A stretch of DNA of 54,440 nt from Pontiellaceae bacterium B1224 (GTDB lineage Bacteria > Verrucomicrobiota > Kiritimatiellia > Kiritimatiellales > Pontiellaceae): the NCBI GenBank assembly GCA_029432815.1, contig JAROBA010000036.1, forward strand, positions 1-54,440. Direction: 5' to 3'. The notes beneath the pieces are model-generated. The model was not told where the DNA came from and did no database searches. It saw nothing but the letters and a program-made list of their open reading frames with translations. Made by a program: the position numbers and the translations under genes. Each line of letters starts with the position of its first letter. The first letter of the stretch is position 1. Positions 1 to 54,440 of the stretch are shown piece after piece.

Positions 1-90
1 GGGCATAAGGATGTGAAGACGACGGAAATCTATACGCACGTGATGGAGAAGGATCTCAACGCGGTGAAGAGCCCGCTGGACCTTTTATAG
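1..90 (+). CDS. C-terminal end of integron-type tyrosine recombinase (partial)
   Basis: The window opens inside this gene; only the last 29 codons and the TAG stop are present. The fragment starts GHKDVKTT, continues EIYTHV and ends with AVKSPLD. The GH and the Tyr of IYTH match the last two catalytic positions of tyrosine recombinases, Tyr being the nucleophile that attaches to DNA. The tail GVRSPLD/AVKSPLD is typical of IntI integrases rather than XerC/D. Such enzymes recombine attC cassettes into attI. No attC array is visible downstream on this side, so any cassettes would lie to the left or be absent. A near-copy of the 15-bp palindrome follows 10 nt after the stop. The recombinase family is clear; the IntI assignment rests on the short tail only. 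Confidence 0.75.
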   Translation, partial: GHKDVKTTEIYTHVMEKDLNAVKSPLDLL

Positions 91-140
91 CGTCCTTTTT
101 TCCCATGATTGGAAAAGGTGCCGGGGGCGGCGGGAGTTTA

Positions 141-167
141 GGCAGAATTATTTTGGGCAGAATGATT
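141..167. repeat. Solo paired GGCAGAATNATT repeat
   Basis: Two units, GGCAGAATTATT and GGCAGAATGATT, lie in direct orientation with a period of 15 nt. The same paired design flanks the GxxExxY gene at 30.1-30.9 kb and recurs at 45.84 kb. Here it stands alone between the recombinase and a small hypothetical gene. The rest of 91-370 holds no gene I can support. A GC-rich segment at about 235-265 resembles half of the hairpin at 15807-15863. Confidence 0.6.
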
Positions 168-370
168 ACTTTGCGCATTGGGGAAACCGACATTTTGCAT
201 TAAATGATTTTGCTAAATGTCCAACCAGGAATAAGCCGGTCGACGAGGCCGTCGCCCCTCCACCCGCTGCCGGGATCGTTGCCTTCCAACCTGTCTGCGG
301 CGGCGCGACCATGTGGGAAAAGGCGGGCTGGAGGTGCTGTCCCGCTTTGCCGAACCACTGTTTAAGCCCT

Positions 371-607
371 TTAACTGAGCGCATCAAAAAGTGTCTGCCA
401 TTCCTCTTCTAAAGAGGTGCGGCATTCGGGGCGGCCGGCGCGGCGGTACCAATAGGCGGCGTTTCCGAGGTCGCCTTCCACCCGATGAAGGTAGGCATGA
501 ATCCATGCGGCTTCCGCAGTGTTGATTTCCTGGACGATCCGGTGCGCTTTGTCCCAATCGCCGTTTTGTTCGGTTTCCAATGCCTGGATGTAGAGTTTCC
601 GGTTCAT
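371..607 (-). CDS. Small conserved-looking hypothetical protein (78 aa)
   Basis: I do not recognise a named family. The 78-residue product has no signal peptide or membrane segment. It is rich in Trp, Tyr, Glu and Ala, with a helical pattern that could be one helix-turn-helix pair of TPR type (ALETEQNGDWDKAHRIV, then WIHAYLHRVEGDLGNAAYWY). The composition looks like a real cytoplasmic protein. The start is the ATG at 605-607. No good ribosome-binding site precedes it, and an AT-rich stretch just upstream suggests a short leader. The codons for IQALE near the N-terminus are a near-copy of the 15-bp palindrome (575-589). Another frame on the same strand is also open but has an unlikely composition. 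Confidence 0.6.
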   Translation of the reverse strand: MNRKLYIQALETEQNGDWDKAHRIVQEINTAEAAWIHAYLHRVEGDLGNAAYWYRRAGRPECRTSLEEEWQTLFDALS

Positions 608-683
608 GCTTAAATAATACAGAGTAGAGGTGTATTTTCACGGTCTTTGTGTGTACTAATTATCCCCTTTGAGGGACTTGTTG

Positions 684-1583
684 ATGCGGTATAAGATTTT
701 TTTTATTTCACTGATATTCGCCTGCGGAGCATTTGCAGAAACCAATAGATCGTTTCGGGTGACGTTTCCGCGCTGGGCTTCTTCGCTCCGCGGCGGGTCG
801 GTTTATAACTTCGATGCGGATCTGGAGGGGGATGGTTCGTTTGCTGTAAACCGGTTTGTTGCTGAAGGCATGTATGGTTACATGTGGAGCTATGACTCTT
901 TTATTGCGGTAGCGGTTGGCGGTGGGCAGGACGATTATAATTTTTCGAACGATGTGCCTGACTACTGGAATAACATCAATAATTACCGTGTAGGGCTTTA
1001 CAGTCGCTGGGGGATAACGGACAGGTGGGTTCTTTTTGCGGCTCCTTCCGTTCGGGCCTATGCAGAAGCGGGCGTCGATCCTCTGGATGGGTTGACCGGG
1101 GTGTTTTTTGGTGGGGCCTCCTATAAATTCAGCGATCGTCTGACGCTGGGGCCGGCCATCGGTATTGTGGGGCAGATCGAAGATCGGCCGAGTTATTTTC
1201 CGGTTATTCTGGTGAAATGGCGTATTACCGAACAGCTGTCGCTGGATACGGGCGGCGGATTGGCCGCAACGGCGGGGCCGGGTTTGGCGCTGGTGTATAA
1301 GTTTTCCGATCATTGGAAAGCCGGTATTACAGGGCGCTATGAGCGAAAGCGTTTTCGTCTGAATGCTTCCGGTATGTCCCCGGATGGCGTGGGGGAGGAC
1401 CGGAATGTTCCAATCTATGGAACGCTGGCTTATTTTTTCTATCCGCAGGGGTATATCACCGCCATTTTCGGGTTCAATACGTACGGGAAGCTGGGTTTGT
1501 TCGATTCGGATGGCGATTATATTGATGAGTTTGAATATACTCCATCGGCGAGCGCGGGTTTTGTGGCTTCGTTCCGGTTCTGA
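684..1583 (+). CDS. Predicted outer-membrane beta-barrel protein, copy 1
   Basis: This 299-residue protein starts with a signal peptide (MRYKIFF...FAFAE-like hydrophobic stretch, cleavage near residue 19). Alternating polar and aromatic stretches follow and it ends in the C-terminal Phe (FVASFRF) expected for outer-membrane barrels. It resembles uncharacterised barrels of the DUF6268 type, but that label is tentative. The ATG at 684 is preferred over an in-frame TTG at 669 because GAGGGA lies 7 nt upstream of it. The next gene is a paralogue of exactly the same length, so this is a tandem duplication. A near-copy of the 15-bp palindrome (1304-1318) is embedded in the codons for SDHWK. The substrate or function is unknown. 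Confidence 0.75.
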   Translation: MRYKIFFISLIFACGAFAETNRSFRVTFPRWASSLRGGSVYNFDADLEGDGSFAVNRFVAEGMYGYMWSYDSFIAVAVGGGQDDYNFSNDVPDYWNNINNYRVGLYSRWGITDRWVLFAAPSVRAYAEAGVDPLDGLTGVFFGGASYKFSDRLTLGPAIGIVGQIEDRPSYFPVILVKWRITEQLSLDTGGGLAATAGPGLALVYKFSDHWKAGITGRYERKRFRLNASGMSPDGVGEDRNVPIYGTLAYFFYPQGYITAIFGFNTYGKLGLFDSDGDYIDEFEYTPSASAGFVASFRF

Positions 1584-1619
1584 TACCATCTTCTCAACCT
1601 TATCGCTTTGAACTGTTAG

Positions 1620-1688
1620 GCAACGAATGAATGGAAGGCAGTGAATCCAGATAGGGGGTCTCATTTGTGCTTTCCATTCATTCGCTGC
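1620..1688. repeat. 69-nt nested palindrome, copy 1
   Basis: This is an imperfect inverted repeat with 27-nt arms around a loop of about 15 nt. Each arm begins GCAACGAATGAATGGAA and carries an internal second copy of the GCAACGAAT-like unit, so the palindrome is nested. A second element of the same length and architecture lies at 19079-19147, with a loop of unrelated sequence. It sits between the two tandem barrel genes. Confidence 0.7.
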
Positions 1689-1856
1689 AATTTAACCTGC
1701 ATTCATGCCTGAATGTATTAGTCGGTGGTATGGGATGGGAACTGTTCGGATTTTTGCGTTTAAGTGTAAGGTATTGGCTCCTGCAAAGAACCTCAGTAAC
1801 GTTTTGAGCTCATTTTCGTGAATATTTTGACGGCTCTCTTTTAAGGATTGGAATAT

Positions 1857-2756
1857 ATGAAGTTTAAAGGATGTATGGCTGCCTTGCTTTTGGTCGGCCC
1901 GGTTTTTTCAGATTCGAATGTGGTTTCGGGCATGAGTTTTCCGCGGTGGGGGCCTTCTGTAAAGGTGGGTTCGGTTTATAATTTTGATGCCGACATGGAG
2001 GGCGGCGGCTCCTTTGCGGTGAATCGCTATTTTGTGGAGGCCGGAATGGCCCGAATGTGGGGTTTTGACCGGATGATTGCTTTTTCGGCGGGCTTTGGGC
2101 AGGACGACTATCAGTTCAGCAATTTGGGTACACAGCCCTGGAATAATATTGATAATTATCGGCTGAGTCTTTTCGGGCGCTGGCGGGTGAATGATGATTG
2201 GGTGCTTTTTGCCGGCCCTTCTGTTCGATCGTACGGTGAAACGGGGGTGGATCTGGATGATGCGCTGACCGGATCTTTTTTCGGAGGTGCATCGTATACC
2301 TTCGGGGATCGCTTGACGCTGGGACCGGGCGTGGTGATTGCCGGTGAGCTCGAGGAGCGGACGCAGTATTTTCCGGTGCTTTTGGTCAACTGGGAGATTA
2401 CGGATCGGTTGAGTTTGGAAACCGGCGGCGGTTTTGCGGCGACGGCCGGGCCGGGGCTTTCGCTGATTTACAGTTTTTCCAAGCATTGGAAAGCGGGTAT
2501 TACCGGTCGTTATGAGAAGAAGCGCTTCCGTCTAAATGGCGAGGGTTTGGCGGAAAATGGGGTTGGTGAAGATCGAAATGTTCCAATGGTTGGAAATTTA
2601 ACGTACTTTTTTTATCCCGGCGGCTTTGTTAGTGGAATTGTTGGGTATAATTTTTCTGGGAAATTATCCGCAGATGATTCGTATGGCAATTTATTGTATG
2701 AAAAGTCGTATGATCCGGCACCTGGGGTGGGGTTTGTTGCGTCATTTAGGTTCTAA
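1857..2756 (+). CDS. Predicted outer-membrane beta-barrel protein, copy 2
   Basis: This is the paralogue of the preceding barrel: also 299 residues, with shared segments such as SVYNFDAD, GGSFAVNR, DRLTLGPG and the ending GFVASFRF. The signal peptide is MKFKGCMAALLLVGPVFS. The start is the ATG at 1857, with AAGGA 9 nt upstream; an in-frame TTG at 1848 is less likely. The export and barrel features place it in the outer membrane, and the function is unknown. A perfect 15-bp palindrome (2477-2491) encodes its SKHWK segment. Codon 3' ends diverge more than the core, which suggests an older duplication. Confidence 0.75.
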   Translation: MKFKGCMAALLLVGPVFSDSNVVSGMSFPRWGPSVKVGSVYNFDADMEGGGSFAVNRYFVEAGMARMWGFDRMIAFSAGFGQDDYQFSNLGTQPWNNIDNYRLSLFGRWRVNDDWVLFAGPSVRSYGETGVDLDDALTGSFFGGASYTFGDRLTLGPGVVIAGELEERTQYFPVLLVNWEITDRLSLETGGGFAATAGPGLSLIYSFSKHWKAGITGRYEKKRFRLNGEGLAENGVGEDRNVPMVGNLTYFFYPGGFVSGIVGYNFSGKLSADDSYGNLLYEKSYDPAPGVGFVASFRF

Positions 2757-2840
2757 ATTTGGACTTCATTTTTATTTACGATATTTTTGTTACGCTAAAA
2801 TTGCCTATATTTTGACTTAAATCTAATTTCATCAAAAATA

Positions 2841-2868
2841 TTGACAATTTAAGCATCTGTTTTATGGT
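2841..2868 (+). promoter_or_regulatory. Sigma-70-type promoter of ilvBN
   Basis: TTGACA at 2841-2846 and TATGGT at 2863-2868 are separated by 16 nt. Transcription would start near 2875, giving a leader of only about 18 nt that carries a perfect GGAGGT ribosome-binding site (2881-2886). There is no room for a leader-peptide attenuator. Confidence 0.6.
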
Positions 2869-2892
2869 GCTGTTTTATTTGGAGGTAAAAAT

Positions 2893-4614
2893 ATGTCAAA
2901 TACAGTGATGGAAGGTGGGCAGGCGATTATCCGATGCCTGGAAAACGAAGGGGTCGAATATATATTCGGTTACTCCGGCGGCGCTGCGATTCCAATTTTC
3001 GATGCGCTGATTACCACCGAGACCAAAATTAAATTCGTTCTGGTTCGTCATGAGCAGGGGGCCGCCCATATGGCCGACGGCTATGCGCGCGCAACCGGTA
3101 AACCGGCCGTGGTTCTGGTAACGAGTGGTCCGGGTGCAACCAATACCCTGACGGGGCTGCTGACCGCTCATATGGATTCGGTTCCGATGATTGCGCTTAC
3201 GGGACAGTCGGTTTCTTGGATGCTTGGAAAAGATGCATTTCAGGAGGCAGATATTTTCGGGATCACGATGCCGGTGGTTAAACATTCGTATCTCGTGAAG
3301 GATCCGAACGATATTCCGCGGATCACCCGGGAGGCGTTTCATATTGCCACGACCGGACGCCCGGGCCCGGTATTGATTGATATTCCCAAGGATGTCAGCG
3401 CCGGCCCTTGTACGGCCGATCTGCATGCAGAAATGGATCTGCCAGGCTACAAGATTGCTAAAACAGTTGATAACGACACGGTTCTTGAAATTGCCGAAGC
3501 ATTGTCAAAATCCAAGCGTCCGCTGATTCTGGCAGGGCATGGGGCCATGATTTCGGGGGCGGACCCGACGCTGTTGGCTTTGGCTGAAAAAGCGCAGATT
3601 CCGGTAACGACCACCCTGCTGGGTAAAGGTGTTTTTCCGGAAACACATGAGCTGGCGCTGGGCATGCTCGGTATGCATGGTACGGCCTATGCGAACAAAG
3701 CAATTTGCGAGTGCGACCTGCTCTTGAATATCGGTTCCCGCTTCGATGACCGTATTCTCGGTAAGCCGGAAGAGTTCTGCAAGGACGCCACCATCATTCA
3801 TATTGATATTGATGCGGCGGAAATCGGAAAGATGATTCAGCCGCAAATCGCCTGTGTGGCCGATGCGAAGACCGCTTTGGATGAATTGATTAAACATGTT
3901 CCGGTGCTTGAAACCCGTGAATGGCGCAAAACACTGGATGGTTATAAAACCAAATATCCGCTGAAATTTAAGCGTCAGGGCAGCTTGAAAATGCAGCACA
4001 TCATCGACGAGTTTTATAAACTCACCGATGGTAAAGCGGTTGTGGCAACCGATGTGGGACAGCACCAGATGTGGGCTGCTCAGTTTTATAAAAGTGACAG
4101 TCGTTACGACTGGCTGAGTTCCGGCGGCGCCGGTACAATGGGCGTCGGCCTGCCGTACACCATTGGCGCGGCATTTGGACGTCCGAATGATATTAATGTC
4201 TGCTTTGTTGGCGACGGCGGATTCCAAATGACCTTCTTCGAGTTGGCGACGGCGGCATTGCATAAACTGCCGATCAAGATCGTGGTTTTGAATAACCATT
4301 ATCTGGGTATGGTGCGTCAGTGGCAGGAGCTGTTCTATGACGACCGGAAGAGCGGGGTTGATCTGGAAGGAAATCCGGACTTTGTTAAGTTGGCTGAATC
4401 GTTTGGCATCAAAGGTTTCAACCTGCGGCGTCCCGGTGATGTTAAGCGCGTTCTTCAAAATGCGCTCGATTACAATGAGGGTCCGTGTCTGATTAACTGC
4501 GAAGTTGAAAAAGCGGATAACGTGTTCCCGATGATTCCCGCCGGTGCTGCCATTGAGGATATGCTGATTGAGCCGCCGAGTATTAAACTGGAAAAACCGA
4601 CTGGTTCCACCTAA
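2893..4614 (+). CDS. ilvB: Acetolactate synthase, large (catalytic) subunit
   Basis: This ThDP-dependent enzyme condenses two pyruvates, or pyruvate with 2-oxobutyrate, in the first shared step of valine, leucine and isoleucine synthesis. The 573 residues have the family's usual length and three-domain order. The N-terminal pyrimidine-binding domain carries catalytic Glu54 in [16 protein letters not shown] central FAD/ADP-binding domain follows. The C-terminal pyrophosphate-binding domain has the GDGGFQ...NN motif for Mg-ThDP. The ATG at 2893 follows a perfect GGAGGT. ilvN begins 15 nt after the stop, so the two form an operon. The gene works in the cytoplasm and nothing in it looks broken. 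Confidence 0.97.
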
Positions 4615-4629
4615 TCGAGGAGATTGAAA

Positions 4630-5133
4630 ATGTCGAATGCAGATTTAACCATTCATACGCTGAGTGTCTATGTTTCCAACAAACCGGGAGCATTGGCCCG
4701 TATTGCTCAGGTCTTTTCCCGTCGGGGATTCAATATTGAGTCGCTAGTGGTTTCGCCGGCTGTTGATGGTCAGTTTTCAAGGATGACGATCAGCTGCAGC
4801 GGAGACCCGACCGGTTTGGATCAGATTATTAAGCAGCTCTCCAAGTTGATTGATGTGCTTCAATGCATTGATCATACCTATGATAAATCCGTTACGAAGG
4901 AGATGGGGCTGATTAAGATTGCGGTTGATAGTCAGGGCCGCTCCGAAGCACTTCATATTGCAGAGCATTACGGGTGTAAAACTGTCGATCTCACCCCGGA
5001 ATCGATGATCCTACAGGTCGTTGGGAATCCGGAAAAAATTGACGCGCTTGAGGAAATGATTGCCAAGTTCAAGATCATTGAGCTGGTTCGTACCGGCAAG
5101 GTGGTAATGAGCCGTGGGCAGGAAATGACCTAA
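4630..5133 (+). CDS. ilvN: Acetolactate synthase, small regulatory subunit
   Basis: This 167-residue ACT-domain protein binds the large subunit, stimulates it and carries valine feedback inhibition. The N-terminal ACT domain has the typical SVYVSNKPGALARIAQVF and RRGFNIESL segments (about residues 7-35). A second ACT-like C-terminal half follows, making this the full-length form (ilvH/ilvN class) rather than the short one. The ATG at 4630 is chosen with GAGGAG just upstream; an in-frame TTG lies two codons earlier. The gene is cotranscribed with ilvB and followed by a strong terminator. Confidence 0.95.
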   Translation: MSNADLTIHTLSVYVSNKPGALARIAQVFSRRGFNIESLVVSPAVDGQFSRMTISCSGDPTGLDQIIKQLSKLIDVLQCIDHTYDKSVTKEMGLIKIAVDSQGRSEALHIAEHYGCKTVDLTPESMILQVVGNPEKIDALEEMIAKFKIIELVRTGKVVMSRGQEMT

Positions 5134-5158
5134 CGGTTATCCAGACATTGGAAAACAT

Positions 5159-5189
5159 AAAAAGCCGTCTCGTAGAGGCGGCTTTTTTA
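5159..5189 (+). terminator. Rho-independent terminator after ilvBN
   Basis: The hairpin AAAGCCGTCT-CGTAG-AGGCGGCTTT is followed by a run of T. The A-run on its left side would let it also end transcripts of the converging gene. Confidence 0.85.
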
Positions 5190-5190
5190 T

Positions 5191-5205
5191 TTCCAATCAT
5201 TGGAA
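5191..5205. repeat. 15-bp palindrome TTCCA-N5-TGGAA supplying a stop codon
   Basis: TTCCAATCATTGGAA read on the minus strand supplies codons TTC CAA TGA, that is, the last two residues and the stop of the 559-residue protein. It is one of at least 23 exact copies in the window (see findings). Confidence 0.9.
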
Positions 5206-6876
5206 AAAGTTGAGCGGGAGGTGCTCCTGGCCTTCCACATCCTCCTGCATCAGGACGACTTCTTCACTGGTTGTGTGATAGCGGCTGTCGACTCCTTTGT
5301 TCGCGGGGCAGCCGACGATATTAATTAGCTCCCGCATTAGATATTTCAAATGTTCACCACTGTTGGCGGCCAGTCCGAGAAGGTCTCGTTGATCGGTCGT
5401 AATATCGCCGACGAATCCCTGAAGCATCATTTCCAGCGAGGCGGTGATGGCGGTCAGCGGCTGCATCAGTTCCTGGGCAACCTCGGCCAGAGCAGCCAAA
5501 AGCTCGTCCTGCGTCATATTCCGACCATGCCCGCCAATCGTGGCAATTTCTCCATCCTTCAGCTGTTGCGACAGAACATCCAGCTTTTCCTTGGTTGTGA
5601 AGATGGTGTCGTCTAGGTTTTCGGAGGCTTCGCCGAGAAGATCTTTTACGGAAGCTCCGTCCGCCCGATCTGATTTCATCAGATTTTCGAGTCGTTCAAA
5701 TACGGTGGTTAATGTGTTTAGCCCATTCGCGATCTGACTCGTCTCTTTTCCGGATTCAGCCACAATCCTGCGCCATTCGGGAGAGGGGAAGTTGGTGCCC
5801 GAAATCAGGCCTTCTGCCGTTTCGGCACCTCGGGATTCAATAAACCGTTGCAATTCATGTTTATTTTCTTCGATGGCTTCGCGATGTTCCATATATTGCA
5901 TAGCTGCAATTTCGAAGTTGAGGCTTTCTTCCATTTCCCGAACCGCCTGAACAATTTCCCGGTCGAGCTCTGCATCGGCATCGCCTGTGAGATCGCGCAT
6001 TCTTTCCAGTAGATTTTCTTCAAGCAGCAGCAGCGATTTATGTAAATCCGCCTTTCCGTCTGCACTTTTGAAGGCGGGCTGGTTGTGGAGGCCGGTATAG
6101 GTGCGACGGAGGCAGCCCAGGACGATATCGCCCAGCGACTCGCCGGATAAATTGCTGGCAGTCTGTCGTATTGCAACCGATTCCATGATCATTTTTCCGA
6201 GTCGAGCGGGATCGGAAGCCAGTTCGGTCAGTTCTTCGCCGACCTGGCTGCTGTCGCCGTCGCCCTTCAAAAAAGCGATGATCTGTCCTACGTGAACATC
6301 CGCATTTTCGGTTTTGTGCGTATCCGCTTCCGAATCGTCGTCGAGTTCTTCATCCAAAACCAGAACACCATTGCCTCCGGCTCCGGTGAGATCGCTTGTG
6401 TTGGCAACAGTTTGGTCGGCCTGCACGGCCTTGAACTCGGTCTGTTTCGAGGTTAGATGCGTTGAGCCGAGGGCTTCTATGCCGGACTGGAAGCAGTCCG
6501 CTTCTTTGCAGGATAATAATTCAATAAGCTGAATCAGTTCATTGCGCTTAATGCCGCGCTTGATATTAAGTCCGGTTATCCGGAGTCTGGTTAATCTGCG
6601 TTCAAAGGATTTGAGTAATGTTCCGTTGGCAATAACCGGTGATTCATCCACCGTCAGCATGGCGTTAAAGGTGCCCAGCGTGACCTTGGCGCGCTTAGAG
6701 AAAAGGGTGTTCATGGCCACTTCGGCGGTAACCACTGCCGCTTCAACTGCCGGATGCTTATGGCCGTACGTCGTTGCAATATTGATCGATCGACTCAGTT
6801 CATTCAAGGCGTTGACGAGTGAATCATCGTCGATCGGCTTAAACTGATGGTTCGAAAATCTGGAATCTGATGACAT
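5197..6876 (-). CDS. Large protein with degenerate HisKA-like C-terminal domain
   Basis: This 559-residue cytoplasmic protein has no signal peptide or membrane segment. It is largely acidic, with predicted helical and coiled-coil stretches (about residues 265-350). The C-terminal part (about 460-520) looks like a histidine-kinase dimerisation helix pair: EVAQELMQPLTAITASL matches the H-box, but the phospho-accepting His is Gln468. No ATP-binding domain follows. It may therefore act as a scaffold or a decoy partner for response regulators; that is inference. The N-terminal half resembles nothing I can name. The last codons and the TGA stop lie inside a perfect 15-bp palindrome (5191-5205). Only a weak GAGA precedes the ATG. 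Confidence 0.7.
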   Translation of the reverse strand: MSSDSRFSNHQFKPIDDDSLVNALNELSRSINIATTYGHKHPAVEAAVVTAEVAMNTLFSKRAKVTLGTFNAMLTVDESPVIANGTLLKSFERRLTRLRITGLNIKRGIKRNELIQLIELLSCKEADCFQSGIEALGSTHLTSKQTEFKAVQADQTVANTSDLTGAGGNGVLVLDEELDDDSEADTHKTENADVHVGQIIAFLKGDGDSSQVGEELTELASDPARLGKMIMESVAIRQTASNLSGESLGDIVLGCLRRTYTGLHNQPAFKSADGKADLHKSLLLLEENLLERMRDLTGDADAELDREIVQAVREMEESLNFEIAAMQYMEHREAIEENKHELQRFIESRGAETAEGLISGTNFPSPEWRRIVAESGKETSQIANGLNTLTTVFERLENLMKSDRADGASVKDLLGEASENLDDTIFTTKEKLDVLSQQLKDGEIATIGGHGRNMTQDELLAALAEVAQELMQPLTAITASLEMMLQGFVGDITTDQRDLLGLAANSGEHLKYLMRELINIVGCPANKGVDSRYHTTSEEVVLMQEDVEGQEHLPLNFFQ

Positions 6877-7138
6877 GTTAATCTCGTGTTAAAATTTTAG
6901 TAATCTGTACTAAAGCACGAAACATGCCGGAATGAGGGGGCACGCGATTTATGCGAGGCCCGTAAATATTATTCTTCAAAGATGTAGATAAATGGAATTT
7001 CCTTACTAAAGAAGCAGGAAATAAAAAGTGGTGGCATTTGAAATGCTTTCAGTCTTTTTTGCGAGTGAATTAGGTATAATAAGGTCATTCTGTTAAGTGA
7101 ATTTCAGTATGGCGGCTCGGGGTGTATGCGGGACAGAA
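6877..7138. other. Intergenic stretch, no gene seen
   Basis: This AT-rich segment lies between two minus-strand genes and should hold the promoter of the 559-residue protein. A TATAAT is present on the plus strand near 7075, but no plus-strand gene follows it. I see no other feature. Confidence 0.4.
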
Positions 7139-7170
7139 AAATGCCGCCGTGATAGGGTATCGGCGGCGGC
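7139..7170 (-). terminator. Terminator after glgB
   Basis: Read on the minus strand, GCCGCCG and CGGCGGC form a GC-rich stem followed by ATTTTTC. It lies about 37 nt past the glgB stop. Confidence 0.75.
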
Positions 7171-7205
7171 TTCGAAGCGCTGGATCCAGTAATCAGAAGA
7201 TTCAG

Positions 7206-9221
7206 TTAGTCCACGATACGTTCCAGAATAAATCCCGTACGTGCCGGGATATACACATTGATCTGATTTCGGTCATGTTCTCCGTCATTGAAGGCGAAGC
7301 TTTCAAATTCAGGGCTGTCCTTGACAATGTCATGTCCGCCGAACTCCGGAGCATCGGTATTCAATGCGATTCGATATTTTCCGGGGGTGACATCCACTGG
7401 ATAATCCGTAAATGATTTGTTGGGATTGAAGTTCAGAAGGAAGACGAGATTTCCCCGTTCGAAGGCCATAACCTTGTCGCCTTCATTGATGAGCCGGAAG
7501 ATAGGGGCTTTCAGACCAATGGTTTGCTGCTCCCGAATAAGTTCGACCATTTTCTGATCAAAGTCGGCGAGGAAATGAAACTTGAGGGTTGGGTCGTCCC
7601 GCAGGTTCCATTGACGGCGTGCATACTGATAGGACCAGCCGTTGCCTTCGCGGGGGAAATCGATCCATTCCGGATGTCCGAATTCATTCCCCATAAAGTT
7701 CAGGTATCCGTGTCCGGCGGCACCAATCGTGGCTAAGCGGGCCATTTTATGCAGGGCAAGTCCACGGTCCACCACGAGGTTTTGCGCGTCTCGATGCATG
7801 TTGAAATACATTTCCTGATCGATGAGTTCGAAAATAAAGGTTTTGCCTCCGACCAATGCCTGATCGTGCGACTCTACATAGCTGATCACCTGCTCATCCG
7901 CCCGATGACTGGTTAACTCATGGTAGAGCCAGCTCATATTCCATTCATGGTCCGGGATGTCGTTGGCCAGTTTAAACCAGCAATCCGGAGCTCCCATGGC
8001 AAGCCGATAGTCGAATCCACAGCCGCCATCTTTCTGAGGGGCGCCGAGTCCGGGCATGCCCGAAACATCTTCCGCAATCGTTATGGCATTGGGTCTGACT
8101 TCATGAATCAGCGCATTGGAGAGGGCCAGATAGGCATGGGCATCGAGATCCACAGAGCCGTCAAAATAATTGGCATAGTCGGTAAAGGAGGTGCCGAGGC
8201 CGCGATGGTGATACAACATGCTGGTTACGCCATCGAACCGATAGCCATCAAAGTTATATTCGTCCAGCCAGTAGCGGGCATTGGAAAGTAGAAAATGGAG
8301 AACTTCCGGTTTGCCGTAATCAAAGCAGCGCGAATCCCACGCATCATGATCGCCCCGGTCGCCATCGTGAAAATACTGGTAGCACGTTCCGTCAAAACGA
8401 GAGAGGCCTTCTTCTTCGTTTTTCACGGCGTGTGAATGAACCAGATCCATAATCACGGCCAGTCCGGCTTCGTGGCAGGCATCGATCAGTTCCTTTAGCT
8501 CCTCCGGGGTCCCGAAGCGGGATGAGGCGGCAAAGAAGTTGGAAACATGATAGCCGAACGATCCGTAATAGGGATGTTCCATAATGCCCATAAACTGAAC
8601 GGTATTGTAGCCCATCTCAATAATACGCGGCAGAATCTTTTCTTTGTATTCGAGATAAGATCCCACCTTGGCATCTTCGAGCGCCATGCCGATATGCGAT
8701 TCATAAATCAGGGGGGCGCCAATTGCTTGTACAGGGTTTGGAAACTTCCATTTGTACTGTTTCTTCGGTTTCCAGACCTGAGCTGTGAAAATGTGAGTTT
8801 CCGGATCCTGCACCGCTCGCCGGGTATAGGCGGGAAGGCGCTCTCCTTCGCCCCCCGGCCAGTACATTTTAAGTTTGTAGAGATCCTCATGGTGGAGTTT
8901 GTTGGCGGGAAGTTCAATCTCCCACACGCCTTGTCCATCGCCATAGTGCAGGGCAAACTCATCGAGTTGTTTCCAGTCGGAAAAATCGCCTACCAGATAA
9001 ATGGCCGTTGCATTGGGAGCCCATTCCCGAAAAATCCATTTTCCATCTCGGAAGTGAAGCCCGTAATATTCATGGGCATTCGCGAATTCATTCAGTGTAA
9101 TAGCACCGCCGGTGAGTCGCTCTTCAACATGGCGTATATGATCAGCACGTTGCTGAAGCTGACCGAGATAGGGTTGTAGCCAGGGGTCATCTGAAAGTTT
9201 TGCGAGTGTGGGATCGATCAT
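7206..9221 (-). CDS. glgB: 1,4-alpha-glucan branching enzyme, eukaryote type (GH13)
   Basis: The enzyme cuts alpha-1,4 glucan chains and rejoins them as alpha-1,6 branches during glycogen synthesis. The 671 residues comprise a CBM48-type N-terminal domain (about 60-165, HFRDGKWIFREWAPNA), the catalytic barrel and a C-terminal beta domain. Conserved GH13 regions are visible: DLVHSHAVKN, GYRFDGVTSM with the nucleophile Asp, IAEDVSGMPG with the acid/base Glu, and YVESHDQ. The overall form matches the branching enzymes of plants and animals (GH13 subfamily 8) rather than E. coli GlgB. The gene begins 8 nt after glgA, so the two are one operon, and its ribosome-binding site (AGGA) overlaps the glgA end. 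Confidence 0.93.
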   Translation of the reverse strand: MIDPTLAKLSDDPWLQPYLGQLQQRADHIRHVEERLTGGAITLNEFANAHEYYGLHFRDGKWIFREWAPNATAIYLVGDFSDWKQLDEFALHYGDGQGVWEIELPANKLHHEDLYKLKMYWPGGEGERLPAYTRRAVQDPETHIFTAQVWKPKKQYKWKFPNPVQAIGAPLIYESHIGMALEDAKVGSYLEYKEKILPRIIEMGYNTVQFMGIMEHPYYGSFGYHVSNFFAASSRFGTPEELKELIDACHEAGLAVIMDLVHSHAVKNEEEGLSRFDGTCYQYFHDGDRGDHDAWDSRCFDYGKPEVLHFLLSNARYWLDEYNFDGYRFDGVTSMLYHHRGLGTSFTDYANYFDGSVDLDAHAYLALSNALIHEVRPNAITIAEDVSGMPGLGAPQKDGGCGFDYRLAMGAPDCWFKLANDIPDHEWNMSWLYHELTSHRADEQVISYVESHDQALVGGKTFIFELIDQEMYFNMHRDAQNLVVDRGLALHKMARLATIGAAGHGYLNFMGNEFGHPEWIDFPREGNGWSYQYARRQWNLRDDPTLKFHFLADFDQKMVELIREQQTIGLKAPIFRLINEGDKVMAFERGNLVFLLNFNPNKSFTDYPVDVTPGKYRIALNTDAPEFGGHDIVKDSPEFESFAFNDGEHDRNQINVYIPARTGFILERIVD

Positions 9222-9229
9222 GGAGAGTC

Positions 9230-10819
9230 CTAGTTGGATTTTTCAAATACTTCATCGACCAATGGCCGTTGCAGCATTTCCTGGTAAATATCAATATAGG
9301 CTTGCGCGGTCACCGCGTGATTAAACTGCTCTTTGCTTTCTTTCATCACCCTGCCGACATGCGTGCCACGTATGTGCTCATCAAGGGCATAAAATTCCAT
9401 GGCCTGATCAATTGCCCAGGCCAGACCGCCGCCATCGTAGGACTCAAAGAGGAATCCGTTGCCCGTTCCGGCTTCAACGTCCATCTGACTGATGGAGTCG
9501 TGGAGTCCCCCCGTATCGCGGACAATTGGGAGTGAACCATAAATCGCGCTCATCATCTGAGGTAAACCGCACGGTTCGAACAGGGAAGGCATCAGCAGGA
9601 AGTCGGAGGCTGCAAAGCCGATATGGGAAAGTCCTTCCTCAAAGTTACAGACTGCAACTCGGTCATGAAGGTCGTGCTGGTGAACAATGTCATGGAAAAC
9701 CTGTTGGTAGCCGCCGTTTGCCACAAACACAAACTGCAGGTTGCGGTCCCAGTATTTATCCACGGTTGCGTAAAGAATTTCAGCAACCAGCTGGCAGCCT
9801 TTCTGGACGGGATCCAGGCGGGAAGGCCAGAACAGGATTGGAGCATCCGGATTGATGTCGAGTCCAAGGCGCTCCTGAAGCCAGACCTTATTTTTTCGTT
9901 TGGCACCGTAATGATCCAGCACGCCGTACTGTTCAATGAGGTACTCATCGGTCTCCGGATCGCAAGAGGAATCGGGGGAGTTCAGGATGCCGGTTGCGCA
10001 GCCCGCATGGAATTTACTGGCCACTTCCCATTGAATATTGCCCGGAACAAAGTCGTGTTGGTTATCGACGATTTCTTTCATGAAGGTCGGGCTGACCGTA
10101 TTGATAAAGTGCGATGCGAAAATGCCACTGCACAGAAAGTCGACGGGATTATCGTCCCGGGCTTCAAAATAATTTCGTGAAGGCCAGCCATAATACAGGT
10201 TGCTCCAGAATTCCGCCGCATCAATGCCCCGGTCTTCGATATGCGCCAGTGTTGTTTTAACCGTATGAATATTATGGAACGTAAAGAGGCTGGGAATTCC
10301 GAGCATGCGTGCTTCTGCCGGGATCAGGCCGGTCATCCAGTCGTTGCAATGAATCAGATCGGGTTTAACCGTGGGGATAATGTTGTTGATCACTTCGCGC
10401 TGGAAGGCCAGCGCAATTTTCAGGTCCGTTTCTGCTGAGTTCGTATAGACTTTGTCCTGATAATAAAAAATGCGGTCTTCAGCCAGATGAATCCGGTCGT
10501 CGGGCAGTTTGCTCTTGTAAATCAGCAGTTCGTCATCAATAAAACCGCCGATATCCACATGAAACATTTTGCGATAATGAGGCAGGGCCACATGAACATC
10601 AGCTCCCAGTTCATAAAGTGCCGAGACCAATGACGCGGAAACATCGGCTAATCCTCCGGCTTTCGCCGAAAGCTTATTCGTCATATTACCCATTCCCTCC
10701 GGTAGATAGGTAATTTCCGGGGTAACAATCAGGATGCGGGGTCCTTTTTTCTTTGCTACCGTTTTATCAGTTTGTTTTGTCGTTTTCTTTGTCGCTTTTT
10801 TCTTCGATGCATTAACCAT
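9230..10819 (-). CDS. glgA: Glycogen/starch synthase (GT5) with Lys-rich N-terminal tail
   Basis: This enzyme transfers glucose from ADP-glucose to the growing glycogen chain. The 529 residues show the GT5 signature KAGGLADVSASL near residue 53 (usually KTGGLADV) and, near the C-terminus, the retaining-GT motif FEPCGLPQMMSAIYG followed by DTGGLHDSI. The GT5 start ILIVTPEITYL is preceded by about 26 residues of Lys, Thr and Ala (KKKATKKTTKQTDKTVAKKK). This resembles a histone H1-type tail and is absent from ordinary GlgA. It stands first in the glgA-glgB operon; glgC lies at 22.06 kb. The ATG has GGGGAT upstream. Confidence 0.93.
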   Translation of the reverse strand: MVNASKKKATKKTTKQTDKTVAKKKGPRILIVTPEITYLPEGMGNMTNKLSAKAGGLADVSASLVSALYELGADVHVALPHYRKMFHVDIGGFIDDELLIYKSKLPDDRIHLAEDRIFYYQDKVYTNSAETDLKIALAFQREVINNIIPTVKPDLIHCNDWMTGLIPAEARMLGIPSLFTFHNIHTVKTTLAHIEDRGIDAAEFWSNLYYGWPSRNYFEARDDNPVDFLCSGIFASHFINTVSPTFMKEIVDNQHDFVPGNIQWEVASKFHAGCATGILNSPDSSCDPETDEYLIEQYGVLDHYGAKRKNKVWLQERLGLDINPDAPILFWPSRLDPVQKGCQLVAEILYATVDKYWDRNLQFVFVANGGYQQVFHDIVHQHDLHDRVAVCNFEEGLSHIGFAASDFLLMPSLFEPCGLPQMMSAIYGSLPIVRDTGGLHDSISQMDVEAGTGNGFLFESYDGGGLAWAIDQAMEFYALDEHIRGTHVGRVMKESKEQFNHAVTAQAYIDIYQEMLQRPLVDEVFEKSN

Positions 10820-11163
10820 GATTATCCCCTATCAGCTGTTAGAGATCAAAACAACCGATATCATCCTTTACAAGCATATACTGAGGTCTTTAACTGCTTG
10901 ACGGAACGCCAAAGGCCTGTTTTGGTTTCATATCAGATGTAGTCATTCGCGCAAATGCGTTGCGTTTTTTCTGAAGTGTCAACCGGCATTTGATCGGCAC
11001 TGCGTGGACAGCGTTCTGATACCTCCCTCAATTTGAACCGTTTCAGTATTATTATGTTCTTTCATCTTTTTCGCTTGGCATTGAAGCGGTAATTTTGGAA
11101 TCTCTTTCACAAATTTCTCTGGTCCGCTGAGTTGGCGGACTGACCCGCTCAACAAAAACTAAA
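10820..11163. other. Divergent intergenic region glgA / SUMF1-domain gene
   Basis: These 340 nt hold the promoters of two divergent genes. The inverted repeat GTCCGC...GCGGAC lies at 11121-11139, about 40 nt before the plus-strand ATG, and could be an operator or leader hairpin. I see no clean -35/-10 pair and no gene. Confidence 0.4.
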
Positions 11164-11177
11164 ACAAGGATAGTTCC

Positions 11178-12344
11178 ATGGTAAAAAGGTTCGGTCTGAT
11201 AGTCACCCTGTTGGCATTCTGCAGCCCTATTGTAGCTACGGCACAGAGCAACGGTAAGCCACCCGCTCTCAAAGTTGTATGCAGTGTTTTGGCGGCTGAT
11301 ATTTTGCTGACGGCTCACATGGAAGGGGGCGATAAAACCGTTTCCATGGGCTCCAGTACGGTGCCGCTGAAGAAGGGCATGCGCTACACGCTGAATATTA
11401 CAAAATCAGGCTACAGCCCGTACCGCAAAACCATTACGCCCGACTGGGAAGGACTCCGTCAGTTGAGCGTTGTTCTGGAAGAAGGAATCGGCCCCGATGG
11501 GTCCGACCCCTGGGTGGTAGATCTTGAAAACAGTGTGTATATTAAATTTGTACCGATCCCCACCGGCAGCTTTAACATGGGGTCGGAGTCCGGGGAGGAC
11601 GACGAACTTCCCGTTCATCCGGTTGCATTCTCCCGCCCCTTCTGGATGGCCGCAACGGAGATTACCCAGCAACAGTATGCGCAATACAAAGAAGCACCGG
11701 TAACGTATAAGAAGAAAGATGTACCCATGCCGATGAGCGCAGAGCTGCCCGTTGCGGGGGTCAGCTGGAACGATGCCGTTGGATTTTGCAACTGGCTGAC
11801 CACGAACGAACGGATGATGGGCCGTCTGCCAGAGGGGTATGAATTCACGTTGCCCACCGAAGCGGAATGGGAATATGCCTGTCGTGCCGGAACGACCACT
11901 GAGTATGCCGGAAGGATCGATGCCATGGGCTGGTTCAACAAGAACAGTTCCGAGCGCACCAATCCGGTGGGCAGCAAAAGTCCAAACGCCTGGGGTCTTT
12001 ATGATATGCATGGCAACGTTTGGGAATGGTGTGATGATGTGTGGTACGTAAATTACGAAAACGCACCGACGGACGGATCGCAGCGCGGCAATGCCGTGGA
12101 CGAGTATGACGTTCCTAAAGAGCAGTGGGGAGAAAAAGGCAATACCATCCGTTTGCGGAATAGCGGGCTTCGCTCCGTACGCGGCGGCTGCTGGAACTAT
12201 CCGGCGAGCGCCTGCCGTTCTGCCAACCGCTTCTACCACAGCCCCGGCACTAAATCGCACTATCTAGGTTTCCGGCCCATCCTCATCTGGAATCCGCCGC
12301 AACCCAGTCTGGAAGTCACTCGCCGAATTGATCTCGGAGAATAG
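11178..12344 (+). CDS. Secreted SUMF1 (formylglycine-generating-enzyme-like) domain protein
   Basis: This 388-residue exported protein has a signal peptide to about residue 23 (ending ATAQ) and a PEGA-like beta domain (about 30-98, VPLKKGMRYTLNITKSGYSPY). A SUMF1/FGE domain occupies about 118-380. Family marks include GSFNMGSESGEDDELPVHPV, PTEAEWEYACRAG, GNVWEWCDD and a final LGFRPI. True FGE uses two cysteines to oxidise the sulfatase Cys. Here the segment RGGCWNYPASACRS keeps only the second at its usual place, with a Cys replacing the Ser of RGGS. It is therefore probably a binding or structural member of the family, not a sulfatase-maturing enzyme; that is inference. AAGGA precedes the ATG at 11178. 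Confidence 0.85.
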   Translation: MVKRFGLIVTLLAFCSPIVATAQSNGKPPALKVVCSVLAADILLTAHMEGGDKTVSMGSSTVPLKKGMRYTLNITKSGYSPYRKTITPDWEGLRQLSVVLEEGIGPDGSDPWVVDLENSVYIKFVPIPTGSFNMGSESGEDDELPVHPVAFSRPFWMAATEITQQQYAQYKEAPVTYKKKDVPMPMSAELPVAGVSWNDAVGFCNWLTTNERMMGRLPEGYEFTLPTEAEWEYACRAGTTTEYAGRIDAMGWFNKNSSERTNPVGSKSPNAWGLYDMHGNVWEWCDDVWYVNYENAPTDGSQRGNAVDEYDVPKEQWGEKGNTIRLRNSGLRSVRGGCWNYPASACRSANRFYHSPGTKSHYLGFRPILIWNPPQPSLEVTRRIDLGE

Positions 12345-12482
12345 AAAAGTCCGATACCCACGGGCAAAAAGTACGGCGGTAGCGCTCGTGTGAACGGGAG
12401 TTTCCGCCGTATTGGTGTATAGAGCGCCAGAGGAGGAGCGATCGTTTCACCTCGCGGAGTGTGGAAAACGATGGGAGACGTG

Positions 12483-12546
12483 GCGCAGACATTCCTGTCT
12501 GCGCTTCCTGAGGTGCCGGACGGGCAGACTGGAAAGTCTGCCTCAC
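12483..12546. repeat. Paired-hairpin intergenic repeat, module 1
   Basis: Two hairpins lie in tandem: GCGCAGACATTCCTGTCTGC (12483 on) and GGCAGACTGGAAAGTCTGCC (12523 on, with a CTCAC-like tail). They are of the same type as modules at 39002, 47407 and 52807. The remainder of 12345-12638 holds no gene. A copy of the 15-bp palindrome lies at 12594-12608. Confidence 0.7.
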
Positions 12547-12593
12547 TGAATTACAGCCGGCACTCCGCAATTCTCACCGCTTCTGATCCCGGG

Positions 12594-12608
12594 TTCCAAT
12601 GGTTGGAA
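12594..12608. repeat. 15-bp palindrome TTCCA-N5-TGGAA (intergenic)
   Basis: The sequence is TTCCAATGGTTGGAA, 30 nt past the stop of the minus-strand LptF/G-type gene. Confidence 0.9.
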
Positions 12609-12638
12609 TGAGTTTGCAGAACGGTCCGCCGGACCAGC

Positions 12639-13751
12639 TCAGCGCATTCGGTAGATTAATGCGCTGCCGATGAAGTAGAAAACAATGACGGCACTCCAGG
12701 CCCCGACCCAGGGGAGGATGATCATCTGCTTGGCCAGATATTCCATGGTGAACTGCATGGCATAGAAGCCGAAGAACATACCGATGGCCATCATAATGCC
12801 GGACAGCGCGCCTTTCCTTCCAGTGTGTGCGCCTACGGGTATTCCGATGATCATAGCGATTATGCAGATGAACGGCATGGTCAGTTTGTGATGCAGATCC
12901 ACTTCATCGGAGTTGATCGATTCCGGCGAAAGATGCTGGTGTGATCGTATATAGTGCCAGAGTTCGAGCGAGGATTGATGAGCGGGATCTTTGGCCTCGC
13001 CCATAAACTCTTCCGGCTGTTCTTTCAGGTTACGCATTTCCAATGTCTGGAAGGTTTCAACGGAATTCCAGCTTTTGGTTTCTTCATCGTACTGTTGAAT
13101 GAGGGTATTATTTTCATCGAAGTGCTGGATGCTGCCGTCTTCGAACCACCAGCGGCGATCCAGCCAATGGCCTTTTTTCGCGGTAATCTTTGTTTTGTCG
13201 GAACCGTCGGGCCGGCGTTGGCGGAGGGTGATTCCGTTCATGGTGTAGGTGCGTGTATCGAAGCCGACAATATGCCACTCGTGTCCGAGGGTCGGATTCT
13301 TATAGGCGATGTTTTCAAAGTAGACCTCATCCGAGGCTCTCTTTTTACTTTCGAGCAGCTGGTGGGCCCGGTAGGCAAATTTCGGTCCGGTGTATTCGTT
13401 CACCACGGCGGTAAAGAGAAAACAGAAAAATCCCATTAGATAATAGGGGCGTACGATGCGGTAAATGCTGACTCCACTGGCGCGCATCGCAATAATTTCG
13501 CTGTGGCGCGTCAGCATGGATAGACTGTACAGGGTGGAAAGCAATACGCAGATCGGGACAATGAAAATAACCATGGAGGGCAGCTGCAGGCTGTAGTACT
13601 GCAACATTACCATCGGAGGAACCCGCGCTGACAGAAAATCATCCGCATTATCCATCAGATCGCCGATAATGAATAGAAGCGTAAAGGCGAACAGCAGGTA
13701 GACCAGTGGCTGAAGCAGATTAATGAATAGGTGTCGTGCAAGTATTTTCAT
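12639..13751 (-). CDS. LptF/LptG-family permease (YjgP/YjgQ)
   Basis: This inner-membrane component of the LPS export ABC transporter (LptB2FG) extracts lipopolysaccharide and hands it to the periplasmic bridge. The 370 residues have the family layout: three N-terminal membrane helices, a periplasmic beta-jellyroll domain of about 150 residues, and three C-terminal helices. The ATG at 13751 is preferred, with GAGGATT upstream; an in-frame ATG 13 codons earlier (13790) lacks a site. The FQTLE codons carry a 15-bp palindrome (13038-13052). It is divergent from zwf. I cannot decide between LptF and LptG by eye, and no partner gene is adjacent. Confidence 0.88.
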   Translation of the reverse strand: MKILARHLFINLLQPLVYLLFAFTLLFIIGDLMDNADDFLSARVPPMVMLQYYSLQLPSMVIFIVPICVLLSTLYSLSMLTRHSEIIAMRASGVSIYRIVRPYYLMGFFCFLFTAVVNEYTGPKFAYRAHQLLESKKRASDEVYFENIAYKNPTLGHEWHIVGFDTRTYTMNGITLRQRRPDGSDKTKITAKKGHWLDRRWWFEDGSIQHFDENNTLIQQYDEETKSWNSVETFQTLEMRNLKEQPEEFMGEAKDPAHQSSLELWHYIRSHQHLSPESINSDEVDLHHKLTMPFICIIAMIIGIPVGAHTGRKGALSGIMMAIGMFFGFYAMQFTMEYLAKQMIILPWVGAWSAVIVFYFIGSALIYRMR

Positions 13752-13855
13752 AGTTTGAATCCTCAGAACGTAGCGGGAAAACCGAGCCATCGCAAGCGTT
13801 GAAAAGCCTTCACGAGCAGGGTAGGCTCTTCGGAATCAATCAGGAGATTTTAAAA

Positions 13856-15385
13856 ATGAGTCCTTCAGGAATAATCGGTGAAAGTCGCGTTAAAGATTCT
13901 GTGACCATCGTCATATTCGGTGCCTCCGGCGATCTGACCCACCGGAAGCTGATTCCGGCACTTTATATTGCCTATGCGCAGGGCATGCTGCCGGAAAAAT
14001 TCACAATCGTCGGATTTGCCCGCCGCGACTATAACGATGATGTGTTCCGCGGCATGATGGCCGAATCAATCAAAGAGTTTTCCCGTCTGCCGGCCGAGGA
14101 AGAATCGGTGATGCGTTTCATTCAGCATATTCGGTATCACAAAGGCGATATCTCGCACCCGGAAGCCTATACCGATTTGAAGGCCAAGTTCGAAGATGTC
14201 GAGGCCTATCCGGCAAACCGGCTGTTCTATCTCTCCATCATTCCCGATCTGTTCAAGACCGCCGTTCAGTCGTTGAAAAAATCGGGCTTAATCGTCGCGC
14301 CCTTTGGCGAAACGTGGTCCCGCGTGGTAATTGAAAAACCGTTCGGCCGCGATTTTGAAAGTGCCATGGCGCTGAACAAAGCGCTGCTGGATGAGCTGGA
14401 CGAATCGCAGATCTATCGCATCGACCACTACCTTGGAAAAGAAACGGTTCAGAATATTCTCTCGTTCCGTTTTGCCAACGCCATTTTTGAACCGGTATTC
14501 AACCGCAGTTATGTCGACCACATCCAGATTACGGCCGCCGAAACCGTCGGCATGGAAAAGGGGCGGGGCGGCTATTATGATGAATACGGAGCTCTCCGCG
14601 ATATGGTCACGAACCATCTGTTGCAACTGCTCTGTCTGGTGACCATGGAAGCGCCCGGGGATCTTTCGGCGGAATCGATCCGCAACGAAAAGGTCAAGGT
14701 GCTCAATGCCATGAAACTGGATATCCGAAAAAATATTTCCGATGCCGTTTTTCGTGGGCAATATTCCAGCGGGGCCGATACCGACGGAAAACCGGTTAAA
14801 GGCTATCTGGAAGAGGATCGCATCGACCCGGCATCCGAAACGGACACCTTCACCGCCATGCGGCTCGCCATCAACAACTGGCGCTGGGCCGGCGTCCCGA
14901 TCCTGCTGCGTACCGGCAAACGGATGGCTAAAAAAACCACCGAGGTCGCCGTGCAGTTCAAAGTCCCGCCGCTGCAGCTTTTCCAACAGGTGGAATGCGA
15001 AGACGATGTCTGCGATATTACCCGCATCAAACCCAATACACTCATTTTCCGGATTCAGCCGAACGAGGGTATTTTCCTGAAAGTCGGCACCAAGAGGCCG
15101 GGCATGCGCTTTGTGGTCGAAGATGTGGATATGGACTTTTCTTATACTGAAAAGTGGAGCAAATCGTTGCCGGAAGCCTACGAACGCCTGCTGCTCGATA
15201 CCCTCCACGGCGATTCAACCCTCTTCACCCGGTCCGACGAAGTGGCGGCCGAGTGGACCGTGGTGCAGCCGATTCTCGATAATCTGGATGCGCTGCGGCC
15301 CTATGCCTACCCGCCGGGTGAGTGGGGCGTGCGTGAAGCCGATTGGCTGTTTCATGGTGTGGAAGGGCACTGGAGAAATAAATAA
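13856..15385 (+). CDS. zwf: Glucose-6-phosphate 1-dehydrogenase
   Basis: The enzyme oxidises glucose-6-phosphate to 6-phosphogluconolactone with NADP, the entry to the oxidative pentose phosphate and Entner-Doudoroff routes. The 509 residues match the usual length. The nucleotide-binding motif GASGDLTHRKL lies at about 22-32. The active-site motif RIDHYLGKE is at 188-196, with catalytic His191. The C-terminal part contains YPPGEWGVREADWL. The ATG at 13856 has AGGAGA 8 nt upstream; an upstream in-frame TTG gives a longer but less likely start. No downstream pgl or gnd is adjacent. Confidence 0.96.
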   Translation: MSPSGIIGESRVKDSVTIVIFGASGDLTHRKLIPALYIAYAQGMLPEKFTIVGFARRDYNDDVFRGMMAESIKEFSRLPAEEESVMRFIQHIRYHKGDISHPEAYTDLKAKFEDVEAYPANRLFYLSIIPDLFKTAVQSLKKSGLIVAPFGETWSRVVIEKPFGRDFESAMALNKALLDELDESQIYRIDHYLGKETVQNILSFRFANAIFEPVFNRSYVDHIQITAAETVGMEKGRGGYYDEYGALRDMVTNHLLQLLCLVTMEAPGDLSAESIRNEKVKVLNAMKLDIRKNISDAVFRGQYSSGADTDGKPVKGYLEEDRIDPASETDTFTAMRLAINNWRWAGVPILLRTGKRMAKKTTEVAVQFKVPPLQLFQQVECEDDVCDITRIKPNTLIFRIQPNEGIFLKVGTKRPGMRFVVEDVDMDFSYTEKWSKSLPEAYERLLLDTLHGDSTLFTRSDEVAAEWTVVQPILDNLDALRPYAYPPGEWGVREADWLFHGVEGHWRNK

Positions 15386-15483
15386 GGTAAAACACCCGCT
15401 TCGCTAAAGGCACGAAGGGCTCTAAGAAAGATACTTCGTGACCTTTGTGTCTTGAAGGAGCAGCTCGACTGGGTGTTGAAAAG

Positions 15484-15807
15484 ATGATGGATACCTATTT
15501 TGTTTATGTAACCGCAACGGAGTCGGACGAAGCGAAAGCCATCGCCCGGACCGTGGTGGAAGAGCGACTGGCCGCCTGCGCGAATCTGCTCGGTTCAATT
15601 GAATCGGTCTACTGGTGGGATGGGAAACTGTGCGAAGACACCGAGGTCGCCCTCGTGCTGAAAACTTCCAAGGTTCGGAAAAACGAACTCATCGCCCGCA
15701 TCCGCGAACTTCACTCCTATGAAACGCCCTGCATCGTCTGCCTGCCGATCACCGACGGAAATCCTGATTTCCTGAAGTGGATCGAAATGGAAACCGCGCA
15801 GGATTAG
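15484..15807 (+). CDS. cutA: Divalent-cation tolerance protein CutA
   Basis: This small trimeric cytoplasmic protein belongs to the CutA1 family, linked to copper tolerance in E. coli though its biochemical role is unsettled. The 107 residues are the usual length and include the family segments VYVTATESDEAKAIA, ERLAACANLL, SVYWWDGK and LHSYETPCIVCLPI. The ATG at 15484 is chosen from the family's usual N-terminus; it has no strong ribosome-binding site. The 98 nt before it hold a degenerate relative of the GGCACGAAG/CTTTGTGCC repeat family seen at 52.9 and 54.1 kb. Confidence 0.92.
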   Translation: MMDTYFVYVTATESDEAKAIARTVVEERLAACANLLGSIESVYWWDGKLCEDTEVALVLKTSKVRKNELIARIRELHSYETPCIVCLPITDGNPDFLKWIEMETAQD

Positions 15808-15863
15808 CTGGAGGGGCCGGTTCCATCTCGGTCTACGGTCGCCGAGGTCGTCGCCTCTCCAGC
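15807..15863. terminator. Long hairpin between convergent genes
   Basis: GCTGGAGGGGC at the left end pairs imperfectly with GCCTCTCCAGC at the right end. It lies between cutA and the converging 655-residue gene, so it may serve both as a terminator, although it lacks a T-run. A related half-copy lies at about 235-265. Confidence 0.45.
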
Positions 15864-15869
15864 ATTTGA

Positions 15870-17837
15870 TCAATCGGTTCCATACTCCTTCGCGGCTTTG
15901 GCGATCATCTTGGGTTCGATGTAATCCTCGCCCCGATAGATATAGCTCAAGAGGTGGGTGGATTCAGGAAACCAGTGTTTGTTATGAGTTGCCTTCGCGA
16001 GGGGCTGAAATGGAATTTTTGCGAGCGTTTTGTAATACGCGTCCGCATCATTCGGGTGTTTTATTTTTATCCAGTTGCCCGCACACCAGAGGATTGCAGC
16101 TTTCTGATGCCGATTCCATGAAAGTTCAGCCGCACGGCCTGCCAGATCAGCTGCTCGGTGTCGATAATGAAAGCGAATATCAGGCGAGGGTGCCGTCTCT
16201 TTATGGATTGGAAAGGCATCTGCGGGAGAGGGGAGCAGCTCGCGCACGCCGCTCCAGTCAAACAGGCCTTCAGTGATTCGATAGTCCGGGCCAAGTTCAG
16301 TTCCGCTTAGTTCCATGCCTTTCCAGCGCAATATACGGGCGGCGTGAAAAAGGTGCGCGGAGCGGGTATTGGGTGTTTCCCAAAAATCGTTAGATGCTTG
16401 CAATGCGTCCAGATAGCTCTTTGCTTTCTTTGCGATAGCTGGTGGGTAATAGGGCAAAGCATCTTCAGCGCGATCTTCGCGGAACAGTCTGCGAGCCAGT
16501 AGATATGAAATGTGCCGTTCAATAAACTCTCGACTACTTTCCTGTTTATAAGATTCGTAATAATAGTCGGCAGGTTGGTAGTCAATCGGGCGGGATTCAA
16601 AGGTGTCGACACATTGAATCAATGTTTCTGTTGGAAGATAACGTTCTGCAATCAGCGCGGCATCATGAAATGATCCTGCCTGAATAAAACACATGAGTGC
16701 ATCCAGCATCTGATTTTCCGACGCAAATAAATTGCCAAGATTTCCATAGGTAGCCGAACGCTGAGAAACGTCCTTGTTGTACTCGAATTCATAAAAAACG
16801 CGGTTGTCATTTTGAATTTTCCGAAGCCATTGTTGTAGATGAGTAATTGCCCGCTTGGTTTTTCCTTCGCGTTGGGCCACCCGAAAACGCAGCCATATTG
16901 AGAGAGCGTCATTCTCAGGGCATTGGTCCAGATAGATGGCTGCCATTTCAGCCTCACCGCTTTTATAAGCGAACCAGGCCAACCGAGGTGAGACCTTGAG
17001 CGGCGGGGCTGTTTTCAGTCGCGATATAAATGCGTTGTTCCCGAATAAAAACAGAGCGGCAGTTTCAAGCTGAAGTTGATCTGCATTTGCGAAATCGAGT
17101 GCCTCGACATCTTTTCTAAGATGTTCTGTGCAATGATGAAGCTTCTTTGGGGCATAAATGGAATCGTAATATGCGATAGCCCGGACTCCGTATAATATGC
17201 GCTCCGAGATATTGGTTTGAGCGAGATATTCCGTTTTAAACGTGGCGCGGGCGAGCCCCAGGGAATCCTTAAAGCCATCATCCACTGCTTCTCTGCAATC
17301 GTTCCAATATTCTGAGGCTGCAGACAGATCTCCTTCCTGTGCAGCGATGTTCCCCAACATATAATAAACCCAGGTGGTACGGTGAACACGGTTGCTGGGT
17401 GGCAATGCGAGAAGTTGCTCCCAAGCATTGGGTTTCGTGATGTCCCGATTGGTATTCATTTCAGAAACACCTTTCAGATACAGCGTAAACTCTTGAAGTT
17501 CTTTCGGAACAATGAATGAAGGCAGATTGGTGACCCCGGATCTAATACTTTTAGCGTAGGCATCAAACGCGTAGCTCAGTTCAACACGGTTTGTAAAGTT
17601 GGCTGATTGATAAAATTCTTTTTGATCTGCACTCGCCGCTGTAGCCGATCCGCCGGATGGATACCATTGCTGTTCGAGGATGCCGTATTCATCCGCTAAG
17701 AGTGTAAGCTCTTTGGTGACGTTGATGTTCTCGATAAAAAACGAATCGAGATCAGACAGATAACTGGACGGGAAATACGGGCCGCAGGCGAATGCGCTGG
17801 AAGTACAGAATAGGAAAAGAGAGAAGAGTCGTTTCAT
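15870..17837 (-). CDS. Secreted CGPYFP-type hypothetical protein (655 aa)
   Basis: I recognise no named family. The protein has a signal peptide (MKRLFSLFLFCTSSAFA) and a mature N-terminus CGPYFPSSYL, a motif I associate with uncharacterised large secreted proteins of PVC bacteria. The Cys follows AFA directly, so a lipoprotein is possible but the lipobox is poor. The rest is helical with repeated Ala/Leu/Tyr patterns that suggest TPR-like solenoids (for example around residues 130-170 and 285-330). Its ATG overlaps the TGA of the upstream DUF3142 gene as ATGA, so the two are translationally coupled and probably work together in the periplasm or cell envelope. No catalytic motif is evident. 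Confidence 0.75.
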   Translation of the reverse strand: MKRLFSLFLFCTSSAFACGPYFPSSYLSDLDSFFIENINVTKELTLLADEYGILEQQWYPSGGSATAASADQKEFYQSANFTNRVELSYAFDAYAKSIRSGVTNLPSFIVPKELQEFTLYLKGVSEMNTNRDITKPNAWEQLLALPPSNRVHRTTWVYYMLGNIAAQEGDLSAASEYWNDCREAVDDGFKDSLGLARATFKTEYLAQTNISERILYGVRAIAYYDSIYAPKKLHHCTEHLRKDVEALDFANADQLQLETAALFLFGNNAFISRLKTAPPLKVSPRLAWFAYKSGEAEMAAIYLDQCPENDALSIWLRFRVAQREGKTKRAITHLQQWLRKIQNDNRVFYEFEYNKDVSQRSATYGNLGNLFASENQMLDALMCFIQAGSFHDAALIAERYLPTETLIQCVDTFESRPIDYQPADYYYESYKQESSREFIERHISYLLARRLFREDRAEDALPYYPPAIAKKAKSYLDALQASNDFWETPNTRSAHLFHAARILRWKGMELSGTELGPDYRITEGLFDWSGVRELLPSPADAFPIHKETAPSPDIRFHYRHRAADLAGRAAELSWNRHQKAAILWCAGNWIKIKHPNDADAYYKTLAKIPFQPLAKATHNKHWFPESTHLLSYIYRGEDYIEPKMIAKAAKEYGTD

Positions 17838-18991
17838 TTCAGGTTCACGGTGGTTTTGGGTGAATTGGTGGAGGAAAACCAGCCTAGCTTGACGGATTGG
17901 CCGGGGGCGGGAAGGTCGACGGAAAGAGTGGTGGGTAGTTGACCGGGGACTATTTGTTTGCGGTCAATATTTTGGTAGAGGTCGAATGCTCCGGAGGGTT
18001 TGTCCCATGTGAAAGTCAGCTCGGCCCGGGTGGCATGAATGACGTTGGTGTTGTACAGCGCCAGTTCCAGGGTGGTCGGACTGATGGCCGTGGCAACGCA
18101 TTCAATTCCAGACATTGGAAGTTCGCCGGCTTCAATGTTGCAAAGGGTTGGACGCGGCAGGCACAGCCGGTCGCCTTTCACGGGCAGCCGGAACCAGATG
18201 ATCTGCTCGGCATGTTCCAATGTCTGGAAGGTTGAGACCAGATCGATCAGATCGGCTGGGTCGGCGGCAATGCGTTTTTTGAGCGTGGGCCTTCGTCGGC
18301 TGGGACCTTCGGCGGTCAGATACATAAATTTTTCGGACGTCGGATCAAAATTGAGTTCGTAGGCGTAGCACGGCAATGCGATGGAGTAGGGGCGGCCCCA
18401 CGCTTCGGCCTGCCGGATGGCGCGGTCGGCCGTTTTGCGGTTCATCAGCTCGGCGGGGTCGTCGAACGTTTCCGGCACCGCCAGTCCGTGGACCTGCAGC
18501 ACATACGAATCGACCGTTTCTGCCAGACGTTGGAACGAGCGGTTTCCAACGTGGCAGGGCAGAACCGTGATGGATAGGACGGGCTGGGGAATTTGTTTCC
18601 GAAGGTTAGAAATCAGATCGGCGTATTCATTCATCCGGCTTTCGGGGCAGTCGAGGTCCAGTTGGATTTCATCGAAGGGTTTTAACGCGTGGGCCAGGCG
18701 GACAAGCTCCGGTTCAAGATCGTTGCGATTGAAGGCCTGTAAGGGAATGCGGATAACCGGCACAAAGCGGTGGTCGGTTGCGGCGACTTCGTTCCAGGGA
18801 ATCTGAACCAAGGTGCTGGTTCCGCTGGCCGGCACCACGGTTGCAACGGGATAGAGCGTCGTGGCCGGTTCTGCACAAACCGCTTCCAGCACATTGCTCG
18901 ACCACAGCTGCTGCCAGACATAAAAAGCATTCTGCGCAACGCAAAGGCTGGGCAGGAAAATAAGGCTGAGGAGTAGGACGAGCTGCTTCAT
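17834..18991 (-). CDS. DUF3142 exported protein
   Basis: This 385-residue protein has a signal peptide (MKQLVLLLSLIFLPSLCVA). It matches the DUF3142 pattern: a barrel-like core with QLDLDCP near residue 115 and a later PCYAYEL segment, reminiscent of glycoside-hydrolase-like TIM barrels. The function of the family is not known to me. The start is the ATG at 18991; a TTG 12 codons earlier is the only longer choice and neither has a good site. Its stop overlaps the next gene by ATGA. Two 15-bp palindromes are embedded in it (18106-18120 and 18215-18229, the latter encoding FQTLE). It is first in a two-gene operon. Confidence 0.78.
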   Translation of the reverse strand: MKQLVLLLSLIFLPSLCVAQNAFYVWQQLWSSNVLEAVCAEPATTLYPVATVVPASGTSTLVQIPWNEVAATDHRFVPVIRIPLQAFNRNDLEPELVRLAHALKPFDEIQLDLDCPESRMNEYADLISNLRKQIPQPVLSITVLPCHVGNRSFQRLAETVDSYVLQVHGLAVPETFDDPAELMNRKTADRAIRQAEAWGRPYSIALPCYAYELNFDPTSEKFMYLTAEGPSRRRPTLKKRIAADPADLIDLVSTFQTLEHAEQIIWFRLPVKGDRLCLPRPTLCNIEAGELPMSGIECVATAISPTTLELALYNTNVIHATRAELTFTWDKPSGAFDLYQNIDRKQIVPGQLPTTLSVDLPAPGQSVKLGWFSSTNSPKTTVNLK

Positions 18992-19078
18992 GAAAGCTAA
19001 TCTAAAGCGAGCGATGAGTTGTGACAAACCTGGACTCTATTTTTGTGCTGAATGTACAATCTACTTAAGTATTTTTCC

Positions 19079-19147
19079 GCAACGAATAAATAGAAAGCAA
19101 CGAATCCATTCCTCCGAAATATTCGTTGCTTTCCATTCATTCGTTGC
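19079..19147. repeat. 69-nt nested palindrome, copy 2
   Basis: GCAACGAAT occurs twice in the left arm and its complement ATTCGTTGC twice in the right arm, around an unrelated loop. Length and plan are identical to 1620-1688. It lies upstream of the DUF3142 gene in a region otherwise free of genes (18992-19289). Confidence 0.75.
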
Positions 19148-19230
19148 CATTTCTCTGTTTCGTCGGAGTCGGATTTGTTGACGTGCAGGGCTACAGTGAC
19201 ATCCATCAAAATTCACGAATAACCTATTTT

Positions 19231-19277
19231 TTCCAATGATTGGAAATAATCTTGCCGTTTGCTTCCAATGATTGGAA
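19231..19277. repeat. Two 15-bp palindromes upstream of truA
   Basis: TTCCAATGATTGGAA occurs at 19231-19245 and again at 19263-19277, 32 nt apart. The second copy's right arm supplies GGAAG, which sits 11 nt before the likely truA start and may serve as its ribosome-binding site. Confidence 0.85.
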
Positions 19278-19289
19278 GTTATGCGGCCT

Positions 19290-20033
19290 ATGTCTACACG
19301 GTATAAAATCAAAGTTTCTTACGACGGCACGAATTATTCCGGCTGGCAGGTTCAGCCGAAGTTGCAAACGGTGCAGGGCGAAATTGAACGGCTGCTGGCT
19401 GAAATGACGGAGCAGAAGCATGTGCGGGTGGAATCGTCCGGTCGGACGGATACCGGTGTGCATGCCCGCGCACAGGTCGCTCATTTTGATCTGCCGAAAG
19501 AGGTCGATCCGAAATATTTCCAGCGGGGCCTGAATGCGCAGTTGAACCGGGATATTCGCATTACGACCATGGAAAAGGTGTCGGACGACTTTCATGCCCG
19601 CTTCAGCGCAAAGGGTAAAGAGTATCGCTACTTTATTTATAACGGCCTGATTGTCCCGCCGACCAAGCGGCTCTATCGACTGCAGGAAGGTCGACCGCTG
19701 GATATTGAGCGAATGCGCATCGCGGCGGACCTGCTGGTGGGCGAACACGATTTTGCACCTTTCGCGGCCAATCGCCGGGTGCCGATTAAAGATACCGTTC
19801 GGACCATTCATTCCTTTTATGTCCGCAAGCACGGGGCGGATATTACGCTGGAAGTTCAGGGCAACGGGTTTTTGTATAAAATGGTCCGCGGTCTCGCAGG
19901 CTTTCTGGTGCATGTCGGAATGGGCCGCATGGAACCGGAAGCTGTGCACGATATTCTGGAGCACGGAAAACGAACGGCAAAAGTGCAGACCGCGCAGCCG
20001 CACGGCCTTTTTCTCTGGAAGGTTTTTTATTAA
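19290..20033 (+). CDS. truA: tRNA pseudouridine(38-40) synthase
   Basis: The enzyme converts uridines 38-40 in the anticodon stem-loop of many tRNAs to pseudouridine. The 247 residues are the usual length. The catalytic Asp is D54 in SSGRTDTGVHARAQ. Other family segments are YDGTNYSGWQ at 11-20, the KGKEYRYFIYN strand and GNGFLYKMVRGL near 195-206. The start is set at ATG 19290 (MSTRYKIKV), where GGAAG from a palindrome repeat gives the best spacing; an ATG at 19281 would add three residues. A third palindrome (20037-20051) follows immediately after the stop. Confidence 0.95.
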   Translation: MSTRYKIKVSYDGTNYSGWQVQPKLQTVQGEIERLLAEMTEQKHVRVESSGRTDTGVHARAQVAHFDLPKEVDPKYFQRGLNAQLNRDIRITTMEKVSDDFHARFSAKGKEYRYFIYNGLIVPPTKRLYRLQEGRPLDIERMRIAADLLVGEHDFAPFAANRRVPIKDTVRTIHSFYVRKHGADITLEVQGNGFLYKMVRGLAGFLVHVGMGRMEPEAVHDILEHGKRTAKVQTAQPHGLFLWKVFY

Positions 20034-20036
20034 GGA

Positions 20037-20051
20037 TTCCAATCTTTGGAA
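20037..20051. repeat. 15-bp palindrome TTCCA-N5-TGGAA after truA
   Basis: TTCCAATCTTTGGAA starts 3 nt after the truA stop and lies before the sialate O-acetylesterase ribosome-binding site. Confidence 0.9.
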
Positions 20052-20079
20052 TTGATTCATCAAGCGAAAAGGAAGCGTC

Positions 20080-21675
20080 ATGAAAAAAGCAACATTCTTA
20101 GTATTCACTCTTCTGCTCGTTGCGGGGTCGGTTGTTGCCGATGTTCGGATGGGCACCTTGTTTTCAGATGGCATGGTGATTCAGCGCGATACGCTGGCGC
20201 CGGTTTGGGGCTGGGCGGAACCCGGGGAGAAAATTGAAGTGTCCACCTCCTGGGGCGCGAAATCTGCGGCGAAGGCCGGCGCGGATGGGGCCTGGCAGGT
20301 GTTGCTCAAAACGCCGGCGGCGGGGCTCGGGCATACGATCACGGTGGCGGGAGCGAACAGCATCACGGTTGAGGATGTGGCGTCGGGCGATGTATGGCTC
20401 TGCGGCGGCCAGTCGAATATGGACTTTAACATGCAGGGCATTTCCAGGAATGCCCGCGAGCCGGAATATCAGCCGGTGGCCGACTATGTACGCACCGAGA
20501 TGCAGTCGGCTCGCGATCCGATGCTGCGGCATATTGAAGTGAAGCAGACGACTTCGCCGTTTGAAAAGAAATATGACTTTACCGGCCAGTGGGTTTCAGT
20601 TTCACCGGAGACGAATCCGAACATTACCTGCACAGGCTATTTTTTCGGGCGCGAACTGCGCAAGAATTTGCCGGATGTGCCGATCGGATTGCTGGAATGT
20701 GCGTGGGGCGGAACCCGTGTACAGCCCTGGATTTCAAAAGCAACCTATCTGGCCGATCCGGAAAAGGCGGCCTATTTCAAAGGCGAACAGGAGGCATTGA
20801 AAATGCGTTTGGAAGCCTGGAGTGCGGAGGAGGCTAAGGATCAGTATGAAGCGGCGCTGGCAAAATGGACTGCCGCCGGAAAAAAAGGATCGAAGCCTCG
20901 GATGAAGGCCGATCCTTCCAACGATAAACAACACCCGGCCACCCTGCACAACGGTATGGTTTCGGCGGTGGTGCCTTTTGCCATGAAGGGCGTCATCTGG
21001 TATCAGGGGGAATCTAATGCCGGTTACATGAGGGCGGAATACCAGGACTATTTCAGCACACTCATCCGCAGTTGGCGGACAGAATGGAACCGGGGCGATT
21101 TCCCGTTCTATTACGTCCAGCTCGCAGCCTATAAAGCACCGAATGATGAGCCGCTTGATGACAATGGCTGGGCTGAGATTTGCGATCAGCAGCGCCGCTG
21201 CCTGAAACAGCCAAACACGGGCATGGCCGTCACGACCGATATCGGGGAAGCGAAGGATATTCATCCGCGCAACAAAGTGGATGTCGGCCGGCGGCTGGCA
21301 TTCTGGGCGCTGGAAAAGGATTATAATATAGACCTTCCGGCGCACAGCGGCCCGCTTTACCAGAGCCATTCTGTCGAGGGAAATAAATTCCTGATCACCT
21401 TCAGCGAAACGGGGTCCGGCCTGATGGTCGGCGATAAACACGGACTGGATGCAACAGTTGCAGTGGATGAACCGCTTGCGCGTTTCCAGATTACCGGCAG
21501 TGATCGCAATTGGAAATGGGCCGATGTAAAAATTGTTTCAGAAAACAGCATCGAGGTTTCGCATCCGGACATCTCATCGCCCATCGCCGTGCGCTACGCC
21601 TGGTCCGAAAATCCCGCCGGCGCCAACCTCTACAACAAAGAAGGCCTCCCCGCCTCGATGTTCACTACGGAGTAG
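20080..21675 (+). CDS. Secreted sialate O-acetylesterase-family SGNH hydrolase
   Basis: This exported esterase probably removes O-acetyl groups from sialic acid or other polysaccharide sugars. The 531 residues begin with a signal peptide (MKKATFLVFTLLLVAGSVVA). An N-terminal beta domain leads to the SASA/SGNH hydrolase. Block I is LCGGQSNMDF with nucleophile Ser112, block III is WYQGESNA, and a late DIHPRNK supplies the Asp-x-His pair. AAGGA precedes the ATG at 20080. The gene is 46 nt from truA, separated by a palindrome, and is followed by an inverted repeat at about 21690-21727. Such enzymes are common in carbohydrate-degrading PVC bacteria. Confidence 0.9.
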   Translation: MKKATFLVFTLLLVAGSVVADVRMGTLFSDGMVIQRDTLAPVWGWAEPGEKIEVSTSWGAKSAAKAGADGAWQVLLKTPAAGLGHTITVAGANSITVEDVASGDVWLCGGQSNMDFNMQGISRNAREPEYQPVADYVRTEMQSARDPMLRHIEVKQTTSPFEKKYDFTGQWVSVSPETNPNITCTGYFFGRELRKNLPDVPIGLLECAWGGTRVQPWISKATYLADPEKAAYFKGEQEALKMRLEAWSAEEAKDQYEAALAKWTAAGKKGSKPRMKADPSNDKQHPATLHNGMVSAVVPFAMKGVIWYQGESNAGYMRAEYQDYFSTLIRSWRTEWNRGDFPFYYVQLAAYKAPNDEPLDDNGWAEICDQQRRCLKQPNTGMAVTTDIGEAKDIHPRNKVDVGRRLAFWALEKDYNIDLPAHSGPLYQSHSVEGNKFLITFSETGSGLMVGDKHGLDATVAVDEPLARFQITGSDRNWKWADVKIVSENSIEVSHPDISSPIAVRYAWSENPAGANLYNKEGLPASMFTTE

Positions 21676-21689
21676 AGGGAGGGAGTACA

Positions 21690-21727
21690 GCCGGAACTTA
21701 GCGAGCTTGCGAGCGTAGGTCCGGCTT
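21690..21727 (+). terminator. Hairpin after the esterase gene
   Basis: AGCCGGA...TCCGGCT with inner GAGC/GCTC-type pairing forms a stem without a clear T-run. It is a probable terminator or one of the dispersed hairpin repeats. Confidence 0.45.
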
Positions 21728-21772
21728 CTTCGGCGCACCGTATTTGGTGGAGAGCCGAAGCGCGGAAAAAGA

Positions 21773-21806
21773 AAAACCCCGCTCTCATTGCTGAAAGCGG
21801 GGTTTT
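21773..21806 (-). terminator. Terminator after tRNA-Lys
   Basis: Read on the minus strand, AACCCCGCTTTC and GAGAGCGGGGTT form a stem followed by TTTTT directly past the tRNA 3' end. Confidence 0.85.
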
Positions 21807-21809
21807 AAA

Positions 21810-21885
21810 TGGTGATCCGGCTGGGGCTCGAACCCAGGACCCTTTGATTAAAAGTCAAATGCTCTACCGACTGAGCTACCGGACC
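21810..21885 (-). tRNA. tRNA-Lys (anticodon TTT)
   Basis: The 76-nt cloverleaf on the minus strand begins GGTCCGGTAGCTCAGTCGG, has the anticodon loop CTTTTAA, the T-arm GGTTCGAGCC, and ends with an encoded CCA. The acceptor stem pairs fully with one G-U. A terminator follows at once. Confidence 0.97.
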
Positions 21886-22063
21886 AAAAGTGGTCTTTTC
21901 AACGAGTGACCGCTGAGGTCTTTCCCGTGAAAGGAGCGCATGTTCTATAGAAAGATATTAGCGGACGCAAGCGATAAATATTTGTTTTCTTTTGTTTTCC
22001 ATTTTCGGGCGTATTTCTTATGATGCGTGTATGCCGAGCCAAGTACAACGAAAGGGGGGCGGG

Positions 22064-23299
22064 ATGAAGATCGTAGGATTGATTCTAGGGGGAGGTGCAG
22101 GGACTCGCCTGCAGCCATTAACAGCAGAGCGTTCAAAGCCAGCAGTTCCGATTGCCGGGAAATACCGCCTGGTGGATATTCCGATCAGCAACTGCATTAA
22201 CAGCGGTATTCGTAATATTTTCCTGCTGACGCAGTTTAACAGCGTCTCTTTGCATCAGCATATTGGAATGGTTTATCGGTTTGATCAGTTCAGTGGTGGT
22301 CACGTGCGTATTCTGGCCGCCGAACAGACGCCGGACTCGGCAGGGTGGTTCCAGGGGACGGCGGATGCCGTGCGGCGTTCTATGCGCTATTTAAAGGACA
22401 TAAATCCCGATTTGGTGGTGATTCTTTCCGGGGATCAGCTTTACCGAATGGATCTGCAGGAAGTGATTGATGAGCATATTGCGCGGGGCGCGGACCTGAC
22501 CATCAGCACCAAACCGGTTCCCCGCGAGGAGGCACAGTCGCTGGGGATTATGCAGGTTGACAAAGCCGGTCGGATTATCAGCTTTGCGGAGAAACCGGGC
22601 GACACTGAAAAACTGGACCAATTGAAGGCACCGCGCGATGACGACACCTATCTTGCGAGCATGGGCATTTATGTTTTCAATATGGATGTTATGAAGAAGC
22701 TTTTATGTGATTCCGATGAAAGCGATTTCGGCAAACATATTATTCCCGGAGCCATCGATGCATATAAAGTCTATAGCTATATCTTTGAAGACTATTGGGA
22801 AGATATCGGTACGATCCGCTCGTTCTGGGCGGCGAATCTAGCGCTGACTGATGGATTGCCGCAGTTTTCGTTCTATGACATGAGCAAGGTAATCTATACG
22901 CGGATGCGTTATCTGCCCCCATCAAAAATAAACCATTGCAATCTCAGCCGTTGCCTGCTCTCCGACGGCTGCATTATTTCCGGGGAACGGATTGACCATG
23001 CCGTGATCGGTTTGCGGGCACTGGTAGGTGAGGGGTCCTTGGTCGAGGATTCCATTATTATGGGATCCGACTATTATGAGCACGGCGAAGTGGACGATCC
23101 ATCCGGGATTCCTATGGGCATCGGGAAAAACTGCGTGGTAAAAAATGCCATTATCGACAAAAATGTACGTATCGGTGATGGCGTCGTGATTTCGCCGGAA
23201 GGAAAGCCGAATGATGAGCAGACGGAGCTTTATTGGATGTGCGAAGGCATCATCGTGATTCCGAAGAATACAGTGATTCCGTCCGGGACGGTGCTTTAA
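22064..23299 (+). CDS. glgC: Glucose-1-phosphate adenylyltransferase (ADP-glucose pyrophosphorylase)
   Basis: The enzyme makes ADP-glucose from glucose-1-phosphate and ATP, the committed and usually allosterically regulated step that feeds the glgA/glgB products at 7-11 kb. The 411 residues have the N-terminal nucleotidyltransferase core (GGGAGTRLQPLTAERSKPAV, residues about 9-28; RLVDIPISNCINSG) and a C-terminal left-handed beta-helix. The sequence resembles the cyanobacterial/plant type. The ATG at 22064 has AAAGGGGGG upstream; longer in-frame starts lack such a site. It stands alone, apart from glgAB. Confidence 0.95.
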   Translation: MKIVGLILGGGAGTRLQPLTAERSKPAVPIAGKYRLVDIPISNCINSGIRNIFLLTQFNSVSLHQHIGMVYRFDQFSGGHVRILAAEQTPDSAGWFQGTADAVRRSMRYLKDINPDLVVILSGDQLYRMDLQEVIDEHIARGADLTISTKPVPREEAQSLGIMQVDKAGRIISFAEKPGDTEKLDQLKAPRDDDTYLASMGIYVFNMDVMKKLLCDSDESDFGKHIIPGAIDAYKVYSYIFEDYWEDIGTIRSFWAANLALTDGLPQFSFYDMSKVIYTRMRYLPPSKINHCNLSRCLLSDGCIISGERIDHAVIGLRALVGEGSLVEDSIIMGSDYYEHGEVDDPSGIPMGIGKNCVVKNAIIDKNVRIGDGVVISPEGKPNDEQTELYWMCEGIIVIPKNTVIPSGTVL

Positions 23300-23360
23300 C
23301 CACGATTGACATCAAAACGCAGATGGCATTGCCGAAGAATTATCTGCTACGACGGGCGGA

Positions 23361-23834
23361 ATGGGAACGACTGTAGAAGCGACGACATTATGGGATCTTT
23401 TTTGGGAGCCCTCGCTGACATTGCATTTACCCCATTTTGCTCTGTTTCTTATCGTAGCGTTTATCCTCGAACTGATTGTATCGAGAAAAAAGGTATGCCT
23501 GTACTGTACGGTGCCCACCGTGATTTTTCTGTTACTGACGGGAATTGGAGGAATTGTCGCGATTACACTGATGCTGTCAGCGCATATTTACATCGGTACT
23601 CGCGCAATTATGCCCATCTGGTATTACCCGGTAACGGTCGCATTTATTTTTGTTGCAATTGTCTTTTTTATGAAAGGGGCAAAAAGTTTGCTGAAGGAAC
23701 GGTTGATTTATAATTGCAGTATCAGATGCCTGATCTTCGTGATTACCGTTTATTTTTCCATCGTGACTCTCACAACTCCAATAAAAGTGAATGCTTCTAT
23801 TGAAGCATGGGAAACAACAGAACAAGCTCCTTAG
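23361..23834 (+). CDS. Small integral membrane protein, unknown
   Basis: I do not recognise it. The 157 residues contain four hydrophobic segments, at about residues 26-40, 49-73, 81-103 and 119-137, and a short Ala/Glu-rich C-terminal tail. It should sit in the inner membrane. No strong ribosome-binding site precedes the ATG at 23361, and the base composition is poorer in G+C than its neighbours, which may indicate transfer. A competing plus-strand frame (23306 on) overlaps it but has no membrane pattern or plausible start. Confidence 0.55.
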   Translation: MGTTVEATTLWDLFWEPSLTLHLPHFALFLIVAFILELIVSRKKVCLYCTVPTVIFLLLTGIGGIVAITLMLSAHIYIGTRAIMPIWYYPVTVAFIFVAIVFFMKGAKSLLKERLIYNCSIRCLIFVITVYFSIVTLTTPIKVNASIEAWETTEQAP

Positions 23835-24065
23835 ACTTGGAACGGGGATGCCTTTGCCGAGACAAAATAGAATTCTCTCATTTTATCCGGCGTACCGGTG
23901 GTTGGAAAATCGGGACTTGCGCTGGGATGGCAGTTGGGGTACTTTCCTGCACTTTAAACCGCACGGCAACACATCGCCATCGCTGTAAACTCCATATATC
24001 CTTACAGCCCGGAACGACGGTGTATGTGCATGGAAAAATGAAAAAACAACACAAAGGAAGTAACT
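23835..24065. other. Intergenic, no gene seen
   Basis: These 231 nt lie between the membrane protein and the NYN-like gene. Open frames exist but continue neighbours out of frame. Only the ribosome-binding site AAAGGAAG before 24066 is clear. Confidence 0.4.
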
Positions 24066-24677
24066 ATGGGTTTATTCAACCTGTTCAAGCCAGCGCGCAC
24101 CGTGCTGGTTATCGACGCCATATCCCTCAACGAATCCGCAGGATTGAAGGGGAAAATTCCCCCGCGTAACCAGTTGCAGATGCTTCGCCGTCTGGCCCGT
24201 TTTGCGCAACGGGAAAAACTCGAAGTCATTGCAGTGTTGAGCGGAAACCCGCTGAATAAAGCACCGGCTGGAAAAAAATTCGAAGAAGTTCTGGTGCTCT
24301 ATAGCAAATCGATGGATGACCACGGAAAATTCCTCGTTAAGACCACCCTGTCTAAAGGGGCCGGAGCCGTGATGGTTTCCGGTAATGCTGCAGTTGAAAA
24401 AATGGCAGGAGACAGCGTGAAGAAGATGCGCATCAGCACGTTCCGCAAAGCTTTTGATGTCGGTGGAGATGGCGAGGGCGGCAACGACCGTTCCCCCGAT
24501 GGCAACAACCGTTCCCGGGGCAATCGTCCGCCGCGTCGTCGCACGCAAAAACAGAACAAGGGCGATAACGGCAACAACGGAAAGAATAATAACAAAAACG
24601 AGCCGAAGCAGGAGCGCAGGTCTAAAGAAAATTCCGAGGCCGACGCGATAAACGAGCTGATCGACCTCGTCGATTAA
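24066..24677 (+). CDS. NYN/PIN-like domain protein with basic low-complexity tail
   Basis: This 203-residue cytoplasmic protein has an N-terminal alpha/beta domain of about 130 residues. It begins TVLVIDAISLN and has the strand LEVIAVLSGNPLN; the pattern is that of NYN or YacP-like PIN-fold nucleases, in which the first Asp binds metal. From about residue 137 it turns into a tail of Arg, Asn, Lys and Gly (RSRGNRPPRRRTQKQNKGD), typical of RNA-binding disordered regions, and ends in a short acidic helix (AINELIDLVD). It may process or bind RNA; that is inference. AAAGGAAG precedes the ATG. Confidence 0.65.
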   Translation: MGLFNLFKPARTVLVIDAISLNESAGLKGKIPPRNQLQMLRRLARFAQREKLEVIAVLSGNPLNKAPAGKKFEEVLVLYSKSMDDHGKFLVKTTLSKGAGAVMVSGNAAVEKMAGDSVKKMRISTFRKAFDVGGDGEGGNDRSPDGNNRSRGNRPPRRRTQKQNKGDNGNNGKNNNKNEPKQERRSKENSEADAINELIDLVD

Positions 24678-24751
24678 TCACGTTACCACGGAGGCACGGA
24701 GACACAGAGAGAATCAGGAACTCCGAGCCTCAGTGTCTCAGTGGTTGAAGA

Positions 24752-25414
24752 ATGCAGTCTGAACGGTTTATTTTCTGCGACATCGACGGCACATTGCTCT
24801 ATGCCAAAGGATCAGGCCGCCCCGCATTTGCGGCGGCCTTTTTCGATGCATTCGGCATCGAGATCCAAATGGATCACATAAATTTTGCCGGTGCCACGGA
24901 TATCGGAGTGCTGGAGCAGCTCGCTTGTGAAAATGAGGTCGTGCTTACTCCGCAGCATGCCGCAGTCTTCTTCGAACGCTTGCCGGTTTATCTCGAAGAA
25001 AATATGACGCGCTGGCCCCCGCTGGTTTTTCCAGGGGTTGGAACTTTTCTGGAGCGGGTTTCCAAACATTGGAAACTCGGTCTCGTTTCCGGGAATATGC
25101 GTAAAACAGCCTACCTAAAGCTGAAGCACGGCGGAATTCGGGAATATTTCACGGATATCGGCGGATTCGGCGACGATGACGGGGACCGCAATAAAATGGC
25201 GGCGCTGGCATTACAGCGGGCGGGCAATCCCGAAGGATCCTTCCTGCTGGGAGATACCCCGTCGGATATCGAAGCCGCCCGGGTCAACGGGATGGTTTCA
25301 GTGGCGGTCTGCAACGGGCAGTTTACACGGGCGGCGCTGGAAGCTGAACGACCGGATATGATCGTCGATTCATTTGAAGATGCTGACCACCTTTTCCAGG
25401 CATTGGAAGTATGA
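24752..25414 (+). CDS. HAD-superfamily phosphatase (phosphoglycolate-phosphatase-like)
   Basis: This 220-residue hydrolase has all four HAD motifs: I is FCDIDGTLLYAKG with the Asp nucleophile (residue 10) and Asp12; II is GLVSGNMRK; III is a downstream Lys; IV is FLLGDTPSDIEAA. The cap is of the small helical type seen in phosphoglycolate phosphatase and beta-phosphoglucomutase, but the substrate cannot be told. It overlaps the next gene by ATGA, making a coupled trio with SrkA and a CpXC protein. Three 15-bp palindromes lie inside it (25029, 25060, 25394), the last encoding its final FQALE. Confidence 0.88.
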   Translation: MQSERFIFCDIDGTLLYAKGSGRPAFAAAFFDAFGIEIQMDHINFAGATDIGVLEQLACENEVVLTPQHAAVFFERLPVYLEENMTRWPPLVFPGVGTFLERVSKHWKLGLVSGNMRKTAYLKLKHGGIREYFTDIGGFGDDDGDRNKMAALALQRAGNPEGSFLLGDTPSDIEAARVNGMVSVAVCNGQFTRAALEAERPDMIVDSFEDADHLFQALEV

Positions 25415-26406
25415 GTGCCTGTTTTGAGGACCTGACACCCGATCGAATTCTCGATGCCATTGAGGATGGCATGGAGTGTCGGCTCACGGGGCTGACATCC
25501 CCGCTTCCCAGTTACATCAACCGCGTTTATGAACTGCAATCGGTGGCGGGCGAAAAGCTTATTGCCAAATTTTACCGTCCCGGCCGCTGGAAACGGGCTG
25601 CTCTGCAGGACGAACATGATTTTGTGCTCGATTGTGCCGCAGAGGAAATCCCGGTGGTGGCTCCGCTCGCTTTGGCGAATGGCGGAACCATCGGCAGCTA
25701 TGAAGGCATTCTTTATTCGGTTTTTCCAAAAAAGTCCGGGCGTGAAATGGAACTGTGCGACGACGAGGGCTGGCTGCGTCTGGGGCGTCTGGTCGGGCGG
25801 ATTCATCAGGCCGGTTGGCAGCGCGATGCGGAGAACCGCCTCACCATGCATCCGGAAACCACCACAATTCCAGAGATTGGAATGCTGCTCGATGGCGGTT
25901 TCATGTCGAAGCACCAGGCGGGCCGGTTTAAAGAGGTGACCAACCGGATCGTGGAAATTGCCCTGCGCGAGTTTGAAGGTGTGGAGCTGCAGCGGATTCA
26001 TGGCGACTGCCACCGCGCCAATATTCTGGAACGACCCGATGACGGCCTGATGGTTATCGATTTTGACGATATGGTAATGGGGCCGGCGGTGCAGGATATC
26101 TGGCTGCTGTTGCCGGGCCATGCCAACGACACACCGCGAGAGATCGATCTGATTCTCGAGGGGTATGAGCAGTTTATGGAATTCGACGACCGGCAGCTCC
26201 GGCTGATTGAAATCCTGCGCGCGATGCGCATTATCTATTTTCTCTCCTGGTGCAGCACCCAGCTGGATGACTTTAAGTTTCAGTCCAACTTCCCGGACTG
26301 GGGCAGTGAGATGTTCTGGCAACGCGAGGTTGCTGACCTTGAGCATCAATATCACGCAATTTTGAATGACAAACGATTGAACGGAGGAGCTTTTAATGAG
26401 TATTAG
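25411..26406 (+). CDS. srkA: Stress response kinase A-like protein (YihE/RdoA)
   Basis: This protein kinase has the aminoglycoside-phosphotransferase fold. In E. coli SrkA protects against cell death by countering MazEF and stress damage. The 331 residues show the catalytic loop LQRIHGDCHRANIL, the metal site MVIDFDDMVMGPAVQDIWLLL, and the distinctive C-terminal RAMRIIYFLSW...F...FPDWG region of the YihE family. It is coupled by a 4-nt overlap to the HAD gene, and its last 11 nt overlap the start of the CpXC gene. A 15-bp palindrome (25868-25882) encodes PEIG. Confidence 0.9.
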   Translation: MSACFEDLTPDRILDAIEDGMECRLTGLTSPLPSYINRVYELQSVAGEKLIAKFYRPGRWKRAALQDEHDFVLDCAAEEIPVVAPLALANGGTIGSYEGILYSVFPKKSGREMELCDDEGWLRLGRLVGRIHQAGWQRDAENRLTMHPETTTIPEIGMLLDGGFMSKHQAGRFKEVTNRIVEIALREFEGVELQRIHGDCHRANILERPDDGLMVIDFDDMVMGPAVQDIWLLLPGHANDTPREIDLILEGYEQFMEFDDRQLRLIEILRAMRIIYFLSWCSTQLDDFKFQSNFPDWGSEMFWQREVADLEHQYHAILNDKRLNGGAFNEY

Positions 26407-27085
26407 CAGAACGGTAAATATTTCATGTCCTTCCTGTGGGAAGCAGCAGGATGTGCGGCTTTATGACGCGATTAATGTGGATACAGACCCCGAGTTGAAA
26501 GATGCGCTTATGCAGAATCAGTTGAACCGGGTCACCTGTGTTGATTGCGATCTGAGCTTTCGGGTGGATAAGCCGGTACTTTATACGGATCCCAAGCTCG
26601 AAATTCTGATTCACTGGGTTCCGGAGAGCGATGGAATGGATCGGGAAGCCATACTCGAAGAGTTCGAGCAGTCACTTGAGCGGATGAACGAAATGATGCC
26701 GGACAATCAGGAGCTTCCGGCCGTTCGGCTGGTGATGTCGCGGGTTGAGCTCGTTGAATTGATTTTCATGCTGGAAGCGGGGTTAAATCAGCGTGTGGTT
26801 GAATATGTGAAATACAGTGTCTATACGCGCAACCCGGAAAAGCTGGATCCGCATCGGTTTCGCCTTCTGCTGAACGTGCAGGATTCAACCGAAGAAGAGT
26901 TCTGCTTTGTGATGCAGGATGCCATCAGCCAGGAGCTGGGCGAAGTGCTGCGTTATGGCCGCTCAGCCTACGATTCGATGATTGAGCTGTATAAAGAGAA
27001 TCCGGATGAATTTACGGAAATGTTCCCGGGTCCCTGCATCAGTGCCCGCAACCTCCTGCTTGAAGACGAAGAGGATGAAGTCTGA
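26396..27085 (+). CDS. CpXC-domain protein
   Basis: This 229-residue cytoplasmic protein has an N-terminal zinc-ribbon-like CpXC domain: CPSCG near residue 11 and CVDCD near residue 48, four Cys that should bind zinc. It is followed by an all-helical acidic region ending EDEEDEV. The function of CpXC proteins is unknown to me. GGAGGAG precedes the ATG at 26396, which lies inside the srkA 3' end. The link to srkA and the HAD gene hints at a stress or phosphate-transfer role (inference only). Confidence 0.85.
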   Translation: MSISRTVNISCPSCGKQQDVRLYDAINVDTDPELKDALMQNQLNRVTCVDCDLSFRVDKPVLYTDPKLEILIHWVPESDGMDREAILEEFEQSLERMNEMMPDNQELPAVRLVMSRVELVELIFMLEAGLNQRVVEYVKYSVYTRNPEKLDPHRFRLLLNVQDSTEEEFCFVMQDAISQELGEVLRYGRSAYDSMIELYKENPDEFTEMFPGPCISARNLLLEDEEDEV

Positions 27086-27128
27086 TCTTCTTCTAATGCG
27101 ACCGTCCGGTTTTCCATTCCTGGAAACA

Positions 27129-27160
27129 AAAACACCCCGCTGAAAAACGGGGTGTTTGCT
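27129..27160. terminator. Bidirectional terminator
   Basis: AACACCCCGC-TGAAAAA-CGGGGTGTT is flanked by A-rich and T-rich runs and serves the CpXC gene and the converging TPR gene. Confidence 0.9.
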
Positions 27161-27161
27161 T

Positions 27162-27176
27162 TTCCAATGATTGGAA
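27162..27176. repeat. 15-bp palindrome TTCCA-N5-TGGAA
   Basis: TTCCAATGATTGGAA stands between the terminator and the stop codon of the minus-strand TPR gene. Confidence 0.9.
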
Positions 27177-27179
27177 AAT

Positions 27180-28151
27180 TTATTTCAGTTTCGCATTCAC
27201 CACGTTGAGGTTCTGCTCCGCGAGCTGGGCCCAGCCGCTTTCCGGGTAGAAGGCCATAACGTCTTCATAGACCAGTTTGGCTTCCGCATAACTGCTCATG
27301 CTTTCCAGGCAGCGGGCCTTGCCAAGCAGGGCAACCGGTGCAAGATGGGAATTCTCATGGTTCGCTTTGAATTCGCCGTAGGCCGCCGCTGCTTCAGCAT
27401 ATTGTCCCATCGCTTCCTGGCAGGTGATTTCATTATATGCAGCCTGAACCGCCATATCATGCTTTGGATATTTTTTAAGGAATTGCCCGTATAATTCAGC
27501 TGCTTCTGCCACATTAGCCGCGTTGAATTCTTCCTGAGCGAGTCCCATGAGTGCCAACGGGGCAGAAGGGGTCTTACCGTAGTTATCCAGAATATTCTGA
27601 TAATCCTGCGCCGACTGCGCCACCATCAGATCGGAATCAGCCTGAGCTTCTTTTTTCAACCGTCCACTGCGGACCAGGCTGTTTCCAAGGAAGAGGATAC
27701 AAATGACGACTATGCCGATGGCAGCTGGTTTTACATACTTATTGATGAATTTCAGGACTTCCTTCACTTCAGCCTGTTCCACCCTGTCGTGGCGTTGTTT
27801 GACTGCTTCTGCGTGGTTGGCCGGTTTTTTCTTTTTGGGGGCCTGCTTGGCCGGAACCTCGGTTACCACAGGCGGTACGTCAGCAACGACCTTCTGATCA
27901 ACAACGGTTTCCTCTTCTTTAGTTTCTTCAACAACCGGTTCAGGCTCGGCAGCAGGGACGACCTCTTCGATGACTTCCTCGACAATAACCTCTTCCGCAA
28001 CTGTTTCTTCAACAACGGGCTCTGGGGCAGGTTCCTCTACGGCCGGGACCACTTCCTTTGCCGTAGTATCTTCTTTTTTCTTGTTGAGGCTGTTGAGCAG
28101 TTCTTCGTGACCGCTCAGAAAATCCTGTTGATCTTTTTTCTCTTCACTCAT
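27180..28151 (-). CDS. Membrane-anchored TPR protein with acidic N-terminal region
   Basis: This 323-residue protein has a cytoplasmic N-terminal region of about 110 residues rich in Glu, Val and Pro (repeats such as VVEET and EEVIEEV). A Lys-rich segment (APKKKKPANHAEAVKQRHD), one membrane helix (about 139-157, AAIGIVVICILFLGN) and a C-terminal TPR solenoid (about 175-320) follow. The topology resembles YfgM, which tethers periplasmic chaperones to the SecYEG translocon, but the long acidic N-terminus is not part of that family. GGGGAGAG precedes the ATG. It is downstream of aroK by 61 nt and probably cotranscribed. Confidence 0.8.
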   Translation of the reverse strand: MSEEKKDQQDFLSGHEELLNSLNKKKEDTTAKEVVPAVEEPAPEPVVEETVAEEVIVEEVIEEVVPAAEPEPVVEETKEEETVVDQKVVADVPPVVTEVPAKQAPKKKKPANHAEAVKQRHDRVEQAEVKEVLKFINKYVKPAAIGIVVICILFLGNSLVRSGRLKKEAQADSDLMVAQSAQDYQNILDNYGKTPSAPLALMGLAQEEFNAANVAEAAELYGQFLKKYPKHDMAVQAAYNEITCQEAMGQYAEAAAAYGEFKANHENSHLAPVALLGKARCLESMSSYAEAKLVYEDVMAFYPESGWAQLAEQNLNVVNAKLK

Positions 28152-28212
28152 GGTTCTCTCCCCGAAGGTTCAAAATTAGTAAGGCGAATTTTCCGCTTTA
28201 TGCGGTTGCAAT

Positions 28213-28725
28213 TCAAGGTTTGTTTGATTCGTACAGGGCGATAATTTCCTGTGCCGTCGGAACCGGGGACGGGCGTCCGCTGGTATCGATTTTATGCTGA
28301 ATCGATTCGTAGAGATGTTTGCGGGAGGCCAGGATATCGAGAATCGCCTGTTCTTTATCCCCAGCCAGCAGGGGACGGGCATTGTCGTGTTTCACGCGGT
28401 CCAGCACGGTTTTAGCATCGGCCAGCAGGCAGACCACCAATCCGGTCTTTTCAAAATTGTCGATATTTTCAGGATTCAGCACAATGCCGCCGCCGGTGGA
28501 AATAATATTTCCTTCGGTTTCGGAAAGTTCCTTCGCCAGCTCGTGTTCCATGGTCCGGAAGTATGGTTCCCCATCTTCGGCAAAGATTTCATTAATCGGT
28601 TTTCCCGCCCGCTCAACAAGGATGGCATCCATATCAAGCAAAGGCATACCGGTTTGTTCGGCAATCAGTTTGCCAACCGTGGTCTTGCCGCTGCCCATGA
28701 ATCCAACCAGAACAATATTTTTCAT
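28213..28725 (-). CDS. aroK: Shikimate kinase
   Basis: The enzyme phosphorylates shikimate with ATP in aromatic amino acid synthesis. The 170 residues show the P-loop GFMGSGKTT (8-16), DMDAILVERAG, the shikimate-binding segment FRTMEHEL, the ISTGGGIV motif and the lid RPLL. The length is standard. AGGAG precedes the ATG at 28725. Confidence 0.96.
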   Translation of the reverse strand: MKNIVLVGFMGSGKTTVGKLIAEQTGMPLLDMDAILVERAGKPINEIFAEDGEPYFRTMEHELAKELSETEGNIISTGGGIVLNPENIDNFEKTGLVVCLLADAKTVLDRVKHDNARPLLAGDKEQAILDILASRKHLYESIQHKIDTSGRPSPVPTAQEIIALYESNKP

Positions 28726-28830
28726 AATAAACTCCTGTCTAAAGTCAGTTGGTCGAAGGTCTCAAGGGACTTTTGACGTTTGGACCTTTGAGTTTCGACC
28801 GATCATCGGCGCCCCGCCGCATCCATATAC

Positions 28831-28861
28831 AGAAAAAACGCCCCGAATGGAGCGTTTTTTC
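28831..28861. terminator. Terminator between aroK and the 60-aa gene
   Basis: AAAAAACGCCCC-GAATG-GAGCGTTTTTT: a stem whose A and T runs make it work on either strand. It ends the minus-strand transcript of the 60-residue gene just upstream of aroK. Confidence 0.85.
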
Positions 28862-28881
28862 AAACATCGGAAAATCGTTTC

Positions 28882-29064
28882 CTATGCACCAGTTTCCTGG
28901 ATTGCTGCGCGAATCTGCTTGGTGTTCATGTGCTTCAGCTGATCATCTGTAAAGCCGGCACCAACCAGGCGTTTCTTCTGCTGCATCAAGCGCTGACGCT
29001 TCAAACGCGGTTTCTTAACCGGACGACGCAGCGGCTTTTTTCGCATTGCTCTTCTAATTCTCAT
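28882..29064 (-). CDS. Small basic protein (60 aa) with SAP-like C-terminus
   Basis: This 60-residue protein has a strongly basic first half (about 17 Arg/Lys in 32 residues) and a short helical second half, GFTDDQLKHMNTKQIRAAI, that resembles a SAP or HeH DNA-binding motif. A real gene is supported by GAGG 6 nt before the ATG and by a dedicated terminator. It may bind nucleic acid or be a small ribosome-associated protein; I know no named family. It forms its own short transcription unit between sixA and aroK. Confidence 0.7.
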   Translation of the reverse strand: MRIRRAMRKKPLRRPVKKPRLKRQRLMQQKKRLVGAGFTDDQLKHMNTKQIRAAIQETGA

Positions 29065-29175
29065 GGCAAACCTCTTCCAATTCGTTTTTGTAAAAAATCA
29101 GGCGAGGAACCTACACAGCGGCAGATTATCGCGCAACCCTTATCTGGCTAAAATTTAAGGCATCTTTTTTGCGGT

Positions 29176-29673
29176 TCAGGCCTCTTTTTTCGGATAATCC
29201 AGATTCAGCAGTTCTGCCGGGCAGTTTCCGGCCTCGTTCCAATGGTTGGAATCGAGCGAAATAGTAACCACGGAACAGGTCGGCAGGTTCTGAAATTGAG
29301 CATCCACCAACCCTTCCGCCAGCCAGGTCATGGAGGGATTATGGCCCACCAACATGACTGAACCATGCGAATCATCCAGCAATTGGATCAATTCAAGCAG
29401 GGTTTCAGTGGACGCTTCGTAGATACGCTTCTGCATATAAATTGAATTTTCCGGAATGCCGAGTTCTGCATTCAGCAGGTTGAGCGTTTCCACCGCGCGC
29501 CGTGCCGGGCTGCAAAGCACAACATCCGGCATCACTCCCTTTGCTTTAAACCGCCGACCCGTTTCAGGGGCATCGCGCTGGCCACGATCGTTAAGCGGTC
29601 GGTCGAAATCGGAATAACTGGGGTTCACCCAGCTCGATTTAGCGTGGCGGACAAGATAAAGCGTTTTAGGCAT
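29176..29673 (-). CDS. sixA: SixA-type phosphohistidine phosphatase
   Basis: This 165-residue member of the histidine phosphatase superfamily has the RHG motif LVRHAKSSW near residue 7 and a second catalytic His in MLVGHNPSM. SixA removes phosphate from histidine of phosphotransfer proteins such as ArcB or, as later found, NPr. The ATG at 29673 has GGAGATACCG upstream and overlaps the cdd end by 8 nt, so the two are translationally coupled. A 15-bp palindrome (29237-29251) encodes SNHWN near the C-terminus. No obvious target lies nearby, except that the phosphate two-component genes are in this window. Confidence 0.88.
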   Translation of the reverse strand: MPKTLYLVRHAKSSWVNPSYSDFDRPLNDRGQRDAPETGRRFKAKGVMPDVVLCSPARRAVETLNLLNAELGIPENSIYMQKRIYEASTETLLELIQLLDDSHGSVMLVGHNPSMTWLAEGLVDAQFQNLPTCSVVTISLDSNHWNEAGNCPAELLNLDYPKKEA

Positions 29674-30061
29674 CGGTATCTCCAAATTTAAAGCTGTTGG
29701 GAAGCAGTTTGCCCAGAGTAATGGTGTCGTGGCCATCGCTTCGGGCCACGTACACCGGAAAATCCTGCTGGAAAAATTCAACCATCACCTGCCGGCAGGC
29801 CCCGCAGGGGTAGGGCGTCGAATCGCCCGATGCGGCAATCGCCATAGCCGCAAACTCCCGCTGCCCCGCAGCAATGGCCGAAAAGATGGCGGTGCGTTCG
29901 GCGCAGTTTGTCAGGCCATAGGAGGCATTTTCCACGTTGCAGCCTTTGAACACGGTTCCGTCGGCACACAGCAGGGCGGCACCCACCCGATATTCAGAAT
30001 AGGGTGCATGCGCATGTTCCAATGCCTGGAACGCAGCTTCAATCAGTTCATTCGGGTTCAT
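29666..30061 (-). CDS. cdd: Cytidine deaminase
   Basis: This zinc enzyme deaminates cytidine and deoxycytidine in pyrimidine salvage. The 131 residues are the homotetrameric short form. The zinc and catalytic residues are Cys53 and Glu55 in NCAERTA and Cys86/Cys89 in PCGACRQ. AGGA precedes the ATG. The gene begins just after the left repeat of the GxxExxY cassette and is likely to have been contiguous with the purine nucleoside phosphorylase gene before that insertion. The FQALE at 11-15 is encoded by a 15-bp palindrome. Confidence 0.95.
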   Translation of the reverse strand: MNPNELIEAAFQALEHAHAPYSEYRVGAALLCADGTVFKGCNVENASYGLTNCAERTAIFSAIAAGQREFAAMAIAASGDSTPYPCGACRQVMVEFFQQDFPVYVARSDGHDTITLGKLLPNSFKFGDTDA

Positions 30062-30080
30062 ATCTTTTTCCTAATTGTTA

Positions 30081-30108
30081 GGGCAGAAATATTGACGGCA
30101 GAAATATG
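30081..30108. repeat. Left paired repeat of the GxxExxY cassette
   Basis: GGGCAGAAATATT and CGGCAGAAATATG, period 15 nt, lie just past the stop of the GxxExxY gene. They are the inverted counterpart of 30921-30945. Confidence 0.85.
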
Positions 30109-30112
30109 GAAC

Positions 30113-30913
30113 TTATTTGGTGATGGTTTCAAGGGCAATGAGTCCACGGGATATGTTGATCCATTGAATTGTTTTAAGTGGTGTCTTGGCTAGAAACTGA
30201 CAGAGATCCTTTCGATAAATATCCGTGTTGTTTTCAAATGTTGTAAGCTTCAAAGCTGTACTTGGTGAACAAAGGAGAACTGGTTGAGTTGCTACCACGT
30301 TTCCGTTTAAGAGTACATCGACTTCGTTATTGATAAGGTTTTGGTCAGCAATTAAGTGAATGAGAGCTTCCTCATACAGGGATCGCTCCAATCCGGTTCC
30401 CCAATCCCGGATGAGCTCAATCAACAATGATTTTTCCGTTGATTCGAACCCAATTGAAGAATGCCATCCAGAATCCTGAATGTTAAATAATTGACGCTCT
30501 TCGAGTGTTTGTGTGGCATTTATAAATTCATGTTGAACCATTTCAGGTCGGAGGTTCACTAGTTTTCCATGCTTGAGTTCTGTCAGTAATAAATAATTCA
30601 GAAGTTGACTGCGATGGCGCTGATGAAGGGTATCAACGGCCTTAAGCTCAAGTACTGCACCCGATGAAGCCAGAACGTCCATAAAATAGGATTTATGGAA
30701 ATCTCTGAATGACACCTTTATTTCTACTTCTGTCTCAATGTTATCCATTCGGGATTTCAATGTGTTCTTATAAACTATTTCATCAAATAGACGACCCAGT
30801 TCCCGGTGCAAAGCAAAGATTTCAGCCATAACCTCATACGAGACCTTCGAAAACTCTGCTTGCGAAAGTTCTGAGAGTTGAGCATCTACCGAAACAGGCA
30901 CTTTATTCTCCAT
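30113..30913 (-). CDS. GxxExxY-family protein, extended form (PD-(D/E)XK-like)
   Basis: This 266-residue protein has the GxxExxY pattern near the N-terminus (FALHRELGRLFDEIVYK) and the core AVLELKAVDTLHQRHRSQLLNYL, then LVNLRPEMVQHEFIN, as in GxxExxY proteins. In that family the E-x-K resembles a PD-(D/E)XK nuclease site. Usual members are about 125 residues; this one has an additional C-terminal half of unknown type. Members often occur in many copies per genome and their role is not established. No ribosome-binding site is visible; the leader is the repeat itself. The gene fills exactly the space between two inverted paired repeats. Confidence 0.8.
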   Translation of the reverse strand: MENKVPVSVDAQLSELSQAEFSKVSYEVMAEIFALHRELGRLFDEIVYKNTLKSRMDNIETEVEIKVSFRDFHKSYFMDVLASSGAVLELKAVDTLHQRHRSQLLNYLLLTELKHGKLVNLRPEMVQHEFINATQTLEERQLFNIQDSGWHSSIGFESTEKSLLIELIRDWGTGLERSLYEEALIHLIADQNLINNEVDVLLNGNVVATQPVLLCSPSTALKLTTFENNTDIYRKDLCQFLAKTPLKTIQWINISRGLIALETITK

Positions 30914-30920
30914 CCATTTT

Positions 30921-30945
30921 TCTGCCGTACATATTTCTGCCCTAG
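30921..30945. repeat. Right paired repeat of the GxxExxY cassette
   Basis: TTCTGCCGTAC and ATATTTCTGCCC, period 15 nt, match the left repeat in inverted orientation over 23 nt with about 2 differences. The outer end overlaps the TAG stop of the purine nucleoside phosphorylase gene. Confidence 0.85.
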
Positions 30946-31766
30946 ATTTCTTTTACGAGTTTGTGGAGAAAGTTGGTGATGGTGGATTTCATGCGGGGCA
31001 TGGCTTCGGCGGCGGTTTGGTTGACGTCTTCGTGGGTGAGGGGGACGGGGCTGATGCCGGCCGCCCAGTTGCAGACGCAGGAGAGCCCGGCCACCTGCAG
31101 GCCCATCGCATTGGCTACCATTGCTTCGGGAGCGGTCGACATGCCGACGGCATCGGCGCCCATGGAACGGTATTGATGAATTTCGGCCGGTGTTTCAAAC
31201 GTCGGGCCCATCGTGGCAAGATAAACCCCTTCGGCATCGGCTCCGGAATTCAGCAGCATTTCGCGCAGCGGTTTTCGATAGATTTCGGATTGATCGGGGA
31301 AGCGGGTTCCAAGGGCTGGAATATGCGGGCCGATCAGCGGGTTGGAACCAAGCATATTAATGTGGTCGGAAATAGCCATCAGCGAGCCGGGTTTCAGATC
31401 ATCACGGATCCCGCCGGAAGCGTTGGTGAGCAGAACTGTATCGGCGCCCATAGCTTTGAGCAGATAAACCGGGAGAATGACCGGCGTCCACCCTTCGCCC
31501 TCATACCAATGGCGGCGGCCCTGAAAAATGAAGACCTCCATGCCGTCGACTTCTGCTAATAGCAGTTTTCCGGCATGGCCCATTACGCCGGTTTTTCCAA
31601 AGCCTGGAAGTTCCGTGTAGGGGAGTTCCAATCCCTGGAAATCTTTCACCGCCTCGCCCCAGCCCGAGCCGAGGATTAGACCGGCTTTGGGTTTGGCATT
31701 CGGCCAGATGGATTTCAGCGCATTGGCGGCGGCATCGAGAACGGTCGGATCAATCAGTGTGCTCAT
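30942..31766 (-). CDS. Purine nucleoside phosphorylase
   Basis: This enzyme (family 2, trimeric PNP/XapA type) splits inosine, guanosine and relatives with phosphate to base and ribose-1-phosphate. The 274 residues show GLILGSGWGE with the phosphate-binding Ser, GVMGHAGKLL, the phosphate site GRRHWYEG, TNASGGI, MGPTFETPAEI with the base-binding Glu, and a late CNWAAG. It is first in the minus-strand salvage cluster with cdd and sixA. Two palindromes (31595, 31626) encode LPGFG and FQGLE. The C-terminal stop is formed within the edge of the GxxExxY cassette repeat. Confidence 0.93.
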   Translation of the reverse strand: MSTLIDPTVLDAAANALKSIWPNAKPKAGLILGSGWGEAVKDFQGLELPYTELPGFGKTGVMGHAGKLLLAEVDGMEVFIFQGRRHWYEGEGWTPVILPVYLLKAMGADTVLLTNASGGIRDDLKPGSLMAISDHINMLGSNPLIGPHIPALGTRFPDQSEIYRKPLREMLLNSGADAEGVYLATMGPTFETPAEIHQYRSMGADAVGMSTAPEAMVANAMGLQVAGLSCVCNWAAGISPVPLTHEDVNQTAAEAMPRMKSTITNFLHKLVKEI

Positions 31767-31822
31767 GCATGAAACTTAGGAACAAGTGGCATCGGGTTCA
31801 ACCTTTTGATAGCGTGAATCGC

Positions 31823-33310
31823 ATGAACCGATTTGTGAATATACTGCTCATCAGCCTGCTCGTGGTGAGCGTCCGGGCTGAAACGCTTCATTACACCACC
31901 GTGCAAAAGCAGTGGGGGCTGGCCACATCAGCCATTCTCACGAAGCGGAATCATGAGGACTTCTACTCTCTGATGGGCGACCCGCCGGTGCCGCGCGCCA
32001 TTGAGCAGCAGCAAAACTCGCTACGCCGATGGTGGGGCATCTCCGACCGGAAATCGCTGATCAAGAAAATGAAATGGGTGCGCGATGAGGGGCACCGGGC
32101 GGAGTTCGATCAGATTCTGGCCGATCGTGAAAAGGCGGAATGGCTTGTTGTGCTGCGCGATCGGTTGTCGCTGAAAGACCGGGCCTACGACTATGACTAT
32201 CGCCGAACTTTTGTGGAAGAGCATGCCGACGAGCTGGAAGGTAAATCGCTGTTGGCCTGGGATCTGGCCCGTCTGGTTTCGCTGGCCCGCTGGGGCGTGC
32301 TTTGCGGATATATGGAAGCAGAGGAGGCGTGGGAATGGATCATGCCGGCCGCGCTTGCATTGCAGGAAACGTACGACTCGTGGGAGGATCTGGCGGAAAA
32401 TTATATGCTTGGGCGAGCATTCTGGTCGGAATATTACACCTTTGAAAGCGGCCATAAATATAAGCAGGCGATTTATTGGAACCTGAAGAATGAATGCAGC
32501 CCGTGGAATCGAATGGATTGGGGGACGGATCTGACCGGAAGCGCTGACCTGCAGCCCGAAGATGGTGAACTGCCGGCAGCGTCGGATTATTTCGTTGCGA
32601 CGCAGTATGATTGGGGAGGCCAGCCGCAGAAGGCAATCGACCTGTTGCTGCAGGTGAAGGACGAGAGCGATGATTATTACCGGGCGCTGGCTTATAATCG
32701 ATTGGGAAATATCTATGAACATGGCCGCGTCGGGATCGCGATGAATTGGCGTAAAGCAGTTGAGTATTATGCGGCCGGCGCAGAACTGGGAAATGCGGAC
32801 TGCCTGTTCGAGATTGGCAATGCGCACTACCAGGGAAATGGGCGCGCGAAAGATTTCAACAAAGCGATGGAATACCTGCAGGCGGCGGCGGAAGCCGGAA
32901 ATGTGGGTGCACTGACCAGTATGGGCTTGCTCTATGCCGATGGCGATGGGGTTGAAAAGGATTTGAAAAAAGCGGCGGAATTATATGCAGAAGCAACGCG
33001 GTGGGGTGCGACATATTCTGAAAATAATATGGCCGCGATGATGTTTGAAAATCCTGAAATCTGGGAGCCCGAGGAGGCGGTTGAGCTGGCATACAATGCC
33101 ATTTATAAACGGGAGTGCAACTCGCACTACGACACGCTGGTGAAGGTGCTGATTAAAGCCAAATACTGGAACGACGCCTGGTTGGAACTCAACGACTGGG
33201 AGCAATACGATATGCGCCAACGCGATAATTACGACCCGCTCGACCTTCCGAAAAAATTCAAAGTTTTCCGCAACGTAATTCAGAAAGGCCGATTGAAGTC
33301 CGAAGCTTGA
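31823..33310 (+). CDS. Exported DUF1266-like and Sel1-repeat protein
   Basis: This 495-residue protein has a signal peptide (MNRFVNILLISLLVVSVRA). The central part (about 100-250) has the WGLA...LARWGVLCGYMEAEEAWEWI and SWEDLAENYMLGR pattern of DUF1266 proteins. From about residue 290 come Sel1-type TPR repeats (RLGNIYEHGRVGI, EIGNAHYQGNGRAKDFNKAMEY, SMGLLYADGDGVEKDLKKA). Sel1 repeats mediate protein contacts. The start is the ATG at 31823, chosen for the signal peptide; a longer frame back to 31757 lacks one. It is divergent from the phosphorylase gene. Confidence 0.78.
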   Translation: MNRFVNILLISLLVVSVRAETLHYTTVQKQWGLATSAILTKRNHEDFYSLMGDPPVPRAIEQQQNSLRRWWGISDRKSLIKKMKWVRDEGHRAEFDQILADREKAEWLVVLRDRLSLKDRAYDYDYRRTFVEEHADELEGKSLLAWDLARLVSLARWGVLCGYMEAEEAWEWIMPAALALQETYDSWEDLAENYMLGRAFWSEYYTFESGHKYKQAIYWNLKNECSPWNRMDWGTDLTGSADLQPEDGELPAASDYFVATQYDWGGQPQKAIDLLLQVKDESDDYYRALAYNRLGNIYEHGRVGIAMNWRKAVEYYAAGAELGNADCLFEIGNAHYQGNGRAKDFNKAMEYLQAAAEAGNVGALTSMGLLYADGDGVEKDLKKAAELYAEATRWGATYSENNMAAMMFENPEIWEPEEAVELAYNAIYKRECNSHYDTLVKVLIKAKYWNDAWLELNDWEQYDMRQRDNYDPLDLPKKFKVFRNVIQKGRLKSEA

Positions 33311-33341
33311 TTCAACGTCGTTTCCAAAGGTTGGATAAAGG

Positions 33342-33992
33342 TTATTGGTGGCGGACGATTTCCGCTTCGACCATGTAGATGACATCTTCGGCAATGTTGG
33401 AGGCGTGGTCGCCGATGCGTTCGAGTCGGTGGGTGATGGCCAGCAGGGTGATCAGCGATTCGGCATGTTCGGGTTCGCGTTTCAACGCTTCCACGATTTC
33501 ATCTTTCATCTCCGATTTCATGGCATCAATTTCCAGGTCGTCCGTGATGACTTCGCGGGCCAGGTAGGAATCGATATTGATGAGGCAATCCAGACTCTTG
33601 CGGACGATCGTTTTCACCAGATAGGTCATCTGATGCAGATCGAGCGGAATTTTCGGTTTGGCGGACTGATTAATCAGAATCCCGTTCTTAGCAATGTCTG
33701 CGGCGAGGTCGCCGATGCGTTCGAGGTCGCTGGTCATTTTCATGACGGCAATAATGAAGCGCAGATCGATGGCAACCGGTTGATAGAGGGCCAGTGCTTT
33801 CAGGCATTCCTCTTCCACTTCGATTTCCAGATCATCCACCCGCGCATCATTAGCCATGACCTTTTTGGCCAGCTCAATATCACTTTCCTGAAAGGATTTA
33901 ACGGCCAGTTCGAGGTTTTCGTCCACCCGTGCGCTCAGCGAATAGATCAGCTTTTTCAGGCGTTCGAGTTCTTTTTCCAAATGTTTTGCCAT
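33342..33992 (-). CDS. phoU: Phosphate-uptake regulator PhoU
   Basis: PhoU links the PstSCAB transporter to the PhoR kinase and switches the regulon off when phosphate is plentiful. The 216 residues form two similar three-helix PhoU domains, each with the E/DxxxD metal-binding pattern (for example RIGDLAADIAKN and RIGDHASNIAED). The ATG at 33992 has GGAGGAGACCT upstream; a longer frame is open but lacks a site. It closes the pstSCAB-phoU cluster. Confidence 0.95.
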   Translation of the reverse strand: MAKHLEKELERLKKLIYSLSARVDENLELAVKSFQESDIELAKKVMANDARVDDLEIEVEEECLKALALYQPVAIDLRFIIAVMKMTSDLERIGDLAADIAKNGILINQSAKPKIPLDLHQMTYLVKTIVRKSLDCLINIDSYLAREVITDDLEIDAMKSEMKDEIVEALKREPEHAESLITLLAITHRLERIGDHASNIAEDVIYMVEAEIVRHQ

Positions 33993-34060
33993 AGGTCTCC
34001 TCCGGAGACTGATTCGTGAGGCGTGACTATGTTGAATCACGTTTCACTCATCAGTCCTCT

Positions 34061-34882
34061 CTATCCAAATCTTCCGGTAATATAATTTTCAGTCTGCGGG
34101 TTTTCAGGGTTGGTGAACAGTTGCTTGGTTTTTCCGAACTCTACCAAGACGCCTTCATACATAAAAGCGGTAAGATCGGAGACGCGGGCAGCCTGCTGCA
34201 TATTATGGGTCACGATGATGATGGTGTACTGTTTGCGGAGTTCGCCGATCAGGTCTTCGATTTTGGCGGTGGCTTTCGGGTCGAGCGCGGAGGTCGGTTC
34301 GTCCATCAGCAGAATTTCCGGTTTAATGGCCAGAGCACGGGCGATGCAGAGGCGCTGCTGCTGACCGCCGGACATACCGAGGGCATTGGCCTGGAGTCGG
34401 TCTTTCACTTCGTCCCAGATGGCAGCGTTACGCAGGCTCTCTTCAACAATCTCTGCCAGTTTCTGTTTGTTTTTGATGCCCTGCAGCCGCGGTCCATACG
34501 CCACGTTGTCGAAAATGGATTTGGGGAAGACATTCGGTTTCTGGAAAACCATGCCGACGCGGGCACGCAGTGTGACCACATCGATGTTCTTTGCGTAGAT
34601 GTTGTGCCCGTCAAAAATCATTTCTCCGGTGGCGCTGGTGGAAGGAATGAGATCGTTCATACGGTTGATGGAACGCAGCAACGTGCTCTTACCGCAGCCG
34701 CTCGGCCCGATCATGGCGGTGACCTTCTGCTTCGGAATCTTCATGCTGACTTTGCGGACGGCTTCAAAGTCGCCATAGAACAGGGAAAAGTCTTTCGCCT
34801 CGATATGTGTTTTGCGCGGCTTTTTATCGTCACTGCGCTCGGCAAACGTATCGATTTTTTTCATCGTGATTTCTTCAGTCAT
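34061..34882 (-). CDS. pstB: Phosphate ABC transporter ATP-binding protein
   Basis: This ATPase powers high-affinity phosphate import. The 273 residues have Walker [10 protein letters not shown], the Q-loop [11 protein letters not shown], the signature MSGGQQQRL, Walker [13 protein letters not shown] and the switch His in VTHNM. About 25 extra N-terminal residues precede the usual core. GGAGAAAATTT precedes the ATG at 34882. It follows pstA by 71 nt. Confidence 0.97.
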
Positions 34883-34953
34883 AAATTTTCTCCGTATTAC
34901 GTACTGCGCAATACTTTTCCTTCGTAATTCCTAGTTCAACATCCTGTGGTTCA

Positions 34954-36462
34954 TTAACCTCTCAGCTTTTTGGAAATACGTGCACGCATCAGGATGGCGC
35001 CGAGGTTCAGCAGCAGCACAATGGCTACGAGGGTGAACACCATGCCGTATTGCACGTGTCGGATTTCATCAACCGCTTCATGTTCGGTACACAGGTTGTA
35101 AATATTCCAGGGCAGGGCCGGGGTGGGCTGGCTCAGGGTTTGCCAGAGTTTAAGCGGTGCACCAACGCTTACCGCGGCGGTAAAGATGATGGGGGCTGTT
35201 TCGCCGGCCGCGCGTCCCATACTGATGACGATGCCGGTGAGAATACCCGGCAGTGCGGCTGGAAGAATGACGGTGAGCACGGTATGCCACCGGCTGGCAC
35301 CCAGGCCGAGTGAAGCTTCTTTATAAGCGCGCGGAACGGCAAGGATGGCTTCTTCCGAAGATCGGATGATGGTTGGCAGAATCAGTAGGGAAAGGGTCAA
35401 CGATCCGGCCAACACACTCTTGGAGTCGGACACCTGAATCGTATTCAAAAAGAAGGCCAGACCGAATAGACCGAAAACAATGCTCGGAACGCCGGCCAGT
35501 GTACTGATGCAGATTCGGATGAAGCTGATGATGCGGCCTTCCTTGGCATATTCACAAAGGTAGATCGCGGCAATCACCCCCATGGGAATGGCAAAAATCA
35601 TGGCGCCGATCGTGAGGTAAATCGTACCGAGCACTTCCGGCCAGATGCCCCCGAAGATGTGGGAGTCTTTCGACTTGTCGGTAATAAACTGCCAGTAAAA
35701 CGTCCTTCTGGGCTGCATCATCTCACTGATGTTTTCCTCCAGATAGGGGAAAAAGGACTCCATTTCGGTTCCGATAAATTGATCGATACGCGGTTTTTCA
35801 ATCAGGATGCCCATGGCATCGGCGTTGGAATAATCCCACTCTTCGGTATAGAGCACTTCATGCAGTTTCACCAATGTGCGATCCCAGCGGGTTTGCCCGT
35901 ATTGCTGGCGCAGGAGAACCGGGGTGCGTTGGCCCGGCATGGGGCCGAATAATTCCTGCAGTGCATCAATCACGGATTCCAACGGCTCGGTACGCGATTC
36001 CTTCAGCTCGCTGATCTGGGTTTTCAGAGCCTTGGCTTCGTCTTTAAGGCGGTCTTCCTCGGCCTCGAGCTTTTCAGCTTCTTCTGTCTGGCCTTCTCTT
36101 TTCAATACACGGGCTTCGGCTTTCAATTCTTTAGCCCGTTCCTTTTTCGCATCCATTTCGGTTTCGATGCTGGAAACGCGCTGTTCCGTCCCCGCTTCAA
36201 AATCAGTCAGCATGTCGTAAATCGGAGCGCGGGCCGCAACGACTTCGGCATAGTCCTTGTTAAACTTTTCGGCATTCCCGCGATGGAATTGCTCCAGCAT
36301 GACCCGACGGTGTTCAATGGTTCCCTTGAATACAAAGGCCTTTGAACCGCGCCACACGATTGGAGTAAGGATCAGCAACAGGGCGATTGCCATGACGGCA
36401 ATCGAAATCAGACCGAGGCCGGAAAAGGCTTTATCGAGTAGTTTACGGGTTTCTAAGCGCAT
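34954..36462 (-). CDS. pstA: Phosphate ABC transporter permease with large coiled-coil insertion
   Basis: This inner-membrane permease partners PstC. The C-terminal part (about 270-500) is an ordinary PstA permease with the EAA loop YKEASLGLGASRWHTV and AAGETAPIIFTA. Between the first membrane helix (about 17-36) and GGIWPEVLGT (271) lies a periplasmic region of about 225 residues instead of the usual few dozen. It includes a long charged coiled coil at about 92-157 (KERAKELKAEARVLKREG). The total of 502 residues compares with about 290 for typical PstA. The gene starts 4 nt after pstC. Confidence 0.93.
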   Translation of the reverse strand: MRLETRKLLDKAFSGLGLISIAVMAIALLLILTPIVWRGSKAFVFKGTIEHRRVMLEQFHRGNAEKFNKDYAEVVAARAPIYDMLTDFEAGTEQRVSSIETEMDAKKERAKELKAEARVLKREGQTEEAEKLEAEEDRLKDEAKALKTQISELKESRTEPLESVIDALQELFGPMPGQRTPVLLRQQYGQTRWDRTLVKLHEVLYTEEWDYSNADAMGILIEKPRIDQFIGTEMESFFPYLEENISEMMQPRRTFYWQFITDKSKDSHIFGGIWPEVLGTIYLTIGAMIFAIPMGVIAAIYLCEYAKEGRIISFIRICISTLAGVPSIVFGLFGLAFFLNTIQVSDSKSVLAGSLTLSLLILPTIIRSSEEAILAVPRAYKEASLGLGASRWHTVLTVILPAALPGILTGIVISMGRAAGETAPIIFTAAVSVGAPLKLWQTLSQPTPALPWNIYNLCTEHEAVDEIRHVQYGMVFTLVAIVLLLNLGAILMRARISKKLRG

Positions 36463-36466
36463 CAGA

Positions 36467-37609
36467 TTATTTTCCGAGTTTCTTACGCGAGCGTTTTACA
36501 ATGATTTCGCTGACAAGGTTCATGATGAACGAGAAGGCGAGCAGACAGAACGCCATGGCAAAAAGTACGTGAAAGCGGGAGGAGCCGGTCACGTGGTCGG
36601 CCTCTCCCATATCCCCGGCGATGGTGGCAGTCAGCGTGCGGACGGGTTGCAGCATATTGTACCAGGGGTCCGGAATGCGCGATGCATTCCCCGATGCCAT
36701 CCAGACCACCATCGTTTCGCCGATGGCGCGCATCACGCCCAGAATGACGGCCGCCAGAATGCCGCTGATTGAAGCGGGAATGATGGTTTTTATAATGGTC
36801 TCGGCGCGGGTTGCTCCCAATGCATAGGAGCCTTCACGAAGCTCGCGGCCGGCGGCCTGCAGAGCATCTTCCGAAACACTGACCACCGTCGGCAGCGCCA
36901 TGATGCCGAGAATGATGGAGACGTTCAGCGCATTGGTGCCCGAGCTGATTTCTACACCGCTGAGTTGGGCGGAAAGGCGATAGAGGAAAATAAATGCCGC
37001 AATTCCAAGGATTGGAAAAATGATTGCCCCGGCCGTTTTGGGATTCATTTTATCACGAAGCTTATCGGTGATGAGGTCGCCCATAACAACCACGAGCAGC
37101 GCAATGAGCGGCCCCAGTACAATCCAGACGCCGGCGGAAAGAATGGCACCGCCATGGTTTTGAAGCAGGGGAGCAAAAACAACCAGCGCAAAGAAGCCGT
37201 AGGCCACGGAGGGGATCGCGGCGAGCACTTCAATGACTGGTTTCACAATCTGTCTGACATTAAAGGGGAGCAAATCGCTGAGGCAGACCGATGCAGCGAT
37301 TCCCAATGGAACAGCAACCACCACGGCGCCGAGTGTTACCAACCCGGTTCCAACAAAAATCGGCAATGCGCCGAACTCGGCCGGCGAACCGGAAGGGTAC
37401 CAGCGTGCGGTGGTGAAAAATTCCTTAAACCCTTCGGCTTTAAAAAACGGAAGGGCATCCTTTAAGATGAAGTAAAAGATAAAGAAGACGGTAATGGTGG
37501 AAAGCGAGGTGATCAGAAAGAGGATGGATTGCCCGAGCAGACTGCTGATTCGCTGCCGCCGGCTTGCTGCATCGCTCATTATTAGGCTTGTATTAGCTTT
37601 TTTACTCAT
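36467..37609 (-). CDS. pstC: Phosphate ABC transporter permease PstC
   Basis: This inner-membrane permease pairs with PstA. The 380 residues include six or more membrane helices, the segment EVLAAIPSVAYGFFALVVFAPLL in the core, and the EAA loop ELREGSYALGATRAETI followed by MRAIGETMVVWM. Length is slightly above usual. AGGA precedes the ATG at 37609. A TGTTAG-type 11-nt direct repeat about 50 nt upstream suggests its own PhoB-controlled promoter. A palindrome (37003-37017) encodes FPILG. Confidence 0.95.
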   Translation of the reverse strand: MSKKANTSLIMSDAASRRQRISSLLGQSILFLITSLSTITVFFIFYFILKDALPFFKAEGFKEFFTTARWYPSGSPAEFGALPIFVGTGLVTLGAVVVAVPLGIAASVCLSDLLPFNVRQIVKPVIEVLAAIPSVAYGFFALVVFAPLLQNHGGAILSAGVWIVLGPLIALLVVVMGDLITDKLRDKMNPKTAGAIIFPILGIAAFIFLYRLSAQLSGVEISSGTNALNVSIILGIMALPTVVSVSEDALQAAGRELREGSYALGATRAETIIKTIIPASISGILAAVILGVMRAIGETMVVWMASGNASRIPDPWYNMLQPVRTLTATIAGDMGEADHVTGSSRFHVLFAMAFCLLAFSFIMNLVSEIIVKRSRKKLGK

Positions 37610-37654
37610 AGACGCATAATTCCTTAAGAACGCGACAAAGAGTGGGTGGGTAAT

Positions 37655-37688
37655 GTTAGTGAAAGATTAGTAGAGAATTAATGTTAGG
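37655..37688 (-). promoter_or_regulatory. Candidate Pho box upstream of pstC
   Basis: On the plus strand, TGTTAG (37655) and GATTAG (37666) are spaced 11 nt as TGTTAGTGAAA-GATTAG, with another TGTTAG at 37683. The same TGTTAGNGAAA unit occurs before pstS and the porin gene. The remainder of 37610-37931 contains no gene I accept. Confidence 0.5.
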
Positions 37689-37931
37689 TGAGCATGAGCT
37701 CGGGATGTGATACATGCCCCTGGTTAAAAGGGGCAATGAAATCGCCGCAGGTGGGGTTGAAAATGTCGTGATGATAGAGAAAGTACGCGCGGTCGGATTC
37801 TTCAACTGCCCGCAATGATATGCGGGAGCTGGTTCTGAGTTGCACTGGTTTTGGATGCACATGCACATGTGGAAGTTGACAGCCGTCTCTATGCGACCGG
37901 TCTTGGAAAATAGAGATGTATGGGGGACACA

Positions 37932-37965
37932 AAAAAGGCGCAACCCGAAGGATGCGCCTTATTCA
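37932..37965 (-). terminator. Terminator after pstS
   Basis: On the minus strand, AAGGCGCATCC-TTC-GGGTTGCGCCTT is followed by TTTT. It would separate pstS from pstCAB-phoU transcription or attenuate read-through, giving more PstS than permease. Confidence 0.9.
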
Positions 37966-37985
37966 CACGATTCGGTGATGCTTTC

Positions 37986-38804
37986 TTAGTAGGCAGTCAC
38001 CGGAACGAATCCAATTTCTTCCACCATCTCCTGGCCGTCTTCTGTCAGGTGAATAGTCACAAACTGATAGAGCGTGCTTCCAAGCTTCGGATAGCGGTTG
38101 GTGTACATGAAGAGCGGGCGGGCAACCGGATATTCGCCGGTCTGTACTGTTTCCGCCGATGGATAGATGCCGTTAACTTTCAGCGCTTTTACCGTTTTGT
38201 CAACAAAGCCGAGGCCGGCATAACCGATGGCGGCCGGTGTGGATTGAACGCGCTGACGGATGGCACCGTTGGAACCGACGTATTCACATTTTCCGCCGAT
38301 TTTTTCCTTATTCATGACGAGTCCGGCGAAGGTTTCGTAGGTGCCGGAGTTGGTGTCGCGGGAAATCGTTACGATTTCTTTGTTCGGACCACCGACTTCA
38401 CTCCAGTTGCTGATTTCGCCGAGAAAGATTTTGCGAACCTGCTCAACGGTCAGATCCTGAACGGGATTGGACGGGTGAACCAGAATCGGCAGGCCGTCGA
38501 GGGCCACCACGTGGGCAACCGGCTGAGCGCCACCATCTGCCGCGGCTTTGAATTCGCTGTCTTTCATCGGGCGGGACATGATGGCCACATCGCACGTGCC
38601 GTTCACCATGGCTTTTGCGCCATTGCCGCTGCCGGATTCGGAAACGGTGATGTTTACTTCCGGATTAGCTGCCATGTAATATTCGGCAAAGGCTTTGGCG
38701 ATGGGGCCCACGGTGGTGGATCCGTCAATAACGATGGTTTCTGAGGCACCGGCAGCTCCGGCAACGGCAACGGCGGCGGCGAATGCAAAAATTTGTTTCT
38801 TCAT
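37986..38804 (-). CDS. pstS: Periplasmic phosphate-binding protein
   Basis: This is the high-affinity phosphate receptor of the Pst transporter. The 272 residues start with a signal peptide (cleavage after about AGAAGA). Phosphate-binding segments are visible: IDGSTTVGPIAKA near residue 27, SGSGNGAKAM, IMSRPM and SRDTNSGTYETF. AGGAG precedes the ATG at 38804. It is followed by a strong terminator and preceded by a candidate Pho box. Confidence 0.96.
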   Translation of the reverse strand: MKKQIFAFAAAVAVAGAAGASETIVIDGSTTVGPIAKAFAEYYMAANPEVNITVSESGSGNGAKAMVNGTCDVAIMSRPMKDSEFKAAADGGAQPVAHVVALDGLPILVHPSNPVQDLTVEQVRKIFLGEISNWSEVGGPNKEIVTISRDTNSGTYETFAGLVMNKEKIGGKCEYVGSNGAIRQRVQSTPAAIGYAGLGFVDKTVKALKVNGIYPSAETVQTGEYPVARPLFMYTNRYPKLGSTLYQFVTIHLTEDGQEMVEEIGFVPVTAY

Positions 38805-38865
38805 AATTAATACTCCTGATTAGTTGATACAGTTCGTTTGAACTGCGTTAAACATCAACATAACG

Positions 38866-38887
38866 TGTTAGAGAAACATTAGGGCAG
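38866..38887 (-). promoter_or_regulatory. Candidate Pho box upstream of pstS
   Basis: On the plus strand TGTTAGAGAAA (38866) is followed directly by CATTAGGGCAG (38877): two 11-nt direct repeats about 60 nt before the pstS ATG. Confidence 0.55.
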
Positions 38888-39001
38888 TATTCAGAAGCGG
38901 TAAGTTTCACATTTTCCTAACACTGGAAAAAGCGAACGAGATAGACCGCGCAAAGGGTGCTGACTTAAGGAGGGCTTCCATCGAAACGGCGAGGCGACGG
39001 G

Positions 39002-39046
39002 GCGGGCGAGACGCCCGCGATACGTACTGCAGGCATCCTGTCTGCC
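39002..39046. repeat. Paired-hairpin intergenic repeat, module 2
   Basis: GCGGGCGAGACGCCCGC with the tail GATAC is followed by GCAGGCATCCTGTCTGCC. It lies in the 480-nt gap between pstS and the porin gene, which otherwise holds the Pho box, two palindromes and a terminator, and no gene. Confidence 0.7.
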
Positions 39047-39174
39047 TCGACAGGCATTTTCACAGCAGGGTCAAACCCGCTTGTGCTTATTCATTTAATC
39101 CTGCTTCCGGGCCGAAAACTCATAGTTGCTTTTGCGGGGTTTTGTGGCAAGCGGATTATATTAAACCAAAAAAG

Positions 39175-39189
39175 TTCCAATGTTTGGAA
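39175..39189. repeat. 15-bp palindrome TTCCA-N5-TGGAA
   Basis: TTCCAATGTTTGGAA runs straight into a further ACATTGGAA half-site, forming overlapping palindromes to about 39197. Confidence 0.9.
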
Positions 39190-39239
39190 ACATTGGAACG
39201 TTGCGAGTGTAGGAAGGGATCGTCTGGGTTCAGGTGCGC

Positions 39240-39276
39240 TTCCAAACATTGGAAGGGCATCCGGCCGGATGCCCTT
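39240..39276 (-). terminator. Porin terminator with adjoining palindrome
   Basis: GGGCATCCGG-CCGGATGCCC (39255-39275) is a perfect stem 11 nt past the porin stop. It abuts a 15-bp palindrome, TTCCAAACATTGGAA, at 39240-39254. Confidence 0.75.
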
Positions 39277-39286
39277 TAGTGTGGAA

Positions 39287-40468
39287 TTAGAAGCTCACCA
39301 TGAGGTCGAGCATCAGGGAGTTGAACTGCTGGCTGAAAGCCGTTGTAGTGCGGGCTGGTGTGCGCTCTGAATAAACATAGGTCAGGCCGGCTGCCAGGTT
39401 TTTAGCAAAGTTGTATTTGCCTTTGATGCGGCTTCCTTTAACGCCCGCACCGCCATCGGCAAAGTCGGAATCAGTAAAGGCGCCGGGCGCCGCGTAAAGG
39501 CCGAGATCGCGGTAGTCATACTTGGCTTCCCACTTTCCCTTATTGGCATCGCTGAATTTAACGCCTACACAATACCCTGAATCTTCAGTATCGACTTCGC
39601 TATTGCTGACCACGTTTCCGTAGAAATTAATGCCGACCGGGCCGACATCTTTCACGCCGAGTTCGAAGAACAGTTCTGTGATTTTATACCCAACCGGGTA
39701 TAAGGCGACTGCTTTCGCGTTGTCGTATCCATAGTAGGAAACGCCGAACGTTCCTTTGAGTTTGTCGCCGATGGGTTGAATGACTCCTCCTTGAATCTGA
39801 CCTAAGGAGCAGTCCGTTGATGTGGCCGTTTCAACGACCCGATAATAACCTGCGCTTGTGAAGAGACCGGTGTTTTTCATTTTTCCGGCGTAGGCATAAG
39901 CAAAGCCTTCGGGGTTTACATCGGAGTCCCAGATCATATCGGTGGTATTTTGCCACTGCTGTTTCATTTTACCGATGGTTGCTGTGCCGTATTTGGCATC
40001 CTCTGGATCAAACGCAATGTAGGCCAATGAGAGGTTGAAGTTCTTTGAATCAAACCCATCGCCAATCGTTACGTTGCCGGAGTTTGCTTTTTCACCGGTG
40101 CGCATGCCGATGGCAGCCTTCGTGAAGTTGTTGACGTCGGCATAAACGCCCAGTCGTGCCCGGATGCGCTGGATATTTTTTGTGGTGGAAAGATCGTTCC
40201 CGGCTGTGTCCTCGGCTTCAACGTGCTGGAAGCGGTAGCGGACATCTCCCTTGACTCTTACCTTACCTGCCCAGCCGGATTGGCTTTCTTCTTTTTGTTT
40301 TTCTTCGAGCGCTTCCAGACGCTTAAGAAGTTCTTCGTTGGTGGGGGGAGTACTGATTTCTTCTGCGGTTATGGTGGACACAGCAGCTGGTGTGTCTTTG
40401 CTCGCGCCAAAAGCGGCAGCCGAGAGGGCTAATGAGGCCGCGATGCCAAATATAAATTTCTTATTCAT
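39287..40468 (-). CDS. Putative outer-membrane porin of the phosphate regulon
   Basis: This 393-residue protein has a signal peptide (MNKKFIFGIAASLALSAAAFGA), a short coiled coil (about 42-62, NEELLKRLEALEEKQKEE) and then a beta-barrel that ends in MLDLMVSF with the terminal Phe. It resembles the putative porin family (Porin_5-like) that begins with such a trimerisation helix. Its place between pstS and the Na/Pi cotransporter, and three 11-nt TGTTAG-type repeats upstream, suggest a phosphate-induced channel analogous in role to PhoE or OprP. GGAGGATG precedes the ATG. Confidence 0.82.
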   Translation of the reverse strand: MNKKFIFGIAASLALSAAAFGASKDTPAAVSTITAEEISTPPTNEELLKRLEALEEKQKEESQSGWAGKVRVKGDVRYRFQHVEAEDTAGNDLSTTKNIQRIRARLGVYADVNNFTKAAIGMRTGEKANSGNVTIGDGFDSKNFNLSLAYIAFDPEDAKYGTATIGKMKQQWQNTTDMIWDSDVNPEGFAYAYAGKMKNTGLFTSAGYYRVVETATSTDCSLGQIQGGVIQPIGDKLKGTFGVSYYGYDNAKAVALYPVGYKITELFFELGVKDVGPVGINFYGNVVSNSEVDTEDSGYCVGVKFSDANKGKWEAKYDYRDLGLYAAPGAFTDSDFADGGAGVKGSRIKGKYNFAKNLAAGLTYVYSERTPARTTTAFSQQFNSLMLDLMVSF

Positions 40469-40567
40469 GTTTCATCCTCCATTCAGGTTTTGTTAGGCAA
40501 ATGGTTTCCCGGTTCCCGGCATTCCCTTTGCCGGCTTAAATTAGGGGCTTTCAGCCCTGTTTTAAGG

Positions 40568-40582
40568 TTCCAATGTTTGGAA
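40568..40582. repeat. 15-bp palindrome TTCCA-N5-TGGAA upstream of the porin
   Basis: TTCCAATGTTTGGAA lies between the porin ATG and its candidate Pho box. Confidence 0.9.
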
Positions 40583-40639
40583 ATGATTTTCGCAACATTC
40601 AGTTCCTTTTATTAATGTGAGCGTATGATTAGGTTGAAG

Positions 40640-40674
40640 TGTTAGGGAAATATGAGAAAGAGATTAGGGATTAG
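40640..40674 (-). promoter_or_regulatory. Candidate Pho box upstream of the porin
   Basis: On the plus strand three consecutive 11-nt units occur: TGTTAGGGAAA (40640), TATGAGAAAGA (40651) and GATTAGGGATT (40662), with GATTAG also at 40627. This is the longest array of the motif in the window. Confidence 0.55.
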
Positions 40675-40687
40675 TAATTGGTAAGGA

Positions 40688-40903
40688 TTATATTTGCTCT
40701 GTTAAGAGGGGGTTTGCAGTGGATTTGGATGAAAATTCCTGCCAGCTGATCTGGATGCCGGTTGAAATATCCCAGCCGCGACAATCGCCTCCGTTAATAT
40801 TATCTGCCTGACCGATATCATATTCCACTCCGTTTGGCCATTTCCCGTCTATAGCCGTAAAAATATTAGATAGTTCCGTACATGCGTCAAATATGCGAAC
40901 GAA
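40688..40903 (-). pseudogene. Start-less protein-like remnant
   Basis: A 71-codon open frame without a start codon encodes a plausible globular segment, with FDACTELSNIFTAIDGKWP, then a Gly/Asp-rich stretch, then ISWQEFSSKS. An in-frame stop lies just upstream at 40904-40906. It sits downstream of the Na/Pi cotransporter terminator. It may be the decayed 3' end of an exported protein gene. I recognise no family and the call is weak. Confidence 0.3.
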
Positions 40904-40929
40904 TTATTAGCAGATTATGCGGGGTTTTA

Positions 40930-40970
40930 TGAAAAATAAAAAAAGGCCCCTCTGTTTTAAGAGGAGCCTT
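40930..40970 (-). terminator. Terminator after the Na/Pi cotransporter
   Basis: On the minus strand AAGGCTCCTCTT-AAAAC-AGAGGGGCCTT is followed by a run of eight T. Confidence 0.92.
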
Positions 40971-40992
40971 GGACGGAATCTATGAATCCGGG

Positions 40993-42711
40993 CTATTTGT
41001 CGCCGCTGACCACCTCGGCAATATTGAGTGCGTGGTCTTTCATACGACGGTAATAGTTGAGGATGTCGGTGAAGGCCAGGCTGAAGAAGGGGGACACCTC
41101 TTCGTTCTGGAGGCGTTCCAGATGCTGGCGCCGGAACTCTTTCATCAGGGCGCCGATCGCGGCTCCTTCACTGGTGGCCCAGGATAGCAGGTCGGTCTTT
41201 TCTCCTGATTTAACATAGCCGTTTACCTTGTTGATGTATACGGCGATGCGTGTGTGAAGTGCCAGTAGTTTTTCCCGAGCGGGGCCGTCAATCGGCAGGT
41301 TCATGTCTTCCAGCTTCTTGATGCCCTTGAGCACATTGGCTGCGTAGTCGCTCAACGATTCATACTCGTCGGCAATACGCATCTGCTTGTGTGCCTTTTT
41401 TGTGATTTCCTGGGGAACCTGTCCGGAAACAAGGCTGCTGAGAAAGATAAAGATTTCCTTCTGCACGTTGTCGAGGATTTCTTCCCGGTTGAAAATCTTG
41501 CGTTGCAGTTCCGGATCCTGCTTTTCGCTCTCCAGGCAGACCTTCAGCTTGTCCATCATGATCATGACACTCTCTGCCATGAAATCGATCTGCTGCTGCG
41601 ATTGGATGATGCTAAGCGACGGCGTGTTGAGCATGCGTACATCGAGATAGGTGAGGTGTCCGATTTCCTTGGTGGATTTATCCGGACAAAGTTTGGTGAC
41701 AAATTTGGCCAGCAGGCCTACGAACGGAAGGAAGATGAGCACGTTGGCCACGTTGAATGTGGTGTGGGTGAGTGCGATGCCGGAAGTGATGATTATGCCG
41801 AATTCCTTTTCATCCATATCTTCGATATGGATGTCGAGAGGGTTGAAGCCGGTTCTGGCTGCAATCAGGGCCGCAATTGCAGGGAGGGCCAGAGGAAACA
41901 GGGCGACGAACCACGTTGTGCCCAGCACGTTGAAGAAAAAGTGGGCATAGGCCGCGCGCTTCGCCGTTGTGGTGGTGCCGATCGAAGCGAGCAGGGCAGT
42001 AACGGTGGTGCCGATGTTTTCACCCATAACCAATGCGGCGGCGGTTGCGTAGTTGATGCTGCCGGTTGCGGCAAGGCCGATCGTAATGCCGAGCGTGGCC
42101 GATGAGGATTGCACGACCATGGTCATGATCATCCCGACGAGGGCGCATTTAATCACGTTGAGATAGGAGACGCCTCCGCCCTCAGTCATGACATCGAATG
42201 CATGGAACCAGGCTCTGAATTCATCCATGGAACGCAATGGTTTAAATCCGTTTTTCATCAGCTCAAGCCCGAAGAACACCATGCCGATTCCCATGATGGT
42301 CATGCCGATATAGCGAACGCGGTCGTTTTTAGAAAACAGGAAGAAAAAGGACGCGAATCCAAGGATTGGAAGCCCCCATTTACCAATATTCAACACCAGA
42401 ATCCAGCCGGTGATTGTGGTGCCGATATTGGCACCAAGGATGACGCCGATCGCCTGCATCAGGTTCATAATTGCGGAGTTAACGAAGCCGACAACCATCA
42501 CAGTGGTCACAGAACTGGATTGAACCAATATGGTTACGAGTACGCCCATGAGCACACCCATGATGCGGTTATTGGTGGCTATGCTGATGATTTTCCGTAA
42601 TCGGTCGCCGGCTACGGCCTGAAGGCCTTCCGACATATTTTTCATTCCCAGCAGGAATATCCCCAGACCCCCAATAACACTTAGCGCTATTTGCCAAAAA
42701 CTAACGTCCAT
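40993..42711 (-). CDS. Na+/phosphate cotransporter with C-terminal PhoU-like domain
   Basis: This is an inner-membrane transporter of the Na/Pi cotransporter II family (NptA/YjbB type). The 572 residues contain two inverted halves, each with the signature QSSS (LVQSSSVTTVM near residue 62; VVQSSSATLG near 200) and GANIGTT / GENIGTT. About eight to ten membrane helices are followed from about residue 355 by a helical PhoU-like cytoplasmic domain. GGGGATG precedes the ATG at 42711. TGTTAG-type 11-nt repeats upstream (42789 and 42800) suggest phosphate control. It could import or export phosphate. Confidence 0.92.
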   Translation of the reverse strand: MDVSFWQIALSVIGGLGIFLLGMKNMSEGLQAVAGDRLRKIISIATNNRIMGVLMGVLVTILVQSSSVTTVMVVGFVNSAIMNLMQAIGVILGANIGTTITGWILVLNIGKWGLPILGFASFFFLFSKNDRVRYIGMTIMGIGMVFFGLELMKNGFKPLRSMDEFRAWFHAFDVMTEGGGVSYLNVIKCALVGMIMTMVVQSSSATLGITIGLAATGSINYATAAALVMGENIGTTVTALLASIGTTTTAKRAAYAHFFFNVLGTTWFVALFPLALPAIAALIAARTGFNPLDIHIEDMDEKEFGIIITSGIALTHTTFNVANVLIFLPFVGLLAKFVTKLCPDKSTKEIGHLTYLDVRMLNTPSLSIIQSQQQIDFMAESVMIMMDKLKVCLESEKQDPELQRKIFNREEILDNVQKEIFIFLSSLVSGQVPQEITKKAHKQMRIADEYESLSDYAANVLKGIKKLEDMNLPIDGPAREKLLALHTRIAVYINKVNGYVKSGEKTDLLSWATSEGAAIGALMKEFRRQHLERLQNEEVSPFFSLAFTDILNYYRRMKDHALNIAEVVSGDK

Positions 42712-42986
42712 TATACATCCCCAGATTTGATTGAATTCAGAATGGCGCGGTCAAACTAACAAAAAAGTGACACAATGCTATGTTTAATTGTTAGCGTTTT
42801 GTTGTTTGGATTGCATCTTACTTATGGGTCGTTGGTTGTGGATATTCCGGTGCGCTGTGCCTGTGCAGGGTATGGAAGGCTTTCGAAGCGGCATAAAACG
42901 TCCGTTCATGTCCTGACACGCCGAGTCGCGCCGTATCTGCAACGAAGCTGCCGCAGGGTGTTCGAGTGTGAAGCAGCGAAAGGCGA

Positions 42987-44777
42987 TCAGTCGTCCGAGG
43001 CTTCCTTGTTTGGATTGGGCAGGGTGATGATGAAAGTTGAGCCGGCGCCCACCTTGCTTTCAACCCGGATATGACCCTCGTGTGCCGAAATGATGTGCTT
43101 CACAATGGAGAGGCCCAGGCCGGTTCCGCCCAGTTTCCGACTGCGGGCCGTATCCACCCGATAGAACCGCTCGAAGAGCCGGTCGAGGTGTTTGCGTTCC
43201 AGACCGAAGCCTTCATCCTTGATGTAGATCGCCACCTGTTCCGCCTGCTGTTCAGCCAGGATCAGTACCTTTTTGTCGGGGTCTGAATATTTGACGGCAT
43301 TTATGATCAGGTTCACAAGCGCCTGTTCCAGCAGAGGGGCATTGATGGACAGCGCAAGGTCTGCTGGGCATACCGCGTCGATTTTGATGTTTTTCTTGCC
43401 GGCCTGCAGTTGGCAGAGATAGATCGCGGATTCAATCACGGGTGCGAGCTTGGCGGTTTCCTTCATCACCAGCCCGCCTTTCTGCTCCAGTCGGGAAAGG
43501 GTCAGCAGGTCGTCGATAATCGCATTCAACCGGCCGGACTGCTGGTTGATGATTTCCAGGAAGCGCAGAATGTCGGGCTCGTGGTTCCAATCATCGGAAA
43601 GCAAGGTTTCCACAAATCCTTTAATGGAGGTGATCGGAGTTTTTAATTCGTGGGAAACATTCGCCACAAAGTCTGAACGTACCGTTTCCAGATGGCGGAT
43701 ATGGGTGACGTCCCGTAAAACAATTAAAGCACCGATCGATTTATCTTCCGCATCTTTTAAAACGGAGCCTCTGGTCTGAATTTGTTTTTCGGTATCTCCG
43801 ATCAGGGTGAGATCGCGGGAGAGGGTTTTTTGCGAACCGAGCACCGCTTTGATGAATTCCTGAAGATTTGAAAAGCGCACGACCTGTTGAATCAGCTGGC
43901 GCTTGATTTCCTTGCTGTCCACTCCGAGGATTTCACAGGCGATCCGGTTCATGTGGATAATCCGCTCCCGCCTATCGACGGCCAGCACACCTTCATCCAT
44001 GCTCGAAAGGACCGCATTCTGTTCGTTGCGTTGTTCGCTAAGTGTGGATAACGTTTTATTGAGCTGTTCCGCCATGATGTTGAGCGATTCGCCCAGTTGG
44101 TCAAGCTCCAGCGTATGCTGTGCGGGAATGCGGTGGTGGAAATCGCCCCCTGCGAACTGTCGTGCAGCGCGGCCCATGCCTCGCAATGGGTCGGTGATGC
44201 GCCGAACCACAACAATGCAGACAACCATCGAGAGTATTCCGGTGATCAGCGAGACCACAATCACCCGGACTGTCATGGTGTTTAATTCGGCCTGTATATC
44301 GGTCAGGGGGAGGGAGGCTCGCACGGCACAGAGCGTTTCGTGGTTGGCGGTCTGAAGCGGAATCGCAACATACATCATTTCCTGCTTGCTGGTGCGGCTG
44401 TAGCGTTTGTCCACTCCGATTTGCCCGCCGAGTGCCTGTCGGATTTCAGGGCGGTCGCCGTGATATTCCATCAGTTCAGGCCGGCTGTCCGAGTCGCCGA
44501 CCGCTTTACCGTCGGGCATAACGATGGTAAACCGGGTCTCTGCAGCTGCGCCCAGTTCATTACATAGGGTATCAATGGCGGCATATTCCTTTTGCTCAAC
44601 CCATGGAGCCACCTGGCTTGAAAGCAGGGTGGCCCGGGTGAAGATGTCTTTTTCCAGAGCCTGGAAAAAGAGGTTGGACATCGAGTGGTAGGCATAATAC
44701 GCCACCACGATAATCGCCACAGCGGTCACCAGCCAATAGGAGGGCAGCAGGAGCCAGAAGAGGTGCTTTTTCTTCAT
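42987..44777 (-). CDS. phoR: Phosphate-regulon sensor histidine kinase PhoR
   Basis: This membrane kinase phosphorylates PhoB under phosphate limitation. The 596 residues comprise a first membrane helix (about 6-28), an extracytoplasmic sensor domain of about 135 residues, a second helix (about 165-187), a HAMP domain, a PAS domain (SSMDEGVLAVDRRERIIHMN), the HisKA H-box NVSHELKTPITS, and an HATPase with NLIINAVKYSD, DEGFGL and GTGLGLSIVKH. E. coli PhoR lacks the large sensor loop; this form is the Gram-positive/PVC type. The ATG at 44777 is chosen. Palindromes at 43585 (SDDWN) and 44652 (FQALE) lie inside. Confidence 0.92.
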   Translation of the reverse strand: MKKKHLFWLLLPSYWLVTAVAIIVVAYYAYHSMSNLFFQALEKDIFTRATLLSSQVAPWVEQKEYAAIDTLCNELGAAAETRFTIVMPDGKAVGDSDSRPELMEYHGDRPEIRQALGGQIGVDKRYSRTSKQEMMYVAIPLQTANHETLCAVRASLPLTDIQAELNTMTVRVIVVSLITGILSMVVCIVVVRRITDPLRGMGRAARQFAGGDFHHRIPAQHTLELDQLGESLNIMAEQLNKTLSTLSEQRNEQNAVLSSMDEGVLAVDRRERIIHMNRIACEILGVDSKEIKRQLIQQVVRFSNLQEFIKAVLGSQKTLSRDLTLIGDTEKQIQTRGSVLKDAEDKSIGALIVLRDVTHIRHLETVRSDFVANVSHELKTPITSIKGFVETLLSDDWNHEPDILRFLEIINQQSGRLNAIIDDLLTLSRLEQKGGLVMKETAKLAPVIESAIYLCQLQAGKKNIKIDAVCPADLALSINAPLLEQALVNLIINAVKYSDPDKKVLILAEQQAEQVAIYIKDEGFGLERKHLDRLFERFYRVDTARSRKLGGTGLGLSIVKHIISAHEGHIRVESKVGAGSTFIITLPNPNKEASDD

Positions 44778-44903
44778 GACCAATCTTTCTGGTTGGTTGG
44801 TAAAAGGGTGGCTGGGTTGAATGGTTTAAGGGGAACTGTGGATTGCCCACGATGAAGGTGACATGCCTCTTGAACTCTGAAACTATTCAACGCTTCCACC
44901 AAG

Positions 44904-45602
44904 CTACTCCTCTTCTTTAAAGCGGTAGCCGATGCCCCGGACGGTTTCGATGAACTTTCCGGCATCGCCCAGCTTTTTACGCAGGCCCACAATCTGCACA
45001 TCCACCGAACGATCCGTCACCGGATAATCCTCGCCATGAACGGCATCCACGATCTGGTAGCGCGTGAAAACGCGCCCCGGTTGTTGAGAAAGCAGCTGAA
45101 GCACCTTGAATTCGGTAAACGTTAATACAACATCTTTCCCGTCCACGTCCACTTTATGGCGCACGACATCGATGGAAATATTATGTGCTTGAATCAGGTC
45201 ATCATTACTTGTGACAGGTTTAGTGGCCGAAATCCGCCGCAACGCCGCTTTAACCCGGGCCAGCAAAACACGCGGGCTGAAGGGTTTCGTCACATAATCA
45301 TCCGCACCCAGCTCAAGGCCGGTCACAATATCCGCCTCTTCGCACAGAGCGGTCAGCATAATAATTGGAATCGGCGCGGTTTTCGGATCGGCCTTCAGGC
45401 GTTTGCAAACTTCCAGACCGTCGGCGCCCGGCAGCATAATATCCAGCAGAATAAGATCCGGCTTAAATTCTGCCGCAAGTGGAATGGCCTCTTCGCCGGA
45501 ATCAACCACCTTCACGTGATACTTCTTCCGTTCCAGATTAAACTGCAACAATTCCTGAATCGGTGCTTCGTCTTCAACAACTAAAATTTTGATCTTTTCC
45601 AT
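44904..45602 (-). CDS. phoB: Phosphate-regulon response regulator PhoB
   Basis: This OmpR-family regulator has 232 residues: a receiver domain with the acidic pair VVEDE, phospho-acceptor Asp in LLDIMLPG (near residue 53), LTAL and TKPFSP, then a winged-helix DNA-binding domain ending SVDVQIVGLRKKLGD and ETVRGIGYRF. Adjacent phoR and the pst genes identify it as PhoB. The ATG at 45602 has GGAAGA upstream; an in-frame ATG six codons earlier lacks a site. A TGTTAG motif lies 45 nt upstream, suggesting autoregulation. Confidence 0.92.
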   Translation of the reverse strand: MEKIKILVVEDEAPIQELLQFNLERKKYHVKVVDSGEEAIPLAAEFKPDLILLDIMLPGADGLEVCKRLKADPKTAPIPIIMLTALCEEADIVTGLELGADDYVTKPFSPRVLLARVKAALRRISATKPVTSNDDLIQAHNISIDVVRHKVDVDGKDVVLTFTEFKVLQLLSQQPGRVFTRYQIVDAVHGEDYPVTDRSVDVQIVGLRKKLGDAGKFIETVRGIGYRFKEEE

Positions 45603-45646
45603 GCGCCCAATCTTCCGCATTTACCGAACGCTAACAATCTTTAAAA

Positions 45647-45668
45647 TGTTAGAATCCGGTTATTAACA
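45647..45668 (-). promoter_or_regulatory. Possible Pho box upstream of phoB
   Basis: TGTTAGAATCC-GGTTATTAACA on the plus strand gives one good and one weak 11-nt unit. CTAACA at 45631 forms an inverted copy. It is weaker than the copies before pstS and the porin. Confidence 0.35.
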
Positions 45669-45814
45669 TGTTTCCGTCAGGTTCAGATCCAGGCGTGTCG
45701 TAGAAAGGACGTCCTGCCCGTTTTCGGTAGTACGGTGAGCATTTGGACAGGACCATTTTTTAAAGGCCGTTAATAGTCCTGCCATCCATGGTCCTGTAAA
45801 ATTTATCCCGCAGG

Positions 45815-45867
45815 TTCCAAAGAGTTGGAATTAGGGTGTTCATATTTCTGCCCCCATATTTCTGCCC
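45815..45867. repeat. Palindrome variant plus solo paired GGCAGAAATAT repeat
   Basis: TTCCAAAGAGTTGGAA (45815-45830) is a palindrome variant with a six-base centre. It is followed by two CATATTTCTGCCC units (45841 and 45855, period 14), the same paired repeat that flanks the GxxExxY gene. The stretch 45669-45966 otherwise contains no gene. Confidence 0.65.
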
Positions 45868-45966
45868 ATCACTCCTGCACGTCGGCTTCCACCCTCTTTC
45901 GCTAAGGCTTCGGTGGGCATGAGGGTTGGAATCTGGTCCAGCATCCTCTTACCCGTTGCTTTCCCG

Positions 45967-47193
45967 TCATTTGCACAATGCATTCAGGGAGAAACCCAGC
46001 AGGCAGATGTCGTCGCCGAGTTTGTGGGTGTGGGTATGTGCGCGTGCGGCTTCAATGAGGAGGGGGAATAGTTTTTTTAAAGGCAGACGGGAATTATTTT
46101 CGAGGGTCTCCTGCAGATGGGTGGAACCGAATTCCTCGCCGGTTTCATCTGTTGCTTCGCAGATGCCGTCGGTGTACATCAGAATTTCATCGCCGGGTTG
46201 CAGCTGCAGCTCAAAGGTGGCGTAATCATGTTCCGGTACAATGGCAAGCGCAGGGCCGCAGTCTTGTTCATCAATGTTCAGGAGCAATGTCTTTCCGGCT
46301 TCGGGCTGAATCAAAAACGGGGCGGGGTGGCCCGCAATCGCTCCCGAGAGCAGTCCGGTTTCCGTGTCGATAATCACGTAGCAGGCCGTGGTGAACAGGA
46401 AGGCATCGCCGGACTGGAGCAGGGGATAGAGCTGCCGATTCATCGCGGAAAGAAAGGCACCGGCCGAGACGACCTGATGCGCGAGCTCTTCGGAAACCGC
46501 GCGAATAATTCCGGTAATCAGTGCCGCCCGGACTCCATGCCCCATGGCATCGCAGATGAGCAGCCCGGCCTTTGTTTCGTCCACCTGATGAACAGAACAG
46601 TAATCCCCGCCGATTTCGCTGTCCGGTTCGTAGTAGTAATGAAAATCAAGGCACGGTTTCCCATCATTGGAAACGAACGACGGATAGGACTGGGGCAGGA
46701 AGGTATTCTGCAGACGTGCCGCCATGCGTAGATCTTCAGCAATCTGTTCGTGGGCTTGCGTGAGTTGCGTATTGGTTTCCCGCAGCTGCTCACTGGTTTT
46801 TTCGAGTTCCGCTTCCTTTTGTTTGAGTTCAGTGATGTCGCGCCCGATCCCGATGCATCCGGCAATTTGTCCGGTGTTGTCGCGCAGTGGAATTTTGGTG
46901 GTCGAGACCCATTTTGTTTGGCCGTTTTCCCAGCTGGCCTGCTCTTCTTTGCAGAGTATCGGTTCGCCGGTCCGATAAATATGCTGTTCGTCAGCACGTG
47001 CTGCCTTTGCAAAATCTTCGGTAAACAGATCAGCATCGCATTTTCCAATGGCCTCCTGCGGATTTTTAAATCCGTTCCATTGTGCACAGGATTCGTTCAT
47101 CAGGATGAATTTAGAGTCTAGATTCTTAAAGAAGATATTATCCGTCATGTTGTTCATGAGCTGTTGGAGTAACTCAACGTTTTCCGGAATCAT
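45967..47193 (-). CDS. PAS-SpoIIE (RsbU-like) protein phosphatase
   Basis: This 408-residue cytoplasmic signalling protein has an N-terminal PAS domain (about 8-125, ENVELLQQLMNNMTDNIFF to IGIGRDITELKQKE), a short coiled coil (about 122-160) and a PP2C-type SpoIIE phosphatase domain. Metal-binding acids are visible in EIGGDYCS, LICDAMGHGVRAAL, MYTDGICEA and GDDICLL. Such proteins dephosphorylate anti-sigma-factor antagonists. No anti-sigma or STAS gene is adjacent, so the target is unknown. GGGAGG precedes the ATG. A near-palindrome lies at 46658-46672. Confidence 0.9.
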   Translation of the reverse strand: MIPENVELLQQLMNNMTDNIFFKNLDSKFILMNESCAQWNGFKNPQEAIGKCDADLFTEDFAKAARADEQHIYRTGEPILCKEEQASWENGQTKWVSTTKIPLRDNTGQIAGCIGIGRDITELKQKEAELEKTSEQLRETNTQLTQAHEQIAEDLRMAARLQNTFLPQSYPSFVSNDGKPCLDFHYYYEPDSEIGGDYCSVHQVDETKAGLLICDAMGHGVRAALITGIIRAVSEELAHQVVSAGAFLSAMNRQLYPLLQSGDAFLFTTACYVIIDTETGLLSGAIAGHPAPFLIQPEAGKTLLLNIDEQDCGPALAIVPEHDYATFELQLQPGDEILMYTDGICEATDETGEEFGSTHLQETLENNSRLPLKKLFPLLIEAARAHTHTHKLGDDICLLGFSLNALCK

Positions 47194-47276
47194 GATTGCC
47201 TCCCTGTTCGGCTGAACCGTGCAAACAGCATAGGCCTGACAAGTGTCGGGAACAAGGAAATGGTTTGGTAAGGTAT

Positions 47277-47330
47277 GTAGTTCCTCCTTTAGGTGGCTAT
47301 TCCGCAGAGGCCACCTAAAGGTGGAACTAC
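47277..47330. repeat. Long inverted repeat
   Basis: Arms of 21 nt (left arm starting GTAGTTCCTCCTTTAGG, right arm ending AAAGGTGGAACTAC) differ at one position and enclose a 12-nt loop. It lies upstream of the SpoIIE-type gene. Confidence 0.8.
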
Positions 47331-47406
47331 GAACTCACATCTATGGGGCAGACGGGGCGACCGCGATAAAGCTCGTATCGCCGCCATCTTGGTGGCCACG
47401 AGCGGA

Positions 47407-47457
47407 GCCCGCTGGAAGCGGGCGATACGCAAACGTACCGCAGGCTGCCAGCCTGCC
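47407..47457. repeat. Paired-hairpin intergenic repeat, module 3
   Basis: GCCCGCTGGAAGCGGGC with tail GATAC is followed by GCAGGCTGCCAGCCTGCC. The architecture is the same as at 39002-39046. Confidence 0.7.
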
Positions 47458-47490
47458 CCGGAGGAGCGGATCGGCTTTACGGGCGGGGAT

Positions 47491-47580
47491 TTAGCCACAA
47501 AAGAACGCAAAGAACGCGAAGTTTTTGGTAGGGCCGGGTTGTCCCAACCTGCCGCACGGTGGAACGGCTCTGCATGGGGC
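47491..47580 (-). repeat. Inverted partial copy of the 150-nt repeat
   Basis: Read on the minus strand this matches the start and middle of the repeats at 52915 and 54083 (ATGCAGAGCCGTTCC, then AACTTCGCGTTCTTTGCG). With the two features above it fills the gap 47194-47618, in which I see no gene. Confidence 0.65.
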
Positions 47581-47618
47581 AGGCGGGGCTGGGGAAGTTC
47601 TTTGATTGGGGTGCTGGC

Positions 47619-48809
47619 TTAGTCGACGTCGCGAACGAGACGGACGTAATTGTTGATGGAGATATAGTCAGAAGCCATTTCCGACGCTAGTTCGTAGTCA
47701 GCAGGGTTGCCGGTTTTGGGATCGCTCCGCTGGGCGCCGGCCCCGTGCCAATCGTAGTAGTTGACGGCCGTGCTGTTCTTTTTGCTCCAGGCCTGACCAA
47801 AGGCGACGTAGCAGGCGGTATGTTTAAAGTCTCCCTGAGTGGTGCTGCTCCAGAAGTAGGCCGCGTCTTCTTCGGTTTCAAAGCCTTTTGCGGTCAGGTT
47901 GAAGAAGCCGGTATCGATGGCGGGGAAGTCGGTTTTTTCATAGTCCACCAGGCTCTGCAGCTCCTTGGAGTTGGGCAGGCGCCAGTCGGAGTAACCGGCC
48001 AGTTCTGACTGGTTGGCATAGGCCAGCGCTTCCAGCCAGTCCATTTTCTCGCCGCTGTCGTTCTGCGCCCACATGAGGCCGGTGGAATGGTCGGTCACCG
48101 TTTCGTTCCCATTGTCGGTATAGTTCATGTCGTAGAGGGAGGTCGTTCCACTCACGGCTCTTACATAACAGCCGGGCAGCATAACGTTGTCGGCCTGTGT
48201 GATCTCCGTGCCGTCAAACCAGTAGCCGGTCTCGTAGGATTTGATGTGGCCGTCGGCGAAGTTAAAGCCGAAGACGCCAAGGAGACTGCCGTGTTGGTCG
48301 TAGTTCTGGACGCCTTCTTTCACGTAAACGGTGGAGGAAAAGTACTGTCCGGCAAAGATCAGGTGGTCGTATTTGAAATCGAAGGTGTCCGTATCGATAT
48401 AGGGCGTGCTCTCTCCCTGGGGGATGAGTTCGCCGTCAAAGTCGGCCAGGGAGTAGAGCTCTTTGATGGAGGGGAGCCGCCAGTCGTCATAGCCACCGGT
48501 GGTCAGGTTCTCGCAATAGACTTTGGCTTCGTCGAAGGTCATGCGTTTGAAGTTGGGAGTCTGCTGCCAGATCAGGCCGGTGTTCAGGTCGGTCACCGTT
48601 CCGTTGCCGTTGTCCTTGTAGCTCAGCGCATGGCCTTCAACCGTGGCGTCGGCACCGAAGTAGGGGCTGGACGCATCGACATTCTCCACCGCGTTTCCCT
48701 TCTCATCATAGACCGTGGACTGGCCCGTATCGGGAAGTTGTGTTTTGGCAGCGATGCTGCCGTTCAGCATGAGCGCTGTTGCGGCCAGTAGAAAGAGGTA
48801 TTTTTTCAT
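47619..48809 (-). CDS. Exported DUF1566 (Lcl C-terminal domain) protein, copy 1
   Basis: This 396-residue protein has a signal peptide (MKKYLFLLAATALMLNGSIAA) and two DUF1566/Lcl_C-type domains, each with the run DNGNGTVTDLNTGLIWQ or DNGNETVTDHSTGLMWA and GYDDWRLPSIKELYSL or GYSDWRLPNSKELQSL. Lcl is a collagen-like surface adhesin of Legionella; the domain is also common in secreted PVC proteins and its role is unclear. GGAGAACG precedes the ATG at 48809. It lies 19 nt downstream of a paralogue. Confidence 0.85.
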   Translation of the reverse strand: MKKYLFLLAATALMLNGSIAAKTQLPDTGQSTVYDEKGNAVENVDASSPYFGADATVEGHALSYKDNGNGTVTDLNTGLIWQQTPNFKRMTFDEAKVYCENLTTGGYDDWRLPSIKELYSLADFDGELIPQGESTPYIDTDTFDFKYDHLIFAGQYFSSTVYVKEGVQNYDQHGSLLGVFGFNFADGHIKSYETGYWFDGTEITQADNVMLPGCYVRAVSGTTSLYDMNYTDNGNETVTDHSTGLMWAQNDSGEKMDWLEALAYANQSELAGYSDWRLPNSKELQSLVDYEKTDFPAIDTGFFNLTAKGFETEEDAAYFWSSTTQGDFKHTACYVAFGQAWSKKNSTAVNYYDWHGAGAQRSDPKTGNPADYELASEMASDYISINNYVRLVRDVD

Positions 48810-48828
48810 GTTCGTTCTCCTTTTTCGA

Positions 48829-50304
48829 TTACTTGGAAGTTTGAATGGTTCGTACGGCCCGCACCATATTAAACGTGCGCATTTCATCGCCCTGCGGTCC
48901 GCGATGGTAAGGGAAATTCGAACGCTCGCCGTCGCGGAAGTCGCCCCGCTGGCTGCCGGCGCCGTGAACATCCATGGGATAGCCGCCCAGCATGCCCATG
49001 CCGCGGCCGAACGAAACGTAGATCGACTGTTCATCACCGAACGGGGTGCTGCTCCAATAGTAGGGCCAGTCTTTCATGCCGGCAGCATTCATGATTTCCG
49101 AACTATGGAAAATCGGATCAATCGCGGCGGAGTCGGTGGTGTCCGGGCTGCGGTTATAATCGACGATGCTCTGCAGCTCTTTGGCGCTGGGTAGCCGCCA
49201 GTCGGTATGTCCGGCAAACGTCAGGTTTTCGCACAAGGCCAGCGCATCTTCCCAGTTCAGGGTTCCGTTGGCGGCATCGCCGACCTTAAACCAGCCGCTG
49301 TCACCGGTCATCCACATCAGGCCCGTCGCTTGGTCCGTGATGGTGCCGTCGCCGTTGTCTTTAGACAGATTCTGACGGTAGTGTTTATTGCCACGGACGT
49401 GGTAGAGTGTGAAAGTTTTGGTGGAGGGATACCCTTTGGTGAAGCCATCGCGGAAGTTATAGCCGAACATGGTGATGGTGCCGCCGAGGGTCTGACTGTC
49501 GTAAATCGTGCTGGTGATGGTCTGGGTGTCAATGTCCCGGTCGCCGGGATTGATCAGATCCATCGCAACAAAATAGTCATCGTCAAAATAGGGTTTGATA
49601 ACCTGTCCGTGCTCAAAGATGCCATCGAACTGAACGAGAGAATAGAGCTCTTTGATGGTAGGAATGCGCCAGTCGTTATAGCCGCCCAGCTTTTCCGCAT
49701 TAAACGCATCCAGTCCGTTTATGGCCTGTTCCCAGGTAACTTTTTTGCCCTGGCTGGGCGCCTTTTCCCACATCAGGCCGGTGACGTTGTCGGTAATGGT
49801 TCCATCCCCGTTATCGGTATAGTCGGTGGGCGTCGGCTGATACTGCGCATCCTGTCCGTAAAACGCTTCGCCTTCTTTCGGAGCCGCGATTTCACGGTCC
49901 ACGCCGTAAAACTTTTCCACGCCGGTCGATACAATCGGGTAGCAGCCAACCGCCGGGGTATAGCCGACGGAGTCCACCAGAATGTCTTCCATCGCGTTGG
50001 CCGCTTCGAGGCTCAGCTGGGGTGCATCGTTAAACATAAATTTCACGATTTCAGCCTGTTCGGCCGTGATGACGCCTTTTTCCAATGCCCGATCCACCGC
50101 GGCTTCCCGGTCGCCCAGCGATTCAATCAGTCCGCCGAGCTCGAGCTGTTGCTCCCAGGTGATGCCGTGCTGGGTCAGGGCCTGAGCAACATCCGAATAG
50201 ACCGATCCCAATTTTCCGGTCGATCCGTGTTCTGATGCGGCCTGGGTCGATAGCGATGTGCTGAGAGTGGCCGCCAAGACGGTGACGATTGTTTTGGTCT
50301 TCAT
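48829..50304 (-). CDS. Exported DUF1566 (Lcl C-terminal domain) protein, copy 2
   Basis: This is the paralogue of the gene after it; 491 residues. The signal peptide (MKTKTIVTVLAATLSTSLSTQA) is followed by an additional helical segment of about 100 residues (EHGSTGKLGSVYSDVAQAL, GVITAEQAEIVKFMF) absent from copy 1. Two DUF1566 domains then follow (DNGDGTITDNVTGLMWEKA, GYNDWRIPTIKELYSL; DNGDGTITDQATGLMWM, DWRLPSAKELQSI). AGGAG precedes the ATG at 50304. It lies 22 nt downstream of the flavoprotein gene, so all four genes may form one operon. Confidence 0.85.
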   Translation of the reverse strand: MKTKTIVTVLAATLSTSLSTQAASEHGSTGKLGSVYSDVAQALTQHGITWEQQLELGGLIESLGDREAAVDRALEKGVITAEQAEIVKFMFNDAPQLSLEAANAMEDILVDSVGYTPAVGCYPIVSTGVEKFYGVDREIAAPKEGEAFYGQDAQYQPTPTDYTDNGDGTITDNVTGLMWEKAPSQGKKVTWEQAINGLDAFNAEKLGGYNDWRIPTIKELYSLVQFDGIFEHGQVIKPYFDDDYFVAMDLINPGDRDIDTQTITSTIYDSQTLGGTITMFGYNFRDGFTKGYPSTKTFTLYHVRGNKHYRQNLSKDNGDGTITDQATGLMWMTGDSGWFKVGDAANGTLNWEDALALCENLTFAGHTDWRLPSAKELQSIVDYNRSPDTTDSAAIDPIFHSSEIMNAAGMKDWPYYWSSTPFGDEQSIYVSFGRGMGMLGGYPMDVHGAGSQRGDFRDGERSNFPYHRGPQGDEMRTFNMVRAVRTIQTSK

Positions 50305-50326
50305 TTTCGGTCTCCTTATTTTAAAT

Positions 50327-51982
50327 TCATTTGATTCGGGATGCGTCTTCGCCGGGAAACACACTGTGATACTTTTCGCGGTAGGAGAGGTTCTTGTCCG
50401 GGCGTCCTTTCTCCGGGATCGGCTGCTTTTTGATCTGCATCGTTCCATCCGCCTCAACCAGTTTGATCCAGGCCAGCCAGTTTTCATCATCGCGGCAGGG
50501 GAAATCTTCTCGGTAATGGGTTCCGCGGCTTTCTTCACGGGCCAGTCCCGCCTTCAGCTTCATCTCCGCATTGAGCAGCATATTCTGTGTTTCGTGAGCC
50601 AGGCGCAGGCCATGAAAATCCTCAACGCGCAAGGCGTTGGAAAAACGGGTCTGCAAAAACAGGATTTGGCTGAGGGCTGCTTCCATCCGGCTCTTCTCTT
50701 TTACGTACAGCACGTAATAGGGAAACATCGTGTTCTGCATCAGCTGGGTCACCCAGGCCGGGGAGTAGCCTCGTGTCCGTTGGATCGGTGCCAGCATTTT
50801 TTCCTGATGCTCCTGCAGCAGGGCCGGACTTGCGGTGGGGGCTTTTTGGGATGCGGCAAACCGGGCGGCGGCTTTTCCGGCACGAGCACCCTGCACAGCG
50901 GAACCGGCACAGGAACAGCCGAACCCGGCGTAACCGGCTCCGTTCTGCATGGAGCAAAGACCGTCGCCAGCCCCCCAGAGCCCCGTCACATTGGAGGCGC
51001 CATTGATATCCTGAGGAAAGATTCCTTCCCCTTTGTGGTTGGACATTCCGATCGTCGAAAATCCGGTGGGGCCCTGTTCCGGGCCAGGTCTTTTTTCTTT
51101 TCCGCCGGGTCCGGCGCAGAACGCCGGATCAATCGGGTTGCCGCCCTGATGGAAGCCGAAGGCCGGATCGATCCGCAGGCCCAGATGGGCCCCATTGAGA
51201 TTTTTCGCCGGCCACTCGGCACCCGGAGGGCCTCCGCCCAGCCTCAGCGGGGATTTTGCGAGTAGCTCCTCGGTAGAAAGTTCATTCATGGAATCCATCT
51301 TCCAGGCCGGATGGGCATCGGTGAATTCCTTGCCTGAGATTTCCGCGCCCGCCCGGTAGGCCATGGCATCGCCGTCGCCGGTGGCAGCGCAGCAGGCGTA
51401 TCCCATCCCCAGCGGTTTGAACGATGCAGGCCCGGCGCACATCACCACGGCCTTGGCCAGGATCGCGTACGTCTCGCCGGTTTCCATATGAAACCCGGTG
51501 GCGCCGATCACTCGACCGTCCTGTTTAATCAGGCTCGTGATCATCACGCGCTCCAGCAGGCTGACGCCGGAGGCTTTAGCTTTCTTGCGCATGGCATCGC
51601 CGCAATTTACGACTTCGATCGAGCGGGTCACCGTTCCGTGTTGATAATAGTGGGAGCGGCCGGTCACCGCGCCCCAGGCCGAAATCTCCTCGTAGCGGTC
51701 ATAGGATTCGGCCATTAAAAGTTCCGTAAAATCAACGTTGTTCAGATGCTCTCCGGAAAGCGCGAACTGCCGAAGAACATCCTCGCGGGTGGCGCCTCGG
51801 GTGTCCTTGAAAACGAACCAGGAGTTGGCCCAGGGCGTGAGGCCGGAACGCCCGGCCCGTCCCTTTACAGCCATCAACACCTTCGCGCCCTGTTCGGCGG
51901 CCTTGATCGCCGCAAAGTTGCCGGCAAATCCGCCCCCAATGACGAGTACATCCGTTTGTATCGTGTTCAATGCTGAATTCAT
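50327..51982 (-). CDS. FAD-dependent flavoprotein of the fumarate reductase/AprA type
   Basis: This 551-residue flavoprotein has the N-terminal FAD motif VLVIGGGFAGNFAAIKAAEQGAK in part (GGGFAGN near residue 16), a second nucleotide segment RSGLTPWANSW, and the later WGAGDGLCSMQNGAGYAG site. The C-terminal helical domain with ETQNMLLNAEMKLKAGL and HYREDFPC resembles the flavoprotein subunits of fumarate reductase and adenylylsulfate reductase (AprA). It is coupled by ATGA to a two-cluster ferredoxin, as AprA is with AprB. No Tat signal is present, so it is cytoplasmic. The substrate is not known. GGAGGATC precedes the ATG. Confidence 0.85.
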   Translation of the reverse strand: MNSALNTIQTDVLVIGGGFAGNFAAIKAAEQGAKVLMAVKGRAGRSGLTPWANSWFVFKDTRGATREDVLRQFALSGEHLNNVDFTELLMAESYDRYEEISAWGAVTGRSHYYQHGTVTRSIEVVNCGDAMRKKAKASGVSLLERVMITSLIKQDGRVIGATGFHMETGETYAILAKAVVMCAGPASFKPLGMGYACCAATGDGDAMAYRAGAEISGKEFTDAHPAWKMDSMNELSTEELLAKSPLRLGGGPPGAEWPAKNLNGAHLGLRIDPAFGFHQGGNPIDPAFCAGPGGKEKRPGPEQGPTGFSTIGMSNHKGEGIFPQDINGASNVTGLWGAGDGLCSMQNGAGYAGFGCSCAGSAVQGARAGKAAARFAASQKAPTASPALLQEHQEKMLAPIQRTRGYSPAWVTQLMQNTMFPYYVLYVKEKSRMEAALSQILFLQTRFSNALRVEDFHGLRLAHETQNMLLNAEMKLKAGLAREESRGTHYREDFPCRDDENWLAWIKLVEADGTMQIKKQPIPEKGRPDKNLSYREKYHSVFPGEDASRIK

Positions 51983-52233
51983 TTTGATCCTCCAGTCGGT
52001 CCGAGAATCACCGTGTCAAAGGCATACAGCATCTCTCGCGGCTGGCCCTGCGTGACCTCGATGGCCCCGGTCGGACAAAAATGCTGACAGAGGTGACAAA
52101 CCTGGCAGTCTTCGGGATAGGCGATCACCGCCCGCTTTTTTGTTTTATCCAGTCTGAGAACATCCATCGGGCAGGATTCCACGCAGATCCCGCACCCCAT
52201 GCATTTGTTTTCGTCGATACAACTCACAGCCAT
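51979..52233 (-). CDS. Two-cluster [4Fe-4S] ferredoxin-type subunit
   Basis: This 84-residue protein has two binding motifs, CMGCGICVESCP (residues 11-22) and CQVCHLCQHFCP (43-54), each for one [4Fe-4S] cluster, and a short C-terminal tail. It should pass electrons to or from the flavoprotein encoded next, with which it overlaps by 4 nt. GGGAGG precedes the ATG. It is the first gene of the operon and divergent from a MarR gene. Confidence 0.93.
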   Translation of the reverse strand: MAVSCIDENKCMGCGICVESCPMDVLRLDKTKKRAVIAYPEDCQVCHLCQHFCPTGAIEVTQGQPREMLYAFDTVILGPTGGSK

Positions 52234-52259
52234 TTGGCTTCCTCCCGATCTTCAAACTC

Positions 52260-52299
52260 TTGACATGATTGCGAATCTGTTAGAAGGTTTACATGTCAA
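52260..52299. promoter_or_regulatory. Candidate MarR operator between divergent genes
   Basis: TTGACATG (52260-52267) and CATGTCAA (52292-52299) form a perfect inverted repeat with 24 nt between. Each half contains a TTGACA that could be the -35 element, one per direction. It is the expected place for the MarR-type protein to control both its own gene and the flavoprotein operon. Confidence 0.5.
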
Positions 52300-52329
52300 C
52301 TATATGGAAGATAAGGAGAGGTAGTAGAT

Positions 52330-52806
52330 ATGTCAGCTAACAATCGGTCGAAAAATAAAAAAGGCGTGCTGGACGTCATGCTGGATGAGCTCGTTCGGGA
52401 TAAAAATCGGCTGCTGGCCCGGTCGCTGGATGTCTATTCGCTGGGCAACGGCCAGTTTCAGATTTTGAACGAGGTCGTCTGGAACGAAGGGATTTCGCAG
52501 GAAGGAATCGTCCGCATCCGGAAAACCGACAAATCAGCCGTCGCGAAATCCGTCAAACGGCTCATCGAAAACGGCTATATCTATAAAGAACGCGATAAAA
52601 ACGACGGGCGCGCATTTTGCCTGTATCCCACCGACAAGGGGCGCCGTATGGAGCCCGCCATCAAGGAACTCATCCAAAAGATGGACCGGACGCTTTCTCG
52701 GGGCTTGTCCGCGGAAGAGATCGCGCTGTTCAAAACGATATGCCTGCGCATGAATGCCAATATCGAGGAGGCGTGGGAGTGCGACGGTCAAGTGGAAGGA
52801 GGGTAG
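52330..52806 (+). CDS. MarR-family transcriptional regulator
   Basis: This 158-residue winged-helix protein has the MarR plan: an N-terminal dimerisation helix, the recognition region TDKSAVAKSVKRLIENGYIYKE in part (KSVKRLIENGYI), the wing RDKNDGRAFCLYPTDKG and C-terminal helices. MarR proteins usually repress a neighbouring divergent operon and release DNA on binding a small molecule or on oxidation. Two Cys (in FCLY and ICLRM) could matter. GGAGAGG precedes the ATG at 52330. The likely target is the ferredoxin-flavoprotein operon. Confidence 0.92.
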   Translation: MSANNRSKNKKGVLDVMLDELVRDKNRLLARSLDVYSLGNGQFQILNEVVWNEGISQEGIVRIRKTDKSAVAKSVKRLIENGYIYKERDKNDGRAFCLYPTDKGRRMEPAIKELIQKMDRTLSRGLSAEEIALFKTICLRMNANIEEAWECDGQVEGG

Positions 52807-52867
52807 AACGGGCATCTTGCCCGTTACAGCAGTTCGGCATACACGAATCATGGGCAGGATGCCCATG
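52807..52867. repeat. Paired-hairpin intergenic repeat, module 4
   Basis: AACGGGCATCTTGCCCGTT and CATGGGCAGGATGCCCATG are perfect hairpins 23 nt apart. They start immediately after the MarR gene and may end its transcript. Confidence 0.75.
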
Positions 52868-52914
52868 CCACATCATCTGCCTTCAGAAGTAGTTTCCCGA
52901 ATGACTGTCGGCCG

Positions 52915-53064
52915 ATGCCCCATCGGACGCGCGTGTGCAGAGCCGTTCATTCGGACGGCGGGGTGGGAGACCCTGCCCTACAAAAACTTCGCGTCCTTTG
53001 TGCCTTTAGTGGCTAGAAAATCGATCCTCGCAGAGCCGCGGAGTTTGCTGAGATTTCAGCGAGG
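52915..53064 (+). repeat. 150-nt direct repeat, copy A
   Basis: It runs from ATGCCCCATCGGACGCGCGT through AACTTCGCGTCCTTTGTGCC to GAGATTTCAGCG. Copy B, about 80-85% alike by eye with a deletion of about 12 nt, lies at 54083-54218 in the same orientation. The two bracket the DUF3108 gene. 53065-53213 shows nothing further. Confidence 0.8.
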
Positions 53065-53213
53065 GCGTTAGGCGTTTTTTTTAAATGGGGCACGGAGGAA
53101 GGGGGGGAAATGCGGAGACTCGTAGATTCGAGGACCGATCGATTTCGAAATACGGAACCTCTGCTGCTTCTTGCAATGTTGAAGATTCAGACCTGAGCCC
53201 GCACGTCCGCACG

Positions 53214-53984
53214 TTAGTCAATCGGTTCGAGCTCCGCCTTGAAACTGCCGACCGCAACCTTGCTTTTCAGCAACACGGGAATATGGCGGTAATCCGCCGT
53301 ACACCAGAGCTCGATCTTCGCATCTTTGCTCTTCTTGAATACGCCGCCTACATCCGAAAGGTCGGGCATCAGCCGGAGGCAGTCATACTTCTTTCCGTTC
53401 ACTTTAATCGTTTTGCGCTCTTTGACCTCAATGCGCGCGGTTTTACACTTTTTGCCGTCGGTCATCGGGCCTTCAATCACGGTGCCTACTTCGAGTTTTT
53501 GGTTGCGGACAAAATAAAAGGCCGAAAGCGGATCCAGCGTGTTTTCCTGAATCGGGTTCACGTCCGACTTCTGTTTAAGGGCTTCAAAATAATGCGCCTC
53601 CAGATGGTCCCAGTCAAAATCCACGGTCACATCCCGCTTCGTTTTTCCTTCGCGCTGGATTTTGGTATAGCCCATGGAACGGCTCACATCATAGGTTGCC
53701 AGCGAGGCCAGCGTATCGCGGACCCGGAAAATGGTGTCCACCACCTTGCGGGTCCGGGCCGTCATCAGGAAGCTGCGCAACTTCTGTCCATCGATCTCTT
53801 CATCGGGCAGAACCTCAAGGGTGGCATAGCCCGCAACGATAAACTGCCAGCCAAGGCTGTAGTTCAGCTTTTCGCCCGGCTCAAACGCAGGCATGGATTC
53901 GGGCTCTGATTCCTCCGCATTGGAAAACCGACTTAGAAATGGCAGCGACACTAATCCTGCAATGAAAGGTCTGCGTTTCAACAT
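53214..53984 (-). CDS. DUF3108 exported protein
   Basis: This 256-residue protein has a signal peptide with a twin Arg (MLKRRPFIAGLVSLPFLSRFSNA) that looks Sec-type but could be Tat. The mature part begins FEPGEKLNYSLGWQFIVAGYATLEV, the hallmark of DUF3108, and continues as a beta-rich sheet with SAFYFVRNQKLEVG. Family members are periplasmic or envelope-associated and of unknown function. AGGAG precedes the ATG at 53984; longer frames lack a site. The gene stands alone between two direct repeats. Confidence 0.88.
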   Translation of the reverse strand: MLKRRPFIAGLVSLPFLSRFSNAEESEPESMPAFEPGEKLNYSLGWQFIVAGYATLEVLPDEEIDGQKLRSFLMTARTRKVVDTIFRVRDTLASLATYDVSRSMGYTKIQREGKTKRDVTVDFDWDHLEAHYFEALKQKSDVNPIQENTLDPLSAFYFVRNQKLEVGTVIEGPMTDGKKCKTARIEVKERKTIKVNGKKYDCLRLMPDLSDVGGVFKKSKDAKIELWCTADYRHIPVLLKSKVAVGSFKAELEPID

Positions 53985-54082
53985 GGTGCGGTTCTCCTCT
54001 TTTAACTTCAAAAAAGATAGGTGAAAGCTACGGCGCGTGCAAACCCCCAAGGCTGTTTTTCATAAACCTTCCGGCAGGCCCT

Positions 54083-54218
54083 ATGCCCCATCGGACGTGC
54101 GTGCGCAGAGCCGTTCATCCAGACGGCCGGCCCTACCAAAAACTTCGCGTCCTTTGTGCCTTAGCGGTTAGAAAATTGATCTTCGCAGAGTCGCTGAGTT
54201 CGCAGAGATTTCAGCGGG
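54083..54218 (+). repeat. 150-nt direct repeat, copy B
   Basis: This matches copy A at 52915-53064. The following 150 nt contain no further gene until 54375. Confidence 0.8.
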
Positions 54219-54374
54219 GCCGCTCCGTGGGCTTTAAGGGATGGGGTGTGGGAAAGGTGCCAGTCCTGAATGGCACTTCCTTAAGGGCTCCTTCCATACA
54301 AAAAAACCCCGTAGATTCGATAAAAATAAGTGACTTTAACTTGAGTTATCTTGGTGTATACAGAATCATCTTGC

Positions 54375-54440
54375 ATGAATAATACAACTCCTTTCCTGCC
54401 GGGCCTTCAATTTCAATCGCTTCGTAAAAAAACGCGCTCT
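54375..54440 (+). CDS. Start of an unidentified gene (partial)
   Basis: An ATG opens a frame of 22 codons that runs to the window edge (MNNTTPFLPGLQF, then a basic KKTRS-like end). There is no clear ribosome-binding site, and the AT-rich sequence TTGAGTTATC...TATACA just upstream could be a promoter. It may be a transposase or other accessory gene, but the visible part is too short to say. Confidence 0.3.
   Translation, partial: MNNTTPFLPGLQFQSLRKKTRS

Follow-up and report, generated by a model that had tools for sequence, protein, structure and literature searches.

An intergenic nuclease gene of Pontiellaceae bacterium B1224, encoding a GxxExxY protein of the PD-(D/E)XK fold, lies between two inverted arms built of direct repeat units, and we consider it more probable than not (probability about 0.6) that gene and arms together form a REPIN/MITE-like single-gene mobile element whose nuclease recognises its own arms. 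GxxExxY genes occur in many bacterial phyla and, to our knowledge, have no assigned role. The original prediction for this DNA described the gene as a cassette in inverted paired repeats; it did not include the gene-less copies, the family-wide extent of the arms, the way arm type matches protein type or the S23 genes of like architecture that are reported below.

A nuclease gene between inverted arms

The window, by which we mean the whole 54,440-nt stretch of DNA that was analysed, contains the following features.

29666–30061, minus strand: cdd, cytidine deaminase, downstream neighbour (open reading frame; abuts or overlaps pnp in element-free relatives)
30079–30110, plus strand: left arm, downstream of the GxxExxY gene (inverted-repeat and pattern search)
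30082–30092 and 30097–30107, plus strand: left-arm direct units GGCAGAAATAT (pattern search)
30113–30913, minus strand: GxxExxY gene, 266 aa (TIGR04256, PF13366)
30913–30944, minus strand: right arm, upstream of the GxxExxY gene, ending on the pnp stop codon (inverted-repeat and pattern search)
30931–30941 (GGCAGAAATAT) and 30916–30926 (GGCAGAAAAAT), minus strand: right-arm units (pattern search)
30942–31766, minus strand: pnp, purine nucleoside phosphorylase, upstream neighbour and insertion-site flank (open reading frame; junction compared in 30 relatives)
45842–45866, minus strand: gene-less GGCAGAAATAT pair with a 14-nt period, a dispersed copy or half copy (pattern search)
143–166, plus strand: dispersed pair of the related unit type CAGAATTATTTTGGGCAGAATGAT (generic pair search)

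The gene had been predicted to lie between inverted paired repeats with a 15-nt period, and the inverted-repeat search bore this out: the two arms are 32 nt each and 91% complementary, with 802 nt between them, and each consists of two GGCAGAAATAT-like direct units at a 15-nt period, one of the four units reading GGCAGAAAAAT. The units are non-palindromic, and it is the two arms that are inverted relative to each other. The cassette is intergenic and sits exactly between pnp and cdd, touching its neighbours as had been described: the pnp stop codon (TAG, 30942–30944) is the end of the right arm, and the left arm lies 18 nt from the cdd start, with an AGGA-like motif within those 18 nt. By inspection, no Shine-Dalgarno-like sequence precedes the GxxExxY ATG, and the arm is the leader of the gene, again in agreement with the prediction. 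The GC content of the gene is 0.407, compared with 0.573 and 0.568 for its neighbours, and positions 29000–32000 gave no Rfam match, introns included.

Pairs of the GGCAGAAATAT type are far above chance. When up to one mismatch was allowed, GGCAGAAATAT had seven matches in the window (shuffle mean 0.91, maximum 5, 100 shuffles), of which four make up the two pairs at the GxxExxY gene and two the pair at 45842–45866. Across the 5.4-Mb genome, GGCAGAAATATN4GGCAGAAATAT with up to two mismatches was matched 11 times and the reversed control 0 times.

Two further arrangements of units were observed. At 45749–45866, between a response-regulator gene on one side and a PAS/phosphatase-like gene on the other, a hairpin-like element built of a different unit type (ACAGGACCAT ... 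ATAGTCCTGCCATCCATGGTCCTGT) adjoins the GGCAGAAATAT pair, and at L038 3618–3900 two GGCAGAAAAAT pairs alternate with the unit type GGTAAAAAAT/GGGTGAAAATAT in a tandem arrangement of ~257 nt. RAYT/Y1 transposases were considered as owners of the repeat and rejected, as 0 of 11 Y1 loci in the B1224 genome had the repeat within ~1.5 kb.

Empty sites and remnants at the pnp–cdd junction

The 3′ end of pnp was compared across 30 genomes, many of the relatives' genomes being drafts. In 13 relatives (G001, G002, G003, G004, G005, G006, G012, G013, G017, G018, G024, G027 and G028) the site is empty, with cdd overlapping or abutting pnp, so the two genes are otherwise adjacent, as had been supposed. A cassette is present at this site in three genomes (B1224, G016 and G025; arms of type GACAGAAAAATTAGGGACAGAAATAT in the latter two), and gene-less remnants are found in two relatives (G008 and G021). 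The G008 remnant is 73 nt long and retains one arm. The G021 remnant, of 134 nt, consists of the left arm, the codons WINIPRNRITFETL and the right arm; these codons are the gene's own C-terminus (the B1224 counterpart is WINISRGLIALETI), and ~50 nt of the 3′ end of the gene are kept. It is an internal deletion in place and offers a direct view of the passage from gene cassette to gene-less element.

The closest long GxxExxY gene that we found, 58% identical to the B1224 gene, belongs to G028, where it is located away from pnp–cdd; since the pnp–cdd site of that genome is empty, the cassette changes sites and is mobile. The claim of a single-gene mobile element therefore stands for the insertion cassette, on the strength of the 13 empty junctions, and the further claim, that the nuclease is the mover, is one that we infer. 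Empty sites in the relatives, both here and at the gene-less copies described below, are too diverged for the target to be read.

Arms across the GxxExxY family

Long GxxExxY genes are present in many relatives, and nearly all are bracketed by paired inverted units that vary around the consensus CARRATNAT with a period of 14–16 nt. Examples, with gene names assigned by reading of the sequence, are GCAAAATGATTAAGAGCAAAATGATT, which precedes an apbE-like gene, ACAGAATAATTAGAACAGAATAAT, which precedes an exbD-like gene, and ACAGGATGATGGACAACAAGATGATT, found at a nadC–coaX-like junction. Scorable paired inverted arms, each gene's own and related in sequence, were found at 36 of 39 long genes, and the median inverted-repeat score of 53 long-gene flanks (including a few loci counted twice) was 24, compared with 10 for 572 control ORFs (99th percentile 19).

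The sequence of the arms co-varies with that of the protein. Among long genes with scorable arms, arm distance and protein distance were correlated at r = 0.64, and the correlation persisted with same-site pairs removed (Mantel r = 0.41; 0 of 5,000 permutations), although part of this co-variation could come from joint inheritance of cassettes. In G021, three paralogues carry three different types of arm, and each resembles the corresponding ones of other genomes; the arms therefore follow the protein rather than the host.

The original prediction expected the same paired repeat at both ends of other GxxExxY genes and took genes lacking it as contrary evidence. An GGCAGAAATAT repeat at every GxxExxY gene was rejected: the other GxxExxY genes of the B1224 genome are without GGCAGAAATAT, and each type has its own arms. 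As a class, GxxExxY genes do have paired inverted arms, and because the five genes whose flanks are intact have arms with sequences of their own, the contrary evidence applies in the literal sense only. A second two-domain GxxExxY gene in the B1224 genome (L047 5341–6153, 270 aa) has arms GCAACGAATGTATGGAAAGCAACGAATG, which differ from those of the long subfamily.

With one short GxxExxY subfamily as the query, a scan of one genome per species (84,980 species) yielded 80 loci in many phyla, including Verrucomicrobia, Planctomycetes, Bacteroidetes, Cyanobacteria, Proteobacteria, Chloroflexi, Acidobacteria and others, and in isolates of Nostoc, Flavobacterium and Novosphingobium. Flank scores of at least 17 were reached by 66% of 77 short-gene flanks and 3.9% of 204 control ORFs (Mann–Whitney p = 1e-24); such arms are rare at control ORFs. 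Most high-scoring short-gene arms are of type CTCACGCAAAGGCGCAAAGGCGCAAAG, with a 9-nt period; CGCAAAG-type arms are maintained across phyla within this one subfamily, and some loci have a unit array on one side only. Few relatives are plasmid-borne, and the idea of phage carriage was set aside, as none was confirmed in viral contigs with three queries in a scan of limited reach.

Gene-less copies dispersed in genomes

The generic pair CARRATNATN6CARRATNAT occurred 500 times in 58 genomes, compared with a single occurrence of the reversed pattern. The median number of pairs per genome was 8.5 with a long gene versus 0 without (p = 5e-6), and three genomes (G014, G017 and G034) had 25–36 dispersed pairs with no long gene found. 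An inverted partner within 110 nt accompanied 25 of 46 dispersed pairs (direct partner: 12), compared with 5 of 618 background windows. Among the matches listed, dispersed pairs in nine genomes resembled the gene arms of their own genome more closely than expected (0 of 100,000 permutations); for instance, the GGTCAGAATAAT form of the dispersed pair in G039 is the arm of that genome's own gene.

Three further junctions were compared between relatives. On the 3′ side of a cinA-like gene, a copy is present in B1224, survives in degraded form in G008 and is missing from seven relatives. On the 3′ side of a birA-like gene (loci L371, L382, L383, L385 and L378), the element is of GGCAGAAA type in B1224, of CGCAGAG types in G016 and G004 and of CACAGAT type in G012, with none in G024, G021, G025 and G007; this junction is an insertion site common to unrelated element types, with five genomes occupied and four empty. 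On the 5′ side of a moaC-like gene, the arms of an element in G004 match those of that genome's own long gene, and G007 and G025 have no element. Gain or loss of gene-less copies therefore takes place at gene junctions, some of which are hit by different element types.

A separate observation concerns the letter at unit position 7. Among the matches listed, 13 of 15 mixed gene-less elements in relatives were antisymmetric at this position (left outer equal to right inner, left inner equal to right outer) versus one symmetric, and the gene cassettes did not uphold this order (2 versus 4). As the data in which the order was spotted overlap those used to test it, we treat it only as a lead; if true, short elements would have a direction.

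The GxxExxY protein

Profile searches confirmed the protein as a PD-(D/E)XK-like member of the GxxExxY family, with scores well above the cut-offs for TIGR04256 (GxxExxY; 81.4 bits, cut-off 35) and PF13366 (PDDEXK_3; 83.2 bits, cut-off 22). Only these profiles matched, with no known transposase in the element, and defence-system models gave only weak Cas4 hits. The AlphaFold2 model of the 266-aa protein (pLDDT 94.8) comprises a PD-(D/E)XK domain at about residues 16–152 and a degenerate second domain at about residues 155–266, and the best solved match to the N-terminal PD-(D/E)XK fold is SSO0001 of the Cas4 family (Z 9.4, rmsd 2.2, 91 residues).

The catalytic residues are conserved, D79 being invariant and E89 and K91 present in 90% or more of the 36 proteins aligned, and we infer nuclease catalysis. 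In a single hhalign comparison (E 8.5e-5), the short GxxExxY family aligned with the C-terminal half, which is without catalytic residues and keeps the invariant W171, G172, A183, W251 and N253. The 266-aa protein has the look of a pseudo-dimer in which one site is active and the other inactive.

Proposed mechanism and alternative explanations

In the mechanism that we propose, a full copy would consist of the GxxExxY PD-(D/E)XK nuclease gene inside inverted arms with two direct units per arm, and internal deletion would give rise to short gene-less copies made up of two arms and a short centre. These would be moved in trans and would spread within the genome as REPINs do beside a RAYT gene. 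Insertion would go into operon gene junctions, where the element would supply a stop codon or leader and no gene would be broken. Most likely, the nuclease would bind the units as a pseudo-dimer in which one domain is active and the other inactive, and would cut at the arms or the target, after which replication or repair would probably copy the element.

A broader reading is more tentative, and we hold it to be somewhat less probable than its contrary: GxxExxY proteins might be the movers of very widespread bacterial miniature elements, which would account for the dispersed repeats of CGCAAAG and CAGAATAAT type in many phyla, and the same reading would include transposition machinery based on PD-(D/E)XK, here as a pseudo-dimer. 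Like the nuclease family its role, the dispersed repeats had lacked a known mover here. If true, these proposals would give this large family of orphan nucleases a function open to testing, would say where a common kind of intergenic repeat comes from, and would reveal a second, unrelated enzyme class arriving at the REPIN–RAYT way of life. We found no link of GxxExxY to repeats and no mention of the CGCAAAG and CGCAGAG unit strings in the open-access literature that was searched, so novelty is provisional, and small mobile DNA of this kind is apparently undescribed.

The strongest counter-evidence to the nuclease as mover comes from S23 four-helix-bundle genes (TIGR02436; relatives, L206–L235), which have inverted arms of degenerate tandem units, such as AGGCTTTAGGCTATAGACCTTAGACTTTAGG or CAGAGGTCAGGGGTCAGAGGTCAGA, and flank scores with a median of 19 (16 of 24 at ≥17). 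S23 is not a nuclease and has no catalytic site that we know of. As these genes are bracketed likewise, arms alone are no proof that the nuclease does the moving: either S23 and GxxExxY both work for one common mover, or each of these two unrelated proteins drives such elements independently. One could accordingly picture general inverted-arm elements that are moved by a host or separate enzyme, with GxxExxY and S23 as passengers, perhaps protective or regulatory, a picture that would also suit the three genomes in which copies are numerous but no long gene was found (G014, G017 and G034). We nevertheless judge it unlikely, because arm sequence follows the GxxExxY protein even between sites, because a passenger would not need the CGCAAAG-type arms kept across phyla in one short subfamily and because, within the B1224 genome, such arms were not found around any other gene. 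As a lead, those intervening sequences of 23S rRNA that bear S23 genes may represent particular instances of the S23 element class.

Intervening sequences (IVSs) of 23S rRNA have complementary ends and are cut by RNase III (PMC4990558), and the arms could act similarly at the RNA level, pairing in the operon transcript so that RNase III or the GxxExxY protein cuts there and the gene is freed from its neighbours. Arm complementarity extends to units and spacers (0.92 and 0.88) and the elements are located between operon genes, both as expected of such a role; however, gene-less copies are gained or lost at the DNA level and several are mismatched between their arms at unit position 7, so we give this explanation a small probability, lower than that of passengers. 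RNA cutting and DNA mobility are mutually compatible. The dispersal of GGCAGAAATAT-type repeats in the genome could also mean that unrelated background repeats came to stand beside the gene by chance. This is very improbable and already disfavoured by the control comparison, as nearly all long GxxExxY genes are bracketed while control ORFs rarely are, and arm type goes with the protein, not with the genome, as with the three paralogues of G021. A mobile element with a nuclease that recognises its arms thus remains our preferred reading.

Comparison with known systems

The element shares features with several known systems. Cas4 and RecB-like PD-(D/E)XK nucleases resemble the protein in the fold of its N-terminal domain and in the weak Cas4 profile hits, but GxxExxY has a second, degenerate copy of the domain and stands alone between arms, with no cas operon. 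Homing endonuclease elements differ in residing in an intron or intein at their own cut site inside a gene, whereas the GxxExxY cassette is intergenic and matches no Rfam intron. Like 23S rRNA IVSs with an S23 ORF (PMC4990558), the element has a single small ORF, complementary ends, a poor ribosome-binding site and a sporadic distribution; unlike them, it lies between protein genes rather than in an rRNA helix, its ORF has a nuclease fold and its gene-less copies are dispersed. Terminal inverted arms, empty sites and internal-deletion derivatives are shared with insertion sequences and their MITE derivatives, from which it differs in having no known transposase, no established target duplication and arms of doubled units.

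Further parallels are with REPIN–RAYT systems (PMC3116915), which are likewise chromosomal, with one gene copy per type and its own repeats beside it, and with gene-less inverted doublets dispersed in the genome whose repeat type is matched to the gene type. RAYT, however, is a Y1 (HUH) transposase and REPs are palindromic, whereas the protein of the element has a PD-(D/E)XK fold, its arms are two direct non-palindromic units and the GxxExxY gene lies inside the inverted arms. The element works like REPIN–RAYT but is not a member, as it lacks the Y1 transposase and has non-palindromic units.
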